Assembly: GCF_000226255.1 (NCBI RefSeq)
Contig: NZ_AGFG01000034.1
Span: 124,001-188,000 of the forward strand
Source: Desulfovibrio sp. A2
GTDB taxonomy: Bacteria; Desulfobacterota; Desulfovibrionia; Desulfovibrionales; Desulfovibrionaceae
Length of the DNA: 64,000 nt
Direction of reading: 5' to 3'
The notes below the pieces were generated by a model. The model ran no database searches. It was not told where the DNA came from and saw only the letters and a list, made by a program, of their open reading frames with translations. How positions within the stretch are numbered: position 1 is the stretch's first letter; each line of letters opens with the position of its first letter. Below are positions 1 to 64,000 of the stretch, in pieces. The translations under genes and the position numbers were made by a program.

Positions 1-1611
1 GCAGTGTTCGCCGTCGCCGTTGTAGCCCTGGTCGAGCGTGGCGATGACGGGGCCTTCGTAGTCGCCGTTGCCTTCGTAGCCTCCGTTGCCGCCGGACACG
101 TAATCTTCGTCCGGGGCGTACAGGGTGAGGGTGACGGCCTTGGTGGCCAGTTCATGCGTCTGGCCCTGGCCGTCCACGGACTGCGAGGTGGCCACGATGC
201 TCTCGTCGCCCACGGGGATGACGTAGTAGTAGCCTGCGGGGTTGATGACGCCGTCGCCCTGCGTGGCAGAGGCGGGGATGTCCGCGCCCAGGGTCAGGAA
301 CTCGGAGAGGTCCAGTTCCACGCCGCCGATGTTCACGGTGTCATAGGTCCAGCCTTCCTTGGCCTCGATGAGCAGGAAGTGGCTTTCCGAACCATCCTGG
401 TAGTCGCCGAAGGTGGCGGACAGGGTGATCTTGACCGCGCTTTGCACGTGGTCGCCGTCTTCGGTTTCGGTGGGGTTGGCGGCCGTATGCTTCCACCACG
501 GGCCGTCGGGGGCGTCGTGGGGGTTGTGATGCCAGAACGACCGCTCATCGCCTTCGGAATCCATCACGCGGGCGTTGATCACTTCGCCGTCGCCGTTACC
601 GCCGTCGCCATGGTCGCAGTAGAACGGACCGTAGCTGACCGTTTCATGCACGCCGGTGGGCTGGTCGGCCACCGCATCGACCACCGCCGTGAAAGCGAAC
701 GGCACGGTGCCGCTCAGGCCGGAGTCGGGGTCGGTGATGGAGGCGAAGCCGGAGAGCGGGATGTCGGTGCCGCTGTCCGCCAGGGGCAGCAGGGTGACGT
801 CGTCGATGTCCGCAGCGGAAATGACGAAGTTGCCCGCGCCGTCTGCCGCCAAGGGAACACCGCCCACCAGCAGGGTGCCCGCGATGGGGCCGGTGATGGT
901 GATGCTGTCCAGCACTTCGTTGTCGGTGGGGGTGAAGATGAAGCCCAGCACCGCCTCGAAGGTCAGGGGCGAACCCAGGTGCTGGTTGGGAGCCCAGTCT
1001 TCGAACACGCCCGCGTAGGTGCCCGGGGGAACCGCGTCGGGGTGTTCGGGGTATTCGCCGTTCTGCTCGATGGTGGTGCTGATGTTGGTGTTGATGGTGA
1101 TCACCAGCGAACCGGTGGCGAGGTCGAGCGGGCCTTCATCCTCGATGCCCTGCAGGGCCGCCGTGCCGATGCCGGTGGTGCCCAGGGGGTCAAGGCGGTC
1201 CACGCCGCCGATCAGGTCGCCAGCGTCGTCGGCGTAGTCGCCCACGCCGCCGCTGCCCGCGGCAGCGCCCGCGCCGGGACCGGCGGCGGGCAGCAGGTCT
1301 TCGCGCAGGGCCGCGAGAAACGCGTCGCCCGGCAGCGACTGGCCGTCTTCAAGGTTGAAGGCGGGCAGCTGGTTGGATTCGAACAGGCCGAAGAAGTTGG
1401 AAAGGACGATTCGGCCGCCGTTCTCGAACAGGAACACGAGGTCCTGTCCGGACTGCTCGAGCTGGGCCGCCTCGGACGGGAAGCCCATTTCCAGCGTGGC
1501 GCCAGCAATGTTGTCGATGACGACCTGCTGGTTGGCCTGCGGCGAGTTCAGCCTGATGCGGGCGCCGGTGGGTGCCGCGCCCGCGGCGGTGGTGGTGTTC
1601 TGCGTAACCAT
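1..1611 (-). CDS. Large secreted adhesin with retention-type N-terminus (partial, runs off the left edge)
   Basis: A minus-strand frame is open for 537 codons from ATG at 1611 to the window edge. It is preceded by a good ribosome site (AAGGGGAG, about 6 bases upstream). The first ~105 residues form a compact hydrophobic module of the kind seen in LapA-like retention-module adhesins. They are followed by PAAG at residues 108-111, matching the di-alanine site cut by LapG-type periplasmic proteases and at the position known for LapA. A Gly/Ala linker and acidic, Asp/Gly-rich beta-type sequence follow, ending in Gly/Asp/Asn repeats suggestive of calcium binding. There is no classical signal peptide, as expected for type I secretion. 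The C-terminal repeats and secretion signal lie outside the window. The adhesin call is inferred from module architecture; the open frame is directly visible. Confidence 0.8.
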   Translation of the reverse strand, partial: MVTQNTTTAAGAAPTGARIRLNSPQANQQVVIDNIAGATLEMGFPSEAAQLEQSGQDLVFLFENGGRIVLSNFFGLFESNQLPAFNLEDGQSLPGDAFLAALREDLLPAAGPGAGAAAGSGGVGDYADDAGDLIGGVDRLDPLGTTGIGTAALQGIEDEGPLDLATGSLVITINTNISTTIEQNGEYPEHPDAVPPGTYAGVFEDWAPNQHLGSPLTFEAVLGFIFTPTDNEVLDSITITGPIAGTLLVGGVPLAADGAGNFVISAADIDDVTLLPLADSGTDIPLSGFASITDPDSGLSGTVPFAFTAVVDAVADQPTGVHETVSYGPFYCDHGDGGNGDGEVINARVMDSEGDERSFWHHNPHDAPDGPWWKHTAANPTETEDGDHVQSAVKITLSATFGDYQDGSESHFLLIEAKEGWTYDTVNIGGVELDLSEFLTLGADIPASATQGDGVINPAGYYYVIPVGDESIVATSQSVDGQGQTHELATKAVTLTLYAPDEDYVSGGNGGYEGNGDYEGPVIATLDQGYNGDGEHC

Positions 1612-1911
1612 GGCTTTCTCCCCTTGTTGGCGAAGGCGCGCTGCGACTCCGACCTTGCGTTGTGCGGGAATGCCGATCGGAATCCGATTCCGGGCGCGCC
1701 CCGCCTGCTTTCAGCCTGTTATCCGGATCCGCCGCGTTTCGTCCGGCTTTTCCGGAATCCCCAAATCCATCCGTAAATTTGTTCCGGGCCGTGCCCGACT
1801 CCCTGTTTTCTTAAGGAATGCCGGGCTGTTCTTTCATTCCTTCACGGTGCCGCCCGAATCTCGGGTGTTGTCCGGACAAGCCGGATTCGGGCCAGCGACT
1901 AACGGCTATTT

Positions 1912-1928
1912 TGCAACCGCGATGCCAA
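1912..1928 (-). promoter_or_regulatory. Sigma54 (-24/-12) promoter-like element upstream of the adhesin gene
   Basis: On the minus strand TTGGCAT-N5-TTGCA matches the sigma54 consensus TTGGCAC-N5-TTGCA at all but one position, and the GG and GC dinucleotides are exactly 12 bases apart. It points towards the adhesin gene, giving a leader of roughly 290 bases. Perfect 9-base inverted repeats (GACTAACGG at 1897-1905, CCGTTAGTC at 1931-1939) flank it symmetrically. Confidence 0.5.
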
Positions 1929-1992
1929 TCCCGTTAGTCCAGTAATACGAGTGTAATACGCAGCTTGCGCCAGCACGGACGGCGGGCTGCCC

Positions 1993-2037
1993 GTCCGGCC
2001 CGTCCGGGCTGTCCGGGCTGTCCGGGCTGTCCGGCCG
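1993..2037. repeat. Five tandem 9-base GTCCGGGCT-type repeats
   Basis: Five head-to-tail copies of a 9-base unit: GTCCGGCCC, three identical GTCCGGGCT, then GTCCGGCCG. They lie between the adhesin promoter region and the cobalamin riboswitch. No gene is convincing in 1612-2221; the rest of that stretch holds only the promoter-like element described separately. Confidence 0.7.
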
Positions 2038-2221
2038 CTTCCCGCATGCCCGGCCATCAGGGTGACCGAACGGCCAAGGAGCGTGCGGAACGGCAAGGCG
2101 GGCCTGCGTTCTTCCATATGTGGAACGGGCGACATCCCCGCGCGCGGCGGCCCGCCCGTTGCCCACGCCCCTTCGCGCCCGCCAGCTTGACAGCGTCGCC
2201 GCGCGGGGCCTATCCATGACC

Positions 2222-3544
<1,323 letters not shown>

Positions 3545-3545
<1 letters not shown>

Positions 3546-4798
3546 TGGATAACGCCACCGCGCCCCGATCCGTGCCGCAACAGGCGCGGACCGGGGCCGC
3601 GCGGCAGCGCCGCGCCCTTCGCATCATCCTGCTGGCCGCCCTGTGCTGGGCGGCCACGGTGGTGCTGGCCTGCCTGTTCGGGCCGTTCCGCATTCCCGTG
3701 GACGACGTGCTGCGCGCGCTGGCCGAACTGGCGCTGCCGGGCGCACTTGCCGACGGGGCCGCCACCGTGCCCGACGCCACCCACATGCTGGTGGTCACCC
3801 GCATCCGGCTGGCCCGGGTCTGCCTGGCCCTGCTGGCGGGCGGGGGGCTGGCCGTGGCAGGCACGGTGTTCCAGGGCGTGCTGCGCAACCCTCTGGCCGA
3901 CCCGTTCACCCTGGGCGTGTCCGGCGGGGCGGCATTCGGCGCATCGCTGGCGCTCACCCTGGGCATCGGCCCGCTGACCGCGTGGCTGGCCATGCACCTG
4001 CCCGCGCTGGCCGGGCTTTCCCCGCAGGCCCTGCTGCCGCTGGCCGCGCTGGCCGGGGCGCTGGCCTCGCTGGGCGCGGTGCTGCTGCTGGGCGGCGCGG
4101 CCGGGGGCGGGGCCTTTCGCCGCGAAACCGTGGTGCTGGCGGGCGTGGTGGTATCCACCGTGCTTTCGGCGCTGGTCTCGCTGGTCAAGGCGCTGGACGA
4201 GGAATCGGTGTCCAGCATCGTGTTCTGGATCATGGGCAGCCTGCAGGGGCGCGGCTGGGCGCACGCGGCGGTGCTGCTGCCGTGGCTGGCGCTGGGTCTG
4301 CTGCTGGTGCTGCCGCGCTTTCGCGAACTGGACATCCTGGCCCTGGGCGACGTGCAGGCCCGGCAACTGGGCATGGACACGGCCCGCGTCCGCCTGCAAC
4401 TGCTGGTGGGCGCAAGCCTGATCACGGCAGGCTGCGTGGCGGTGAGCGGGGTCATCGGCTTCGTGGGGCTGGTGGTGCCGCACTTGGCCCGGATGCGCCT
4501 GGGCGCGGCGCACGGGCCGCTGCTGGCGGCCGGATGGTTCGGCGGCGGCGTGCTGCTGGCCTGGGCCGACGTGCTGGCCCGCACCCTGCTGCCCGGCGGA
4601 GCGGAGCTGCCCGTGGGGGTGGTCACGGCGCTGCTGGGCGGACCGTTCTTCTGCCTGCTGCTGGTGCGCGGCGGGGGTGACGGACGCGGCCCGGCAACCC
4701 GACCCGCCGCCCATGTCCCCGCCTCATCTCCGGATACAGCTTCGGCCGCGGCTTCGGGCCCATCTCCGATTCGGACCCCGGCGGGGGGCGCAGAATGA
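3545..4798 (+). CDS. FecCD/BtuC-family ABC transporter permease (cobalamin/tetrapyrrole or metal uptake)
   Basis: 417 residues. ATG 3545 overlaps the cbiK stop (TAATG), indicating translational coupling. The protein has the FecCD pattern of about ten membrane segments: RLARVCLALLAGGGLAVAG, then GVLRNPLADPFTLGVSGGA (the family's conserved RNPLA-P-LG-S-GA block) and GFVGLVVPHLAR near the C-terminus. It would form the inner-membrane channel with the ATPase and binding protein that follow. The riboswitch and CbiK/CbiL neighbours point to cobalamin or a corrinoid/cobalt precursor as substrate, but FecCD permeases also move siderophores and haem, so the substrate is inferred. A ~45-residue Pro/Ala-rich tail follows the last membrane segment. 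Confidence 0.9.
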
Positions 4799-5793
4799 TC
4801 GAACTTTCCAACGTGCATGCCGGGTACGGGCAGTTGGCGGACGCGCGTTCCGACGCGGGCGACGTGCTGCACGGCGTGTCCCTTTCCGTGGCCCCCGGCG
4901 AACTGGTGGGCCTGCTGGGCCCCAACGGCAGCGGCAAGACCACCCTGCTGCTGGTGCTGTCCGGCGTGCTGGCACCGCGCACGGGCACGGTGACGCTGGA
5001 CGGTGCGCCCCTGCGCCGCCTGCGCCCGCGCGAACGCGCCCGGCGCATTGCCGCCGTGCCGCAGCGGCCGGAACACATCCCCGACCTGGACGCCCTGTCG
5101 CTGGTGCTCATGGGCCGCTACCCGCACACCACCCTGCTGCGCGGCTACGGGCCGGAAGACCATGCCGCCGCCGGGGCGGCCCTGCGCGACACCGGGTGCG
5201 CCCACCTTGCCGCACGCGACGCGCGCACCCTGTCCGGGGGCGAACTGCAACGAGTGCTGCTGGCCCGCGCGCTGGCCCAGGGCGCGGACACCCTGCTGCT
5301 GGACGAGGCCACGGCCGGGCTGGACGTGGCCCGCGCGCTGGACATCCTGGATTTGCTGCACGCCCGGCACCTGGCCGGGGCGCGCATCGTGGCCGCCGTG
5401 CACGACCTGAACCTGGCGGCGCTGTACTGCACCCGCTTGATATTCCTGAAACACGGCCGCGTGGTGGTGGACGGCCCCGTGGAGCGCACCTTCACCGCCG
5501 CCGTGCTGTCCGAGGTGTACGAGACGCCGGTGGTGGTGCGGCCGCACCCGGTCACCGGCGCGCCGCAGGCCAGCTACGTGCCGGGCGCTGCCCGCGTCAG
5601 CCTGCCCATGGACGTGGCTTCCGGCGAGTACGCACACAACGCACCGGGTGTGGCACTTTCGAAATCTGAACTTGCACTGTCCGACTTTTCCGGACTCGCA
5701 TGCGCCACACCCGGCACGCCGGATACGGAGCCCGGCATGTCCGGTGATTCCACACTCGCGCCACGCGCCCCGGCGGGGAAAGACAATGGCTGA
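4795..5793 (+). CDS. ABC transporter ATPase, BtuD/FecE type
   Basis: 332 residues; ATG 4795 overlaps the permease stop by 4 bases (ATGA). Walker A GPNGSGKT is at residues 42-49, the signature LSGGE near 145, Walker B LLLDEATAG near 170, and a switch histidine in AAVHDLN. It energises import through the preceding permease. The ABC domain ends near residue 260; the last ~70 residues are a low-complexity extension not typical of the family. The downstream gene starts 8 bases before this stop, so the three transporter genes are tightly coupled. Confidence 0.92.
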   Translation: MIELSNVHAGYGQLADARSDAGDVLHGVSLSVAPGELVGLLGPNGSGKTTLLLVLSGVLAPRTGTVTLDGAPLRRLRPRERARRIAAVPQRPEHIPDLDALSLVLMGRYPHTTLLRGYGPEDHAAAGAALRDTGCAHLAARDARTLSGGELQRVLLARALAQGADTLLLDEATAGLDVARALDILDLLHARHLAGARIVAAVHDLNLAALYCTRLIFLKHGRVVVDGPVERTFTAAVLSEVYETPVVVRPHPVTGAPQASYVPGAARVSLPMDVASGEYAHNAPGVALSKSELALSDFSGLACATPGTPDTEPGMSGDSTLAPRAPAGKDNG

Positions 5794-6895
5794 CCGCACG
5801 CCGCACGCCGTATCGGCCCGCACCCGCCTGCTCCCACGCCCGGCGTCGGGCATGCCGCTTCCGGCGTGCACCCTTCGTTCCGGCCGAACGCTCGTTCCGA
5901 TTCTGCTCCTCTTGCTGGCCCTGGCAACGCTCTTAGCCACGCCTCCGGCCGCCCGCGCGGACCAGCCCGGACAGCCCGGCGTGACCACCAACGCATCACA
6001 CGGCCCGGACGCCGCCCCCCCGCCCGACAGCCCCGTGTCCATCACCGACGATACGGGCCGAGAGGTGCGCCTGCCCCATCCCGCCCGGCGCATCGTGGCC
6101 CTGTACGGGGCCTTCAACGAACTGCTGGCGGCCATGGACCTGACCGACCGCATCGCCGCGCGCACCGCCGCAGACCAGGAGCCCGCCGCCATCCGCCAGT
6201 TGCCGGTCATCGGCACGCACATGCGCCCCAGCCCGGAAATGGTGGCCGCCGTGGCCCCGGACCTGGTGTTGCAGATGGAGGGTCGCCGCGAGGCGGGCGA
6301 GGCCGTGGAAGGGCTGCGCGCGCTGGGCATACCCGTGGCGGTGTTCCGGGTGGGCTCGTTCGACGAGCTGTTCGGCGTGCTGCGCCGCATGGGCACGCTG
6401 ACCGGCCATCCGCAACGCGCCGCCGGGCTGGAATACGCCCTGCGCGCCCGGCTGGACGCGGTGGCCGCACGGGTGGCGGATCGGCACCGTCCCACCGTGT
6501 TCTTCGAGGTGCGCCACCCCAACCTGCTGGCCGCCGGGGCCGATTCCATCGTCACCGACATCATCGCCCGCGCGGGCGGCCGCAACTGCGTCACCGCCGA
6601 AGGCCGGGTAGCCCGCCTGGGCGAAGAGGAACTGCTGCGCCTGAACCCGGACGTGTACCTGCTGCAGCGCGGCCCCATGAACCCGGAGCCGGAGCCGCCC
6701 GCCGCGCGGCCCCACTATGCCGCGCTGGCTGCCGTACGCACTGGCCGCGTGCGCGACGTGGACGAGGCCCGCTACTCCCGCCCCGGCCCCCGCGCCGTGG
6801 ACGCCGTGGAGGAGCTTGCCCGGTACCTGCACCCCGATGTATGGGGCACCACCCCGGCCATTCCCGCCCCCACGGGCGGGCAGGCCGCTCCCTGA
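5786..6895 (+). CDS. Periplasmic substrate-binding protein, BtuF/FepB type
   Basis: 369 residues from ATG 5786, overlapping the ATPase gene by 8 bases; the frame is open further upstream but that part lies within the ATPase gene. Residues ~35-57 form a signal peptide (ILLLLLALATLLA...ARA). The mature protein begins with the typical VSITDDTGREVRLPHPARRIVAL and carries PEMVAAVAPDLVL and LNPDVYLL blocks of the helical-backbone type III binding fold. It would deliver the ligand to the FecCD permease. The ligand is inferred from the cobalamin riboswitch at the operon head; a haem or siderophore ligand cannot be excluded from sequence alone. Confidence 0.88.
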   Translation: MADRTPHAVSARTRLLPRPASGMPLPACTLRSGRTLVPILLLLLALATLLATPPAARADQPGQPGVTTNASHGPDAAPPPDSPVSITDDTGREVRLPHPARRIVALYGAFNELLAAMDLTDRIAARTAADQEPAAIRQLPVIGTHMRPSPEMVAAVAPDLVLQMEGRREAGEAVEGLRALGIPVAVFRVGSFDELFGVLRRMGTLTGHPQRAAGLEYALRARLDAVAARVADRHRPTVFFEVRHPNLLAAGADSIVTDIIARAGGRNCVTAEGRVARLGEEELLRLNPDVYLLQRGPMNPEPEPPAARPHYAALAAVRTGRVRDVDEARYSRPGPRAVDAVEELARYLHPDVWGTTPAIPAPTGGQAAP

Positions 6896-6952
6896 AAAAA
6901 CCTGTCGTCCGAAACGGGCCGACCGCGCCATAGCACCCTCAAGAGGTTTCCC

Positions 6953-7720
6953 ATGTCCGCCTTCAACGATACTTCCCGGCCCGCCTGCGGCACCCTGTTC
7001 GGCATCGGCGTCGGCCCCGGCGAACCCGACCTGCTCACCCTGCGCGCCGCCAACGTGCTGTCGCGGGTGCGCGTGGTGTTCGCCGCCTCGTCCACGCGCA
7101 ACGACTACTCGGTGGCGCTGGACATCGCCCGCCCCCACCTGCCCGCCGACGCGCGCATCGAGACGCTGGGCTTTCCCATGACCCGCGACAGGACCGCGCT
7201 GGCCGCCGCGTGGGAGGCCAACGCCCGCGCCGTGGCCGACACCCTGCGCAAGGGCGAGGACGCCGCCTTCCTGACCCTGGGCGACCCGCTGATCTATTCC
7301 ACCTTCGGCTACCTGCTGCGCACCCTGCGCCGGGTGGCCCCGGACCTGCCCGAAGACGCGGTGCAGGTGGTGCCGGGCGTCACCTCGTACCAGGCGGCCG
7401 CTGCCCGCACCCGCACCATCCTGTGCGAGGCGGACGAAACCCTGCTGCTGGTGCCCGGCGTGAACGGCACGGACAAACTGGCCGCCGACGTGGCGGGCGC
7501 GGACAACGCCGTGATCCTGAAGGCGTACCGCAAGTTTCCGGAAATCCGCCGGGTGCTGGACGAGCAGGGCGCGGCGGAGCAGGCGGTGTTCGTCTCGCGC
7601 CTGGGGCTGCCGGGCGAGGTCATCGCCCCCTCGCTGGCCGAGGCCCCGGATGCGCCGCACTACCTGACCCTGCTGCTGGTGCCCAAGGCCCGTACCGGCG
7701 ACGGTACCGACGAGGCATAG
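6953..7720 (+). CDS. cbiL: Cobalt-precorrin-2 C(20)-methyltransferase CbiL
   Basis: 255 residues, preceded by AAGAGG 8 bases before ATG. It has the tetrapyrrole methylase fold: GIGVGPGEPDLLTLRA at the N-terminus (SAM-binding loop), GDPLIYSTFGYL in the middle and VVPGVTSYQAAAA, which together are typical of the C20 methyltransferase of the corrin ring. It acts on the cobalt-sirohydrochlorin made by CbiK-type chelatases in the anaerobic cobalamin pathway. It follows the binding-protein gene by 57 bases and is probably the last gene of the riboswitch-controlled unit; a hairpin lies 38 bases downstream. Confidence 0.9.
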   Translation: MSAFNDTSRPACGTLFGIGVGPGEPDLLTLRAANVLSRVRVVFAASSTRNDYSVALDIARPHLPADARIETLGFPMTRDRTALAAAWEANARAVADTLRKGEDAAFLTLGDPLIYSTFGYLLRTLRRVAPDLPEDAVQVVPGVTSYQAAAARTRTILCEADETLLLVPGVNGTDKLAADVAGADNAVILKAYRKFPEIRRVLDEQGAAEQAVFVSRLGLPGEVIAPSLAEAPDAPHYLTLLLVPKARTGDGTDEA

Positions 7721-7758
7721 CAACTCCCGGTTCCCATCCCCTTTCCGACAACGCCGAA

Positions 7759-7785
7759 GGGCCGCCCGTTTTCCACGGGCGGCCC
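7759..7785 (+). terminator. Hairpin after cbiL
   Basis: Perfect 11-base-pair stem GGGCCGCCCGT/ACGGGCGGCCC with a 5-base loop, 38 bases after the cbiL stop. The U-tract is poor. A related hairpin with the same GCCGAAGGGCCGCCCG lead-in lies at 8212-8238. Between them (7786-8211) I see no gene, only a short direct repeat of CATGCAAATC near 7791-7810. Confidence 0.6.
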
Positions 7786-8211
7786 TTGACCATGCAAATC
7801 CATGCAAATCTGGGCAACGCTGGCCAAAACCGGGCAAAGCCAATCTTCCCCTGCCCCATGGCTTCTCCCGTCCAACAATCCGAGCCATCTCGCGCTTCTC
7901 GCCTCCTCTTCCCCGACCGGCTTCCACCGCTGTCCCGCCGTGGCCTTCCACGGCGGGGGGCTGCGCGATGAAGACGGCGCGTGAAATATGCTGCGGCAGC
8001 GCTGGCAAGGAAGCGCGCGGGGGCCGAAGGGAGTGAACTCTCGTACATGACCAAGGCCCACAGCCCCCACTACCCACTGACGCCGCCAGCGCCGTCGCAG
8101 CTGTTTCCGTTCCGGATGCATCGCCTTCACTCCTCCCCAACATTTCCTCATGTCCTTCCCGGCGTTCCTCCATTCCCTGCTTTCCATTCCCCGCACGCCA
8201 CGAACGCCGAA

Positions 8212-8238
8212 GGGCCGCCCGGCATCGCCGGACGGCCC
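8212..8238 (-). terminator. Terminator hairpin of the chemoreceptor gene
   Basis: Stem GGGCCGCCCGGC/GCCGGACGGCCC (one mismatch) with a 3-base loop, about 40 bases past the stop of the minus-strand chemoreceptor gene. It shares its flanking sequence with the hairpin after cbiL, so the two may descend from one element. Confidence 0.55.
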
Positions 8239-8278
8239 GTCCCTTTGCATCCATAATATATGTGGCGCTACGCGCCGC

Positions 8279-10324
8279 CTACCCCTGCTTCAACTGCTCC
8301 ACAAGCTGCCGCAACTCCTGCCCCATGCGGGCCAGTTCCGCCACCGCCTGCGCCGACTGCTCCATGACCTCGGCCGTCTCTGCCGCGATGCGGTTGACCT
8401 CGTCGGTGCCCCGGTTGATTTCCTCGCTGGCGGCGGACTGCTCCTCCGCCGCCGTGGCGATGGCCCGCACCTGATCGGCCGTTTCCTGCACCACGTCCAC
8501 GATCACCCGCAGCGAATCCCCGGCCATGGTGGCCAGCTCGGTGCTGCGCCCCACGGACATGGACGCCTCTTCCATGCCCCGCACGTTCTCGCGCGACGAC
8601 CCCTGGATGGCCCGCACGGCGTCGCCCACTTCCTTGGTGGCGTTCATGGTCTTTTCGGCCAGCTTGCGCACTTCGTCGGCAACCACGGCAAAGCCGCGTC
8701 CGGCGTCTCCGGCCCGCGCCGCCTCGATGGCCGCGTTCAGCGCCAGCAGGTTGGTCTGGTCGGCAATGTCGCTGATCACGTTCAGTATCTGGCCGATGGA
8801 TTCGGCCCGGTCGCCCAGCTCGTGCAGGCTGCCCCGGAGCAGGGCGGTCTTTTCGTTGACGTCCTCGATGGCCTCCACCACCGAGCCCACGATGCCCGCC
8901 CCGTCCTCTGCCTGGCGGCGCGCCTTTTCGGCGTTGTCCGCGGCGGACGACGCGTTGCGGGCCACCTCCATGACCGTGGAGTTCATCTCTTCCATGGCCG
9001 TGGCGGTCTCGCCGGTGCGCTCGCGCTGCACGTCGGCGCCCCGGCTGGCCTGCTCGATCTGCGCGGAAAGCTCTTCGGCAGCGGAGCCCACCCGGTCCAC
9101 GATGACCTCCAGCCGCGCTGCGGCCTGGTGCATGCCCTCGCTCTTAGCCCGCTCTGCGGCGGCGCGGGCGGTTTCCGCCTCGGCCATGGCCCGGCGGGCC
9201 TGTTCGCCCTGTTCCTCGGCCTCGCGGGTCTTCTGCTCCGCGGTGGCGATCATGGTCTTCAGGCGGTCCACCATGGTGCGCAACGCGGTGGCCAACGTGC
9301 CGATCTCGTCGGCACGGGCAAGGTCCAGGTTGCGCGAAAGGTCGCCCTCGGCCACCGCGCTGGCGAAGGCAACGCCCTTGCCCAGCGCGCCCACGATGTT
9401 GCGCACGATGAAAAAGATGACCAGCCCCACCAGCACCAGGATTATCGTGGTGGCGGCCAAGCTTACGTTGCGGATGGCGGCCACCGGGTCGCTGATGTCA
9501 CTTTCGTCCACGGTGATGCACATGATCCACTTCGTCGTGGGCTCTTCCATGAAATACGCATACTTGTTGATCCCCTGCCAAGGATAGGCGATGCTGCCCG
9601 TACGCTGCGCCAGCACCCTCTTGCCCCAGTCCAGCTCGCTGATGTCGGTCTTGAGGATCAGCGAGGGATCGGGGTGGGCGATGATCTTGCCGTTGCCAGA
9701 CACCAGGAAGCCGTAGCCGGTCTTGCCGATCTTGATGGGATTGATGAATTCCTTGGCGTACTTGCCAAGGTCAACTGCTCCGTAGACAACCCCCGCCACC
9801 TTGCCGTCCACCTTCATGGGCGCGGCCACCACCACCACTGGGGTGTTGGTGGTCATGCTCATGAGCGGCTCGGACACCGTGGCCTCGCCCTGCATGCCGC
9901 GCTTGAAGTAGTCGCGGCTGGCGCGGTTGTCCTTGCCCACGGACTCGTCCAGGTTGCTGGCCACCACTACGCCGTCCGGCCCCAGCACGTTGACCACCTG
10001 GTACACGTCGTAGGTGGCCACCACCTGGCGCAGGGCCTCGTTGGCGCGCCGCGTCACGGCGGCCTTGTCGCTCCCCGGCGGCACCCGCAACACGTCCACC
10101 AGCACGTTGCGCATGGCCTGCGTGGCGATGTCCTCGCGCTGGTCCTGAATGCGCCTGCCCAGTTCGCCCGTGGCGGCGCGCACCATCATTTCCGACTGGC
10201 CAGTGATGGCCTGGTGCAAGGCGTCTTCCGACACGGAATAGGAAAGCCACGAGGACACAACCATGCCGACGAGCACCAACCCCAGCGTCGGCACCAGAAA
10301 ACGATTGCGAAGATTCCAGCCCAT
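8279..10324 (-). CDS. Methyl-accepting chemotaxis protein with periplasmic sensor domain
   Basis: 681 residues from ATG 10324, chosen for GAGG 6 bases upstream and because the protein then starts [12 protein letters not shown], a normal cytosolic tip before the first membrane helix (residues ~8-30). A Cache-type extracytoplasmic sensor spans ~35-290, with [17 protein letters not shown] and [20 protein letters not shown] matching dCache proteins. A second membrane helix is near 295-315, followed by HAMP, a coiled coil and the methyl-accepting signalling domain; the conserved tip [20 protein letters not shown] is near 530-550. It senses a small molecule and signals to CheA/CheW. Dimeric Cache domains often bind amino acids or carboxylates, but the ligand is unknown here. 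It stands alone. Confidence 0.93.
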
Positions 10325-10454
10325 GGAGCACCTCGCCTGTTGCAGCCCTCCCCCGAGAGCGCCGCAGCAATCCGTCAGGGTGCCAGCATACCATCGCCCA
10401 CGGCGTGGCGATAGCCCCGTAGGCCAACAAAAACGGGATACGGCGCGAACAAAC

Positions 10455-10478
10455 GGGGCCGGACGCAGGTCCGGCCCC
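10455..10478 (-). terminator. Terminator of the mla operon
   Basis: Perfect 10-base-pair stem GGGGCCGGAC/GTCCGGCCCC with loop GCAG. Read on the minus strand it is followed by GTTTGTT, and it lies about 110 bases after the last gene of the mla operon. Confidence 0.6.
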
Positions 10479-10589
10479 GGAAAACATGCGGGAAGGATGC
10501 AAGGGGCACCCCCTATTCCGGGGGGAATGGCATGCACGCCATGGGCGGCAGTCCGAGCCGATGACCCGGCGGCCCCGCTCCCACGCGCG

Positions 10590-11279
10590 TCAGGAGCGGG
10601 CGGCGGCCATGGCGGTCAGGCTCCACGCGGTGGCCCGCGCCAGCACATCGCTCATGGCCGCCTCGAAGGCTGCGGCCACCTGCGGCAGGCCGGACCCCGT
10701 GGCGGCCATCCGCCGCTCGACGGCGGTGAAGGCCATGATGCGCCCTGTCTTCAGGTCCACCAGGCGCAGGGCCAGTTCCACCTCCACCTCGGGAACGGAC
10801 GCACCGCCATCGGCGCGGGTGTTGAAGCGGCGCAGGTCGGTCATCAGCCGGTAGTCGGGATAGATGCCCGCCGATTCCTCTGCCGCGCCGTCCAGCCGTC
10901 CGGCGCGCTCGAAGGCCTCCACCAGCAGCCGCTGCACCAGGCGCGGCGCGGGGCTGGTCCACTTGGCCCCGGCGTAGTAGCGCACCTCGCGCCCGGCGCC
11001 TGCCCCCAGCACCAGGGCGATGCGGTCGGTATCCAGCATGCGGCTGGTTTCCGGCAGGGCCACGGCCAGTTGAAGGCGCAGCGGCCCGCCCTCCGCCGGG
11101 GCGGGCATGGCCGGGGCCAGCAGCAGGTGCGTGGGGGCCGGGCCAGGGTCCAGCACTCCGGCGCAGCCGGGCAGCATCCACGGCAGCAGGAACAGCAGAC
11201 ACAACGCCACCGGCGGCAGCATGGCCAACCGGGTGGGGTGGGCGGGGCGGACGGGGCGCGGATCGGTCGGGGGGGTCAT
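10590..11279 (-). CDS. ABC-type transport auxiliary lipoprotein (PqiC-like)
   Basis: 229 residues; its ATG overlaps the stop of mlaD by 4 bases. Residues ~18-38 form a lipoprotein signal with lipobox LPGC. The rest matches the PqiC/ABC-auxiliary lipoprotein pattern: [22 protein letters not shown], a [24 protein letters not shown] block, and a C-terminal sheet with [16 protein letters not shown]. In MCE systems such lipoproteins sit at the outer membrane and receive or pass phospholipid from the MCE protein. Last gene of the mla operon. Confidence 0.85.
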
Positions 11280-12199
11280 CGGGCGTCATACTCCGGTACG
11301 GGGTTGCCGAACAGGAAGCGGCGGGGGTCGCTTTCCACCTTGTGGGCCAGCCGGTCCATGGTGGCCACCAGTTGCCGGGCCTCGGCCAGCAGACGGCGCA
11401 TGTCTTCCAGCCCTTCGCCCGAAAACTTGGCCACGCCCGGCTCGGCGCTGGCCACCAGCCCGTCCATTCGCCGGGCCATGTCGCCCACGGCGCGGGTGGA
11501 ATCGCGCAGGTCGGTGCGCAGGTAGTCGCGCATGTCGCCGGCGGCCCCCTCCAGCCCGGCGGAGGCGTTGGCCAGACGGCGGGTGGTCACGTCCAGGTTG
11601 CCGATGATGCGGTCCATGGCGTCGGCCCTGGCGGCCAGCCGGGTGGTGAGCATGTCCAGCGATTGCAGCACCTGGGCCAGCGCCCGGCGGTTCTCGTCGT
11701 CGGCCATGCCGGACATGCGCTGGATCAGTTCGCGGCTGTCGGCAACCACGGCGGGCAGCCCGGCGAACAGGGCTTCCAGCCGCGAAAGCTGCGCGGGAAT
11801 GACGGCCACGTCCTCGCCATCGCGGGGCTTGAGCAGCGGGCTGCCCGCCGTGCCGCCGGAAATCTGCACCACGGTCACGCCGGTGATGCCGCGCGCCTCC
11901 AGCGCCGCCACGGAATCCTCGCGCACCGGGGTCTGGGCGGCGATCTCGATGCGCACCTTGACCCGGCCGGGGTCGGTGGGGCTGATGGTGATGGCCTTCA
12001 CCGCGCCCACCTTCACCCCGTTGAACAGCACGTCGTTGGCCACGCTGAGGCCGGAGACGTGCCCGGTGAAGTTGATGTCGTACTGCACCAGGTCCACCCC
12101 GCTGCCGCGCCCCGCCGTCCACAGGATGAAGGCCAGCGCCCCCACCACCGCCATGAGCGTGAACACCCCGACCAGCACGTAACTGGCTCTGATTTCCAT
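11276..12199 (-). CDS. mlaD: MCE-domain phospholipid-binding protein MlaD
   Basis: 307 residues from ATG 12199 (GGGAGA just upstream); the frame extends 37 codons further but without a ribosome site. One N-terminal membrane anchor (YVLVGVFTLMAVVGALAFIL) is followed by the MCE domain at ~38-115 with VSGLSVANDVLFNGVKVGAV and GVTVVQISGG. A long helical region with repeated amphipathic segments occupies ~130-290. The protein binds lipid in the periplasm as a ring on the MlaE permease. It lies 19 bases after mlaF. Confidence 0.92.
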   Translation of the reverse strand: MEIRASYVLVGVFTLMAVVGALAFILWTAGRGSGVDLVQYDINFTGHVSGLSVANDVLFNGVKVGAVKAITISPTDPGRVKVRIEIAAQTPVREDSVAALEARGITGVTVVQISGGTAGSPLLKPRDGEDVAVIPAQLSRLEALFAGLPAVVADSRELIQRMSGMADDENRRALAQVLQSLDMLTTRLAARADAMDRIIGNLDVTTRRLANASAGLEGAAGDMRDYLRTDLRDSTRAVGDMARRMDGLVASAEPGVAKFSGEGLEDMRRLLAEARQLVATMDRLAHKVESDPRRFLFGNPVPEYDAR

Positions 12200-12218
12200 G
12201 CATTCTCCCTTGGCAGAG

Positions 12219-13097
12219 CTAGCTTGCCCGGTCGCCGACGCCACCCGCCGCGTGCTCGGCTGTCCCGGTGGGCGTACCGGCCCGCGCCTGCCCGTTGGCC
12301 GGGGCGTCATGCCCCGCGTGACCGGATACCTCGGCCACCCCGGCGGCCACGCGCCCGCGCGGCCCCGTGAAATATTCGCGCAGCCACGGGTGGTCCACCC
12401 GCAGCAATTCCCCGATGGTGCCCACGGCGTAGATGCGCTTCTCGGCCAGCACGGCCACCCGGTCGCACACGGCGTACAGCGAATCCAGGTCGTGGGTGAT
12501 CATGACCACGGTAAGCCCCAGCGCGGCGCGCAGGTCGGCGATCAGCGCGTCGAAGGCCGCCGCGCCGATGGGGTCGAGCCCGGCCGTGGGTTCGTCCAGA
12601 AACACCACCGCCGGGTCCATGACCAGCGCGCGGGCAAGGCCGGCGCGCTTGCGCATGCCGCCGGAAAGCTCGGACGGGTATTTCAGCGCCGCCTCGGGCG
12701 CAAGGCCCACCATGCGCAGCTTCATGGCGGCCACGTCGTCCATGGCGTCGGGCGGCAGGTTGGTGAACTCGCGCAGGGGCACCTTGATGTTCTCGATAAC
12801 CGTCAGCGACGAGAACAGCGCCCCGTCCTGAAACAGCACGCCCCACTGGCGGCGCACGGCGCGCCGCGCGGCCTCGTCGGCATGGATGATGTCCACCCCC
12901 AGCACGCGCACGTCGCCCTCCTGTGGGCGGCGCAGGCCGAGGATGGTGCGCAGCAGCACCGACTTGCCCGAGCCGGACCCCCCAATGAGCCCCAGCACCT
13001 CGCCGGGCAGCACGTCCAGGTCCAGGTTCTCGTGCACCGTCACCGAACCGAAGCGGTTGGCGATGCCCCGCAGCGAGATGATGGGCGCGTCCGCCAT
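12219..13097 (-). CDS. mlaF: ABC transporter ATPase MlaF
   Basis: 292 residues. Walker A GGSGSGKS near residue 43, signature LSGGMRKRAGLARA near 145, Walker B VVFLDEPTAGLDP and switch histidine MITHDLDS. The GGMRKRAGLARA form of the signature is characteristic of MlaF/MKL-type ATPases. It powers lipid movement through MlaE. The start is one base after the mlaE stop. About 40 C-terminal residues after the ABC domain are low complexity. Confidence 0.93.
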   Translation of the reverse strand: MADAPIISLRGIANRFGSVTVHENLDLDVLPGEVLGLIGGSGSGKSVLLRTILGLRRPQEGDVRVLGVDIIHADEAARRAVRRQWGVLFQDGALFSSLTVIENIKVPLREFTNLPPDAMDDVAAMKLRMVGLAPEAALKYPSELSGGMRKRAGLARALVMDPAVVFLDEPTAGLDPIGAAAFDALIADLRAALGLTVVMITHDLDSLYAVCDRVAVLAEKRIYAVGTIGELLRVDHPWLREYFTGPRGRVAAGVAEVSGHAGHDAPANGQARAGTPTGTAEHAAGGVGDRAS

Positions 13098-13098
13098 C

Positions 13099-14400
13099 CT
13101 ACACCCCCAGCGACATGAACAGGATGGCGAAGCCCGCGTTGGCCACGATGACCAGGAAGATCGCCTCCACCACCGCCTGGGTGGTCAACCGCCCCACCGA
13201 TTCCGCGCTGCCGGTCACCCGAAAGCCCTGGAAGCAGCCCACGATGCCGATGATCAGCGCGAAGAACGGGGCCTTGACGAGGCCGGTGACGAAGTTGGCC
13301 AGCCGGGTGATCTCCAGGAAGCGCACGGCGAACGCGCCGGGCGAGATGCCCAGCGACAGCCACGAGGCAATCCCCCCGCCCAGCACGCCCATGAAGTCGG
13401 CGATGAAGGTGAGCACCGGCAGCATCAGCACCAGCGCCACCACGCGGGGAATCACCAGCACCTCCATGGGGTCCAGCCCCATGGAGCGCATGGCGTCCAC
13501 CTCTTCGTTGGCCACCATGGCCCCGATCTGGGCGGTGAACGACGAGCCTGAACGGCCCGCCACGATGAGCGCCGTCAGCAGCACGCCAAGCTCGCGCAGG
13601 GTGGAGACCTCGATAAGGTTCACCACGAACACCTGCGCGCCGAAGCGGGTGAACTGCTCCGACCCCATGTACGCGGTGACCAGGCCGATGAGAAAGGTGA
13701 GCAAGGCCACTATGGGCACGGCCTGGATGCCGGTCTGCTCCATGTGGTGCACGATGGACACCCAGCGCAACCGCCACGGCCGGACGGCGGCGGCGGCCAG
13801 CGAAACCAGGAACATGCCCAGGAACCCGATGATGGAGCGGGCCTGCTCCCACTCCTCGACGAAGGACGCGCCGATGGCGTTCAGCGCGCGCAGCACCGGG
13901 GATATCCGGCGCTCGCGCGGCACCGTGGAAATGTCGATGGCCCGCACCCTGTCCAGCAGCATGGCCCGGCCAGTGTCGGGCACGTGCCACACCACGTGCG
14001 CGCCCGCAGCGGCCATGTTGGCGGCTGCCCGGCACAGCAACTGCGCCCCGGCGGTGTCCAGGCGGCTTACCTCGGCAAGGTCCAGATGCACCACGGGGGC
14101 GTCGCCCCGCACGCCGCAGGCGGCGCAGACACCGGCGCAGTGGCGCAGCAGCCGGGACGTCATGCGGCTGATGGAGCCCACGTCCCACGCGCCGGTAAAG
14201 GTGAACACCTGCTCGTGCGCGCAGGTTTGCGCCAGGCCCGTCCCATCGGGCATCCCGCGCGCGAACGCGCCGTCCGCGCTGGCGGCGGCGGGCGCGCAGG
14301 TCAGCCCTGGCTCGTGCGCCCCGGCATGGGCGTCCGGGTCGGGCCGCTGGTAGTCGCCCTTGAGGGTGGGTTCTCGGAACGGAGGGACGGTTTCGCGCAT
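13099..14400 (-). CDS. mlaE: MlaE-family permease with N-terminal STAS domain
   Basis: 433 residues. The C-terminal ~260 residues are the MlaE (DUF140) permease: HHMEQTGIQAVPIVALLTF, GMVTAY-type helix, ALIVAGRSGSSFTAQIGAM and MRSMGLDPMEVLVIPRV are all family hallmarks. Before it, residues ~60-140 read as a STAS domain (VVHLDLAEVSRLDTAGAQLL), which other organisms encode separately as MlaB. The first ~50 residues are low complexity and the ATG at 14400 lacks a clear ribosome site, so the true start may be a little downstream, for example the ATG of MPDGTGLAQ. First gene of the operon mlaE-mlaF-mlaD-lipoprotein. Confidence 0.9.
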   Translation of the reverse strand: MRETVPPFREPTLKGDYQRPDPDAHAGAHEPGLTCAPAAASADGAFARGMPDGTGLAQTCAHEQVFTFTGAWDVGSISRMTSRLLRHCAGVCAACGVRGDAPVVHLDLAEVSRLDTAGAQLLCRAAANMAAAGAHVVWHVPDTGRAMLLDRVRAIDISTVPRERRISPVLRALNAIGASFVEEWEQARSIIGFLGMFLVSLAAAAVRPWRLRWVSIVHHMEQTGIQAVPIVALLTFLIGLVTAYMGSEQFTRFGAQVFVVNLIEVSTLRELGVLLTALIVAGRSGSSFTAQIGAMVANEEVDAMRSMGLDPMEVLVIPRVVALVLMLPVLTFIADFMGVLGGGIASWLSLGISPGAFAVRFLEITRLANFVTGLVKAPFFALIIGIVGCFQGFRVTGSAESVGRLTTQAVVEAIFLVIVANAGFAILFMSLGV

Positions 14401-14723
14401 TGGGGCAATCTACCACGCCCCACCAGCCGCGCCAAGGGCAGGCTGCACGTGCGGACGGCGGATCACGCGCCGTGCAGGCCCGGAAACGGAGAGCGCACCG
14501 ACGGCAGGCGCACAAAAGGACACCGCCGAAATGGACTGGAGGGGAAGGGCGCGGACGTGACGGAACGCCAAACCGACGGGCCCAGTTCGCACTGAAGGGG
14601 GCCGGATGCTCCCCCATGGATGAGTCGGATGAGTCGGAGGAGTCGAACGAACCGGGTGAATCGGGCGTGACTGGACCTGACCTGGCAGACCGGGCATGAA
14701 AGGACGGGCAAACAAGAAGAGCC
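14401..14723. other. Intergenic stretch without a recognisable gene
   Basis: About 320 bases upstream of mlaE. I see no coding signature on either strand; short open frames here have biased composition and no ribosome site. It should contain the mlaE promoter, which I cannot place. Confidence 0.4.
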
Positions 14724-14741
14724 GCGCGGCCACGGCCGCGC
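14724..14741 (-). terminator. Terminator of the small gene at 14785
   Basis: GCGCGGCC-AC-GGCCGCGC stem; on the minus strand it is followed by a pyrimidine run (TCTTCTTGTTT). It lies 44 bases past the stop of the preceding minus-strand gene. Confidence 0.6.
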
Positions 14742-14784
14742 GCACCATGAAATTACCCGATGGCGGCGATGCGTCGACGGCGGG

Positions 14785-15057
14785 CTATTCCGCGTCGTCG
14801 TCGTACCACTCGTGCTCGTAGCCGTCGGTGAGCTTGTAGCTGCGCACCTGCACCAGCATCTCGCCGTCCTTTTCGCGCACCGTGCCCACGATCTCCACAT
14901 GGGCGTTGATGTGCGCCGCAAGGTCGGCCCCGGCGCCGCGCGGGATGATGTGGAACTCGGTATCCCCGGCGGCCACGGCCACCTTGGCGGCCATGTCGTC
15001 GTGCCCCTTCAGGGTGAGCGGCACGATGTACCCCTGAATAGTCCTGATGCCTTCCAT
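14785..15057 (-). CDS. Conserved small protein of unknown function (possible OB-fold)
   Basis: 90 residues from ATG 15057. A GTG three codons upstream (VNTMEGIR) with AGAGA before it is an equally possible start; the frame beyond that is AT-rich and looks non-coding. The protein (MEGIRTIQGYIVPLTLKGHD...HVEIVGTVREKDGEMLVQVR) has alternating beta strands ending in a very acidic tail (DDDAE). The pattern resembles small OB-fold proteins and two other small proteins at 16287 and 16876. Function unknown. Confidence 0.7.
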   Translation of the reverse strand: MEGIRTIQGYIVPLTLKGHDDMAAKVAVAAGDTEFHIIPRGAGADLAAHINAHVEIVGTVREKDGEMLVQVRSYKLTDGYEHEWYDDDAE

Positions 15058-15315
15058 GGTGTTCACAAATGTCTCTCGCGCGAACGGGAAAGGGTCCGCC
15101 CTTCGGACCCACACAACATTGCGGAATATTACCCCTTTCCAGAAAATGCAAGCGTTTGCCGGGTAATGGCGCGTAAAAAAAATGCCTTGTGAAAAATTAC
15201 TCATTATTCCGGAGCATTGCGCACCCAGACGGCGCGACCTTGCGGCCCCGGCACCGCCGTGTCCCCCCCGAAAAGACCGGACGGCGGACGACGCCGCGCC
15301 CCTTCCCGGTCAACA

Positions 15316-16119
15316 CTACCCGAAACGATGCGCTGCGATGGTGGCCCCCATGGCCCGGCAGGCGAACACCCGTTGCCCGGCATCGTCGCCCGCAGCCCCC
15401 GCTACGACCATCAGCGGCAGCAGGTGGTCCGCGCGGGGATGGGCGTCGCGCGCGGCCGGGGCCGCCTGCCAACGGGCCAGGGCGTGGTCGCGCCGCGCCG
15501 GGTCCGCGTCGGTGACCGTGGCGGTGAGCCAAGTGTCGAACACGTCCGAATCGGGCAGGGGCAGGTTGTCGGCGCGGCGGAAGGCCCGCATGTTGTGGTA
15601 GCTCATGCCGCTGCCCACCACCAGCACGCCCTCGTCGCGCAGCGGCGCAAGGGCGCGGCCCAGCGCCAGATGGGCGGCCGGGTCCAGGTCGTGGCGCATG
15701 GACAGTTGCAGGGTGGGAATGTTGGCCTGCGGATACGAGAGCAGCAGCGGCACGAACACCCCGTGGTCGAAATCGCGCTCCGGGTCCTCGCCAAGTGGGA
15801 TGCCCGCCCCGCCCAGCAACGCGCGCACGCGGGGGAACAGGCGCGGCGCGGGCGGTGCGGGCCAGCGCAGTTCGTAGGTGTGCGGCGGAAAGCCGTAGTA
15901 GTCGAACAGCAGCCCCGGGTCGGGCGTGGTGGCCAGGGTGAAGACGGGCTCTTCCCAGTGGGCGGAAATGACCAGCAGCGCGGCGGGCGGTTCCGGCAGG
16001 GTTTCGGGCAGGCCGCGCAACCATGCGGCCTGCGCGTTCCAGGTGTCGGGCGGGGTCCAGTCCATAAAGAAACAGGGGCCGCCGCCATGCGGTATGTAGA
16101 ACGCGGGTTGCCGGGCCAT
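15316..16119 (-). CDS. LigB-type extradiol dioxygenase / DODA family protein
   Basis: 267 residues from ATG 16119, chosen for GAGGTG 6 bases upstream. It has the class III extradiol dioxygenase pattern: FYIPHGGGPCFFMD with the first metal histidine, LLVISAHWEE with the second, RDFDHGVFVPL with a third, and VVGSGMSYHNMRAF. The family opens aromatic diols such as DOPA or protocatechuate using a non-haem metal; bacterial members of unknown substrate (YgiD type) are common. In an anaerobe the oxygen-dependent reaction is not an obvious fit, so the physiological role is open. No neighbours suggest a catabolic pathway. Confidence 0.85.
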   Translation of the reverse strand: MARQPAFYIPHGGGPCFFMDWTPPDTWNAQAAWLRGLPETLPEPPAALLVISAHWEEPVFTLATTPDPGLLFDYYGFPPHTYELRWPAPPAPRLFPRVRALLGGAGIPLGEDPERDFDHGVFVPLLLSYPQANIPTLQLSMRHDLDPAAHLALGRALAPLRDEGVLVVGSGMSYHNMRAFRRADNLPLPDSDVFDTWLTATVTDADPARRDHALARWQAAPAARDAHPRADHLLPLMVVAGAAGDDAGQRVFACRAMGATIAAHRFG

Positions 16120-16286
16120 GGGATGCACCTCGCTGCGCTGCGGCAGGCCGGGGCCCGCCATGAAAAAACCGACGGACACGCCGCATCGCGCCCCGGGGCC
16201 GCGACACCGTGTCCGTCCTGTGCCCCGCGCGCACGGCGGGGCGCTGCCCCGTAACCGCCGGAGCAGCGTGAATCGCCGGAACAGGC

Positions 16287-16679
16287 CTAGATTCGACGTC
16301 CCAGATACGCGGTATCCACCCCGTACAGGTGCGACGCCTGCGGCGCGGATTCCCCGTTGTCCTCGTCCACCACCGAATAGCCGGTGACGTCAAGGGTGAA
16401 GTAGCCGTCCTCGATCTGGTTGGCGATGCCCGTCACCACCACCTCCAGCCCGTCCAGTTCGAGATCGGTGACGCCCCGCAGCAGAAAGATACGGTCGTCC
16501 ATGGTCTCCAGCAGCGGGCCGTCGTCCGTGACCACCACCACGCCGGTCACCACCACTTCGGGCGTTTCCGGGGCCATGGTCATGCCCGCCGCGTGAGCCG
16601 GGGTCATCGCCAGCATCCCGTTCGACAGCAGCACCAGCAACAGCGCCGCCACGGCCACGAACAGTCTGCCGCCGCGCAT
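16287..16679 (-). CDS. Small secreted protein of unknown function, OB-fold-like
   Basis: 130 residues from ATG 16679 (GGAGG 5 bases upstream). Residues ~5-31 form a signal peptide ending in PAHA, so the protein is exported. The mature part alternates VVVTG strands (EVVVTGVVVVTDDG, FLLRGVTDLELDGLEVVVTG, GYFTLDVTGYSVV), a five-strand layout like bacterial OB-folds of the YgiW/DUF5666 sort. No catalytic residues are recognisable. The similar layout in the next gene upstream (16876) suggests a related pair. Confidence 0.72.
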   Translation of the reverse strand: MRGGRLFVAVAALLLVLLSNGMLAMTPAHAAGMTMAPETPEVVVTGVVVVTDDGPLLETMDDRIFLLRGVTDLELDGLEVVVTGIANQIEDGYFTLDVTGYSVVDEDNGESAPQASHLYGVDTAYLGRRI

Positions 16680-16875
16680 TCCTTCCTCCGTCCGCGCCAT
16701 CATGATCCGGCCCTCGTCCTTGACATTCGCACCGCGCGGGCAACCACCCTGCACGGCCCCTTTCGAGTCCGGCGCGCCCGCGCGCCGTGCCCCAGCACCC
16801 TTGATTCCCGCCTGCCGACCCCGCTCCGGCACGCCCGCTCCGGCGCGCCGCCCAGGCGGCCATGCGCCCCCAGAT

Positions 16876-17301
16876 TCACCCCGCCGCGTCCGCCACCGCG
16901 AAATCCCGCACGGTGAACAGCAACCGCCCGTCACGCGCGGCCAGCCAGCCCGTGGCCGTCACCTTGCGGCGGCACAGTTCCAGCAGCGCCGGATGCTCCG
17001 CCACGTTGCCCACCACCAGTTCGCGTTCGCGGTCATCGGCGATGAGCACCCCCGAAACCTCGAAATTCTCGCCCCAGGCATCCGGCAGGACATAGCCCGT
17101 CACGGACACCAGGGAACCGTCGCCCCGCGCGGCCTGCCGCCCCTCCTCCGCCTGGGGCCCCGCCGGGCTCCCCTTGGGAGCCTCGGGCTCTCCGGAGTCT
17201 CCGGAAAGCCCGCCGCGCGCGCCAGGGGCAATCACGTCGGACGTGGCGACCGCCAGATCCGCCCCTTTGGGTTCGTTGCGCGGAGAATGACGTGAATCCA
17301 T
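16876..17301 (-). CDS. Hypothetical protein, OB-fold-like C-terminal half
   Basis: 141 residues if it starts at ATG 17301; the start is uncertain because no good ribosome site precedes it and the frame continues into AT-rich DNA. The first ~60 residues are low complexity. The last ~75 (SVTGYVLPDAWGENFEVSGVLIADDRE...KVTATGWLAARDGRLLFTVRDF) have the same strand order as the secreted protein at 16287. No signal peptide is seen with this start. Function unknown. Confidence 0.55.
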   Translation of the reverse strand: MDSRHSPRNEPKGADLAVATSDVIAPGARGGLSGDSGEPEAPKGSPAGPQAEEGRQAARGDGSLVSVTGYVLPDAWGENFEVSGVLIADDRERELVVGNVAEHPALLELCRRKVTATGWLAARDGRLLFTVRDFAVADAAG

Positions 17302-17590
17302 TCCGCATGGACAGCACTTTCCGCGCCATACCGCCAACTTGGCGTTCTTTCTAGACTTTCTGTATACGCACGGCAAAAACAGGAACTTTGAATTCCTTTT
17401 TTTACGGATTGCCCGTTCAGCCCTGCGTGAAAGAGCACCTAACCAGCCGTTTCTCTGTCCAATACCACAATGTAACATATTGTATATGAAGAAACAGCGC
17501 AATAATAAGAACTTAAAGTTCCGAAATTTATAAAAGAGAACCACAACTTCCGCTTTGCCGCACCTTCAGACCATGGCCCACCTGAACGCC
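17302..17590. other. AT-rich intergenic island with a palindrome
   Basis: About 290 bases containing a markedly AT-rich core (about 17330-17560) in an otherwise GC-rich window. A perfect palindrome GAACTT-A-AAGTTC lies at 17509-17521, and a related GGAACTTTGAATTCC is near 17381-17395. I see no coding sequence. It could be a promoter/operator region for the minus-strand gene at 16876, or a remnant of acquired DNA. Confidence 0.5.
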
Positions 17591-17629
17591 GCACGCCGAC
17601 GGCGGGGAACGATCCCGCCGTCGGCGTGC
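17591..17629 (-). terminator. Strong hairpin after the sigma54 activator gene
   Basis: Perfect 16-base-pair stem starting GCACGCCGACGGCGGG with a 7-base loop, about 105 bases past the stop of the minus-strand activator gene. The U-tract is weak, so termination is likely but not certain. Confidence 0.55.
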
Positions 17630-17732
17630 AGGACGCGTCCGGGCATAGCCCGGCGCGCGGCAGTGGCGACCAGATGGGGGCGGCCCCGCGCGGGGCTCCC
17701 GCTATCCGGTGCGGAGTGACGCGCGGCGGTCC

Positions 17733-19145
17733 TTACCCGCGCAGCTTGTAATCCTCTTTGCGCAGTCCGTGCCGGGTCATCAGCGTGTGCAGTTGCCGGG
17801 TGGTCACCCCGGCCAGCGTTGCGGTGCGCTGCACGCTGCCCCCGCACTGGGCCAGCGCCCGTTCCAGGTAGGCCCGCTCGAACGCGTCCACCGAGCGGCG
17901 GCGCGCCTCGGCCAGGGGCAGGGTGGTATCCACCGTGGCCAGCCGCCCGCCCCCTCCGGGGCCGAAGAATTCCGCCGGAAAGCTGTCCGGCGTGAGCACC
18001 GTGCTGCCTTCAAGGATGCAGGCCCGCTCGATGAGGTTTTCCAGTTCGCGCACGTTGCCCGGCCAGTCGTAGCCCATGAAGGCGTCGATGACCTCCGGAT
18101 GGATGGACCGGATGTCCTTGACCATCTGGGCGTTGTAGCGGCGCACGAACAGTTCGGCCAGCAGCAGCAGGTCTTCCTTGCGCTCGCGCAGGGGCGGCAC
18201 GTCCACGGGAAAGACGTTGAGCCGGTAGTACAGGTCGCGCCGAAAGCGCCCCTGCGCGCACAGCGCGGCCAGATCCTCGTTGGTGGCGGCGATGACGCGC
18301 ACGTCGGCCCGCAGCACCGCCTCGCCCCCCACCCGCTGGTAGGCGCGGTCCTGCAGCACGCCCAGCAGCTTGATCTGGGCCGACTGGCTGACGGTGCCGA
18401 TTTCGTCCAGGAATATGGTGCCGCCCTCGGCGATCTCGAACTTGCCCGGCTTCTTGCGCACCGCGCCGGTGAACGCGCCCTTCTCGTGGCCGAACAGTTC
18501 GCTTTCGATGAGCGTGTCCGGGATGGCCCCGCAGTGCACGCTGATGAACCGCCGCGAACGCCGGTTGCTGTGGTTGTGGATGAGCCGGGCGATGAGGCTC
18601 TTGCCGGTGCCTGTCTCGCCCGTGAGCAGCACGGTGCTGCGCGTGCCCGCCACCAGCCGCACCTTGTCGAACACCTCGCGCATGCGGGGGCTGTTGGTGT
18701 GGGCCAGGTCCACCGCGTCGCCCGCCCAGTGGCGGTCGCGCAGATAGTCCAGCTCGGACCGCACCAGCGCCGACTCGTGCAGCTTCTGGGCGACAAGGCG
18801 CACCTCCTCCTCCAGCAGGGGGTACGGCAGGTAGCCCCCGGCCCCGGCCTGCACCGCGTCCACGGCGTGGCGCACCGCGTCGGCCTCGGCCAGCACGATG
18901 ATCTCGGCGGAGGGCACCCGGCGCTTCACCTCCCACACCGCCTCGTGCAGCACCCGGCGCGAGGGTTCGCGCCCCTCCAGCAGCAGGCCGAGGTCTATCA
19001 GCACCATGTCGTGCGCGCGGCCGGTGGCCTGCGCCAGCGCTTCGGCGCGGGTGCGGCAGGGAATGACCGTGACGTCGTCGGCAAAGCTGGCGCGCAGCAC
19101 GTGCAGGGCGTCTTCGTGGGGGGTGACGGCGAGCAGGTATTTCAT
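17733..19145 (-). CDS. Sigma54-dependent response regulator with degenerate receiver (NtrC family)
   Basis: 470 residues from ATG 19145 (GAGGAA 4 bases upstream). Residues 1-120 form a receiver-like domain keeping an aspartate at D51 (MVLIDLG) but lacking the N-terminal acidic pair (LLAVTPHED) and the conserved lysine, replaced by Y108 in YLPYP. Phosphorylation is therefore doubtful. The AAA+ domain has Walker A GETGTGKS (176-183), the sigma54-contact loop GAFTGA (223-228) and Walker B FLDEIG (~245-250). A Fis-type helix-turn-helix (TLAGVTTRQLHTLMTRHGL) ends the protein. It should activate sigma54 promoters; its target is unknown. Confidence 0.93.
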   Translation of the reverse strand: MKYLLAVTPHEDALHVLRASFADDVTVIPCRTRAEALAQATGRAHDMVLIDLGLLLEGREPSRRVLHEAVWEVKRRVPSAEIIVLAEADAVRHAVDAVQAGAGGYLPYPLLEEEVRLVAQKLHESALVRSELDYLRDRHWAGDAVDLAHTNSPRMREVFDKVRLVAGTRSTVLLTGETGTGKSLIARLIHNHSNRRSRRFISVHCGAIPDTLIESELFGHEKGAFTGAVRKKPGKFEIAEGGTIFLDEIGTVSQSAQIKLLGVLQDRAYQRVGGEAVLRADVRVIAATNEDLAALCAQGRFRRDLYYRLNVFPVDVPPLRERKEDLLLLAELFVRRYNAQMVKDIRSIHPEVIDAFMGYDWPGNVRELENLIERACILEGSTVLTPDSFPAEFFGPGGGGRLATVDTTLPLAEARRRSVDAFERAYLERALAQCGGSVQRTATLAGVTTRQLHTLMTRHGLRKEDYKLRG

Positions 19146-19234
19146 GCGTTCCTCATTGCCCTTCCGCCTATGGGAAGCCGCGACGGAGCGCAAGCCCCGC
19201 GAAACGGCGGCGGCGGGCAATGCATTGACCAAGC

Positions 19235-19263
19235 TTTACACTTTTCTTCAAAATTCATAGAAA
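19235..19263 (+). promoter_or_regulatory. Sigma70-like promoter for the secreted protein gene
   Basis: TTTACA, 17 bases, TAGAAA, in an AT-rich patch about 85 bases upstream of ATG 19347. An alternative -35 (TTGACC) lies 10 bases earlier. No experimental support. Confidence 0.35.
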
Positions 19264-19346
19264 AACATAATGAGAAATGCCGGACGCGGCAGACGGGGCG
19301 CTGGGGTTTCGTCGCTTCCGCGTCCAACGATCACAGGAGGTTTCGC

Positions 19347-20009
19347 ATGTTTCGTTCGCATCATGCCGCGCGCCGATCGGTATTCGTCCTTCCGCAGCCG
19401 CCGGTCCTGCTGCTGGCGCTGGCCCTGGCGGCCATCCTACTGCTGCCCGGCATGCCCCGCAACGCCACGGCCGCCGATGCAGCATCGGTCATCGGAACCA
19501 TCGACGACGCCGTGCGCGAGGCCGACCGCGCGCGCGATGCCTACGACCGCGTGCGTTCCTCTGGCGATCGCGACGCCATTTCGCGCTACGAGCGGGAATG
19601 GCGGAACTCCGAATACAAGCTGGAAGACGCCCGCATCGAAAACCTGTCGCGCGAATCGGGCATGTCGCCCTCGCGCATCCGGTCCATGCGCGAATCGGGC
19701 ATGGGCTGGGGACAGGTGGCCAAGGAGGCGGGCGCGCACCCCGGCTCGCTGGGCGTGGGGCATTCCAAGAACAAGAAGGGCGGCTGGAACCGCGACGACG
19801 ACCGAGACCTGTACCGCGACTACTATCGCGACCGGCACGACGGCGACCGTGACCGTGATCGCGGCGGCAAGGACGGCAAGCACGCCAAGGGCGGGCACGC
19901 GGACGACGACCGGCAGGGCAAGGGCGGCAAGCCCGACAAGGGTGGAAAGGGCAAGGGCGGCGGCGACTATCCATACGACGACGCGGCAAAGGGCAAGGGC
20001 AAGAAGTAG
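19347..20009 (+). CDS. Secreted highly charged protein of unknown function
   Basis: 220 residues; ATG 19347 has AGGAGG 6 bases upstream. Residues ~15-44 form a signal peptide (VLLLALALAAILLLPG...ATAA). The mature part has a helical, charged segment (IDDAVREADRARDAYDRVRSSGDRD) with a SGMSPSRIRSMRESGMGWGQVAKE motif, then a long Arg/Asp-rich and Lys/Gly-rich tail ending in KGKGKK. The SGMG-WGQVAKE-type block resembles the short repeat seen in several secreted proteins of unknown function. The basic, low-complexity tail could bind nucleic acid or cell-wall polymers; this is speculation. Confidence 0.8.
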   Translation: MFRSHHAARRSVFVLPQPPVLLLALALAAILLLPGMPRNATAADAASVIGTIDDAVREADRARDAYDRVRSSGDRDAISRYEREWRNSEYKLEDARIENLSRESGMSPSRIRSMRESGMGWGQVAKEAGAHPGSLGVGHSKNKKGGWNRDDDRDLYRDYYRDRHDGDRDRDRGGKDGKHAKGGHADDDRQGKGGKPDKGGKGKGGGDYPYDDAAKGKGKK

Positions 20010-20175
20010 CCGCCACCAATCAGGATGCGCGCGGTACCCCGCCGGGGGCCGCGCGCGACGCTCGTTGCGGCACCTTTACAACCACGGGGCCGCGCGGCTA
20101 GGCTGCGCCATCGACGTTCGTTGCCCGCGCGGCGCTACCGCCGCGTTCCTTCCCCGCAACCCGCAGGAGCGCCCC

Positions 20176-20562
20176 ATGGCCCAACGCACCGCCATCATCC
20201 CCGCCGGAGCCCCCGCCCCGGTCGCCCCCTACTCCCCCGGCCTCGCCTGCGGCGGGCTGCTGTTCGTCTCCGGCCAGCTGCCCGTGGACCCGGCCACCGG
20301 CGCCTTCGTGGAGGGCGACATGGCCGCGCGCACCCGCCAGTGCCTGCGCAACGTGCAGGCCGTGGCCAAGGCCGCCGGAGCGGACCTGGACAAGGTGGTC
20401 AAGGTCACCGTGTTCCTCACCAACCTGGCCGACTTCGCCGCCATGAACGCCGCCTACGGCGAATTCTTCGCCGCGCCCTTCCCGGCCCGTTCCACCATCC
20501 AGGTGGCCGCGCTGCCGCTGGGCTCGAACATCGAGATCGAAGCCATCATCGATCTTTCCTGA
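20176..20562 (+). CDS. ridA: RidA-family enamine/imine deaminase
   Basis: 128 residues from ATG 20176 with AGGAG 6 bases upstream. It carries the YjgF/RidA signature: APVAPYSPG near the start, LLFVSGQLPVDP, a TRQCLRNVQAVAKAAG helix and the C-terminal FPARSTIQVAALPLGSNIEIEAI, whose arginine binds the substrate carboxylate. RidA trimers hydrolyse reactive 2-aminoacrylate and other enamines to ammonia and ketoacids, protecting PLP enzymes. Full family length. It appears to be a single-gene unit with a terminator. Confidence 0.95.
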   Translation: MAQRTAIIPAGAPAPVAPYSPGLACGGLLFVSGQLPVDPATGAFVEGDMAARTRQCLRNVQAVAKAAGADLDKVVKVTVFLTNLADFAAMNAAYGEFFAAPFPARSTIQVAALPLGSNIEIEAIIDLS

Positions 20563-20583
20563 CGTTTCGCTCCTGCAACCTCA

Positions 20584-20626
20584 CGCGCCCGGCGGCTCCA
20601 TTCTTACGGATGAACCGCCGGGCGCG
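20584..20626 (+). terminator. Terminator of ridA
   Basis: Perfect 12-base stem CGCGCCCGGCGG/CCGCCGGGCGCG with a 19-base loop, 21 bases past the ridA stop, followed by CTTGCCTGTCC. Confidence 0.65.
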
Positions 20627-20856
20627 CTTGCCTGTCCCCCCGCAATCGCCAGCACGGCTTGATCTGTCCCGTCCTGACCGGTGCTGTGCTGCCCTGTCCC
20701 GTCTGCACCATCCGGCTCCAGCTGGCTCCATTCGGCCCACGCGGAGCGTGTCCCGCAGCCACGCGAGGTCTCGTCCACTTTTTCCGGACAATCCGCCATT
20801 CCCCCATTCCGCCCCCATTGACCTTGCCGGGGGATGGGGATATCTCCCTTGTTCAT

Positions 20857-20875
20857 GAGAATGATTTTCAACATC
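20857..20875 (+). promoter_or_regulatory. Fur-box-like site upstream of the HD-GYP gene
   Basis: GAGAATGATTTTCAACATC matches the 19-base Fur consensus GATAATGATAATCATTATC at 14 positions, including the central AATGAT and TCA. It lies about 75 bases before the HD-GYP gene, within the only AT-rich stretch of this intergenic region, a typical place for a repressor site. Iron control is inferred. Confidence 0.45.
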
Positions 20876-20949
20876 ACGATATCGACAGTACATTCCCACG
20901 TCCTGCTCCGCCACGGCCGCGCCCGCGAAAAACACCGGAGCGGCGGGCC

Positions 20950-21867
20950 ATGCTGAGCACCCTGCTGCACCAGTTCGCGGAGTCGCTCGGCAACGCCATC
21001 GACGCCAAGGACGCCCACACCCGCTCGCATTCCGAGGAAGTGGCCCTGGCCGCCTTTCTGCTGGCGCGGGCCATGGGCCTTTCACCGGCCGACGCCGACC
21101 GGGTGCACGTGGCCGGGCACCTGCACGACATCGGCAAGATCGGCGTGCCCGACGCCGTGCTGCTGAAGGCGGGCACCCTGACCCCGCAGGAATGGGAGCA
21201 CATGCGCGCCCACCCGGTCATCGGCGCGCGCATCGTGAGCCCCGTGGCCGACCTTGCCGACGAGGGCGTGGCCGCCATGATCCTGCACCACCACGAACGG
21301 TGGGACGGCCGGGGCTACCCCAACGGCCTGCGCGGCGAGGCCATACCCCTTGGCGCGCGCATCATCGCCCTGGCGGACAGCCTGTCCGCCATGCTCCAGC
21401 ACCGGCCCTACCGCCCGGCCATGCGCTTCGACGAGGCCGAGGCGGAACTGCTGCGCTGCTCTGGCAGCCAGTTCGACCCCGCCGTGGTGCGGGCCTTCGT
21501 GAACGTACGCGACGAACTGCACCGCGCCATCACCGCGCCCCTGCCGCCACGCCCCGAGATTGCCAGCGCCGCCGCCGTGGCTCCCTGCTGCCGCCATGGG
21601 CACGCCGCGCCCGATGCCATGCATGACGCCGCCCCCGGCGCGCGCCTTGCCCACTCGCCCGAAACGTCCGCCGTCACCACGGCAATCGCGACCAACGGCA
21701 CTGGCGCAGTGGGCGGCACTGGCGTGGCGGGCGGCACTGGCGTGGCGGGCGGGTCCGAGCCCCCCCGCCGAAACGATATCACCGCCCCACGGAGCGCCAC
21801 ATGGGAAGACACGTGGGAAGACGGCCGCGCCGCGCCGCGCGGCCTGATGATCCCGGTGCCCGCATGA
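20950..21867 (+). CDS. HD-GYP domain c-di-GMP phosphodiesterase
   Basis: 305 residues from ATG 20950 (CGGAG about 10 bases upstream). The HD-GYP domain fills residues ~1-190: HTRSHSEEVA, the HD pair in GHLHDIGKIGVPD, and HHHERWDGRGYPNGLRGEAIPL with the GYP motif. Such enzymes hydrolyse c-di-GMP to pGpG or GMP using two or three metals. No sensor domain precedes it. The C-terminal ~110 residues are low complexity, including a GGTGVAGGTGVAGG repeat. Its stop overlaps the start of a diguanylate cyclase gene, so opposing activities are made from one transcript. Confidence 0.9.
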   Translation: MLSTLLHQFAESLGNAIDAKDAHTRSHSEEVALAAFLLARAMGLSPADADRVHVAGHLHDIGKIGVPDAVLLKAGTLTPQEWEHMRAHPVIGARIVSPVADLADEGVAAMILHHHERWDGRGYPNGLRGEAIPLGARIIALADSLSAMLQHRPYRPAMRFDEAEAELLRCSGSQFDPAVVRAFVNVRDELHRAITAPLPPRPEIASAAAVAPCCRHGHAAPDAMHDAAPGARLAHSPETSAVTTAIATNGTGAVGGTGVAGGTGVAGGSEPPRRNDITAPRSATWEDTWEDGRAAPRGLMIPVPA

Positions 21868-23030
21868 ATCACCTTCATTCCTGCAATACCGGCGGCGCGC
21901 ACGCCGACGCCGCACACCCCGCGAACCGGACCGACGCCGCCGCGCGCGCATGGGGTCTGCCCCTTGCCGCCCCCCGCTGGCTGCGCCGCCTGACCGACGC
22001 CTTCTGGCGCGGCGTGGACGCGCTGAACCCGCGCACCCGGCTGGCCATCGCGCTGTTCCTGGTGGTGGCCGCCCCCGCCGGGGTGCTGCTGCACCACCTG
22101 GAATCGCAGGGCCGCGCCGTGCTGCCCGCAGTGCCCGGCCTGCCCCGGGCGTTGCCCCTGGCCGTGTACGACGACATCATCCTGGCCGTGGCCCTGTATC
22201 TGGCCGGTGCGCTGGTGCTGTGCATTCCCGTGGCCGGGCTGGTCTGCCGCTTCGTGCTGCTGCGCGACATCCGCGAGATCAACGTGTTCTGCCTGGCCCT
22301 GCGCGAAGGCCGCCAGCCGCGCCCCCTGGCGCTGCCCAACGAGCAGGAGGACGAGCACGAACTGCTGCGCCTGAAGCGCAACCTGGAATGGATGGCCCAC
22401 CTGGTGGCCAGCCGCGAGCGGCACCTGATGGCCCGGCTGGAGGCCACGGACAGCCGGGCCAGGCACATGGAGGAACTGGCCGTGCGCGACCCGCTGACCG
22501 GCCTGTTCAACCGCCGCCACTTCGAACGGCGCATGGCCGAGCTGACCGCAGAAGCACGGCTGCGCCCGCCCTTCCATCTGATGCTGGTGGACTGCGACCG
22601 CTTCAAGGCCGTCAACGACACCCACGGCCACGCTGCGGGCGACGAACTGCTGCGCCTGCTGGGCGACGTCATCGCCGAGGCGGTGCGAGCGGGCACCGAC
22701 ACCCCCTGCCGCATCGGCGGCGACGAGTTCGGCATCCTGTTCGCCTGCCCGGACGAGAACGCCGTGCGCGCCGTGGCCGAACGCATCCGCCACCGTTTCG
22801 CCCAGTGCCAGTCCCACGGCTGCACCCTGAGCATCGGCATCGCCCGCTACCGCCCGCAGGGCGACGGCAACGCCGACGCCGCCTGCCAGCTGGTCCCGGT
22901 GACCGACGCGGGCAACGCGGCCTGCGCGGGCGAGGGCGCGCCCCTGGCCGTGCAGGCCATGGTGGCCCGCGCCGACGGCGCGGTGTACGCGGTGAAGCGG
23001 CGCGGGGGCAACGGCATCGCCGTGCGCTAG
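21864..23030 (+). CDS. Membrane-bound diguanylate cyclase (GGDEF)
   Basis: 388 residues; ATG 21864 overlaps the preceding stop (ATGA). Two membrane helices (TRLAIALFLVVAAPAGVLL near 55-73 and IILAVALYLAGALVLCIPVAGLV near 98-120) flank a short periplasmic loop. A HAMP-like linker and coiled coil follow, then the GGDEF domain with LVDCDRFKAVND and an intact GGDEF motif near residue 286. The four residues before the active site are AGTD rather than RxxD, so it seems to lack the product-inhibition I-site. A ~35-residue insertion (near 335-370) interrupts the C-terminal part of the domain. It would synthesise c-di-GMP. Confidence 0.92.
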   Translation: MNHLHSCNTGGAHADAAHPANRTDAAARAWGLPLAAPRWLRRLTDAFWRGVDALNPRTRLAIALFLVVAAPAGVLLHHLESQGRAVLPAVPGLPRALPLAVYDDIILAVALYLAGALVLCIPVAGLVCRFVLLRDIREINVFCLALREGRQPRPLALPNEQEDEHELLRLKRNLEWMAHLVASRERHLMARLEATDSRARHMEELAVRDPLTGLFNRRHFERRMAELTAEARLRPPFHLMLVDCDRFKAVNDTHGHAAGDELLRLLGDVIAEAVRAGTDTPCRIGGDEFGILFACPDENAVRAVAERIRHRFAQCQSHGCTLSIGIARYRPQGDGNADAACQLVPVTDAGNAACAGEGAPLAVQAMVARADGAVYAVKRRGGNGIAVR

Positions 23031-23082
23031 GGGTGTGTATTCCCGTCTGCGTGCGGCTGCACGCCTGCCTTTCCGAACAACG

Positions 23083-23116
23083 ACACCCCCGCCGATGCGC
23101 GCATCGGCGGGGGTGT
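23083..23116. terminator. Bidirectional terminator between convergent genes
   Basis: A perfect 16-base stem beginning ACACCCCCGCCGATGC with loop GC, followed by TTTCGTC on the plus strand and by CGTTGTT on the minus strand. It separates the diguanylate cyclase gene from the RND pump gene, which converge here. Confidence 0.8.
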
Positions 23117-23170
23117 TTCGTCATGGGGCAAGGGCCACTCGCGGCGGATACGGGAATGCCGCCGGGCGCG

Positions 23171-26100
23171 CTACCCCTGCGCCTGCGTTGCCGCCCGCTG
23201 GTTGCCCAGTGCCCGGCCCATCTTGCGCTGCAGCCAGCGGCTTAGCTTGTCCAGGTACATGTAGTACACCGGGGTGATGTACAGGGTCAGCAGTTGCGAC
23301 ACCATCAGCCCCCCCACCACGGCCAGGCCCAGCGGCCTGCGTTCCTCCGCGCCCGCGCCGAAGCCCACGGCGATGGGCAGCGCGCCCATGAGCGCGGCCA
23401 TGGTGGTCATCATGATGGGCCGGAAGCGCACCAGACAGCCATGGAAGATGGCGTCCGCCGGTTCGCGCCCCTCGTTGCGCTCCGACTCGATGGCGAAGTC
23501 GATCATCATGATGGCGTTCTTCTTCACGATGCCGATGAGCATGATGATGCCCACGAAGGCGTACAGGTTCAGGTCGTACCCAAAGAACATCAGCGTGAGC
23601 AGCGCGCCCATGCCCGCCGAGGGCAGGCCGGAAAGGATGGTCAGCGGGTGGATGAAGCTCTCGTACAGGATGCCGAGCACGATGTAGATGACGAACACCG
23701 CCAGGGCCAGCAGCACGGTCATGCCCTGCAGCGAACTCTGGAAGGCCTGCGCCGTGCCCTGGAACGAACCCACCACGTCGGCGGGCAGCAGGGGCGAGGC
23801 CACCTGCTCCACCTGCGCCACCCCTTCGCCCAGGGCCACGCCGGGCCGCAGGTTGAACGACACGGTCACCGAGGGCAGCTGGCCGGAATGGTTCACCGAC
23901 AGCGGCCCCACCCCTTCGCTGAGGCTGGCCAGGGTATCCAGCGGCACCAGCATGCCGGAATTGGCCCGCACGTACAGCAGCGGCAGCACGGATGCGTCGC
24001 GCTGGTATTCGGGCAGCAGTTCCAGCAGCACGGCATAGTCGTTGGTGGGCGCGTAGATGGTGGAGACCTGCCGCGAACTGAAGCCCGACTGCAACGCCTC
24101 TTCGATGCGCTGGGCCGAAACGCCCAGGGCCGCCGCCTTGTCGCGGTGGATGGTCACGCGCACCTCGGGGTTCTTCAACTGCAAGTCGCTGGTCACGTCC
24201 TGCAAGCCGGGCAGGGTGCGCATTTTTTCTTCAAGCAGCGGGGCCACCCGGTACAGTTCCTCGGTGTCCGGCCCCTGGATGGTGTACTGGTACAGGCTCT
24301 TGGTGGTGCGCCCGCCGATGTTGATGGATGGCGGGTTGGACACGAAGGCCTGGATGCCCGGCAGGGTGTTCAGTTTCGGACGCAGCCGCTGGATGACCTG
24401 CTCCGGCGTTTCCTTGCGCTGGTGGCGGTCCTTCAGCATGATCACCAGCCGCCCGGCGTTGCCGCCAAGGTTGGGGCCGCCCGGCCCCACGATGGAGGTG
24501 AACGAGGCGATGGCCGGGTCCGCCGCCAGTACACCATGCAGGGCGGTCTGGTTGCGCACCATGGCGTCGGACGAAATGGACTGGTCCGCCTCGGTGAAGC
24601 CGGAAAGCTGCCCCGTGTCGCCGCTGGGCAGAAAGCCCTTGGGCATGGTCACGAACAGCCACGCCGTCAGCCCCAGCACGCCCAGCGAGGCGAGAAAGGT
24701 GATGAAGTGGTGGCGGGTGGTGAAGCGCAGGCTGCGCTCGTAGATGTGCAGCAACCCGTCGAAGAACGCCTCCAGCGCGTTGTACACGCGGCCGTGGCGC
24801 TCCGCGCCGTGCGGCTTCAAAAAGCGGCTGCACAGCATGGGCGTGAGCGACAGCGAGACCACGCCCGAAAGGCCGATGGCCACCATGATGACCACCGAGA
24901 ATTCGCGGAACAGCCGCCCCACCACCCCGCCCATGAACAGCACGGGAATGAACACCGCCGCCAGCGAGATGGTCATGGAAATGATGGTGAAGCCGATTTC
25001 CTTCGACCCGTCCAGGGCCGCCTGCATGACCGGCTTGCCCATTTCCTTGTGGCGCACGATGTTCTCGAGCATGACGATGGCGTCGTCCACCACGAAGCCC
25101 ACGGCCAGCGTCAGGGCCATCAGTGACAGGTTGTCCAGGCTGTGCCCGAACACGTACATCAGGGCAAAGGTGCCCACCACCGACATGGGCAGGGCCAGGC
25201 TGGGGATGACCGTGGCCGACAGGCTGCGCAAAAACAGGAAGATCACCAGCACCACCAGGAACACGGTGAGCACCAGCGTGAACTTCACGTCGTCCACCGA
25301 TTCGCGGATGGTCTGCGAGCGGTCGTACATCACGTTCAGCTGCACCGACGCGGGCAACTGCCGCTCGAACGAGGGCAAAAGCTCCTTCACCGCGTTGACC
25401 ACGGCCACGGTGTTGGAGCCGGGCTGGCGCTGCACGGCCAGCACGATGCCGCGCGTGTCGTTGAACCAAGTGAACTGCTTGTCCTGCTCCACGCTGTCGA
25501 TGACCCGGCCAAGCTCGCCCAGGCGCACCGGCGCGCCATCGCGCCAGGCCACCACCATGGGCCGGTACGAGGCCGCGTCGAACAGCTGGCCGCTGGCCTG
25601 GATGTTGCGCGAGGTGTGGTCGCCCTGCAGGGTGCCGGTGGGCAGGTTGACGTTGGAATCGGAAATGGCCTTGGCCACCTCGTCAAGGCCAAGGCCGCGC
25701 GTGGCCAGGGCGCGCGGGTCCACCTGGGCGCGCACCGCGTACTTCTGCGAACCGTACACCTGCACCTGGGCCACCCCGGCCACCATGGAGATGCGCTGGG
25801 CCAGCATCGTGTCGGCGTATTCGTTCACCTGCGACAGCGGCAGGGTGGGCGAGGTGAGCGCGATGTACAGGATGGGCTGGTCGGCGGGGTTGACCTTGCG
25901 GAAGTAGGGCGGCGTGGTCATGTCGTCGGGCAGGCGGCGCTGCGCCTGCGAGATGGCCGACTGCACGTCCAGCGCGGCCGCGTCGATGTCGCGGTCGAGG
26001 GCGAACTGGATGGTAATGCGCGTGCGCCCCAGAGTGCTCGACGAGGTCATGGAGTCGATGCCCGCGATGGTGGCGAACTGGCGCTCCAGCGGGGTGGCCA

Positions 26101-26287
26101 CGGCGCTGGCCATGGTTTCCGGGTCGGCCCCGGAAAGTTCCGCCGTAACCTGGATGGTGGGAAAGTCCACGTTGGGCAGGTCGCTTACCGGCAGGTTGCG
26201 GTAGCCCACCACCCCGAACAGGAACATGGCCAGCATGACCAGGCAGGTGGTCACCGGCCTGCGGATGAAGAACGCCGCGATGTTCAC
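23171..26287 (-). CDS. RND-family multidrug efflux inner-membrane pump
   Basis: 1038 residues, full length for the HAE1/MdtB-AcrB class. Starts [20 protein letters not shown]; the porter domain contains SGADPETMASAVATPLERQ. The proton-relay pair is in VGFVVDDAIVMLENI (about residues 404-405), and the second-half membrane lysine region (KKNAIMMIDFA) is intact. It exports drugs or other amphiphiles using the proton gradient, in complex with the membrane fusion protein encoded just upstream. No outer-membrane TolC gene lies in the window. Starts 4 bases inside the fusion-protein gene. Confidence 0.95.
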   Translation of the reverse strand: MNIAAFFIRRPVTTCLVMLAMFLFGVVGYRNLPVSDLPNVDFPTIQVTAELSGADPETMASAVATPLERQFATIAGIDSMTSSSTLGRTRITIQFALDRDIDAAALDVQSAISQAQRRLPDDMTTPPYFRKVNPADQPILYIALTSPTLPLSQVNEYADTMLAQRISMVAGVAQVQVYGSQKYAVRAQVDPRALATRGLGLDEVAKAISDSNVNLPTGTLQGDHTSRNIQASGQLFDAASYRPMVVAWRDGAPVRLGELGRVIDSVEQDKQFTWFNDTRGIVLAVQRQPGSNTVAVVNAVKELLPSFERQLPASVQLNVMYDRSQTIRESVDDVKFTLVLTVFLVVLVIFLFLRSLSATVIPSLALPMSVVGTFALMYVFGHSLDNLSLMALTLAVGFVVDDAIVMLENIVRHKEMGKPVMQAALDGSKEIGFTIISMTISLAAVFIPVLFMGGVVGRLFREFSVVIMVAIGLSGVVSLSLTPMLCSRFLKPHGAERHGRVYNALEAFFDGLLHIYERSLRFTTRHHFITFLASLGVLGLTAWLFVTMPKGFLPSGDTGQLSGFTEADQSISSDAMVRNQTALHGVLAADPAIASFTSIVGPGGPNLGGNAGRLVIMLKDRHQRKETPEQVIQRLRPKLNTLPGIQAFVSNPPSINIGGRTTKSLYQYTIQGPDTEELYRVAPLLEEKMRTLPGLQDVTSDLQLKNPEVRVTIHRDKAAALGVSAQRIEEALQSGFSSRQVSTIYAPTNDYAVLLELLPEYQRDASVLPLLYVRANSGMLVPLDTLASLSEGVGPLSVNHSGQLPSVTVSFNLRPGVALGEGVAQVEQVASPLLPADVVGSFQGTAQAFQSSLQGMTVLLALAVFVIYIVLGILYESFIHPLTILSGLPSAGMGALLTLMFFGYDLNLYAFVGIIMLIGIVKKNAIMMIDFAIESERNEGREPADAIFHGCLVRFRPIMMTTMAALMGALPIAVGFGAGAEERRPLGLAVVGGLMVSQLLTLYITPVYYMYLDKLSRWLQRKMGRALGNQRAATQAQG

Positions 26288-27711
26288 TGGCGCGCCTCCG
26301 CAGGGGCCGCGCCCTTGCCGCCGGACTCGACCTTCTGGCCAGATTGCCCGGACTGACCAGATTGCCCGGACGGGCCGGACTGGCCGGACTGGCTGGTCTG
26401 GCTGGCCGGGTCGCCGGGGTTGCCGGGCTTGGCCGAGGCCGGATCAGCGCCCGCCGGGGCCTTTTCCTCCACCAGCGCTCCGGGGGTCAGGCGCAGGTGG
26501 CCGTCCACCACCACCCGCTCGCCGGGGGCCACGCCCTCTTCCACCACCACGGAACCGCCGTGGGAAAGCCCGGTGCGCACCTTGCGCAACTGCACCGTGT
26601 TGTCCTGTCCCACCACGTAGGCGAACAGCCCCTGGCTGCCGGTCTGCACCGCCTGCGACGGAACCACCACCGCGCCGGGCAACGCGCCCAGTTCCACGTA
26701 CACGTCCACGAACTGGCCGGGCCAGAGCACCCGCGATTCGTTGGCGAAGGTGCCGCGCATGCGGATGGTGCCGGTGGCCGTGTTCACCGTGTTGTCCACG
26801 AAGGTCACCGCCCCGCGCGCGGAAACGGCCGTGCCTGTGCCGGGCCCGCCGTCGGCCTTGCCGCCGTCGCCCTTGCCGGGGCCGGGCACCCGCGCCTCCA
26901 CGGGCACGCCCCCGGCGGCCAGCCGCGCGCGGGCGGCGGCCAGGTGCATTTCTGGCAGGGCGAAGCCCACGTAGATGGGTTCTATCTGGTCGATGACCAC
27001 CAGCACCGTGTCCGCCCCGGCGCGCACCATGTTGCCCTGGTCCACCTTGACCTGGCCGGCGCGGCCCGACATGGGCGCGGTGATGGTGGTGTACGAAAGC
27101 TGCACCCTGGCCGTTTCCACCGTGGCCTCGTCGGCCCGCACCGTGGCCCGCAGCGAATCGGCCGTGGAGCGGTACTGGTCGAACTGTTCGCGGCTGATGT
27201 AGCCGTCGGCCACCAGCGCCTCGAAGCGGCGCACATCGTCGTCGGCCTTGGCCAGCAGCACGCGGTCGCGCTGCAGCTTGGCCTGGGCCTCGTTCAGCGC
27301 GGCCTCCAGCGCCCGGCGGTCCACCGAGAACAGCAGGTCGCCCTTGCGCACGTCCTGCCCTTCCCGAAAGTGCACGCCCACGATCTGGCCGTCCACGCGC
27401 GACTTCACGGATACCGTGGCGTAGGGCTCCACGTTGCCCACGGTGCGCACCACCACGGGCAGGTCGCGCCGTTCGGCCAGGGCCGTGGCCACGGGCACCG
27501 GGCGCTTCTGGGGCTTGGCCTTGGCGGCGTCATCGCCGCCGGAACAGCCCGCCAGCACGGCCAGCAGGGCCAGCGGCAGCAGGGTGGACAGGGCGGACAG
27601 GGCGGACAGAAGCCGCCGGACGCGGGGACGGGCGGACGGAAGGTTCCGGGCGGGCGCAAGGCCCCGGACGGACGGCGAGGAAGCGATGGGGGATCGGGTG
27701 GAGGTGTTCAT
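26284..27711 (-). CDS. RND efflux membrane fusion lipoprotein (MdtA/AcrA type)
   Basis: 475 residues. The N-terminal hydrophobic stretch ([13 protein letters not shown]) ends in a lipobox LAGC near residue 55, so the mature protein is lipid-anchored. The standard adaptor pattern follows: [23 protein letters not shown], the alpha-hairpin, [23 protein letters not shown], and the barrel with [18 protein letters not shown]. The C-terminal ~60 residues are a Ser/Gly/Gln tandem repeat ([13 protein letters not shown]), unusual for the family. Gene overlaps by 4 bases with both the TetR gene and the pump gene. Confidence 0.93.
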
Positions 27712-28610
27712 GCGGGGTTCCGTTTGCGGCTGGGAGTGGGGGTGGCGGATGCGGCGCGCGACGCCGCGTCGTCGGGGGGTTCCGGGTGTCCGTCGCGCAG
27801 GCGCGCCCGCAGGGCGGCTATGCCCGCCAGGGAGAAGGCGGTGATGTGCTCCTCCAGCTCGTCAAGGCTGGCGGCGTCGTACGAAATTTCGGGGTACAGC
27901 AGCGGGATGACGTGCCGCGCGAAGTGGTGGTGCAGGCTCTGCCCCACCACGCTGAGCGCGCACAGGGCCACGGCGCGGCTGCGTTCCGGCTCGTCCAGCA
28001 GTTCGCGCACCGTTTCGGCCAGGTACCCGGCGCGCGCGCCGATGACCCGGCCCACGATATCGCCGATGACGCCGGTGGGGTCGGTCATCTCGCGGATGAG
28101 CAGCCTGTTGTACCAGTCGGGCCGACGCGAACCGCGCGTGCGGTGCAACTGCGAATGGATGAAGGCGCGCAATCGTGTTTCCGGGTCGGCAGGTTCGGCG
28201 GCGGCGCCGGGCGACTCGCCGGGCGTGCCCGCAGGGGGCAGCGGCGGTTCCGGAAAGGGTTGCAGCAGCACCTCGCGGTACAGCCCCTGCTTGTCGCCGA
28301 AGTGGTATTTCACCAGGGCCACGTTGACGCCCGCCCGGCGGCAGATTTGGCGCAGCGAGGCGCGGTGGAAGCCCAGTTCGGCAAAGGTCTCGCCTGCGGC
28401 GGCCAGAATGCGCGCCCGGCTGTCCTGGCCGGGCGCATCGGCTGCGTTCCTGTCCGGGCTGGCCGTACCTGTACCAGCAGTGCCCGGACCTGCCATGTCC
28501 GGACGCTCAGGAACGGCGGCGTTGTCGGCGGACGCGGCCGGGGCGCGGTCGGGCGGGGCGGAGGGATGGAGGTCCGGCAAGGCGTCGTGCATGGGATGTC
28601 CATAGGGCAT
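27708..28610 (-). CDS. TetR-family repressor of the RND efflux operon
   Basis: 300 residues from ATG 28610; ATG 28592 (MHDALPDL) is an alternative and neither has a strong ribosome site. The first ~60 residues are Pro/Ala-rich and unstructured. The TetR DNA-binding domain spans ~60-110 ([33 protein letters not shown]...[14 protein letters not shown]), and the C-terminal ligand domain resembles CecR/YbiH regulators ([14 protein letters not shown]...). It is the first gene of the operon TetR-MFP-RND and presumably binds the palindrome upstream of itself. The inducer is unknown. Confidence 0.92.
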
Positions 28611-28709
28611 GTGGGCGTGGCCAAGGCCGAGGCCGGGGCACGGGGGCAGGGTGCGGACCCCGCTGGCGGGCCGCGCATCTCCGGTCCGAACCGGAGGGCG
28701 TTCGGCCTA

Positions 28710-28727
28710 CTTAAACGAGTGTTTAAG
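28710..28727. promoter_or_regulatory. Candidate TetR operator CTTAAAC-GAGT-GTTTAAG
   Basis: A perfect 7-base inverted repeat with a 4-base spacer, about 100 bases before the TetR gene. On the minus strand two overlapping -35-like hexamers (TTGACA and TTGACT) lie just upstream, so bound repressor would block the promoter. It fits autoregulation of the TetR-MFP-RND operon. Confidence 0.6.
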
Positions 28728-29124
28728 AAAGTCAATAGCCTGTCAACACATTGTAATAAAAGCTCATCGCCATAAGTTCCGGCGCACCCCGCGCCGCCCT
28801 CGCGCTTGTACCCGTTCGCCACATGCTCGCAGGGCGCGCCGCCGCATAGGGGCGGCTGCCCACCGCCTGCCGCCCGCGCCATATCCGCCCGCGGCAACGA
28901 ATGCACGCGGCTCCACCCCGCCGTGCCGTCCATCGGCCCGGACCCTCAAAACGCACCTCCCGTCACGGCGAGCCCTGTCCTGGCCGGGGCGCAGCCCGCC
29001 ATCATGCGCACGGCACGCCCGATCCACACCCCACCCCGTGCCCCGCCCGCCGCTGCGCAACGCGCGTTCCGGCACGTTCGCCCATGCCCGCACGCATCCC
29101 ATGCTCCCGCGAATAAAAGCAATG

Positions 29125-29136
29125 CTCACATGTGAG
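29125..29136. promoter_or_regulatory. Palindrome CTCACATGTGAG upstream of ech
   Basis: A perfect 12-base palindrome about 70 bases upstream of the putative ech -35 hexamer. It may be a regulator site. No gene is visible in 28745-29342, whose left half is GC-rich and featureless and right half AT-rich. Confidence 0.3.
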
Positions 29137-29203
29137 ACATGCGCTAATTCCTACCTGCCAATTAGACTGTGTGACCAACCACCTGTACTATTTTACAATT
29201 CCC

Positions 29204-29232
29204 TTGACGTTTCCAGGTTGGCGGGACATAGA
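29204..29232 (+). promoter_or_regulatory. Putative sigma70 promoter of the ech operon
   Basis: TTGACG, then 17 bases to CATAGA (19 bases to TAGAAT), at the end of an AT-rich stretch and about 110 bases before echA. A short hairpin CATGCC/GGCATG at 29256-29273 lies in the leader. Confidence 0.35.
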
Positions 29233-29342
29233 ATCCGTGCGGGAATCCAAGGGCCCATGCCTGTAGGGGCATGCAATCCGTGAGCGGCGACGTCCACCCG
29301 GAGGCGGCGCGGCTCTCCTTTGTCCTTTGTTACGAGGTGCGT

Positions 29343-31289
29343 ATGCTGGACACCCTTGTCTTCGGAAGCGTCGTGTTTCCACTTTTAGCTGCCCTGGCGG
29401 TCTATTTCGTCAGGGGCGACGCCGCGCGCAGCATCATCGTCCCGGTATCGGTGGCGATAACCGCCGCGGCGGCGGTGGGACTGGCGGGTCTCGGCTCGTT
29501 TTCCTACTCGCCCCAAGCCATTCTTGGCATCAGCCTCAACGGCCTCATCACCGTTCTTGATTTCGCCCTTCTCGGGTTCATCTTCCTCATCGCGCTGCGC
29601 ATGGGGCACCTGCTCATCATGGGGCTGACGGTGCTGCAGGTGCTCGGCATGGTCTATCTGGACTTCTTCCTGATGGATCACGGGGCGCCGGTCACCGGCT
29701 TCTTCGCCGACAGCCTGTCGCTGACCATGGTGCTGATCATTTCCATTGTGGGGGGCCTGATCTGTTTTTACGGCCTCGGCTACATGAAGGAGCACGAGGA
29801 GCACCTGCACCTCGCCAAGAGCCGCCAGCCGCGGTTCTTCTTTTTCATGCTGCTCTTCCTGGGCGCCATGAACGGCCTGGTGCTGGCCAACAACCTGTCG
29901 TGGATGTACTTCTTCTGGGAAGTGACCACCCTGTGCTCGTTCATGCTCATCGGGCATGACGGCACCGACGAGGCCAAGACCAACGCCACCCGCGCCCTGT
30001 GGATGAACATGGCGGGCGGCGTCGCTTTCGTGGCCGCGCTCATGTTCCTGCAGAAGAGCACCGGCACCCTTTCGGTGCAGGACATCCTGGCCAAGTCGGC
30101 CGCCCCCGGCATGAAGACCGCGGCAATGCTGCTGCCCATGGCCTTCCTGTGCTTCGCGGGCTTCACCAAGGCCGCGCAGGTGCCCTTCCAGAGCTGGCTG
30201 TGCGGCGCCATGGTGGCGCCCACCCCGGTTTCCGCGCTGCTGCACTCCTCGACCATGGTCAAGGCGGGCGTGTACCTGGTCATCCGCATGGCCCCGGCCT
30301 ACCAGGGCACCATGCTTTCCGCAGCCATCGCCATCTTCGGCGCGTTCACCTTCATCACCACCTCCGCCCTGGCCGTGGGCCAGAGCAACGGCAAGAAGGT
30401 GCTGGCCTACTCCACCATCGCCAACCTGGGCCTGATCATCGCCTGCGCAGGCATCAACACCTCGGCCGCCATCGCCGCCGCCGTGATGCTGATCATCTTC
30501 CACGCCATCTCCAAGGGCCTGCTGTTCCTGTGCGTGGGCGCCATCGAGCAGAAGATCGGCTCGCGCGACATCGAGGCCATGCGCGGCCTGTTCAAGGTGA
30601 TGCCCCGCACCGCGGTGATCACCGTCATCGGCATCGTGACCATGATGCTGCCGCCCTTCGGCATGCTGCTGGCCAAGTGGATGGCGCTCGAATCGGCCGC
30701 CACCGCCACCGCCGCCATGCCCCCGCTGGTGATCATGCTGGCCCTCGGCAGCGCCCTGACGGTGCTGTTCTGGGCCCGCTGGGCCGGGGTGATGCTGGGC
30801 TCCACCATGCCGGGCGAAAACCCGCCCGCCGAACACCAGCCCTTCTCGGTGCGCCTGCCGCTCTTGCTGCTGGCCGCCGGGGCCGTGGGCCTCTCGCTGC
30901 TCTCGCCCTTCGTCTACAGCATGCTGGTGGCCCCGGCCACGGCCCTGTACGCCAAGGCTTCCGCCTACACCGTGACCATGGGCGTGTTCGAGAACAACGC
31001 CGGGGTGTTCGCGGTGTACCCGCTGTTCCTGCTGCTGGGCGTGGGCTTCATGTACGCCCTGCGCGCCGCGAAGAAGGTGGGTCCCGAAGCTGCCAGCCTG
31101 CCCTACATGGGCGGCGCGCAGAAGATGGTGGACGGCAAGATCGGCTTCAACGGCCCCATGAACGGGTTCGTGGAAACCGCCGCGGGCAACTACTACCTGG
31201 AAGCCCTGTTCGGTGAATCCAAACTCTCGAAGTCCATCAACGTGATCGCCATCGTGCTGCTTGCGGTCATGCTCGGGGGGGTGCTGTAA
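29343..31289 (+). CDS. echA: Ech hydrogenase subunit A (NuoL/Mrp-antiporter-like)
   Basis: 648 residues from ATG 29343 (GAGG 6 bases upstream). A polytopic membrane protein of about 16 helices with the proton-pumping module: NNLSWMYFFWEVTTLCSFMLIGHD carries the conserved glutamate, and KAAQVPFQSWLCGAMVAPTPVSALLHSSTMVKAGVYLVIR is the classic antiporter block with its lysines and histidine. It is homologous to NuoL of complex I and couples ferredoxin/H+ redox chemistry to ion translocation. First gene of echABCDEF; its stop overlaps echB (TAATG). Confidence 0.95.
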   Translation: MLDTLVFGSVVFPLLAALAVYFVRGDAARSIIVPVSVAITAAAAVGLAGLGSFSYSPQAILGISLNGLITVLDFALLGFIFLIALRMGHLLIMGLTVLQVLGMVYLDFFLMDHGAPVTGFFADSLSLTMVLIISIVGGLICFYGLGYMKEHEEHLHLAKSRQPRFFFFMLLFLGAMNGLVLANNLSWMYFFWEVTTLCSFMLIGHDGTDEAKTNATRALWMNMAGGVAFVAALMFLQKSTGTLSVQDILAKSAAPGMKTAAMLLPMAFLCFAGFTKAAQVPFQSWLCGAMVAPTPVSALLHSSTMVKAGVYLVIRMAPAYQGTMLSAAIAIFGAFTFITTSALAVGQSNGKKVLAYSTIANLGLIIACAGINTSAAIAAAVMLIIFHAISKGLLFLCVGAIEQKIGSRDIEAMRGLFKVMPRTAVITVIGIVTMMLPPFGMLLAKWMALESAATATAAMPPLVIMLALGSALTVLFWARWAGVMLGSTMPGENPPAEHQPFSVRLPLLLLAAGAVGLSLLSPFVYSMLVAPATALYAKASAYTVTMGVFENNAGVFAVYPLFLLLGVGFMYALRAAKKVGPEAASLPYMGGAQKMVDGKIGFNGPMNGFVETAAGNYYLEALFGESKLSKSINVIAIVLLAVMLGGVL

Positions 31290-32137
31290 TGCTTACGTTC
31301 ATCGCCGCTCTCATCGGGCTTGCCCTCACCCCGGTGGTCGGGGGCCTTCTTGCCGGTGTTGACCGCCGCGTCACCGCCCGCCTGCAGTCCCGCTTCGGGC
31401 CGCCCATCCTGCAGCCCTTCTACGACGTGCTGAAGCTGCTGGGCAAAGCGCCCATGGTGGTCAACTCGTGGCAGGTCATGTCGGCCTACATCTACGTGAT
31501 GTCCTCCGCCCTGGCCGTGCTGCTGTTCTTCATGCAGGGCGACCTGCTGCTGCTCTTCTTCGTCATGACCATCGGCGCGGTGTTCCAGGTGGTGGGCGCG
31601 CTGTCCGTGCCTTCCCCCTACGCCCAGGTGGGCGCCCAGCGCGAACTGCTGCAGATGCTGGCCTACGAGCCGCTGATCATCGTGGTGTTCGTGGGCATCT
31701 CCATGGCCACCGGCAGCTTCAAGATCGCCGACATCTACGCCATGGACAAGCCGCTGCTGCTCAGCATGCCGTTCCTGTTCATCGCGCTCGGCTACGCGCT
31801 GACCATCAAGCTGCGCAAGTCGCCCTTCGACATCTCGGCCTGCCACCATGCCCACCAGGAACTGGTGCGCGGCGTGCTGACCGAATACTCGGGGCCGCAC
31901 CTGGCGCTGCTGGAAATCGGCCACTGGTTCGACGTGGTGCTCATCCTCGGCCTGTGCTCGCTGTTCTGGCACACCAGCATCGTCGGCATGGTCGCGCTGC
32001 TGGTGGTGACCTACGCGGCGGAAATCCTGATCGACAACATCTGCGCGCGCATGACCTGGCCGTGGATGCTGAAGAACGTACTGGGCGTGGGGCTTGTGCT
32101 GTCGGTGTTCAACCTGCTCTGGCTCTACGTCAGCTAA
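31289..32137 (+). CDS. echB: Ech hydrogenase subunit B (NuoH-like)
   Basis: 282 residues, overlapping echA by one base. Eight or so membrane helices with the NuoH/HycD hallmarks GVDRRVTARLQSRFGPPILQPFYDVLKLLGK, RELLQMLAYEPLII and KSPFDISACHHAHQELVRGVLTEYSGPHLALLEIG. This subunit docks the hydrogenase core to the membrane and forms part of the ion path. Length is normal for the family. Confidence 0.95.
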   Translation: MLTFIAALIGLALTPVVGGLLAGVDRRVTARLQSRFGPPILQPFYDVLKLLGKAPMVVNSWQVMSAYIYVMSSALAVLLFFMQGDLLLLFFVMTIGAVFQVVGALSVPSPYAQVGAQRELLQMLAYEPLIIVVFVGISMATGSFKIADIYAMDKPLLLSMPFLFIALGYALTIKLRKSPFDISACHHAHQELVRGVLTEYSGPHLALLEIGHWFDVVLILGLCSLFWHTSIVGMVALLVVTYAAEILIDNICARMTWPWMLKNVLGVGLVLSVFNLLWLYVS

Positions 32138-32152
32138 GGGGAGGAGGCGATA

Positions 32153-32626
32153 ATGGGTCTGCTTGAGAACTGGATCAACAAAGGCCGTCTGAAGTCCCCG
32201 TGGGTCGTGCATTTCGACTGCGGGTCGTGCAACGGCTGCGATATCGAAGTGCTGGCCTGCCTTACCCCCGTCTTCGACGTGGAGCGTTTCGGCATCATCA
32301 ACGTGGGCAACCCCAAGCACGCCGACGTGCTGCTGGTCACCGGCACGGTGAACCACCGCAACAAGAAGGTGCTGAAGAACATCTACGACCAGATGCCCGA
32401 CCCCAAGGCCGTCATCGCCATCGGGGCGTGCGGCACCTCGGGCGGGGTGTTCCGCGAGTGCTACAACGTGGTGGGCGGCGTCGACCAGGTCATCCCGGTG
32501 GACGTGTACGTGCCCGGTTGCCCGGCCAAGCCCGACGCCATCATCGACGGCGTCGTCACCGCCCTTGACGTGGTGAAGGCCAAGCTCGGCCTTGGCGAGA
32601 TGCCCAAGGTGACCGTCATCGACTAG
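32153..32626 (+). CDS. echC: Ech hydrogenase small subunit C (NuoB-like)
   Basis: 157 residues; GGAGG lies 6 bases before ATG. Carries the proximal 4Fe-4S cluster ligands in CGSCNGCDIEVLAC, IGACGTSGGVFREC and VPGCPAKPDAI. It passes electrons between the ferredoxin subunit EchF and the [NiFe] site in EchE. Typical length for the energy-converting hydrogenase small subunit, with no signal peptide, consistent with a cytoplasm-facing enzyme. Confidence 0.96.
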   Translation: MGLLENWINKGRLKSPWVVHFDCGSCNGCDIEVLACLTPVFDVERFGIINVGNPKHADVLLVTGTVNHRNKKVLKNIYDQMPDPKAVIAIGACGTSGGVFRECYNVVGGVDQVIPVDVYVPGCPAKPDAIIDGVVTALDVVKAKLGLGEMPKVTVID

Positions 32627-32747
32627 GCCGCATGGCGGGATGCCCCCGCCGACGTCCGCGCCGTCCTGCCCCCCGTGGGCGGGACGGGCGCGAACCCTCA
32701 AGCGCCGGAAGGACCGGCGAGCCCCCCACGGGGCAACGAGGACAGCA

Positions 32748-33140
32748 ATGCCCACGCACAGCGAAATACTGAACGCAACGCCCATCGCCGTCGATGCCGT
32801 GGTCGCGCAGGCCAAGAGCATGTTCGACCAGGGCTACCGCCTGGTCACCATGTCCGTGGTGGACCTTGGCGACGGCAACGTGGATATCTTCTACCACTAC
32901 GACCTGAACAACGAGATGACCCACTTCCGGCTCACCCATCCCAAGGACAAGCCGGTCCCCAGCATCTCGCCCGTCTACTTTGCCGCGCTGCTCGTGGAAA
33001 ACGAATCGCGCGACCACTTCAACCTGCAGTTCGACGGCCTGGTGCTCGACTTCAACCGCACGCTGTACCTGGACGAGGAAATCACCTCAACCATGTCGGC
33101 GCCGTTCTGCAAGATCTCCACCATCCAGAAAAAGGATTAA
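32748..33140 (+). CDS. echD: Ech hydrogenase subunit D (NuoC-like)
   Basis: 130 residues from ATG 32748 (ACGAGGAC upstream); the frame runs further 5' but that part has intergenic composition. MFDQGYRLVTMSVVDLGDGNVDIFYHYDLNNEMTHFRL matches the NuoC/EchD fold, a soluble subunit that packs beside EchE. The 121-base gap after echC is the only sizeable gap in the operon. Ends 12 bases before echE. Confidence 0.92.
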   Translation: MPTHSEILNATPIAVDAVVAQAKSMFDQGYRLVTMSVVDLGDGNVDIFYHYDLNNEMTHFRLTHPKDKPVPSISPVYFAALLVENESRDHFNLQFDGLVLDFNRTLYLDEEITSTMSAPFCKISTIQKKD

Positions 33141-33152
33141 GAGGTAGGTCTC

Positions 33153-34229
33153 ATGTCCCGCACCATCATTCCTTTCGGTCCGCAGCATCCGGTTCTGCCG
33201 GAACCCCTGCACCTGAAACTGGTCGTCGAGGATGAAACCATCGTCGAAGCCATTCCCGCCCTGGGATACGTGCATCGCGGCCTCGAAACCCTCGCCAGCA
33301 TCCGCGACTACAACCAGATGGTCTACATCGTGGAGCGGGTGTGCGGCATCTGCTCGTGCATCCACGCCATGTGCTACTGCCAGGGCCTTGAAACCATGAT
33401 GAACGTCGAGGTGCCGAGCCGCGCCAAGTACCTGCGGGTGATCTGGTCGGAACTGCACCGTATCCACAGCCACCTGCTGTGGCTCGGCCTGTTCGCAGAC
33501 GGCTTCGGCTTCGAAAGCCTGTTCATGCAGTTCTGGAAGATCCGCGAACGCGTCATGGACATCAACGAAGCCACGGCGGGCAACCGCGTGGTCATCTCGG
33601 TCAACGTGGTGGGCGGCGTGCGCCGCGACCTCGACAAGACCCAGCAGCGCTGGATCCTCGACGAGCTGGACAAGCTGGAAAAGGAACTGCGCCAGCTGAT
33701 GAAGACCATGCTCGACGACTACACCGTGAAGAAGCGCACCGTGGGCGTGGGCGTGCTGACGGCCGAACAGGCCCTGCAGCTCGGCGCGGTGGGCCCCACC
33801 CTGCGCGGCAGCGGCGTTGCCCAGGACGCCCGCCAGCTTGGCTACGCGGCCTTCGACGAACTGGACTTCGAGCCCGTCACCTCGCCCGAGGGCGACAGCT
33901 GGGCCCGTTCCAAGGTCCGGTTCATGGAAACGCTGCAATCCATGGATCTCGTGCGTCAGGCCATTTCGCGCCTGCCCGATACCGAACTGGCCGCCAAGGT
34001 TCCCGGCAAGCCCACCGGCGAGGTGGTCTGCCGTGTCGAACAGCCCCGTGGCGAGTTGCTGTACTACCTCAAGGGCAACGGCTCGAAGAACATGGAGCGG
34101 GTGCGCATCCGCACCCCCACCTTCGCCAACATCCCGCCGCTTCTGGCCATGCTGCCCGGCGCGCAGCTTGCCGACGTGCCCATCGCGGCCCTGACCATCG
34201 ACCCGTGCATCAGCTGCACCGAGCGGTAA
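33153..34229 (+). CDS. echE: Ech hydrogenase large subunit E, [NiFe] active site
   Basis: 358 residues; RBS AGAGGT about 7 bases upstream. Both nickel-binding motifs are intact: RVCGICSCIHAMC near residue 65 and DPCISCTER at the very C-terminus. The protein ends at CTER with no extension, so unlike most [NiFe] hydrogenases there seems to be no C-terminal peptide to remove. GYVHRGLE near the start is the group 4 signature. It interconverts H2 and protons with ferredoxin as partner. Assembly would need Hyp proteins encoded elsewhere. Confidence 0.97.
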   Translation: MSRTIIPFGPQHPVLPEPLHLKLVVEDETIVEAIPALGYVHRGLETLASIRDYNQMVYIVERVCGICSCIHAMCYCQGLETMMNVEVPSRAKYLRVIWSELHRIHSHLLWLGLFADGFGFESLFMQFWKIRERVMDINEATAGNRVVISVNVVGGVRRDLDKTQQRWILDELDKLEKELRQLMKTMLDDYTVKKRTVGVGVLTAEQALQLGAVGPTLRGSGVAQDARQLGYAAFDELDFEPVTSPEGDSWARSKVRFMETLQSMDLVRQAISRLPDTELAAKVPGKPTGEVVCRVEQPRGELLYYLKGNGSKNMERVRIRTPTFANIPPLLAMLPGAQLADVPIAALTIDPCISCTER

Positions 34230-34245
34230 GCAAGGAGACCTGACC

Positions 34246-34638
34246 ATGTACATGCTCAGCAACGTGCTGCGGAACATCATGGGGAAATACTCCACCCGGC
34301 TCTACCCGTTCGAAACGCGGCCGGCGTACGAGGGTTTCCGCGGCAAACTGGTGAACAACATCCACGACTGCATCTTCTGCAAGAGCTGCCAGATCAAGTG
34401 CCCTTCGCAGTGCATCACCGTGGACCCCAAGGAAGGCAAGTGGGATTGCGATCCCTTCGCCTGCGTGTACTGCTCGGTGTGCGTCGATGCATGCCCCACG
34501 CACTGCCTGTCGATGGAAAACCAGCATCGCAAGCCGGCTCCCAGCAAATTCGTGGTGAGCTTGCAGGGCACGCCCAGAAAGTCCAAGAAGGCCGACAAGA
34601 GCGCCGAAAAGCCTGCCGAGGCCGCGCCCGAAGCCTAG
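34246..34638 (+). CDS. echF: Ech hydrogenase ferredoxin subunit F
   Basis: 130 residues; AAGGAG lies 8 bases upstream of ATG. Two 4Fe-4S motifs are complete: CIFCKSCQIKCPSQCITVD and CVYCSVCVDACPTHCLSM. It is the polyferredoxin (NuoI-like) subunit that takes electrons from soluble ferredoxin. The last ~35 residues are Lys/Ala/Glu-rich. Last gene of the operon, followed by three tandem hairpins. Confidence 0.96.
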   Translation: MYMLSNVLRNIMGKYSTRLYPFETRPAYEGFRGKLVNNIHDCIFCKSCQIKCPSQCITVDPKEGKWDCDPFACVYCSVCVDACPTHCLSMENQHRKPAPSKFVVSLQGTPRKSKKADKSAEKPAEAAPEA

Positions 34639-34731
34639 CGAATACCGCCGCACGCCCGGCACGGCGAATGCCGGCTGTGCGGCTGCCTTGAGAGCTGACC
34701 GGGAAGCGGGGAGAAACGACCCGGAACAGAA

Positions 34732-34862
34732 GGGGCGCGGCGTAAGCCGCGCCCCGCTCTGTTCCGAAGTGCGGAGAGATCGAGAAGGGGCGTGGCAAGC
34801 CGCGCCCCGCTCTGTTCTGAAACGTGGGAAATCAAGAAGGGGCGCAATGCACACCGAGCCCC
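34732..34862 (+). terminator. Three tandem terminator-like hairpins after echF
   Basis: Three related units with a spacing of about 52-55 bases. Unit 1 stem GGGGCGCGGC/GCCGCGCCCC (34732-34755), unit 2 GGGGCGTGGC/GCCGCGCCCC (34787-34808), unit 3 GGGGC/GCCCC (34839-34862) followed by TTGTTCTGTCTTTT. Each begins GAAGGGGCG and ends with a TGTTC(C/T) run. Only the third has a strong U-rich tail. They look like a duplicated terminator closing the ech operon. Confidence 0.65.
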
Positions 34863-34905
34863 TTGTTCTGTCTTTTGCCGTGGCCTGCCGCCCTTGCGAC
34901 GCGGG

Positions 34906-35532
34906 CTACCCGGCCTCGCCGTCGCCCGCCTTTTGCCGCAGGGCCTTGCCGTCGTGCCATGCCCTGCCCACCACGTCGCCCATGGACCAGTAGCGGTTGT
35001 CGGGCATGGTCAGCAGCATGGGGCGCAGCAGCCTGGGGTCTGGCGCGCCGTCACCGTCCAGGCAGTCCTCAGCGCACCACGCCCCGACGATCTCGCCGAT
35101 GAAAAAGGTGTTGCTGGGCAGTTCCACGGCGGTGTGCACCCGGCATTCGATGCCCAGCGGGCATTCACGGATCAGCGGCGCGGCGTCGAGATGCCCGTGG
35201 AACACCTCGAACAGGCCGGACTTGTCCACGCGCGCGCCGGAGGTGATGCCCGTGTAGTCGGTGACCGCCGTCATCTCCACGGTGGGAAAGTTCACGCTGA
35301 ACTGTCCGGTGGCGGCGATGGCGGCATGGCTGTGGTTGCGCCGGTTGATGGCCACGCCCAGCATGGGAGGCTGGTAGTTGACCCGCGTCAGCCAGGCCAC
35401 GGCCATGAAGTTGGGCCTGCCGTCGGCCATGCAGCCCACGATGGTCTGGGCCATGGGCACCACGAAGGCGTTGGGGGCGATGTCGACACGCCCCGAGATG
35501 GTCGGGGAAATGGTCGTCGTGTTGGGCGTCAT
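34906..35532 (-). CDS. Flavin reductase-like FMN-binding protein
   Basis: 208 residues; ATG 35532 has GGAGGAGG 8 bases upstream. It matches the flavin reductase-like domain (flavoredoxin type): VVPMAQTIVGCMADGRPNFMAVAWLTRVNYQPPMLGVAI, then SVNFPTVEMTAVTDYTGITSGARVDKSGLF and a C-terminal PDNRYWSMGDVVGRAW. Such proteins bind FMN and in Desulfovibrio include flavoredoxin, but the physiological partner of this one is unknown. It converges with the ech operon. Confidence 0.88.
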   Translation of the reverse strand: MTPNTTTISPTISGRVDIAPNAFVVPMAQTIVGCMADGRPNFMAVAWLTRVNYQPPMLGVAINRRNHSHAAIAATGQFSVNFPTVEMTAVTDYTGITSGARVDKSGLFEVFHGHLDAAPLIRECPLGIECRVHTAVELPSNTFFIGEIVGAWCAEDCLDGDGAPDPRLLRPMLLTMPDNRYWSMGDVVGRAWHDGKALRQKAGDGEAG

Positions 35533-35610
35533 GGGGGATTCCTCCTCCCCTTACGGGGGTGCGGAAGTGCAGAAAGCCGTGTCGTCACGGCCCGGCCGGG
35601 TATTGTCCCG

Positions 35611-35916
35611 CTACTTCACCAGCCGCCACAGGCGCACGTCGGCGGGCCCTTCGAAGACCTCTGCCGCCGCCTCGCGGAAGGCCAGTAGTTCGGGCGTGGC
35701 CAGGTGCGCGTCCAGGGCCTCCCTGGACGTCCACTGCTCGATGAAGGTGAAGTTGCGCGGTGCGTCCAGTTGCTGCTGCGCCTCGTAGCGCAGCATGCCC
35801 GCGTGGCGCTGCGTGGCGGCCACGATGCCCGCGATGAGTTGCGCCGCGCGGGCTTCGCTGCCGGGACGGGCGGTGAGCATGGCGGTGACGGCCACGGGTG
35901 AATCTGCCTGGGACAT
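35611..35916 (-). CDS. Antibiotic biosynthesis monooxygenase (ABM/YgiN)-like small protein
   Basis: 101 residues with AAGGAG 7 bases before ATG 35916. A single ferredoxin-like ABM domain: VAVTAMLTARPGSEARAAQLI, RHAGMLRYEAQQQLDAPRNFTFIEQWTSREALDAHLATPEL. These dimeric proteins include quinol monooxygenases and haem-degrading enzymes; many members have no known activity. It lies 78 bases upstream of the flavin reductase-like gene on the same strand, so the two are probably co-transcribed and might form a small redox unit. Confidence 0.88.
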   Translation of the reverse strand: MSQADSPVAVTAMLTARPGSEARAAQLIAGIVAATQRHAGMLRYEAQQQLDAPRNFTFIEQWTSREALDAHLATPELLAFREAAAEVFEGPADVRLWRLVK

Positions 35917-36170
35917 GGGTGATTCTCCTTGCTATGCTGCGGATGATGCTCCCACGGCGAAAAGCGCGTGCGCTCCGTGAGGAAGTGGACGCAGTTTCGC
36001 CCAATGGAAACGTTCCGGCAAGTACGCACAAAAAAGATACCGAGGCACATGCGGGTAAGGGGGGTACGCCCCATGCTTTCGCGGCCAGCCTTGTCAGTGC
36101 CCGCTTACATGATTAGGGTGCTCCGACGCCCCCCGCCACGCCCTCCATCGCCATTCTCCACGAGGTCTCC

Positions 36171-37397
36171 GTGTCCGAAACATCCATGGATGCATCCACG
36201 CCGCCGCCCGAACGTCACCCGCCCACCCTGCGCGAACTGTTCCTGACCTTCCTGCGCCTGGGGGCCACGGCCTTCGGCGGGCCCGCCATGCTGCCCGTGG
36301 TGCGCGCCCTGGTGGTGGAGCGCAAGGGCTGGATGGACGAGGCCGCGTTCCGCTCCGGCGTGGCCCTGTGCCAGGCGGTACCGGGGGCCACGGTGATGCA
36401 GGTGGCCTCGTACGTGGGCCTGCGGCTGCGCGGCACGCCCGGCATGCTGGCCGGGTTCTTCGGGTTCACCCTGCCCGCGTTCCTGCTGATCACCCTGCTC
36501 TCGGCCATGTACTGGAAAAACCGCGAACTGCCCGCCATCATGGCCGCGTTCATCGGCCTGAAGGCCGTCACCGTGGCCCTGATGGTGTCCGGGCTGCTCG
36601 ACTTCGGCAAGCGCTACCTGCGCATGGGCATGGACTGGGTGATCGGGGCCGGGGTGTGCGGATTGACCCTGCTGGGCGTCCACCCCATCGTGCCGGTGCT
36701 GGCGGCTGCCGCCGCCGGAGTGGTCGTGTACCGCGACGGCGATGCCGCGCCCACCATACAGCCGGGCGGCGGCCCTGGCGCAGCCCCCCGGCCCAACAAG
36801 CAGGGCACGCTGGCCGCGTTGCGCGGCCTGCTGGCGGGGCTGGCCGGGGTGGCCGTGGCGCTGGCCGTGCTGGCGGCCCTGCGGCCAGACCTGTTCGCCC
36901 TGGCCGTGTCCATGCTGCGCACGGACCTGGTGGCCTTCGGCGGGGCGCTGGCCGCCCTGCCGGTGATGCGCCACGAGGTGGTGCACCTGCGCGGCTGGAT
37001 GAGCGACGCCGCCTTCCTGGACGGGGTGGCCATCGGCCAGGTGACGCCCGGCCCCATCATCCTCACCGCCGCCTTCATCGGCTGGCGGGTGGACGGCCTG
37101 GTGGGGTCGGTGGTGGCGGGCCTCGCCATCTTCACGCCGTCGCTGTTCTTCATGCTGGGCGCGGAACGGCTGGTGGCGCGCATAGAGCATTCGCGCATTT
37201 ACCGCCGCGCCGTGCGGGCCACGCTGGCGGGCTTCACCGGCCTGCTCGGGTACCTCGCCATCACCGTGGCCCAGGCCCTGCCCCCCACGCCCCTGCCCGC
37301 CGTCATCGGCGTGGCGGCCTTCGCCGCCCTGCGCGCCGGAGTGGACGTGTTGTACGTGGTGGGCGCGGGGGCGCTGGCCTCGTGGCTGCTGGCCTGA
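36171..37397 (+). CDS. chrA: Chromate transporter ChrA (two-domain form)
   Basis: 408 residues starting at GTG 36171 with GAGGTCTCC directly before it. Two homologous halves of the CHR domain: FLRLGATAFGGPAMLPVVRALVVERKGWMDEAAFRSGVALCQAVPGATVMQVASYVG in the first, and LVAFGGALAALPVMRHEVVHLRGWMSDAAFLDGVAIGQVTPGPIILTAAFIGW in the second. These carry the family motifs FGGP and PGP. It exports chromate or, in other organisms, sulfate-like oxyanions from the cytoplasm. Single-gene unit with a strong terminator. Confidence 0.95.
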   Translation: MSETSMDASTPPPERHPPTLRELFLTFLRLGATAFGGPAMLPVVRALVVERKGWMDEAAFRSGVALCQAVPGATVMQVASYVGLRLRGTPGMLAGFFGFTLPAFLLITLLSAMYWKNRELPAIMAAFIGLKAVTVALMVSGLLDFGKRYLRMGMDWVIGAGVCGLTLLGVHPIVPVLAAAAAGVVVYRDGDAAPTIQPGGGPGAAPRPNKQGTLAALRGLLAGLAGVAVALAVLAALRPDLFALAVSMLRTDLVAFGGALAALPVMRHEVVHLRGWMSDAAFLDGVAIGQVTPGPIILTAAFIGWRVDGLVGSVVAGLAIFTPSLFFMLGAERLVARIEHSRIYRRAVRATLAGFTGLLGYLAITVAQALPPTPLPAVIGVAAFAALRAGVDVLYVVGAGALASWLLA

Positions 37398-37462
37398 TTG
37401 CGGCCCGTTCCCCCGGCATCTTCCCCTTTCGGCATGCGTCTTCGCCCGGTGTCGGGTCCATG

Positions 37463-37496
37463 CGAAAGGCGGCGGGATCGCTCCCGCCGCCTTTCG
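37463..37496. terminator. Bidirectional terminator after chrA
   Basis: Perfect 15-base stem CGAAAGGCGGCGGGA with loop TCGC, between convergent genes (chrA and the phospholipase C-like gene). Confidence 0.8.
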
Positions 37497-37549
37497 CGTT
37501 ATTCATCGTCATGTCGCCGCGCGCCCGCGCGCGGGAAGATTCGGTGACC

Positions 37550-38599
37550 CTATGCCGCCTTGCAGGGGCTGGGCAGATAGGGCAAGTCCACCAGCCGCTC
37601 GTCCAGCGGAAAGCGCACGCCGCCAAGGCGACTGGCCACCAGGGGCTGCACGCCCCGGCACACGTCGCGGGCCTCGGCCAGGTGGTCGCTGCCGATGGGG
37701 TCGATGCCCGTCACGGCGGATGCATACGGGTCGCGCAGCACGTCCAGCACGGCGCGCACGCTGACGTCGATCATGTCGCGCAGGTAGGCCCGGTCCGCCG
37801 CGTGCGGCATGACCCGGTGCACCAGGCGCAGTGAACGCCGCCACGACTGCTTGCCGCTGAAGGCCACGCTGCCCTGGAACAGCCGCTTCTTGAAGGCGAA
37901 GGGCCAGTGGCCGCCATGGGTGGCCTGGAGCAGGGTGCGGTCCGCCGCGCCGTTGGGCAGGCGGAACAGGCGGGCGGCCTCGGCCGCGTCCCATTCCACC
38001 ATGCGGTCGGCCTGCATCTCGATGTACACGTGGCTCAGCTTGCCGGTGCCGGGGGTGCCGCCCAGCAGGGTGGGCACGTAGTGATTGTGGGCCACGGTGT
38101 CCGCCGCCAGGTGCGCAAGATAGCCGCAGGCATAGGCGTGCAGGCGCGGGGTGTCCGCCGCCTCGTACAGGGCGTGCCCGGTGCTCCAGTTGTGGCTGTG
38201 GCCGGGGGTGACGGTGCAGCCCTTGCCGATGAAGATGTCGGCGGAAAGGCTGCCGTACAGGAAGGCGTCTGGATGGGCCAGCAGGGCGGAACCCACGGCG
38301 GCGGGCAACAGGGATGCGTTCTGCAGCAGCCAGTGCGCGGCCACCATGTGCACGCCCGGCCCCCAGGCGAAGGCCGCGTCTGGCAGCAGCACCACGCACA
38401 GCGCCGCCAGCACGACGCACAAGGTCAGGACGCCGCGCGGGGCCGAAGGCGCGCGCGAGGCCTGAGCGGCACGCGATGCGCGGGGCGCACGGATTCCGGG
38501 GACGCCGCGGGCGGCGGGGATGGCGGGAGAATCGGTATCGGGCACGCGCGGGCCGCACGGCATGCCGCACGCAACCGGGTGCAAGGGGGACGTATGCAT
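37550..38599 (-). CDS. Zinc-dependent phospholipase C-like secreted protein
   Basis: 349 residues from ATG 38599; the ribosome site is weak and an ATG nearer the signal sequence could be used. Residues ~55-78 form a signal peptide (TLCVVLAALCVVLLPDAAFA), after which the mature protein begins WGPGVHMVAAHWLL. As in zinc phospholipase C/S1-P1 nucleases, an N-terminal Trp followed by spaced histidines (GVHMVAAHW, YLAHLAADTVAHNHYVP, HVYIEMQADRM) supplies metal ligands. It probably hydrolyses phospholipids outside the cytoplasm; the long Ala/Arg-rich N-region before the signal is unusual and supports a later start. Confidence 0.82.
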   Translation of the reverse strand: MHTSPLHPVACGMPCGPRVPDTDSPAIPAARGVPGIRAPRASRAAQASRAPSAPRGVLTLCVVLAALCVVLLPDAAFAWGPGVHMVAAHWLLQNASLLPAAVGSALLAHPDAFLYGSLSADIFIGKGCTVTPGHSHNWSTGHALYEAADTPRLHAYACGYLAHLAADTVAHNHYVPTLLGGTPGTGKLSHVYIEMQADRMVEWDAAEAARLFRLPNGAADRTLLQATHGGHWPFAFKKRLFQGSVAFSGKQSWRRSLRLVHRVMPHAADRAYLRDMIDVSVRAVLDVLRDPYASAVTGIDPIGSDHLAEARDVCRGVQPLVASRLGGVRFPLDERLVDLPYLPSPCKAA

Positions 38600-38890
38600 T
38601 CCGAAGGCTACCTTCCGGGAAAAACTGCGTTGCGAGCCCCTTGTAATCCCCCTGCCGGGGGTGTCAACCCCACGGTACGCGCCCCCGAACGGCCCACCCC
38701 ACCCTGCCGCGCCCTTGCATCATGCCGCCATCATTGCATTCCCCCGCAACGAAAACGCGGCGCGCACCGTGCCCTCGCAAGGGATCGCCACGCGCCATGA
38801 AAAGCACCGTGATGCCGGGGGGCTGCAAGACCAGCCCGACGGAGGCAATGCGTGATTTTTTTTTTCCACTCGGGGACGGAGAGGATACCC
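38600..38890. other. Intergenic region with a 10-base T run
   Basis: No coding sequence recognised. A run of ten T on the plus strand near 38853-38862 is not paired with a convincing hairpin for either strand. Confidence 0.4.
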
Positions 38891-40357
38891 CTAGAGGTAG
38901 GGCGAGAACAGCCAGCACCCGGCGTCGCGCAGGCGCACCGGCATGCTCCGCGCGTTCAGCGACGCGGCCGACACTTCTTCGGACACGGCGCGCACCGCCT
39001 CGAAGTGCTGCCCAAGCTGCCTGGCCACGGAGGTGTCCAGCACCTCCACCGCCAGCTCGAAGTTCAGGCGCAGGCTGCGCGGGTCGATGTTGGCGGAGCC
39101 CACGTGGGCGTAGCAGCCGTCGATGAGCAGCAGCTTGGTGTGGCAGAACGGCGGCGGCTGGTAGAACACCCGCACCCCGCTTTCCAGCAGCGAGGGCAGC
39201 AGGTTGCGGGTGGCCCAGTGCACGAAGGGCAGGTTGTTGCGGCTGGGCAGCACGCAGTGCACGTCCACCCCGCGCAGGGCTGCGGCGCGCAGCCCGCTGA
39301 TCAGTTCGCGCGAGGGCAGGAAATAGGGCGTCATGATGTGGATGGACTGCTCCGCCCCGGCCACCACGCCCGCCAGCAGGTCGTGCACGCGCTCGAAGCC
39401 GAAGCCGGGGCCGTCCAGCACCATGCGGCACAGCGAATCGCCGCAGGGTTCCTCGCGCACCGGGGGGCCGGGGGCGTATTCCCCGGTGACGAAGCCCCAG
39501 TCGCGCAGAAAGGCCTCCTGCAACTGGGCCACGATGGGGCCGCTGAACAGGAAATGCAGGTCGGTGACGCAACGGATGCAGCCCTGGGCGGCCATGTGGT
39601 TCTGGGCGATGTTCATGCCCCCGGTGAAGCCCACCTTGCCGTCGCACACCAGCACCTTGCGGTGGGTGCGCAGGTTCACCGAAAGCTGCGGCGGCACGAG
39701 GTGCGGCGGCAGAAAGCGCTCCACCCGCACTCCCCGCTTCGCCAGCCGCCGCCAGGCGCGCGGCCAGTGGTACAGGCCGCCCACGCCGTCCACGATGACC
39801 CGCACGTCCACGCCGCGCGCGGTGGCGTCGGCCAGGGCGTCCACGAAGCGCTGGCCCGCCTCGCCGGTGCCGAAGATGTAGGTGGTCAGAAAGACGCTGT
39901 GCTCGGCGTTGTCGATGGCGTCGAGCATGGCGGGGTAGGCCTGTTCGCCGTTGTGCAGGGGCTGCACGTGGTTGCCCCCGGCCAGGGGCCTGCCGGTGAC
40001 GGCATAGCCCACCTTGGCCAGCCGCTCGTACCGTTGCGGCACGATGCCGGCAGGCATGGCCCCCGGCGGCTCGTGACGGGCCGGGCCGCCGTGCAGGCGG
40101 CCGCCCTCGCGCAGACGGCGGGTTTCCGATTCCTCCAGCAGGCGGGCGGCGCGGCTGTGCACGCGATTGATGCCGAACAGGAAATAGAGCAGCGGACCGG
40201 CCACGGGAAAGGTTAGGCAGACGGCGATCCACCCCAGCGCCGCGCGCGGATCGCGCTTGTGCAGCAGGGCATGGCCCGCGGCGTACACGGATACCGCGTA
40301 CATGGCCGCGATGAGCAGCCATTGCAGCGCGCCCAGCGTGAGGGCTGCGGGGGTCAT
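38891..40357 (-). CDS. cls: Cardiolipin synthase (phospholipase D family)
   Basis: 488 residues. Two N-terminal membrane helices (residues ~5-25 and ~40-60) with the typical RDPRAALGWIAVCLTFPVAGPLLYFLFGINR linker, then two HKD motifs: RTHRKVLVCDGKVGFTGG near residue 230 and CHTKLLLIDGCYAHVGSANID near 405. It condenses two phosphatidylglycerols to cardiolipin at the inner membrane. Length matches the ClsA type. It ends 32 codons after HKD2-associated sequence SLRLNFELAVEVLD, also conserved in the family. Confidence 0.94.
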   Translation of the reverse strand: MTPAALTLGALQWLLIAAMYAVSVYAAGHALLHKRDPRAALGWIAVCLTFPVAGPLLYFLFGINRVHSRAARLLEESETRRLREGGRLHGGPARHEPPGAMPAGIVPQRYERLAKVGYAVTGRPLAGGNHVQPLHNGEQAYPAMLDAIDNAEHSVFLTTYIFGTGEAGQRFVDALADATARGVDVRVIVDGVGGLYHWPRAWRRLAKRGVRVERFLPPHLVPPQLSVNLRTHRKVLVCDGKVGFTGGMNIAQNHMAAQGCIRCVTDLHFLFSGPIVAQLQEAFLRDWGFVTGEYAPGPPVREEPCGDSLCRMVLDGPGFGFERVHDLLAGVVAGAEQSIHIMTPYFLPSRELISGLRAAALRGVDVHCVLPSRNNLPFVHWATRNLLPSLLESGVRVFYQPPPFCHTKLLLIDGCYAHVGSANIDPRSLRLNFELAVEVLDTSVARQLGQHFEAVRAVSEEVSAASLNARSMPVRLRDAGCWLFSPYL

Positions 40358-40430
40358 GCCGCGCCCCGCTGCGGCGCGGCGCGCAGGGCGGGTTCAGGCA
40401 TGGGGCGGACGGGCCGGACCATGACGGAAC

Positions 40431-40856
40431 CTAGCGGACCACGAGAACCGGCACCTTGGCCAGATGCAGCACCTGGTGGGTGACGCTGCCCATGATCACG
40501 CCGCCCAGATCGCTCAACCCGCGCGAACCCATGACGATGGTGTCGCACCCTTCCTCGTCGCACACCCGCACCACGGCCCGGCCGGGCGCGCCGTCCACGA
40601 TGCGCACGGAATTGGGCACCCCCAGTTCGTCCAGCAGGGCGCGCGGCTCCGCAAGCAACTGTTCCGCCTCGGCCGTGCACTCGCGCACCAGTTCCTCGCG
40701 CGCCTCGCCGCCGATGAGGGCGGGAATTTCGCCAAAGCTGTGCATCAGCACCACGTGCCCCGTGTCGCCGCAACGGGCCAGGTTCACCGCGTGGCGCAGG
40801 GCAAGCCGAGAATGTTCCGAACCGTCCATGGGAAGCAGTATTCGTGCATAGGGCAT
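40431..40856 (-). CDS. Universal stress protein (UspA family)
   Basis: 141 residues from ATG 40856 (AAGGAG 8 bases upstream); the frame is open far upstream without coding character. A single Usp domain: YARILLPMDGSEHSRLALRHAVNLA at the N-terminus, and the nucleotide-binding loop GSRGLSDLGGVIMGSVTHQVLHLAKVPVLVVR at the end, matching the ATP-binding G-2x-G-9x-G(S/T) pattern. Function is protective and undefined in detail. Confidence 0.93.
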   Translation of the reverse strand: MPYARILLPMDGSEHSRLALRHAVNLARCGDTGHVVLMHSFGEIPALIGGEAREELVRECTAEAEQLLAEPRALLDELGVPNSVRIVDGAPGRAVVRVCDEEGCDTIVMGSRGLSDLGGVIMGSVTHQVLHLAKVPVLVVR

Positions 40857-41222
40857 GTCGCGGACTCCTTCGTGCTGTGCGCGCCGGTGGCGCTGCGTGA
40901 GTGCACCCCCAGCGTCCGCCCGCCACGCCGATTCCGGCATGCGGGGCGGCTTTCCGCACCATGGCGGGGGGATGCCGATGCATGCACAATGGCACGACTG
41001 GCGCGACCTGCGCAACCCCCGCCACCCCCCTGCCCTTCCTGCCCGCTTCCCGATGGCGACCGGCAGGCAAGCAGCCGAAGGAATGCCCGCGCCCCCGTTG
41101 GCGCGGGCGCGCCATGGACGCCCGGCACGGGCTGCCCCGCGCCCCTTCCTGCCCCAACGGCTTTCTGGTATGGCATGCCATTGGGCCTTCCACGCGCGCC
41201 ATGTTTCCAAGGGGGGATTGCG
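40857..41222. other. Intergenic region between divergent genes
   Basis: About 365 bases between the universal stress protein gene and the PAS-GGDEF-EAL gene. No gene or clear promoter seen; composition is uniformly GC-rich. Confidence 0.4.
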
Positions 41223-43898
41223 ATGACGGGCGACAAGCTGGACGACGGGGTCATGTTCGCCACCGGCGGCACGCCGGCCGATTCCGCGCCGATGGGATCA
41301 TCCGCACGGTCAGGGCCGTCCGGGACATCCGGCTTATCCGGTACCCCCAACGCCTCCGGGCTGCTGCGCGCCCTGCTGGACAACCCCATGGTGGCCCTGT
41401 TCCTGCGCGACGGCGCGGGCCGTTACCTGGCCGCCAGCCACCTGTACGCAGACCTGGCCGGGGTGCCGGGCGCGCACGTGGTGGGGCGCACCCCGCACGA
41501 CTTCTTTCCCCCCACCGTTGCCAACGCCCTGCTGGACGAAGACCGCCGGGTGACCGCCACCGCCGCCCCCCTGCTGTGCGAACGCATGATGCCTTTCGGC
41601 GGGGCCGAACGGGTGTTCCGCGTGGCCAAGCTGCCCCTGCCGCCCGACGTGGCGGGCGAAGGGGCCGTGCTGGGCCTGGCCTTCGACGTCACCGCCATCG
41701 TCCAGGCCGAGATAGAGGAAGAGGTGTGTCAGCGCACCGCCGAGCTGGCCGAAAGCACCGCCCGCTTCCGCGCGCTGTTCGAACTGGCCCCGGACGCCGT
41801 GTACGTGCGCGGCAAGGACGGCCGCATCCTGGACTGCAACCGCACCGCCGAACGCCTGTCCGGCCACCCGCGCGAAACCCTGCTGGCCATGCGCACGGCG
41901 GACATCCTGCCCGAAGACATCGAGGCGCGCATCGACCATCTGCTGGCCGGGTGCCCCATGACCGACGTCCCTGCCGGGCACGCTGGCGACGCCTGCCCCA
42001 CCGGCGGGTTCTGCATGGAAGGCCAGTGCCGCACCGCCCGGTCCACCCACGAGGCCGAAGTGAGCGTGGAGCCGCTGCCGCCGTCCCTGTCCCCCGACCA
42101 TGACCAGAATCAGAACGGGGATCAGGACGGGGGCATGGCCGCGCTGGTGGTGGTGCACGACATTTCCGGCCGCCGCGCGGCGGAACGCCAGGCCCGACTG
42201 TTCGAGCGGGTGTTCCGCAACGCGCTGGAGGGCATCTGCATCACCGACCCGGAAGGGGTCATCGTGGCAGTGAACCCGGCCTTCACCACCATCACCGGGT
42301 TTCCGGCCGCCGACGCCCTGGGCAACACCCCGCGCATCCTGAAATCGCACCATCACGACGACGCCTTCTACGAGGACATGTGGCGCGCCCTGGTGGAGGA
42401 AGGCCGCTGGGAAGACGAGATATGGAACCGCCGCAAGAACGGCGAAGTGTACCCCGAATGGCTGAGCATCAGCGCCATACCCGGTCCCACCGGACGCACC
42501 GAATACTACGTGGCCGTGTTCCACGACATCACGGAACTGAAGGCCAAGGAATCGCAGATCCAGCACCAGGCCAACCACGACGCGCTCACCGGCCTGCCCA
42601 ACCGCGCCCTGCTGCGCGACCGGCTGGGCATGGCCATCAACGGCGCGCGGCGCGAAGGCCGCAAGGTGGCCGTGCTGTCCGTTGACCTGGACAACTTCAA
42701 ACAGGTCAACGACAGCCTGGGCCACATGGTGGGCGACATCTACCTGCAGCAGGCCGCCGAGCAGATGCGCCAGATGGTGCGCCCACAGGATACCCTGGCC
42801 CGCGTGGGCGGCGACGAGTTCGTGGTGGTGCTGCAGGACGTGCAGGGCGAACGCGACGCCGCCCAGGTGGCCGAACGGCTGCTGGCCCGGTTCACCGAGC
42901 CGGTGCGGGTGCAGGAACACGAACTGTTCGTGGGCGCCAGCGTGGGCATCGCCCTGTTTCCCGACGATGGCGACGACCCGGACACCCTGGTGCGCAACGC
43001 CGACATCGCCATGTCGCGCGCCAAGGAACAGGGCAAGCGCCGCTACCACCTGTTCACCCCGGCCATGAACGAACGCGCCGTGCGCCGCCTGTCGCTGGAA
43101 GGCGACCTGCATCGCGCCCTGGCCGCGGGCCACATTATCGCCCACTACCAGCCGCGCGTGGACCTGAACACCGGCCTGATCACCGGCATGGAGGCCCTGG
43201 CCCGCTGGACCCGCGCCGACGGCAGCCAGGAGCACCCGGCGGAGTTCATCCCCCTGGCCGAATCCACGGGCCTCATCGTGCCCCTTGGCGAGCACATGCT
43301 GCGCCTGGCCTGCGCCAGAACCCGCGCCCTGCACGACGCCGGGCACGAAAACCTGCACGTGGCCGTAAACCTTTCCGTGCACCAGTTCCGCCATGCCAAC
43401 CTGGTGGGCATGGTGGCCGACGTGCTGCGCGAAACGGGCCTGCCGCCGCATCTGCTGGAACTGGAAATCACCGAATCCACCATCGTCACCGACGTGGATC
43501 ACACCCTCCGCAAGCTGAATCTGCTGGCGGAGATGGGCATCGCCCTTTCGGTGGACGACTTCGGCACCGGCTATTCCTCGCTGTACCAGCTCAAGAACCT
43601 GCCGCTGACCTCGCTGAAGATCGACCGCTCGTTCATCCGCGACATTCCCGACGACCCCAACGACGCCGCCATCGCCGCCACCATCATCACCATGGCCGAC
43701 AGACTGGGGCTGCGCGTGGTGGCCGAGGGCGTGGAAACGCCCGAACAGCTCAACTTCCTGCTGCTGGAGGGCTGCCACGAGGTGCAGGGATTCCTGTTCA
43801 GCCGCCCCTTGCCGCCGGAGGACTTCACCGCGCTGCTGGCGCGGGGCAGGCGGCTGACCGTGCCCCGTGACGGGGGCGAGGGCATGGACGGCATCTGA
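41223..43898 (+). CDS. [17 protein letters not shown] c-di-GMP signalling protein
   Basis: 891 residues; ATG 41223 follows AAGGGGGG at 6-7 bases. Three PAS domains: ~40-165 (LLDNPMVALFLRDGAGRYLAAS), ~178-305 (LFELAPDAVYVRGKDGRILDCN, with a short cysteine-containing insertion) and ~320-440 (FRNALEGICITDPEGVIVAVN). The GGDEF domain has an intact GGDEF near residue 530 and an RPQD I-site 5 residues before it. The EAL domain keeps MEALARW, ELEITES, VDDFGTGYSSL, LKIDRSF and AEGVETPE, so both cyclase and phosphodiesterase could be active. No membrane helix; PAS domains suggest a cytosolic redox or ligand input. Confidence 0.95.
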   Translation: MTGDKLDDGVMFATGGTPADSAPMGSSARSGPSGTSGLSGTPNASGLLRALLDNPMVALFLRDGAGRYLAASHLYADLAGVPGAHVVGRTPHDFFPPTVANALLDEDRRVTATAAPLLCERMMPFGGAERVFRVAKLPLPPDVAGEGAVLGLAFDVTAIVQAEIEEEVCQRTAELAESTARFRALFELAPDAVYVRGKDGRILDCNRTAERLSGHPRETLLAMRTADILPEDIEARIDHLLAGCPMTDVPAGHAGDACPTGGFCMEGQCRTARSTHEAEVSVEPLPPSLSPDHDQNQNGDQDGGMAALVVVHDISGRRAAERQARLFERVFRNALEGICITDPEGVIVAVNPAFTTITGFPAADALGNTPRILKSHHHDDAFYEDMWRALVEEGRWEDEIWNRRKNGEVYPEWLSISAIPGPTGRTEYYVAVFHDITELKAKESQIQHQANHDALTGLPNRALLRDRLGMAINGARREGRKVAVLSVDLDNFKQVNDSLGHMVGDIYLQQAAEQMRQMVRPQDTLARVGGDEFVVVLQDVQGERDAAQVAERLLARFTEPVRVQEHELFVGASVGIALFPDDGDDPDTLVRNADIAMSRAKEQGKRRYHLFTPAMNERAVRRLSLEGDLHRALAAGHIIAHYQPRVDLNTGLITGMEALARWTRADGSQEHPAEFIPLAESTGLIVPLGEHMLRLACARTRALHDAGHENLHVAVNLSVHQFRHANLVGMVADVLRETGLPPHLLELEITESTIVTDVDHTLRKLNLLAEMGIALSVDDFGTGYSSLYQLKNLPLTSLKIDRSFIRDIPDDPNDAAIAATIITMADRLGLRVVAEGVETPEQLNFLLLEGCHEVQGFLFSRPLPPEDFTALLARGRRLTVPRDGGEGMDGI

Positions 43899-43951
43899 CC
43901 GCCAGGCGGGCAAGCCCGCCCCACCCGCCTACCCATCCAGCGCACCACGAA

Positions 43952-43984
43952 CGCCCCGGCCCGGAAACATCCGGAGCCGGGGCG
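43952..43984 (+). terminator. Terminator of the PAS-GGDEF-EAL gene
   Basis: Stem CGCCCCGGC/GCCGGGGCG enclosing a second stem (CGGA/TCCG), about 55 bases past the stop. No strong U-tract. Confidence 0.5.
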
Positions 43985-44107
43985 CTGGCGTTGTGGCGCG
44001 TGCGGAAAAGAAGCGAGCCGCCCGTGGCGTGCGGCAAAGGGCCGGACCGAGCGCGAAAAGAGCACGGCAAGGGCGCGGCAAAAGGGAACGGAAAACGACG
44101 TGCCCGC

Positions 44108-44977
44108 TCAGCGGCAGAGCCGCTGCACCAGCCCCATGATGTCGTACACCAGCCGGGCCGCCGCGAAATCCGCCGCGTGAAAGCCGTCCAGGGGGGCCAG
44201 TTCCACCACGTCGAAGCCCAGCACCTGCCGCCCGGCCATGGCCAGTTCCAGGCAGCGCCGGGCGTCGTACCAGCCAAGGCCGCCGGGCACCGGGGTGCCG
44301 GTGGCGGGCATGATGGAGGGGTCCAGCCCGTCCACGTCGAAGGTCACGTAGATGCGCTCCGGAAAGTCCGGCCGCAGCAGCGGGTCGGGGATGCCGTGGC
44401 GGGCCAGCGCGGCCGCGTCCAGATGGCCGACCCTTAGGGCGGCACGGCAGTCCACTTCTTCGCGGCACAGGGCGCGCACCCCGATCTGGAACAGCGGCAG
44501 GCCAAGGTCGGCCACGGCGCGGCGCATTACCGCAGCGTGGCTGTAGCGCGTGCCGCCGTAGCTGTCGCGCAGGTCGGCGTGGGCGTCGAACTGGACGACA
44601 CCGAACGTGCCGTGCTGGCGGTGCAGCGCCCGCAGTGCACCCAAAGTGACGGTGTGTTCGCCGCCCAGCAGCACGGGCAGGCCGCCGTGGGACAGGGCCG
44701 TGGCCGTGGCCGCCTCGATGCGTGCCAGCACCGCCTCCGCCCCGCCGGAACAGTCCACGGCAGGCGCGGTGTGGATGCCAAGTTCGGCGGGCACCGATTC
44801 GCCGTCCCACAATTCCAGTTGGTCCGACGCTGCCAGGATGGCGGAAGGCCCCGCCGCCGTGCCCCCTCCGTAGGAGACGCTTTCTTCGTAGGGAACCGGA
44901 ATGACATGAAAACGCGCCCCTTCCGGCGCAACGTCGTCCAGTTCAGAGGCCAGGAAACGCCCTTCGGCGTGCCGCAT
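44108..44977 (-). CDS. speB: Agmatinase SpeB
   Basis: 289 residues from ATG 44977 (CGGAG 6 bases upstream). It has the ureohydrolase signatures: VLLGGEHTVTLGALRAL, VVQFDAHADLRDSYGGTRYSHA, and VTFDVDGLDPSIMPATGTPVPGGL, which supply the Mn2+-binding His and Asp residues. It hydrolyses agmatine to putrescine and urea, the step after arginine decarboxylase. It is the last gene of the polyamine cluster, 178 bases after the selenoprotein-like gene. Confidence 0.93.
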   Translation of the reverse strand: MRHAEGRFLASELDDVAPEGARFHVIPVPYEESVSYGGGTAAGPSAILAASDQLELWDGESVPAELGIHTAPAVDCSGGAEAVLARIEAATATALSHGGLPVLLGGEHTVTLGALRALHRQHGTFGVVQFDAHADLRDSYGGTRYSHAAVMRRAVADLGLPLFQIGVRALCREEVDCRAALRVGHLDAAALARHGIPDPLLRPDFPERIYVTFDVDGLDPSIMPATGTPVPGGLGWYDARRCLELAMAGRQVLGFDVVELAPLDGFHAADFAAARLVYDIMGLVQRLCR

Positions 44978-45154
44978 GGCAAGCTCCGGTAACGCCTTCC
45001 CGCGCAGGGAGGCGGCTGTGTGCCCAACCGCGCAGCATGACACCCCTGACATGCCGCGCGGCCCTTCCAACATCCGCCGCCCTTCAACGGGGACGACGGC
45101 CGAAACAGTGAAACGAAACTCGCTGTCCGCGCCGTGTGCGCGGACATGGCGGTG

Positions 45155-45466
45155 CTACAACGCCGACTTTTCCGCCGCGATGATGTCCAGATACGGCCAC
45201 AGCCACAGCAGGCGGCGCAACCGTACCACCACGTCGCCCCCGGCGCGCTCGGGCCGCAGGTCCGGGTCGGACCAGATGGTCACGCCTTCGCGCTCCTCGC
45301 GCCGGAACCGGGCGGCGTCGCGCCCCTTGGGCTTGCCCACGCGCACGGCGGGGAGGCTCAGCAGCGAGCCGCCGCCTCAGCAGCCGCGCAGGGGCTGGTA
45401 GTATAGCGTGATGTGCCCGCCGCGCCCGGCCACGTGGCGCAGGGCATCCGGCTTGATGTCGATCAT
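45155..45466 (-). CDS. Probable selenoprotein with Cys-Sec (CU) motif; in-frame TGA at 45377-45379
   Basis: 103 residues if the TGA at residue 30 is read as selenocysteine. ATG 45466 has GGAGG exactly 5 bases upstream. The frame begins MIDIKPDALRHVAGRGG, reaches C29-U30-GGGSLLSL, and runs on without another stop through GKPKGRDAARF and a basic C-terminus to TAA at 45155. The two halves read as one continuous, charged, normally composed protein. A hairpin of SECIS type directly follows the TGA. The layout resembles the small HesB-related family I recall as CC/Se-motif proteins, where other members have Cys at this place. It lies 79 bases after nspC and upstream of speB on the same strand. Selenium-insertion genes are not in the window. 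Function unknown; a redox role is inferred from the CU pair. Confidence 0.75.
45347..45376 (-). promoter_or_regulatory. SECIS-like hairpin directly after the in-frame TGA
   Basis: On the minus strand the 30 bases after TGA fold into an apical stem GGCTC-GCTGCT-GAGCC, extended by a lower stem GGCGG/CCGCC across a small bulge. The apical loop starts with G, as in bacterial SECIS elements. The loop is 11 bases from the TGA, a little closer than in well-studied cases. Confidence 0.5.
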
Positions 45467-45545
45467 GACGGCCTCCGGAAAGATGCGTCCTGCCCGGATG
45501 GTAAGCCCGGCGTCCGGGCCGGGCAAGTGCGGCGTGCCCGCCGCA

Positions 45546-46760
45546 TCAGGACAGGCGGTACTTGAACGCCTCGTACCCGAAGGAGCGCACCACCTCGCGT
45601 CGCGCGCCCCGCCCATCCGCATTCGCCGGCCGGTAGCGGGCGATGGCGGGCAGTTGCAGCCCGTTGAAGGTGGTGGTCTTGACCATGCTGTAGATGGCCA
45701 TGTCCAGGAAGGCCAGCCGGTCGCCGGGTTGCAGGGGCGCGTCGAACGAGTATTCGCCGATGACGTCGCCCGCCAGGCACGACTTGCCCGCGAAGCGGCA
45801 GGTCCACGCCTTTTCGCCCGGCAGGCCGGAGCCGATGCAGCCGGGGCGGTAGGGCATTTCCAGCACGTCGGGCATGTGTGCGGCGGCGGAGGTGTCCAGG
45901 ATGGCGATGGGCATGTCGGCCTGCACCACGTCCAGCACCGTGCACAGCAGCACCCCGGCGTTCAGCGCCACGGCCTCGCCCGGCTCGATGTACACCTGCA
46001 CCCCGTACTTCCGCTGCATGCGCTCGATGCACCGGCACAGCAGGTCGATGTCGTAGCCCGGCCGGGTGACATGGTGCCCGCCGCCGAAATTCAGCCACTT
46101 CATGCGGCCGAGGTGCGCGCCGAATTTCGCCTCCACCGCATCCAGGGTGCGGTCCAGCGCATCGGCGTCCTGCTCGCACAAGGTGTGGAAATGCAGGCCG
46201 GAAATGCCGTCCAGCGCGTCCTTGCCGCGTGCCGCGGCCTCGGCCAGTGCAGCCTCGAAGTGGTGGGGCCGCACCCCCAGGCGCGAACCGGGCGAGCACG
46301 GGTTGTAGATGGCCACGGCCCCTTCCGAGTGCTCCGGATTGATGCGGATGCCGCACTCGATGGGCCGCCCCGCAGCCGCCACCTGCGCGCGGAAACGGTC
46401 CCACTGCGCGAACGAGTTGAACACCAGGTGGTCGGCCAGGGTCACCAGCTCGGCCATGTCCGCATCGCTGTACCCGGCGGCAAAGGCATGCACCTCGCCC
46501 CCGAATTCCTCGCGGCCCAGCCGCGCCTCGTGCGGTGAACTGGCGCAGGTGCCGTGCAGCACCCCGCCGTGCGCGCGCGACAACAGCGGAAACAGGCTCC
46601 ACATGGCAAAGCCCTTCAGCGCAAGCAGCACCTTGGCCCCGGTGCGGCGCTGCACCGTGTCCAGGATGGCGGCGTTGGCCTCGATGCGTGCCTCGTCCAC
46701 CACAAAGCACGGGGACGGGAAGCGGGTGGGGTCGAGCTGTTGCAGGTACTTGCTGTCCAT
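45546..46760 (-). CDS. nspC: Carboxynorspermidine/carboxyspermidine decarboxylase NspC
   Basis: 404 residues from ATG 46760 (GAGGTG 5 bases upstream). A fold-III PLP decarboxylase: the PLP lysine is K49 in LLALKGFAMWS. GTCASSPHEARLG, GLHFHTLCEQDADAL, LNFGGGHHVT and YIEPGEAVALNAGVL are characteristic of NspC. The C-terminal half carries the GEYSFDAPLQPGDRLAFLDMAIYSMVK block. It decarboxylates carboxynorspermidine or carboxyspermidine to the triamine. It works after the dehydrogenase encoded upstream. Confidence 0.95.
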   Translation of the reverse strand: MDSKYLQQLDPTRFPSPCFVVDEARIEANAAILDTVQRRTGAKVLLALKGFAMWSLFPLLSRAHGGVLHGTCASSPHEARLGREEFGGEVHAFAAGYSDADMAELVTLADHLVFNSFAQWDRFRAQVAAAGRPIECGIRINPEHSEGAVAIYNPCSPGSRLGVRPHHFEAALAEAAARGKDALDGISGLHFHTLCEQDADALDRTLDAVEAKFGAHLGRMKWLNFGGGHHVTRPGYDIDLLCRCIERMQRKYGVQVYIEPGEAVALNAGVLLCTVLDVVQADMPIAILDTSAAAHMPDVLEMPYRPGCIGSGLPGEKAWTCRFAGKSCLAGDVIGEYSFDAPLQPGDRLAFLDMAIYSMVKTTTFNGLQLPAIARYRPANADGRGARREVVRSFGYEAFKYRLS

Positions 46761-46795
46761 GACGGCACCTCGCGGCGGGGGAAAGGGGGGAACGC

Positions 46796-46833
46796 GGGGA
46801 GAGGGAACCTCTTGGAAGAGGTTCCCTCTCCCC
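46796..46833. repeat. Perfect 18-base-pair hairpin between dehydrogenase and nspC genes
   Basis: GGGGAGAGGGAACCTCTT, loop GG, and its exact complement. It lies in the 175-base gap between two co-directional polyamine genes. It could attenuate or process the transcript, or be a dispersed intergenic element. Confidence 0.75.
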
Positions 46834-46935
46834 GCACCCCTCACCCTCCGGAACGTTTCACACGGAAATGCTGATGGCGGCGGAAGGAACCGGTCCTCCC
46901 GCCGCCCGAATCATCAACGGGAACGATGTGTACCG

Positions 46936-48126
46936 CTATTTCTCAACGACCACCCACGGCAGCCCGTGCTTGTTCAGGGCGTCCATGAACGGGTCGGGGT
47001 CCAGCTGTTCCATGTTGTACACGCCCTTGCCGGACCACTTGCCGGTCACCATCATCATGGCGCCGATCATGGCGGGCACGCCGGTGGTGTACGAAATGGC
47101 CTGCGAACCCACCTCGCGGTAGCATTCCTGATGGTCGCACACGTTGTAGATGTAGACGGTCTTGGGCTTGCCGTCCTTCACCCCCTGCATCAGGCAGCCG
47201 ATGCAGGTCTTGCCCTTGGTGCGCGGGCCGAGGGATGCCGGGTCGGGCAGCAGCGAACGCAGGAACTGGATGGGCACGATCTTCTTGCCGTCGTGCTCCA
47301 CTTCGTCGATGCGGGTCATGCCCACGTTTTCCAGCACCTTCAGATGGTTCAGGTAGTTGTCCGAAAAGGTCATCCAGAACCGGGCGCGCTTCAGGCCCTT
47401 CAGGTTCAGCACCAGCGATTCCAGTTCCTCGTGGTACATGAGGAAGCACTTCTTCGCGCCGATGCCGTCCGGAAAGTCGTAGTTCATGGACCACGACAGG
47501 GGGTCGGTTTCCACCCATTCGCCCCATTCCCAGTAGCGGCCGCGCGCGGTCACTTCGCGGATGTTGATTTCCGGGTTGAAGTTGGTGGCAAAGGGGTGGC
47601 CGTGGTCGCCCGCGTTGCAGTCGATGATGTCGAGCACATGCACTTCGTCCAGCAGGTGCTTCATGACGTAGGCGCAAAACACGTTGGTCACGCCGGGGTC
47701 GAAGCCGCTGCCCAGCAGGGCCATCAGCCCGGCCTTCTCGAAGCGCTCCTGGTAGGCCCACTGCCACTTGTACTCGAACTTGGCCTCGTCCAGCGGCTCG
47801 TAGTTGGCGGTATCCAGGTAGTGCACGCCGGTTTCGAGACAGGCGTCCATGATGGTCAGGTCCTGGTACGGCAGGGCGATGTTCAGCACCATGTCCGGCT
47901 TGTACGCGCGGATCAGCGCCACCAGCTCGGGCACGTTGTCCGCGTCCACCTGGGCCGTTTCGATGGTGCGCCCGGTACGGGCCTTCACGTCCGCGGCAAT
48001 GGCGTCGCACTTCGACTTGGTGCGGCTTGCCAGCATGATTTCGGAAAACACGGAGGGAACCTGCGCGCACTTGTGGACGACCACGCCGCCCACGCCGCCA
48101 GCGCCGATGATGAGGACACGTGCCAT
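46936..48126 (-). CDS. Saccharopine dehydrogenase-like carboxy(nor)spermidine dehydrogenase
   Basis: 396 residues; ATG 48126 has AAAGGAG 6 bases upstream. N-terminal Rossmann motif RVLIIGAGGVGGVV, then MVLNIALPYQDLTIMDACLETGVHYLDTANYEP and ALLGSGFDPGVTNVFCAYV, typical of the LYS9-like family. Standing directly before nspC, it is best read as the dehydrogenase joining aspartate semialdehyde to putrescine or diaminopropane with NAD(P)H. Lysine metabolism is a less likely role because no lysine genes are near. Confidence 0.9.
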   Translation of the reverse strand: MARVLIIGAGGVGGVVVHKCAQVPSVFSEIMLASRTKSKCDAIAADVKARTGRTIETAQVDADNVPELVALIRAYKPDMVLNIALPYQDLTIMDACLETGVHYLDTANYEPLDEAKFEYKWQWAYQERFEKAGLMALLGSGFDPGVTNVFCAYVMKHLLDEVHVLDIIDCNAGDHGHPFATNFNPEINIREVTARGRYWEWGEWVETDPLSWSMNYDFPDGIGAKKCFLMYHEELESLVLNLKGLKRARFWMTFSDNYLNHLKVLENVGMTRIDEVEHDGKKIVPIQFLRSLLPDPASLGPRTKGKTCIGCLMQGVKDGKPKTVYIYNVCDHQECYREVGSQAISYTTGVPAMIGAMMMVTGKWSGKGVYNMEQLDPDPFMDALNKHGLPWVVVEK

Positions 48127-48442
48127 GACGCACTCCTTTGCGCACCCCGCCCGCCCCGAGCACCCATGCCCGGCAACGCGCGACCGCGCGACACTGCTGT
48201 GGTTATCCCGAACGGCCAGCCCCACACCATGGGACGGCCCCGCTTGTTGCCTGTATGCGCCGGTGACCGGCGTCAGCATACCATGCGATCCGCACGGCAT
48301 GCATCAAGGGTATCCTGCTTCGACGGGGTGCGGAACACTTTGAAAGCTCAACGCCTTCTTTGTGGCATCGCGTCACCCGCCGACAGTGCGATATTCACCG
48401 CATCGCAGTGGTGCCATGGCGCCCGCATCCGAAAAAGGCATC

Positions 48443-48541
48443 TTGTTCGCTGGCGAGGAAGGCGAGCCTTTCATGCAGGGAGTGTACTCTTATCGTACTC
48501 GACCGGAATGAAAGGCGACGCCTGACGACGCCAGCGGGCAA
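48443..48541. repeat. 99-base inverted-repeat element in the 3' region of speA
   Basis: Ends TTGTTCGCTGGCG and CGCCAGCGGGCAA form 13-base inverted repeats with 2 mismatches, and inner arms GGCGAGCCTTTCAT/ATGAAAGGCGACGCC extend the fold. The loop contains ACTCTTATCGTACTCGACCG. The element begins 24 bases after the speA stop. A longer member lies at 54413-54682. Between 48127 and 48442 I see no gene. Confidence 0.75.
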
Positions 48542-48565
48542 GAGGCCCTTTCGGAGCGGGGGCCG

Positions 48566-50503
48566 TTAGCGTTCGAAGTAGGTGTAGCCCCGCAACCCAT
48601 CCTCATACGCCTGCATCACCCGGTACCGATCCGAGGGGGTGATGCGCCCCTCGCGAACGGCCTGTTCCGCGGCCTCGCGGATGTCGTCGATGATGCGGCG
48701 GGGGTCGTATTCCACGTACGACAGGATGTCCGCCACGGAATCGCCGCGCAGTTCGCGCACGAATTCGTAGCTGCCGTCCTCATGTACGCGCACCGAAACC
48801 ACGTTGGTGTCGCCCAGCAGGTTGTGCAGGTCGCCCAGGGTTTCCTGATACGCCCCCACCAGGAACACGCCGAGGTAGTATTCCTCGCCGGCCTTCAGAG
48901 GGTGCAGGTCCAGGGTGCCCTTCACGCCTTGCGGGTCGATGAAGTGGTCGATGCGGCCGTCGCTGTCGCAGGTGATGTCGGACAGGATGCCCTGGCGCGA
49001 GGGCAGCTCGTTCAGGCGGTGCAGGGGCACCACCGGGAACAGCTGGTCGATGGCCCACGAGTCGGGCAGCGACTGGAACACGCTGAAGTTGCCGTAGTAG
49101 ATGTCGGCCAGGGCCACGTCTATCTCGGCAAGGTCCTTGGGCACGTGCTTCAGCTTCTGCTTCTCCTGGGCGATGCGCTTCATGATGGCCCAGAAGTAGC
49201 GCTCGCCAAGGGTGCGTTCGCGCAGGGTGATGCGCCCGGTCAGGAACTGCTGGCGCACTTCGTCGCGGTAGTACACGGCGTCGTTGTAGCATTCCTGCAG
49301 GTTGCGCAGGGTAAGACCGGCCAGCGCCTCGCGCATGTTGCGCACGGGCTCGGGGCAGTCGTCGGGCAGGATGTCGGGCAGGTTGCCGATCTCCACGCGG
49401 CTCACGTCCAGGATGTTGAACAGCAGCATGGAGTAGTAGGCCACGGTGGCGCGGCCCGATTCGGTGACGATGTGCGGATGGGCGATGCCTTCCTCGTCGA
49501 GGATGTTCATCACCGCCTCGATGATGTCCGCGCAGTATTCGTCAAGGCTGTAGTTGCGGCTGCTCACGTAGTTGGTGTGCGAGCCGTCGTAGTCCACGGC
49601 AAGGCCCCCGCCAAGGTCCAGGTAGCCCATGGCCGCGCCTTCGGCCACCAGGCCGCCGTAGATGCGGCAGGCCTCCATGACGGCGGCGCGGATGTCGCGG
49701 ATGTTCGGCACCTGCGACCCCAGGTGGTAGTGCAGCAACTGGAAGCAGTCGAGCATGTCGTGGTCCTTCAGCAGATCCACCACGTCCACGATCTGCGCCG
49801 TGGTCAGGCCGAAGGTGGAGCGTTCGCCGCCAGAATCGGTCCAGTGGCCGCCCGCCTTCACGGACAGCTTGGCGCGCACGCCGATGAGCGGGCGCACGCC
49901 AAGGCACTTGGAGCGTTCGAGGATGAGCGGCAGCTCGCTGGCCATTTCCAGCACGAAGAAGCACTTGTAGCCCATGCGCACGGCGTGCAGGCCAAGGTCG
50001 ATGAACTCCTCGTCCTTGTAACCGTTGCAGACCAGGCAGGCCTCGCGGTCGCGCAGTTGCGACACGGCGGCGATGAGCTCGGCCTTGCTGCCTACCTCCA
50101 GCCCGTGGTGGTAGCGCGAACCGAACTGGGCGATCTTTTCGACCACCTGCTGCTGCTGATTGACCTTGATGGGGAAGATGCCCCGGTATTCGCCCTTGTA
50201 GCCGAGCGACCCGATGGCCTTACGGAAGGATTGGTGAAGACTGGTGATCTGGGAATCGAGAATGTTCTCGATGCGCAGGAGCACGGGCATGTCATAGCCG
50301 CGCTCCCGCATGCCCCGGATGATTTCCGGGATGCTTACGGCAGGACCGCGGTTGTCTCCGAAAGGATAGACCACGACATCGCCGCTGGCGGCGACATCGA
50401 AGTACCCGGCACCCCAATTGCGGATGCCATAGAGCTCAGCGGAGTCTTCGACACTCCACTGTTGCAGCGTACGGTTTCTTGCCAATTCCCGAACCTCATA
50501 CAT
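48566..50503 (-). CDS. speA: Biosynthetic arginine decarboxylase SpeA
   Basis: 645 residues from ATG 50503 (ACGGGGT before it; an ATG 8 codons upstream is less likely). A large fold-III PLP enzyme, normal SpeA length. The PLP lysine is K113 in GIFPIKVNQQQQVV. Other hallmarks are GLEVGSKAEL, GGHWTDSGGERSTFGL, LLHYHLGSQVPN and YLDLGGGLAVDYDG. It converts arginine to agmatine, the substrate of SpeB. First gene of the polyamine cluster, with a clear promoter upstream and a structured repeat downstream. Confidence 0.96.
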   Translation of the reverse strand: MYEVRELARNRTLQQWSVEDSAELYGIRNWGAGYFDVAASGDVVVYPFGDNRGPAVSIPEIIRGMRERGYDMPVLLRIENILDSQITSLHQSFRKAIGSLGYKGEYRGIFPIKVNQQQQVVEKIAQFGSRYHHGLEVGSKAELIAAVSQLRDREACLVCNGYKDEEFIDLGLHAVRMGYKCFFVLEMASELPLILERSKCLGVRPLIGVRAKLSVKAGGHWTDSGGERSTFGLTTAQIVDVVDLLKDHDMLDCFQLLHYHLGSQVPNIRDIRAAVMEACRIYGGLVAEGAAMGYLDLGGGLAVDYDGSHTNYVSSRNYSLDEYCADIIEAVMNILDEEGIAHPHIVTESGRATVAYYSMLLFNILDVSRVEIGNLPDILPDDCPEPVRNMREALAGLTLRNLQECYNDAVYYRDEVRQQFLTGRITLRERTLGERYFWAIMKRIAQEKQKLKHVPKDLAEIDVALADIYYGNFSVFQSLPDSWAIDQLFPVVPLHRLNELPSRQGILSDITCDSDGRIDHFIDPQGVKGTLDLHPLKAGEEYYLGVFLVGAYQETLGDLHNLLGDTNVVSVRVHEDGSYEFVRELRGDSVADILSYVEYDPRRIIDDIREAAEQAVREGRITPSDRYRVMQAYEDGLRGYTYFER

Positions 50504-50619
50504 ACCCCGTTTACAGGTGCATGCCACGGCGCCGCCTTTGCGGCGGGCCGACCAGAGCCTCTCTCTTCCCCCATGCGCTGGTGCAGGACAGGGGCGCGCA
50601 CGCGTTGGAAGAGTGGCAC

Positions 50620-50648
50620 TATCTATTGATAGCCGGGGGCCTTGTCAA
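50620..50648 (-). promoter_or_regulatory. Sigma70 promoter of speA
   Basis: Minus strand: consensus TTGACA, exactly 17 bases, TAGATA. Transcription would start near 50613, giving a leader of about 110 bases. Confidence 0.65.
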
Positions 50649-51264
50649 CGGTATTTTGCCCCATTTCTCGCGATTGTCACAGCACCCCGCGATCATTGGG
50701 ACCGCACGATGCGCGCCGCGCACCCGGTGGGCGTTTTCCCCCATTTTGCGGTAGGGCACGAGGCGAGATGGCGATGACCGCTGACAGCCCCCCCCCGCTG
50801 TGGTATGGCGGGTAGCGTATTTCGCAAAGATGATATCCGATACAGACTAAAGGCCAGCCGAAATTCCGCCGTAAAGCAGAGGTAGGCCCGGCCGAATGTG
50901 CGCCAAGGAGATGCCGGACATCTGCCGGATGGCTTCCGGAAACCGTCCGACCACTGCCTGATGACGGACACAAGCCGGGCGATCGGCAGCAGGCGCGGAC
51001 ACTGCCGCGCCCCGTCTGCACGCGGCACGGCCTTGCGCCAGAGTTCGCACTCCACGTTTTCACTGTTCCCAAGGTTCCATTCCGGGTAGCGCGTACGGCA
51101 CGTTCGGGGAAACGTGCGGGGAGGACGCCGCTGCCCGCCCCCGGTACCGCACCCTGCGTTTCCCCTCACGCATGGAACAAGCCGCCCGACCTTCGCCAGC
51201 GCTTCTGCGCGCGTTGCGGGCATGCGCGGCGTTGCCCGTCCGCATCCTTCCACGAGAGGCACCA
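50649..51264. other. Long intergenic region without a recognised gene
   Basis: About 600 bases between the speA promoter and a diguanylate cyclase gene. Open frames on both strands have no ribosome site and give arginine/proline-rich nonsense. The plus-strand promoter for the downstream gene should be here but I cannot place it. Confidence 0.4.
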
Positions 51265-52410
51265 GTGATCGACAAAAGCAGGCTGCACCGCTGCGTGAAC
51301 GCCCTGCTTGCCAATGGCCTGCAGGAAAACGCCGACCCGGAGACCGCGCGCGTCACCGGGGTGGCGAACCTGTTCTATGGCGTCACGGCGTTGTTCGCCT
51401 CGGTCATGGGTCTGCTGGACTTCGCCCAGGGGCAGACCGCCTTCGTGCTGTTCCTGCTGGTGCTGCTGGCGCTTGCCCTGTTCGGGCTGTTCTGGGTGCG
51501 CCGCACCGGCCGCCACGTGCTGCCCAGCACCGCGCTGGTGGCGGTGCTGTACTGCCTGTCGCTCTACCTGGTGGCCCACGGCGGGGTGGAAGGCAGCGGC
51601 TTCGTGTGGCTGTTCATCTTCCCGCCCGTGGTCATGCTGACCTTCGGCCTGTCCATCGGCATCCTGCTGATGGGGGCGCTGCTGGCAGGGGTGGCGGCCA
51701 TCCTGTTCCTGCCGGGCGATCCCTTCCTGTACGCCGACTATTCACAGGCCTTCCGCATCCGCTACATGGTGGCACTGATCTGTTGCGGCATCTTCGCCGG
51801 GCTTGCCGAATACACCCGGCGGCACACCCAGCGCCTGCTCATCCTGCTTACCCAGCAACTGGCCGAAAGCGCCCGCACCGACGAGTTGACCGGCCTCGCC
51901 AACCGCCGCGCCCTGTGCGAACGGCTGGAATACGAGCAGGTGCGCGCCCGCCGCACCGGCCGTCCGTTGTCCATCACCATCTGCGACATCGACCACTTCA
52001 AGTCGGTGAACGACTGTTACGGTCACCAGTGCGGCGACCAGGTGCTGCAATCGGTGGCCGGGCTGCTGCACGACAACCTGCGCCACCAGGACACCATCTG
52101 CCGCTGGGGCGGCGAGGAATTCCTGCTGCTGCTGCCGGAAACCGACGAGGCCGGTGCCGCCCGGCTGGCCGAAAAGCTGCGCGATCAGGTGGAACGGATG
52201 GAATACTCGTACCACGGCATCCCGGTCAGCGTTACCCTGTCCTTCGGGGTGCACACCTGCGGCCCGGAAGGCGACATCGACTACCACATCCGCAAGGCCG
52301 ACCAGAAGCTGTACCTGGCCAAGGAACAGGGCCGCAACCGGGTGTTCGCGGGCGAAGTGCCCGACATCTTCCTGCCCGAAGGGCTGGTGCTAGAAGAAGA
52401 GGAAGCCTAG
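51265..52410 (+). CDS. Polytopic membrane diguanylate cyclase (GGEEF)
   Basis: 381 residues from GTG 51265 (GAGAGG 6 bases upstream); an ATG at 51172 extends the frame but has no ribosome site. Residues ~30-190 hold about six membrane helices (LFYGVTALFASVMGLLDF, VLFLLVLLALALFGLFWV and others) forming an integral sensor of MASE type. The GGDEF domain has ICDIDHFKSVND, the I-site RHQD and the active GGEEF near residue 282. It should synthesise c-di-GMP in response to a membrane or periplasmic cue. Confidence 0.92.
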   Translation: MIDKSRLHRCVNALLANGLQENADPETARVTGVANLFYGVTALFASVMGLLDFAQGQTAFVLFLLVLLALALFGLFWVRRTGRHVLPSTALVAVLYCLSLYLVAHGGVEGSGFVWLFIFPPVVMLTFGLSIGILLMGALLAGVAAILFLPGDPFLYADYSQAFRIRYMVALICCGIFAGLAEYTRRHTQRLLILLTQQLAESARTDELTGLANRRALCERLEYEQVRARRTGRPLSITICDIDHFKSVNDCYGHQCGDQVLQSVAGLLHDNLRHQDTICRWGGEEFLLLLPETDEAGAARLAEKLRDQVERMEYSYHGIPVSVTLSFGVHTCGPEGDIDYHIRKADQKLYLAKEQGRNRVFAGEVPDIFLPEGLVLEEEEA

Positions 52411-52570
52411 CGTCCTTCCGCCCCCTGCCCGCCCCGTCCGCCTCGTCCGCCCCGTCCGGCGCTTTCCGGACGCTTGCCGCAGCCTCTTTCCATTTTCCGC
52501 CCGCTCATCATGCCGCGCGCCTTTCCGGAGCGCGGCGTTCCGCATGGCTCGCTTTCCGGCCGGAACGCAT

Positions 52571-52602
52571 GCGGGCCGCGAAGGTTTCCCCTCGCGGCCC
52601 GC
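52571..52602 (+). terminator. Terminator of the GGEEF gene
   Basis: Stem GCGGGCCGCGA/TCGCGGCCCGC with a 10-base loop followed by TCGTCGTTTTCC. Confidence 0.7.
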
Positions 52603-52631
52603 TCGTCGTTTTCCGAATTTCGCGCCGTGCG

Positions 52632-54221
52632 CTACACGCCGCCGCGCGCCAGTTCCAGCAGAGTGCGCACGGCAAAGCCGGTGCCGCCGCCGGGGCAGGT
52701 GGACGTCTTCTTGGCGGTGTAGGCCGGACCGGCGATGTCCAGGTGCGCCCAGCGCACCCCCTTGTCCACGAACTGCTTCAGGAACAGGGCAGCGTTGACC
52801 GCGCCGCCCTCGCGCGGGCCCACGTTGGCCATGTCGGCCACGTCGCTCTTCAGGTTTTCGAAGTACATGTCCCACAGCGGCAGGGGCCAGAAGCGGTCGC
52901 CCACCACGTCGCCCACCCCTCGGATGCGGCCGGACAGGTCATCATCGTTGGCGAACACCGCCGCCACGTCGGTGCCCAGCGCCACCACGCAGGCCCCGGT
53001 CAGGGTGGCCAGGTCCACCACCACCTCGGGGGAATATTCGCGCTGGGCCCAGGTCAGGGCGTCGCACAGCACCAGTCGCCCTTCCGCGTCGGTGTTCAGG
53101 ATTTCCACCGTCTTGCCGGACAGGGTGGTCACGATGTCGCCAGGGCGGGTGGCCCGTCCGTCGGGCATGTTCTCGGTGCAGGGCATGACGCCCACCACCC
53201 GGCGGGGCACGTCGGAGCGGCCCAGCGCCTCGAACATCCCCAGAATGGCCGCCGCGCCCGCCATGTCGCCCTTCATCTCGTGCATCTTGGCGGCGGGCTT
53301 CAGGCTGATGCCGCCCGTGTCGAAGGTGATGCCCTTGCCCACCAGCACCAGCGGCTTCTGGTCCTCGGCGCCCTTGGGGGCATGCTCGATGACCACCAGC
53401 CGGGGTTCCTCCTCGGCCCCCCGGAACACAGAGGCAAAGGCCCCCATGCCCATGTCCGCCAGTTCGGCGCGGCCCAGCGAACGGGCCTTCATGCCGTACT
53501 TCTTCGCGATGGCCTCGGCCTGTTCGGCCAGGTGGCCGGGGGTGACGAAGTTGGGCGGGCCGTTGACCAGGTCGCGCGCCAGGGCCACCCCGGCGGCGGC
53601 CGCCTCGCCCTTGCGGGCGGCGGCGTGCAGGTCGTCCGGCACCGAGGCTTCGGCGCACAGCAGGGCCAGCCAGCGCGGCTCGAAGCGGGCGTCTTCACCG
53701 GTTTCGGAACCGGCGTTCCCGCCCCCGTTGCCGTTGCCGTTGGTCTTGAACCGATCGTAGCGGTACAGGCCCAGCAGCGCGCCGCACACGGCCTCCTCGA
53801 AGGGAGACCATACCTGAACCCCATCGCCGGTCGCCGCCACGCGGGCCAGGGCCACCGCGTCCAATCGAGCAAGGGACGAAGCTTCCACCGCAACCGTCTC
53901 GATCTTCAGCTCGCGGCAGCGGCGCAGGGCCGCGCCCGCCGCCGCGCGCAGCCCGGACGGGGCAGTGGCCGCGAACGCCTCGCGCTTGCCCAGCCCCGCC
54001 GCGATCACGCGCGGCACGGCCAGGTCCGGGTGCCCGTGGAACACGGCAACCTCGTCCTTCTTGCCCCGAAAATCGCGCACCGCCGGGGCAATGCCCAGCC
54101 ACGGCGCGGCCTCCAGCAGTTCCGGCGCCCCGTCCGACAGGGCCTCGCCCTCGAACAGGAACACGATCACCGCATCCGCACGCCACTGGGCAGGTCCGCC
54201 CACCTGAAAGCGAATGTCCAC
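52632..54221 (-). CDS. pepA: Leucyl aminopeptidase PepA (M17)
   Basis: 529 residues. The M17 catalytic domain is intact: VGKGITFDTGGISLKPAAKMHEMKGDMAGAAAIL with the metal-binding lysine and aspartates, and VEILNTDAEGRLVLCDAL, the family signature. TENMPDGRATRPGDIV and the C-terminal GGAVNAALFLKQFV...WAHLDIAGPA are also conserved. It removes N-terminal residues from peptides using two zinc or manganese ions. A Gly/Asn-rich insertion (NGNGNGGGNAG) lies near residue 165. Starts ATG 54221 with GGAGGTGT just upstream. Confidence 0.95.
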   Translation of the reverse strand: MDIRFQVGGPAQWRADAVIVFLFEGEALSDGAPELLEAAPWLGIAPAVRDFRGKKDEVAVFHGHPDLAVPRVIAAGLGKREAFAATAPSGLRAAAGAALRRCRELKIETVAVEASSLARLDAVALARVAATGDGVQVWSPFEEAVCGALLGLYRYDRFKTNGNGNGGGNAGSETGEDARFEPRWLALLCAEASVPDDLHAAARKGEAAAAGVALARDLVNGPPNFVTPGHLAEQAEAIAKKYGMKARSLGRAELADMGMGAFASVFRGAEEEPRLVVIEHAPKGAEDQKPLVLVGKGITFDTGGISLKPAAKMHEMKGDMAGAAAILGMFEALGRSDVPRRVVGVMPCTENMPDGRATRPGDIVTTLSGKTVEILNTDAEGRLVLCDALTWAQREYSPEVVVDLATLTGACVVALGTDVAAVFANDDDLSGRIRGVGDVVGDRFWPLPLWDMYFENLKSDVADMANVGPREGGAVNAALFLKQFVDKGVRWAHLDIAGPAYTAKKTSTCPGGGTGFAVRTLLELARGGV

Positions 54222-54332
54222 GTCACACCTCCATCACGCGCCTCTCCGGCGACATGGCAATTCTTAAAAAATACGACACCGGGGGCTTCCACGCAACGGC
54301 ACCGGCGGCAAAAGGCCACCGGTGCCCAACAT

Positions 54333-54360
54333 ATCATACTTTGGCCGGAGAGGCGTGTAA
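54333..54360 (-). promoter_or_regulatory. Putative pepA promoter
   Basis: Minus strand TTACAC, 16 bases, TATGAT, about 110 bases before the pepA start. The leader then holds a hairpin around 54298-54324 (GGCACCGG/CCGGTGCC arms) and a run of six T. Confidence 0.4.
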
Positions 54361-54412
54361 TGCCTGCTCCCAAGCGTGCCTGGCGTTACCGGGCGCATGC
54401 AAACCCGGATTT

Positions 54413-54682
54413 TTGTTCGCTGGCGAGGAAAACTAGCCTGCCATGTGGGAGTGCGGCAGCCGTTGGGCGAGCTTGCGAGCCTTACGGATGGCGACCGCAC
54501 CGCATACTCTTATCGTATTCGACCGAGCCTTAGCCGTTAGGTGAGCAAAGCGAACCTTACGGATAAGGACAGCAAAGCCATGGCAGGCGAAGTTTGACCT
54601 CTCTGCGCACGATGCCCGTAAGGCTCGCAAGCTCGCCCAACGGGCACGCTTCGCGTCCTTCGGATCGGACGCCAGCGGGCAA
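54413..54682. repeat. 270-base nested inverted-repeat element after the malic enzyme gene
   Basis: Same ends as the 48443 element (TTGTTCGCTGGCG and CGCCAGCGGGCAA) and the same ACTCTTATCGTA(T)TCGACCG core. Inner arms GCCTGCCATG/CATGGCAGGC pair, and a perfect 28-base inverted repeat lies at 54460-54487 and 54616-54643. A third related hairpin is at 54534-54562. The element starts 22 bases after the malic enzyme stop, the same placement as its relative after speA. Confidence 0.8.
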
Positions 54683-54704
54683 AAGGACGGTTTGCAGTAC
54701 CGGG

Positions 54705-56024
54705 CTAAAAATCCAAGCCGTACGTATCAATAAACTGCCCGATGCGGGCGCGCGCGGCCTGCATGCGCTCGCGCAGTTCCACCTTGTAGGCGGCAAGATC
54801 CAGCTGGCGGCGCGCCACGCCGGTGCGCATGGCGGCTTCGGCCACGGCCGGGGCCACCCATTCGATGACGCGCGGGTCCAGTGCCTTGGGGATGATGTAA
54901 TCCACCCCGTAGGACAGTTCCGCAAGGCCATAGGCGGCCAGCACGTCGGCGGGCACGGGTTCGCGCGCCAGCGCGGCCAGGGCGCGCGCGGCGGCCAGCT
55001 TCATCTCCTCGTTGATGATGGTGGCGCGGGTGTCCAGCGCCCCCCGGAAGATGAACGGAAAGCCCAGCACGTTGTTGATCTGGTTGGGGTAGTCGGAACG
55101 GCCCGTGGCCATGATCACGTCGTCGCGCGCGGCCTTGGCGTCCTCGTACGAGATTTCGGGGTCGGGGTTGGCGCAGGCGAAGATGATGGGGTTCGGGGCC
55201 ATGGAGCGCACCATGTCCTGCGTCACCATGCCGCCCACGGAAAGGCCCAGGAAGCAGTCCGCGCCGTGCATGACCTCGGCCAGGCTGCCGTGGTCGCGTT
55301 CCTGCGCGAATTCCAGTTTCTGCGGATTGAGGTCGGTGCGGCCCTTGTGGATGAGCCCGCGCGAGTCGAACATGAACACGTTGCGGCGCAGCACGCCGAA
55401 CGATTCGAAGAACCGGGTGCAGGCAATGGCCCCCGCGCCCGCGCCGCTGACCACCAGCTTCAGGTCCTGCGGCAGACGGCTGGTCATTTCCAGCGCGGCG
55501 ATGAGCCCCGCGCCCGAGATGATGGCCGTGCCGTGCTGATCGTCGTGGAACACCGGGATGTTCATCTGGCGGATCAGGGTCTGTTCCACCTCGAAGCACT
55601 CGGGGGCCTTGATGTCCTCGAGGTTGATGCCGCCAAAGGTGGGCTCCAGCATCTTCACGAATTCGATGATCTTCTTGGGGTCCTTCTGGTCGATGGACAG
55701 GTCGTACACGTCCACGTCCGCGAAGATCTTGAACAGCACGCCCTTGCCTTCCATCACCGGCTTGCCCGCCAGCGGCCCGATGTTGCCGAGCCCGAGCACC
55801 GCCGTGCCGTTGCTGACCACGGCCACCAGGTTGCCCTTGTTGGTGTAGTCGTAGCCCAGCGATTCGTCGGCGTGGATGGCCCGGCACACCTCGGCGACGC
55901 CGGGGGTGTAGGCCATGGAAAGGTGCTTCTGCGTGGCGCAGGGCTTTACGGGCACCACCTCTACCTTGCCCTTGTGGCCGTCCGAGTGGTAGCGCAGCGC
56001 CTCTTCCTTGGTGAACAGGGCCAT
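54705..56024 (-). CDS. Malic enzyme (oxaloacetate-decarboxylating)
   Basis: 439 residues from ATG 56024 (GCGAGG 7 bases upstream). The short bacterial form: [96 protein letters not shown], and the Rossmann loop [15 protein letters not shown]. It converts malate to pyruvate and CO2, with NAD(P)+; cofactor choice is not certain from sequence. Followed by a structured repeat. Confidence 0.95.
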
Positions 56025-56275
56025 GAATGCCTCGCTTGTCGTTGACGGTGCGGAAAAACGGAACGAAACCTCACCCGCGACGGACCCCGCGCTCACGTGC
56101 CGCGCCGAAGGCTTTCCCTGACTTCCGGCGGGCCGCTTGCTTGCGTCCGGACCACGTTGTCCTTGCGACCAAACCACGTTGTCCTTGCGTCCGGGCAACG
56201 TAGTGCAGCCGCGCATCCATTGCAAGCAGCGCCCACCCCGCTTGCCGCGCGGAACGAACCGGGATAGTTTCAGGA

Positions 56276-57640
56276 ATGCTCCACCGTCGCCTGCTCTCGC
56301 CCCTCATCCTGCCGGTGTACTCGTTCGCGGCCACCATTCTTGCCGGGGCCGCGCTGCTGTACATGGGCGCCAGCCACGCGCCGTCCGTGGGCGAAGAAGG
56401 GCTTTCCTTCGTGGACGCGCTGTTCACCGCCACCTCCGCCGTGTGCGTGACCGGGCTTACGGTGGTGGACACGGGCTCCACCTTCAGCCAGACGGGGCAG
56501 TGGATAATCCTGCTGCTCATCCAACTCGGCGGCCTCGGCATCATGACCTATTCCAGCCTGCTGCTGTTCCTGCTGCGGCGGCGCGTGTCGCTCACCGACA
56601 GGCTGGCCGTGGGCCAGGCCCTGATGCACGACGCCTCGTTCCACCTGGGGCGGTTTCTGTACCGGCTGGTGCGCACCATCGTGTGCATCGAACTGGCGGC
56701 GGCCTGCCTGCTGTACATCTTCGCGCCGCAGGGCATGGGCGCGTTCGGCGCGCTGTTCCATGCCGTGTCGGCCTTCTGCAACGCGGGCTTCGGCCTGCGC
56801 CCGGACAACCTGATGCCGTGGCAGGAACACACCGGGGTGGGCCTGGTCATCATGTTCCTGATCGTGGTGGGGGGCATAGGCTTTTCGGTCATCGACGAAC
56901 TGCTGGGGGCCGCGCGGACGAAACTTTCCGGCAAGCCCTACCGCCCGCTCAGCCGCCATACCCGGCTGGTGCTTTCCACCACCGCTTTCCTCATCGTGGT
57001 GGGGGCGGCGCTGATCTGGCTGGCCGAATACTTCAGCGACTACACCGGACTCACGCCCACCGGGCTGGTGCTGCCCGCCTTCTTCCAGTCCGTCACCTGC
57101 CGCACGGCGGGCTTCAACACCATGGACATCTCGCGGCTGACCGATTTCACCTTGATGGTGATGATCTGCCTGATGTTCGTGGGCGGCTCGCCGGGCTCGT
57201 GCGCGGGCGGCATCAAGACCACCAGCTTCCGGGTGCTGGCCGGGTTCGTGGAGGCGCAGCTGCGCGGCAGGCGGCAGAACGTGCTGCTGGGCCGCGCCGT
57301 GGACGCGGCCACCCAGTCCAAGGCGCTGACCCTGTTCCTGTTCGCCATCATCGTGGTGACCGTGGGCACCATGGTGCTCAGCCTGACCGAAGGCGGCATG
57401 GCCCCCCACACCCATACCCGGTTCCAGCAGCTGGACCTGATGTTCGAGGTGGTTTCCGCCTTCGGCACCGTGGGGCTGACCACCGGCGTCACCCCGCACC
57501 TCAGCGTGCCGGGCAAGCTGCTGATCACCCTGCTGATGTTCATCGGCCGCATCGGACCCGTCTGGCTGCTGGCCACCCTGCAGCACCTGCAGAGCGAACC
57601 CAAGTTCCGCTGGCCCGAGGTGGACTACCCCATCGGGTAA
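56276..57640 (+). CDS. ktrB: K+ uptake channel subunit KtrB/TrkH
   Basis: 454 residues. Four pore loops of the SKT superfamily are visible: [41 protein letters not shown] and [13 protein letters not shown], each with the filter glycine. About eight membrane helices plus pore loops. Length and the compact form fit KtrB rather than the longer TrkH. Works with the regulatory subunit encoded 36 bases downstream. Divergent from the malic enzyme gene. Confidence 0.94.
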
Positions 57641-57676
57641 CCCGCGTGCGCGCTGGCGGCACGCCCGGAGCATACC

Positions 57677-58342
57677 ATGGTCGACATAGCGAAAAAATTG
57701 GAAATCGGCATCGTCGGGCTTGGCAAGTTCGGCTTGCAGCTTGGCCGCACCCTCACCGAGATGGGCCATACCGTGGTGGGCCTGGACACCGGCGAGGCCC
57801 GCGTGCGCCTTGCCCAGGACGCGCTGGCCCAGGTCTACCAGGCCAACGCCGCCGACATCGCGGTATTGCAGCAACTGCGCTTCCAGGACCTGGACATCGT
57901 GTTCGTAAGCGTGGGCGACTCCATGGAGACCTCGCTGCTGGTGGTGCTGAACCTGCAAGAGCTTGGCGCGCGCAAGATAGGGGTGAAGGCGGCCTCCATC
58001 GAGCACCGCAAGGTGCTCACTCGCCTTGGCGTGGACCTGGTCATCCTGCCCGAGCACGACGTGGCCACCCACGTGGCCCACCGACTGGCCAACCCCGGCA
58101 TGCTAGACCTGTTGCCCCTGGGCGGCGGCGTGCTGGTGCAGGAACTGATCGTGGACAAATGGGCGGGCCGCACCCTGTTGGACCTGAAGCTGGTCAACGA
58201 CTACGGGGTGATGGTGGTGGCCGTGAAGCCCGTGGGCGGCAAGGAATACCGGTTCGTGCCGCAGGCGCACGAGACGCTGGACCGGGGGGATGCGCTGGTG
58301 GTCATCGGCAAGCAGGCGGATGTGTTGCGGCTGGCACCTTAG
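57677..58342 (+). CDS. ktrA: K+ channel gating subunit KtrA (RCK domain)
   Basis: 221 residues; GGAG 7 bases before ATG. An N-terminal RCK/TrkA-N Rossmann fold (EIGIVGLGKFGLQLGRTLTEMGHTVVGLD) binds nucleotide, followed by an RCK-C domain (LLDLKLVNDYGVMVVAVKP...VPQAHETLDRGDALVVIGK). It forms an octameric ring that gates KtrB in response to ATP/ADP. Normal length for the single-unit KtrA. Confidence 0.95.
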   Translation: MVDIAKKLEIGIVGLGKFGLQLGRTLTEMGHTVVGLDTGEARVRLAQDALAQVYQANAADIAVLQQLRFQDLDIVFVSVGDSMETSLLVVLNLQELGARKIGVKAASIEHRKVLTRLGVDLVILPEHDVATHVAHRLANPGMLDLLPLGGGVLVQELIVDKWAGRTLLDLKLVNDYGVMVVAVKPVGGKEYRFVPQAHETLDRGDALVVIGKQADVLRLAP

Positions 58343-58379
58343 GTGGTGTGTGTGGGGGGGCCGCAGGGCGGTGAGGATG

Positions 58380-59440
58380 GGGAGGCGTGGCGCGTTGATG
58401 GGCGCGGCCTCTACGAAGGCAGTTGCGCCCTGTTAGGCACGCCCGGTTTCGTTATGCCTCCGGCGGTGGGGAAAAGAGGTGCCGCGCGCTGCTAAATGCT
58501 GCTTCTACGAAGACAGTCCCGCGCTATTGATGCCGCTCGATTTCGTTATGCCTCCGGCGGACAAGGGGCCATTAAGCGATGGCCCTTGTATCCCCGCGCT
58601 CCGGGGGGCGCTGCCCCCCTGGTCCCCCCAGGTTTTCATGCACCGCATTCCCGTGCCGGACAGCTTCCCTCCGGCGCTGATGCGCCTTCGGGCGATCTGC
58701 CCGGCGGAATGCGTATGTGCGCAAATCTCTCGTCGCTACGGCATAGCGAGGGTGTCTTTCCCCACGGTTCGTCTGCGGCGCGCATCCGCAACGCCGGAGC
58801 TTCCGCCTCGCAAAGCCTCGGCGGGGATCTCCGGCTGCGGACGCGTATCGCCGCGCCAAGGTTATATGCCGGACGGTCGTGCGGCTTCCTCGTTTTCCAC
58901 AATCCGCAACGGCTCATTAAGCCTGATTGTAATGTTTCGCATTCCGCGCATTGTTCAACGGAAACGGATTGCGCGTAGAAGCGTGTAACGCCGGGCCTTG
59001 ACGGCGGCACATGCGTGGCAACGAGGGTTTGGGTAAAGGCGCCCATGCACCGCGAAGGCGACGGGAGCTTCGCGCACATACGCATTCTAGCCGCCAGATC
59101 ACCCGAAGGCGCTTTGGCCGAAGGGAAGCTGGCGGCGAAGGGACGCCGCGCAAGAAACGTCGGGGGACCAGGGGGCGGAGCCCCCGGAGCGCGGGGGTAC
59201 AGGGGGCCGCCGCTTAGCGGCAGCCGTTAGACGAGCGCGAAGCGCGAGTCTTACGGATGGCGACCGCAGAGCGCGGCCCCCTGTCCGTCGGAGACATAAC
59301 GAAATCGAGGGGAATCAAAAGGGCAGGACTGTCTTCGTAGAAGCCGCGCCTGGCAAGGCGCGACACCTCTTTTGCCTCCCGCCGGAGGCATAACGAAATC
59401 GAGCGCCCTCAACCGCGCACGACAGTCTTCGTAGAGACCA
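58380..59440. repeat. Imperfect palindrome of about 1 kb made of nested inverted repeats
   Basis: The left half (58380-58800) and right half (59020-59440) mirror each other in blocks. TTCGTTATGCCTCCGGCGG at 58448 and 58541 faces CCGCCGGAGGCATAACGAA near 59381. TCTACGAAGACAGT near 58503 faces ACTGTCTTCGTAGA near 59329 and 59425. The GGGG-rich block at 58593-58635 faces 59159-59203. AATGCGTATGTGCGC near 58708 faces GCGCACATACGCATT near 59074. Open frames inside it mirror one another and look non-coding. It fills the whole gap between ktrA and the DMT transporter gene. Confidence 0.75.
59224..59256 (+). repeat. Hairpin of the CCGTT...ACGG family
   Basis: Stem CCGT-T-AGAC-GA-GCGC closed by GAA and its 3' partner GCGC-GA-GTCT-T-ACGG. 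The U-U and tandem G-A mismatches are shared with the hairpins at 54460, 54534 and (minus) 54616. The following GGATGGCGACCGCA is also shared with the copy at 54460. Confidence 0.65.
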
Positions 59441-59470
59441 TACCCAACAAGGCACAACCCATCCCAACGG

Positions 59471-60349
59471 CTACGCCCTGTTCGTAATGAACACCCCGCA
59501 CGTCACCAGCGCAGCGCCCATCAGCAACGACACGGGCAGCGCCTCGCCCAGCATGGCCCACGCGCAGACGATGGCCGTCAGCGGCACGAAGTTGATGAAC
59601 ACCCCGGCCCGGCCCGCGCCTATCTCCTTCACCGCCTCGTAGAACCAGGTGAAGCCCAGCACGGTGCCGAACACCCCAAGGTACGCCACGGACACCCACA
59701 GCGCCACGGGGTACTCCGGCAGGGCCGCGCCCATGCCTTCGCTCAGGGCGAACGGCAGCAGCATCACCGTGCCTACGGCGCACGACCAGGTCACCGCCGC
59801 CAACGGCGACAGCGCGCGCATGACCACCTTGCCCAGCAGCGAATACGCGGCCCAACTGGCCAGGCAGCCCAGCAGCGCCACGTCGCCCCACGACAGGGCC
59901 GACGAGAACAGCGTCAGTGGGTTGCCCCTGGTGATGGCGATGACCGCCCCGCTCACCGACAGCAGGATGCCCGCCAGCTTGCGGCGCGACAACGGCTCGC
60001 CCAGGAACAGCGCCGCGCCCACGGCGATGGCGATGGGATTGTTGGTGACGATCACCGCCGCCCGGCTGGCGGGCACGGTGGAAAGACCGGTGAAGAACAG
60101 GGCGTTGTAGGCGAACACCCCGGTGGCCCCCAGCAACAGTACCCCGGCCCACCCGTGCATGCCCCACGTGGTCAGGCGCGGCAACGCGCCTTCGCGCTTG
60201 CGCACGTACCAGAACAGCAGCCCGGTGGCCACGGCAAAGCGCAGAAAGGCGGCGGAAAAGGGCCCGGCATGGACGGCGGCGATGCGCCCGGCGACAAAGG
60301 TGCCGCCCCAGAACACGGTGGCCAGCATCAGCTTGGCGTACAACAGCAT
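59471..60349 (-). CDS. DMT-superfamily (EamA) transporter
   Basis: 292 residues from ATG 60349 (GGGAG 6 bases upstream). Ten membrane helices in two EamA repeats: KLMLATVFWGGTFVAGRIAAV opens the first, and LGCLASWAAYSLLGKVVMRALSPL the second. NNPIAIAVGAALFLGEPL and FINFVPLTAIVCAWAMLGEAL are the paired EamA blocks. Exporters of this class move amino acids or other small metabolites, but the substrate cannot be read from sequence. Faces away from rlpA. Confidence 0.93.
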   Translation of the reverse strand: MLLYAKLMLATVFWGGTFVAGRIAAVHAGPFSAAFLRFAVATGLLFWYVRKREGALPRLTTWGMHGWAGVLLLGATGVFAYNALFFTGLSTVPASRAAVIVTNNPIAIAVGAALFLGEPLSRRKLAGILLSVSGAVIAITRGNPLTLFSSALSWGDVALLGCLASWAAYSLLGKVVMRALSPLAAVTWSCAVGTVMLLPFALSEGMGAALPEYPVALWVSVAYLGVFGTVLGFTWFYEAVKEIGAGRAGVFINFVPLTAIVCAWAMLGEALPVSLLMGAALVTCGVFITNRA

Positions 60350-60691
60350 GAACGACTCCCGCGGGCGTGAACAAACGCGGCGGCGCGGGCGCACGATGCG
60401 CGGGGCTCGTCGCAGGACACAGAAAATAACGCTGCAACGCCGCAACCGGGAACTGTGGGACCACAGCATGTTACAGCATCACGCGGCCTGTAACACCCCG
60501 AGATTGCGGCACGTTGACACGTGCGGCGATATACGGGAAAAACACGGTACTGTCGAGATACCGCCCCCACGGTTTGCCCGGCAGCCCGTTGCACGACGGG
60601 ACACACCGAAAGTTGCCCCAGGGCCGCGCCCTTGCGCCGGGCAGGACGCGACCCGCCACGACCTTCCGTGGCACGCAACCGCAGGAGGATT

Positions 60692-61345
60692 ATGACCCGA
60701 CGCCACCACCTACGACACCTGACGATCCTGCTGATGCTCTGCGCGCTGGTCCTGACGGGCCTGCCCGCGGCGGCCAGCGAAGCGCCCGCCAAGCGCGGCC
60801 GCGCCTCGTGGTACAGCGACGACCTGCACGGCAAGAAGACCGCCAGCGGCGAAGTCTACGACATGAACGCCCTGACGGCCGCGCACAAGACCCTGCCCCT
60901 CGGCACCGTGGTCCGCGTGACCAACCTCTCCAACGGCCGCTCCGTGCTGGTCACGGTGAACGACCGGGGCCCCTATCGCGGCAACCGCGACATCGACGTC
61001 TCCTACTCCGCCGCGAAACAACTGGGCATCGTCAAGCCGGGCAGCGCCGCCGTGCGCATAGAGGTTCTGGGCGACGCCAGGGGCCGCCCCCTGGACCCCG
61101 ACAGCGCCTACTTCGTGCGCATCCGGTCGTACGCCAGCAAGGCCGAGGCCGAGCGGCTGGTCCGCAGGCTGGAACGCGAGGGCGAAGCCGCCGCACGCGT
61201 CCGCGCGCGCACCGAAAACGGCCGCAAGCGCTGGATGGTCTGCGTGGGCCCCTTCCGCGATTTCGACGACGCGCGCGCCCTGCGCCGCCACCTGATGCAG
61301 CGCCACGCCGACATCGACATCGTGGCCAACCGCGCTCGCGACTGA
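60692..61345 (+). CDS. rlpA: RlpA-like septal ring lytic transglycosylase with SPOR domain
   Basis: 217 residues; AGGAGG 5 bases before ATG 60692. Signal peptide at ~8-28 (LTILLMLCALVLTGLPAAAS). The double-psi beta-barrel domain follows at ~34-125: GRASWYSDDLHGKKTASGEVYDMNALTAAHKTLPLGTVVRVTN and VTVNDRGPYRGNRDIDVSYSAAKQLG. A SPOR domain at ~140-215 binds denuded glycan at the septum. RlpA cleaves naked glycan strands or supports daughter-cell separation. No lipobox is evident, so it may be soluble in the periplasm. Confidence 0.92.
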   Translation: MTRRHHLRHLTILLMLCALVLTGLPAAASEAPAKRGRASWYSDDLHGKKTASGEVYDMNALTAAHKTLPLGTVVRVTNLSNGRSVLVTVNDRGPYRGNRDIDVSYSAAKQLGIVKPGSAAVRIEVLGDARGRPLDPDSAYFVRIRSYASKAEAERLVRRLEREGEAAARVRARTENGRKRWMVCVGPFRDFDDARALRRHLMQRHADIDIVANRARD

Positions 61346-61539
61346 TCGCCGCGCTGCGTTCCGGTCGTCATCGTCCGTCACCATCCCCCGCCTTCGCCCG
61401 CCTCTTTTCCTTCTCGGCGCAGGCTTCTGCCATGACCTGTCGCACCATTCGCGAACGGTCACGAATGGTTACGTCCGCGTGACATTCGCGCCGCGCCGTC
61501 TCCAGCGGCTCCGCACGGGCCGCACCGCCGCACGTCCAG

Positions 61540-61570
61540 GGCGCAACCATCATGCGCCAGCCATTTTTTT
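61540..61570 (+). terminator. Terminator-like hairpin with T7 run
   Basis: GGCGCA-ACCATCA-TGCGCC then a run of seven T at 61564-61570. It lies 195 bases after rlpA and 85 bases before the next gene. It may end rlpA transcripts. Confidence 0.5.
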
Positions 61571-61654
61571 GTGGATAATTTCCGCGCAGCTTGGCAATCT
61601 TGGGGCAACGTATCGCCAACATCATTCGCGCAACCCACAGGGAACTGGCGCCCC

Positions 61655-63832
61655 ATGCTGCAACGCCCCCCCCGCATCCTTACCATCGACGACGACATCA
61701 ACGTCCGCTCCAACCTGGTCGCCTATCTTGAAGACAGCGGCTTCGAGGTGTTCGAGGCGGAAAACGGCCGCCGTGGGCTCGAGGTGTTCGCCGAACACGC
61801 TCCCGACCTCGTGCTGGTGGACCTGCGCATGCCCGTCATGGGCGGCATGGAGGTGCTGGAGCACCTGCGCGCGGAAGCCCCGGACGTGCCGGTCATCGTG
61901 GTGTCTGGCGTGGGCGTGCTGGAAGAGGCAGTGGAGGCCCTGCGCCACGGCGCTTGGGACTACGTGACCAAGCCGGTCACGGACATGCGCGTGCTGGAAC
62001 ACGCCGTGAACAAGGCGCTGGAGCGCGCCCGCCTGCTGGAGGAGCGCAAGCGCTACCGCGAGCACCTCGAACAGGAGGTGCAGGAACGCACCCGCGAACT
62101 GCGCGAGACCAATGAACGCCTGGTGGAATACCAGGCCCTGCTGCAGGAGAAGAACCAGTTCCTGGAGGCGCTGGTGGAGGGCATGCCCAACCCGGTGTTC
62201 TACAAGACGCTGGAGGGCAACTACATCGGCTGCAACCGCGCCTTCAGCAAGCTGATCGGGCGCACGCCCGAAGATATCGTGGGCCGTTCGGTGCACGAAA
62301 TCCTGCCGCAGGAGCTGGCCTGCCGCGTCGATGAGTCCAGCCGCCGCCTCGATAACGACGACGACGGTGCGGGCTACTCGTGCATGATCGACCTGCGCGA
62401 CGCCGACGGCGAGGACCGGGTGCTGGTGCTGTACAAGAGCTATTTCCGCGACCGCACCGGCCAGCGCGCGGGCGAGGTGGGCACCTTCCTCGACGTCACC
62501 GAGCTGAAGCGCAAGGAAGCCCAGATCGTCCACCAGGCCACCCACGATGAACTGACCGGCCTGCCCAACCGGGTTGGGCTGCGCCAGCGCATGGAAGACC
62601 ACGCCCGCACGGGCGGGCCAGCCGCGCGGCTGGCCGTGCTGTATCTGGACATGGACAATTTCAAGACCGTCAACGACAGCCTGGGCCACGCCGTGGGCGA
62701 CGAACTGCTGCGCGCCGTGGCGGGCCGCCTGGTGGGCATGGCCCCCCGGCGCGAGATGGTGGCGCGTCTTGGCGGTGACGAGTTCGTGATGCTGCTGCCC
62801 CTGTCGCCCGACGGCGACGGCGAGGCGGCCGAGGCGGAATCGACCCGCATTCACGAGGCGTTCTCCCGCCCCTTCAACGCCGCCGACCACGAACTGTACG
62901 TCATGCCCTCCATCGGCATCAGCGTGTCGCCGGACGATGGCCGCGACCCCGCCACCCTGCTGAAGAACGCGGAAATCGCCATGTACCGCGCCAAGGAACA
63001 GGGCGGCGCGCGGTTCCTCCGCTTCACCCAGGCCATGAACGACGACGTGACCCGGCGGCTGGCCATCGAAAAGAGCATCCGCAAGGGGCTGGAAAACGAC
63101 GAATTCGTGGTGTTCTACCAGCCGCGCGTGGACATCATGGCCGGGCAGGTCACCGGCATGGAGGCGCTGGTGCGCTGGGCGCGGCCCGACGGCACCCTGG
63201 TGCCGCCGCTGGAATTCATCCCCGTGGCCGAGGACACGGGCCTCGTGGTGGCGCTGGGCGAACGGGTGCTGCGCGACGCGTGCATCCAGACCCGGCGCTG
63301 GACCGACGAACTCGGCCCCCTGCGCATTGCCGTGAACATCTCGGCCCGGCAGTTCCAGCCGGACCTGCTGGACCGGGTGGAGGCGGCGCTTGCCGAATCG
63401 GGCCTGCCGCCCTCGCAGTTGGAGCTGGAAATCACCGAAACCACCATGATGCGCGACCTGCCGACCTCGGTGGCCATTCTGGAGCGGCTGGCGGAACGGG
63501 GCATCTCCATCGCCATCGACGATTTCGGCACCGGGCATTCCTCGCTGTACTACCTGAAGAATTTTCCCATCGACACCATCAAGATCGACCGTTCGTTCGT
63601 GCGCGACGTGCCCGGCGACGAGGGCGACGCCACCATCGTCTCCACCATCGTCACCATGGGGCGCAACCTGTCGCTGAACGTGGTGGCCGAAGGCGTGGAG
63701 ACCGACGACCAGCTCGACTTCCTGCGCGCCCACGGCTGCCGCGAGGTGCAGGGCTACTACTACAGCAAGCCCCTGCCCGCCAACGGCTTCGAGAAGTGGA
63801 TGCGCGAGGCCCTGGCGGCGGGCCGGAAATAG
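61655..63832 (+). CDS. REC-PAS-GGDEF-EAL response regulator
   Basis: 725 residues from ATG 61655 (AGGGAA upstream at a slightly long spacing). The receiver domain (1-~120) is complete: DDD at 12-14, phospho-acceptor D56 in LVLVDLRMP, and the lysine in YVTKPV. A coiled coil follows, then a PAS domain at ~175-285. The GGDEF motif near residue 373 is intact but lacks an RxxD I-site. The EAL domain keeps MEALVRW, ELEITETT, IDDFGTGHSSL and IKIDRSF. No partner histidine kinase gene is visible in the window. It would adjust c-di-GMP in response to phosphorylation. Confidence 0.95.
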   Translation: MLQRPPRILTIDDDINVRSNLVAYLEDSGFEVFEAENGRRGLEVFAEHAPDLVLVDLRMPVMGGMEVLEHLRAEAPDVPVIVVSGVGVLEEAVEALRHGAWDYVTKPVTDMRVLEHAVNKALERARLLEERKRYREHLEQEVQERTRELRETNERLVEYQALLQEKNQFLEALVEGMPNPVFYKTLEGNYIGCNRAFSKLIGRTPEDIVGRSVHEILPQELACRVDESSRRLDNDDDGAGYSCMIDLRDADGEDRVLVLYKSYFRDRTGQRAGEVGTFLDVTELKRKEAQIVHQATHDELTGLPNRVGLRQRMEDHARTGGPAARLAVLYLDMDNFKTVNDSLGHAVGDELLRAVAGRLVGMAPRREMVARLGGDEFVMLLPLSPDGDGEAAEAESTRIHEAFSRPFNAADHELYVMPSIGISVSPDDGRDPATLLKNAEIAMYRAKEQGGARFLRFTQAMNDDVTRRLAIEKSIRKGLENDEFVVFYQPRVDIMAGQVTGMEALVRWARPDGTLVPPLEFIPVAEDTGLVVALGERVLRDACIQTRRWTDELGPLRIAVNISARQFQPDLLDRVEAALAESGLPPSQLELEITETTMMRDLPTSVAILERLAERGISIAIDDFGTGHSSLYYLKNFPIDTIKIDRSFVRDVPGDEGDATIVSTIVTMGRNLSLNVVAEGVETDDQLDFLRAHGCREVQGYYYSKPLPANGFEKWMREALAAGRK

Positions 63833-63877
63833 CGCCAGCCCAAAAGCGCCGCGCAGGCGGGGCAAGGACGGCACGCA

Positions 63878-63915
63878 AAAAAACGGGGGCCGGATGCGTA
63901 CAGCATCCGGCCCCC
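63878..63915 (-). terminator. Intrinsic terminator for a gene beyond the right edge
   Basis: Perfect 13-base stem GGGGGCCGGATGC/GCATCCGGCCCCC with loop GTACA. On the minus strand it is followed by seven T, a textbook terminator, so a minus-strand gene should end just to its right. Confidence 0.8.
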
Positions 63916-63952
63916 GATTCATTGCGTCGTCCGGTGCCGTGAAGAGAAAAGA

Positions 63953-64000
63953 CTAGGGGATGTAGCCAACTTCGTTTTTTTGCTCGTTGGCAAGGAAAAC
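63953..64000 (-). CDS. C-terminus of a minus-strand gene (partial)
   Basis: Read from the right edge, the minus strand gives VFLANEQKNEVGYIP and TAG at 63953. The perfect terminator 38 bases downstream supports a real gene end here. However, the first ~20 bases resemble the end of the dispersed repeats (GTTTTCCTCGCCAGCGAACAA at 54413), so this may instead be part of a repeat. The product cannot be named from 15 residues. Confidence 0.4.
   Translation of the reverse strand, partial: VFLANEQKNEVGYIP

Follow-up and report, generated by a model that had tools for sequence, protein, structure and literature searches.

The A-type protein IscA carries Cys35 together with a C-terminal Cys-x-Cys. The HesB-like selenoproteins of family TIGR01911 bear the motif UxGP (PMC13188914), and DVU_1382 of Desulfovibrio vulgaris is assigned to the HesB family (PMC1914089). 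The table of PMC13188914 also has an entry for NF041239, a hypothetical protein predicted in Moorella thermoacetica with the motif CxxU. The gene described here is found in the window, i.e. the whole 64-kb, GC-rich stretch of DNA that was analysed, and judging from its profile score it almost certainly is a member of NF041239. The first-pass annotation had referred it to a small Cys/Sec-motif class already on record, and that class turns out to be NF041239 (PMC13188914). The family is thus already known; new are the full-length members in one genus, the two forms A and B at one site, the series of CU, UC, UU and CC pairs, and the reading as an A-type fold.

A predicted selenoprotein gene and its relatives

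The gene (NF041239, CC/Se motif family) occupies positions 45155..45466 on the minus strand and would encode 103 amino acids with TGA read as selenocysteine. The single break in its 103-codon frame (45466-45155) is a TGA at codon 30 (45377..45379, minus strand), predicted to specify selenocysteine 30 of a Cys29-Sec30 pair. The motif reads C29-U30-G31-G32-G33, there is no cysteine past residue 30, and a GGAGG ribosome-binding site (45472..45476, minus strand) lies 5 bases ahead of the ATG. The coordinates, the length of 103 residues, the position of the TGA, the C29-U30 pair followed by GGG and the Shine-Dalgarno spacing are all confirmed as given in the first-pass annotation; the final stop, given there as TAA, is TAG.

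The bare pattern of two frames joined by a TGA is common and unremarkable in the 64-kb window, where 120 such frames (55 on the plus strand, 65 on the minus strand) were counted with loose thresholds, namely a start at least 20 codons ahead of the TGA and at least 60 codons up to the next stop. The read-through gene is judged real because of homology, and not because of this pattern. All 12 matches obtained in a protein-database search with the read-through protein are only 57-63 amino acids long; ten of them span 59-61% of the query and the other two 28%, and in each of the five sequences inspected among those ten the start lies after the TGA. Across two protein-database searches the close copies are fragments of 42-63 residues, and some that are 89-90% identical, named N. 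vulgaris Miyazaki F and N. liaohensis, point to Nitratidesulfovibrio as the genus. Gene callers thus do cut the gene, as had been anticipated on first reading. Selenoproteins of the genus Nitratidesulfovibrio are therefore undercounted.

Against NF041239 (cut-off 40), the read-through protein reaches 45.4 bits, the match spanning model positions 2-76 of 91. In a six-frame search with the same cut-off of 40, the window protein reached 41.7 bits and the four copies of a paralogous form B (see below) 39.2-41.5 bits, one of them falling just below the cut-off. Matches to NF041239 occur in 14 of 348 genomes of the class (15 places) and in 11 of 297 genomes of a phylum sample (13 places, one being the window's own), and a TGA is present at the motif in 22 of the 27 distinct places in class and phylum sample taken together. 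Four of the seven genomes behind named metagenome-derived loci also gave matches (13 places, 11 inspected). Pfam gave nothing over cut-off, and PF28096, a tag carried by relatives, was absent from the scan of three relatives bearing it.

The cleanest test of the predicted Cys/Sec exchange is the pair L129 and L130 from two Bacillota metagenome-assembled genomes, with similar neighbouring genes and 75% identity, which read TGC-TGT and TGC-TGA, respectively, exactly at residues 29-30. The exchange is repeated between L128 and L131 at 47% identity. All four pair variants CC, CU, UC and UU are found across the family, including Cys-Cys in L069, Sec-Cys in L061 and L065, and a predicted Sec-Sec pair encoded by two adjacent TGA codons in L033 and L046; spaced arrangements are Sec-x-Cys in L035 and L042 and Cys-x-Cys in the P0014 group. 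Such a series at one place represents a natural experiment on why bacteria use selenium there. The column of residue 30 is Cys or Sec in all 12 members of alignment A4, members that were picked for having the motif. Loci L034, L044 and L070 lack such a pair, which speaks against its having a universal role.

Matches were detected in 8 of 59 genomes (own included), i.e. in seven of the eight genus members and in one genome of the same order; none was found in genome G002, which is 75% complete. Form A, the window's form with Cys-Sec, is present in genus genomes G000, G001, G004 and G006, the other three copies being 94, 92 and 90% identical to that of the window. The paralogous form B, with Cys-Gly-Sec and about 36% identity to A, occurs in G003, G005, G006 and G007, G006 having both. 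The TGA is retained in all eight genus copies (four A including the window's own, and four B). Change is synonymous only at 49 of the 64 variable codons in the frames of A and B, compared with 27% expected for random single changes, and this holds ahead of the TGA (17 of 21) as well as from the TGA onward (32 of 43), with p-values that are too strong because the sequences compared are related. The 14 codons from the TGA onward are quiet, 2 of 28 being variable there and 62 of 181 in the remainder (p 0.0018, or p 0.010 with amino-acid-changing codons removed).

The machinery for selenocysteine insertion is complete in the genome, with selA (613.6 bits, cut-off 268), selB (354.6 bits, cut-off 242), selD (356.1 bits, cut-off 125), which itself contains a TGA, and selC, the tRNA-Sec gene (80.2 bits, cut-off 47) with anticodon tca (ARAGORN). 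None of the three outcomes set beforehand as refuting a selenoprotein was encountered: homologues align across the TGA, the machinery is present, and residue 30 is Cys or Sec in relatives. The original proposal of a selenoprotein thereby gains sequence support, and we have little doubt that the TGA of the window gene is decoded as selenocysteine.

According to published constraints, the loop of a bacterial SECIS (bSECIS) element measures 3-9 nt and has a G among its first two bases, the stem comprises 4-16 bp, and the spacing is 16-37 nt; some bSECIS do not satisfy this model (PMC13188914). A stable two-part stem-loop, a candidate SECIS, is found just past the TGA at 45347..45376 on the minus strand (5 bp each in the lower and the upper stem, loop GCUGCU). 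The stronger window hairpin has 11 nt from TGA to loop, below the published 16-37, and 25% of control positions are as good; in the weaker one, the loop begins 29 nt past the TGA and the formal constraints are respected, and 55% of control positions equal it. Fold z-scores are near zero for stretches of 50 and 44 bases, and -1.3 for 37 bases. The data suggest a SECIS in the window gene, possibly an atypical one, and no more than that because the stronger hairpin is too close to the TGA and the properly spaced one is no better than chance. Hairpins were also surveyed in 21 family members, folded and compared with control positions. In six members of the f21 group (L061, L063, L064, L066, L067, L071) a strong hairpin lies at 17-20 nt and no more than 1% of controls do as well, and the hairpins of L033 and L046 comply at 21 nt (0% of controls as good); control rates are 9% for L068, 20% for L072, 46% for L042 and 49% for L065, and no complying hairpin was found in L035. 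The four B copies have a hairpin at 32 nt (3, 8, 11 and 42% of controls as good), and the hairpins of the genome's SelD and HesB genes satisfy the constraints at 20 and 25 nt (5% and 7% of controls).

Position among polyamine genes

The gene directly upstream is nspC, for carboxynorspermidine decarboxylase (45546..46844, minus strand; TIGR01047, 466.6 bits, cut-off 409), whose stop is separated from the ATG of the selenoprotein gene by 79 bases, and that directly downstream is speB, for agmatinase (44108..45073, minus strand; TIGR01230, 205.1 bits, cut-off 174). Also on the minus strand are genes for a carboxynorspermidine synthase-like dehydrogenase (46936..48300; best match NF043000, 429 bits and thus short of the cut-off of 800) and for arginine decarboxylase, speA (48566..50527; TIGR01273 and NF003763, over cut-off). 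A pattern scan of the nspC-speB interval, which is a weak test, detected neither a sigma-70-type promoter nor an intrinsic terminator. Elsewhere in the window, a cobalamin riboswitch (105.1 bits) is found at positions 2209-2388 of the plus strand.

Form A, form B or both lie directly after nspC on the same strand in seven of the eight genus genomes (own included), and speB follows in five of the seven with an occupied site. The 22 bases ahead of A in G004 are those found ahead of B in G003, G006 and G007, and these equal leaders fit the idea that the ancestor had a B-A tandem from which one copy was later lost. Neither G004 (99% complete) nor G006 (86% complete), both of which keep the gene, gave a speB match at E 1e-30. 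A dedicated agmatinase helper is unlikely because the gene persists in G004 without such a match. Putrescine may arise otherwise or come from outside in these two genomes, in which nspC is present.

Outside the genus, the gene follows nspC in none of the 23 best nspC loci (tblastn, E 1e-3; some loci incomplete), of which five have speB after nspC, and inspection by eye of the nspC-speB gap in L116-L118 revealed no homologue. Retention together with polyamine pathway genes was not found beyond one genus. What stands of the polyamine link put forward in the first-pass annotation is a genus-specific position after nspC, whereas the other members whose surroundings were inspected lie elsewhere and the gene persists without speB. 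Among the literature matches listed, carboxynorspermidine combined with selenoprotein terms gave only the Nautilia profundicola genome paper, and no link between selenium and polyamine synthesis was among them, Haft and Tolstoy 2025 being outside the scope of this search. A role for the operon position, if there is one, would amount to such a link.

Other family members are located beside or near genes for CstA, aldehyde ferredoxin oxidoreductase, Ni-SOD, Bax1-I, HMA, AIRC (which we take to be LarB-like), acetyl-CoA hydrolase and NifU; these neighbours are a selection made by eye rather than the result of an enrichment analysis, several being metal or redox genes and several otherwise. Members in L048, L051, L082 and L083, mostly without the Cys/Sec pair, directly adjoin cstA, and L060 features a CstA-like ORF; Pfam CstA was confirmed for L048 and L082, the remaining cstA neighbours having been identified by eye. 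GGUACS members lie near or adjoin aldehyde ferredoxin oxidoreductase genes (Pfam AFOR) in L049 (3102-4973) and L050 (5788-7623), and a Sec-Cys member adjoins a nickel superoxide dismutase gene (Pfam Sod_Ni) in L077 (5893-6369, minus strand).

Predicted fold, possible role and comparison with known systems

Two predicted models and profile comparison, with modest scores, place NF041239 in the IscA/SufA/HesB (A-type) fold, and the window protein most probably has this fold as well. In the profile comparison, Cys29 aligns with the selenocysteine of HesB; a sequence search for a relative of solved structure gave no convincing match. The kinship with HesB that had been suggested initially therefore applies at the level of the predicted fold, and not to the known HesB-like selenoprotein family, from which the window protein is distinct. 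Indeed, the genome has separate HesB-like genes, with a HesB-like protein that contains PGGUSGP and scores below the TIGR01911 cut-off. The gene for this HesB-like selenoprotein (L091, 1402-1722, minus strand) adjoins a paralogue without Cys/Sec at that place. For an uncharacterised selenoprotein family, the fold link would be a first point of structural reference and would define a site open to experiment.

The best explanation overall, which we hold with about even confidence, is that of a selenocysteine-decoded A-type protein with a redox or soft-metal Cys-Sec pair. The selenocysteine machinery would read the TGA at codon 30 to give the 103-residue protein, in which the loop carrying the single Sec of HesB, or Cys35 of IscA, would hold Cys29-Sec30, and in which the C-terminal Cys-x-Cys of IscA is missing. 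The pair would carry no Fe-S cluster, and may either cycle between Cys-SH/Sec-SeH and a selenenylsulfide or grip a soft metal ion; that it forms a redox or soft-metal site and not an Fe-S ligand set appears to us an evenly balanced proposition. The protein could then assist varying enzymes as a small partner in redox reactions or metal relay, made in Nitratidesulfovibrio from the spermidine operon site directly after nspC, if co-transcribed. It is tempting to speculate that NF041239 is an A-type branch that swapped a three-cysteine Fe-S site for a chalcogen pair (CC/CU/UC/UU), acting as a relay beside different clients, and that the tandem after nspC coupled spermidine synthesis to selenium or redox state, a possible but rather doubtful scenario.

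It is highly improbable that the TGA is an ordinary stop which ends a 29-residue peptide, with a second ORF of 63 residues starting at the GTG at 45346, or that the gene is broken. TGA-joined frames are admittedly common in the window, its hairpin is no clear bSECIS, and databases carry the second half as a protein, but eight of eight copies retain the TGA with mostly synonymous change on both sides, Cys or Sec occupies this place in relatives with uninterrupted frames, and the genome possesses the complete machinery. A true A-type carrier of an Fe-S cluster or of Fe, possibly dimeric and with a cluster ligand made stronger by Sec, would suit the predicted fold, the alignment of Cys29 to the Sec of HesB and the presence of one relative (L059) near a NifU-like gene. 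It is unlikely nonetheless, as the combination of a Cys at the position of Cys35 with a C-terminal Cys-x-Cys is not found in the window protein, the latter motif being absent because no Cys follows residue 30, and the pair is missing entirely from some relatives.

A dedicated helper in the polyamine pathway, which would protect or metallate one of the enzymes or link spermidine production to selenium or redox state, also seems improbable. Its appeal lies in the same-strand position directly after nspC in seven of eight genus genomes and in the use of that site by two paralogues. However, nspC usually occurs without the gene, since the window NspC is matched at E 1e-60 or better in 201 of 345 class genomes and NF041239 in only 14 of 348, and the 23 best nspC loci outside the genus lack the gene throughout. 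Elsewhere, members have genes for CstA, aldehyde ferredoxin oxidoreductase, Ni-SOD, HMA or NifU in their vicinity, and the nearly complete genome G004 keeps the gene while giving no speB match.

For the preferred reading, that of an A-type protein with a redox or soft-metal pair, the closest comparisons are as follows. With IscA, SufA and DsrR the predicted fold is common over residues 1-101, at 10-14% identity (ten VIA rows), and unlike IscA the window protein has no C-terminal Cys-x-Cys. Mammalian thioredoxin reductase ends in GCUG; the window protein has the same letters and an adjacent Cys-Sec alike, but the two proteins are unrelated and the likeness is an analogy of chemistry only. The HesB-like selenoprotein TIGR01911 has the predicted fold, the layout and the motif loop in common with the window protein, which differs in having an adjacent pair where the HesB-like protein has Sec alone, and CUGGG without UxGP, and no direct HMM match between the two was obtained at E up to 1. 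With NF041239 as described in PMC13188914, the gene shares a score over the cut-off, the length, the position of the Cys/Sec pair and a PAVR-G-P stretch; the motif given in that review is CxxU, whereas the window gene has an adjacent CU and its paralogue C-G-U.
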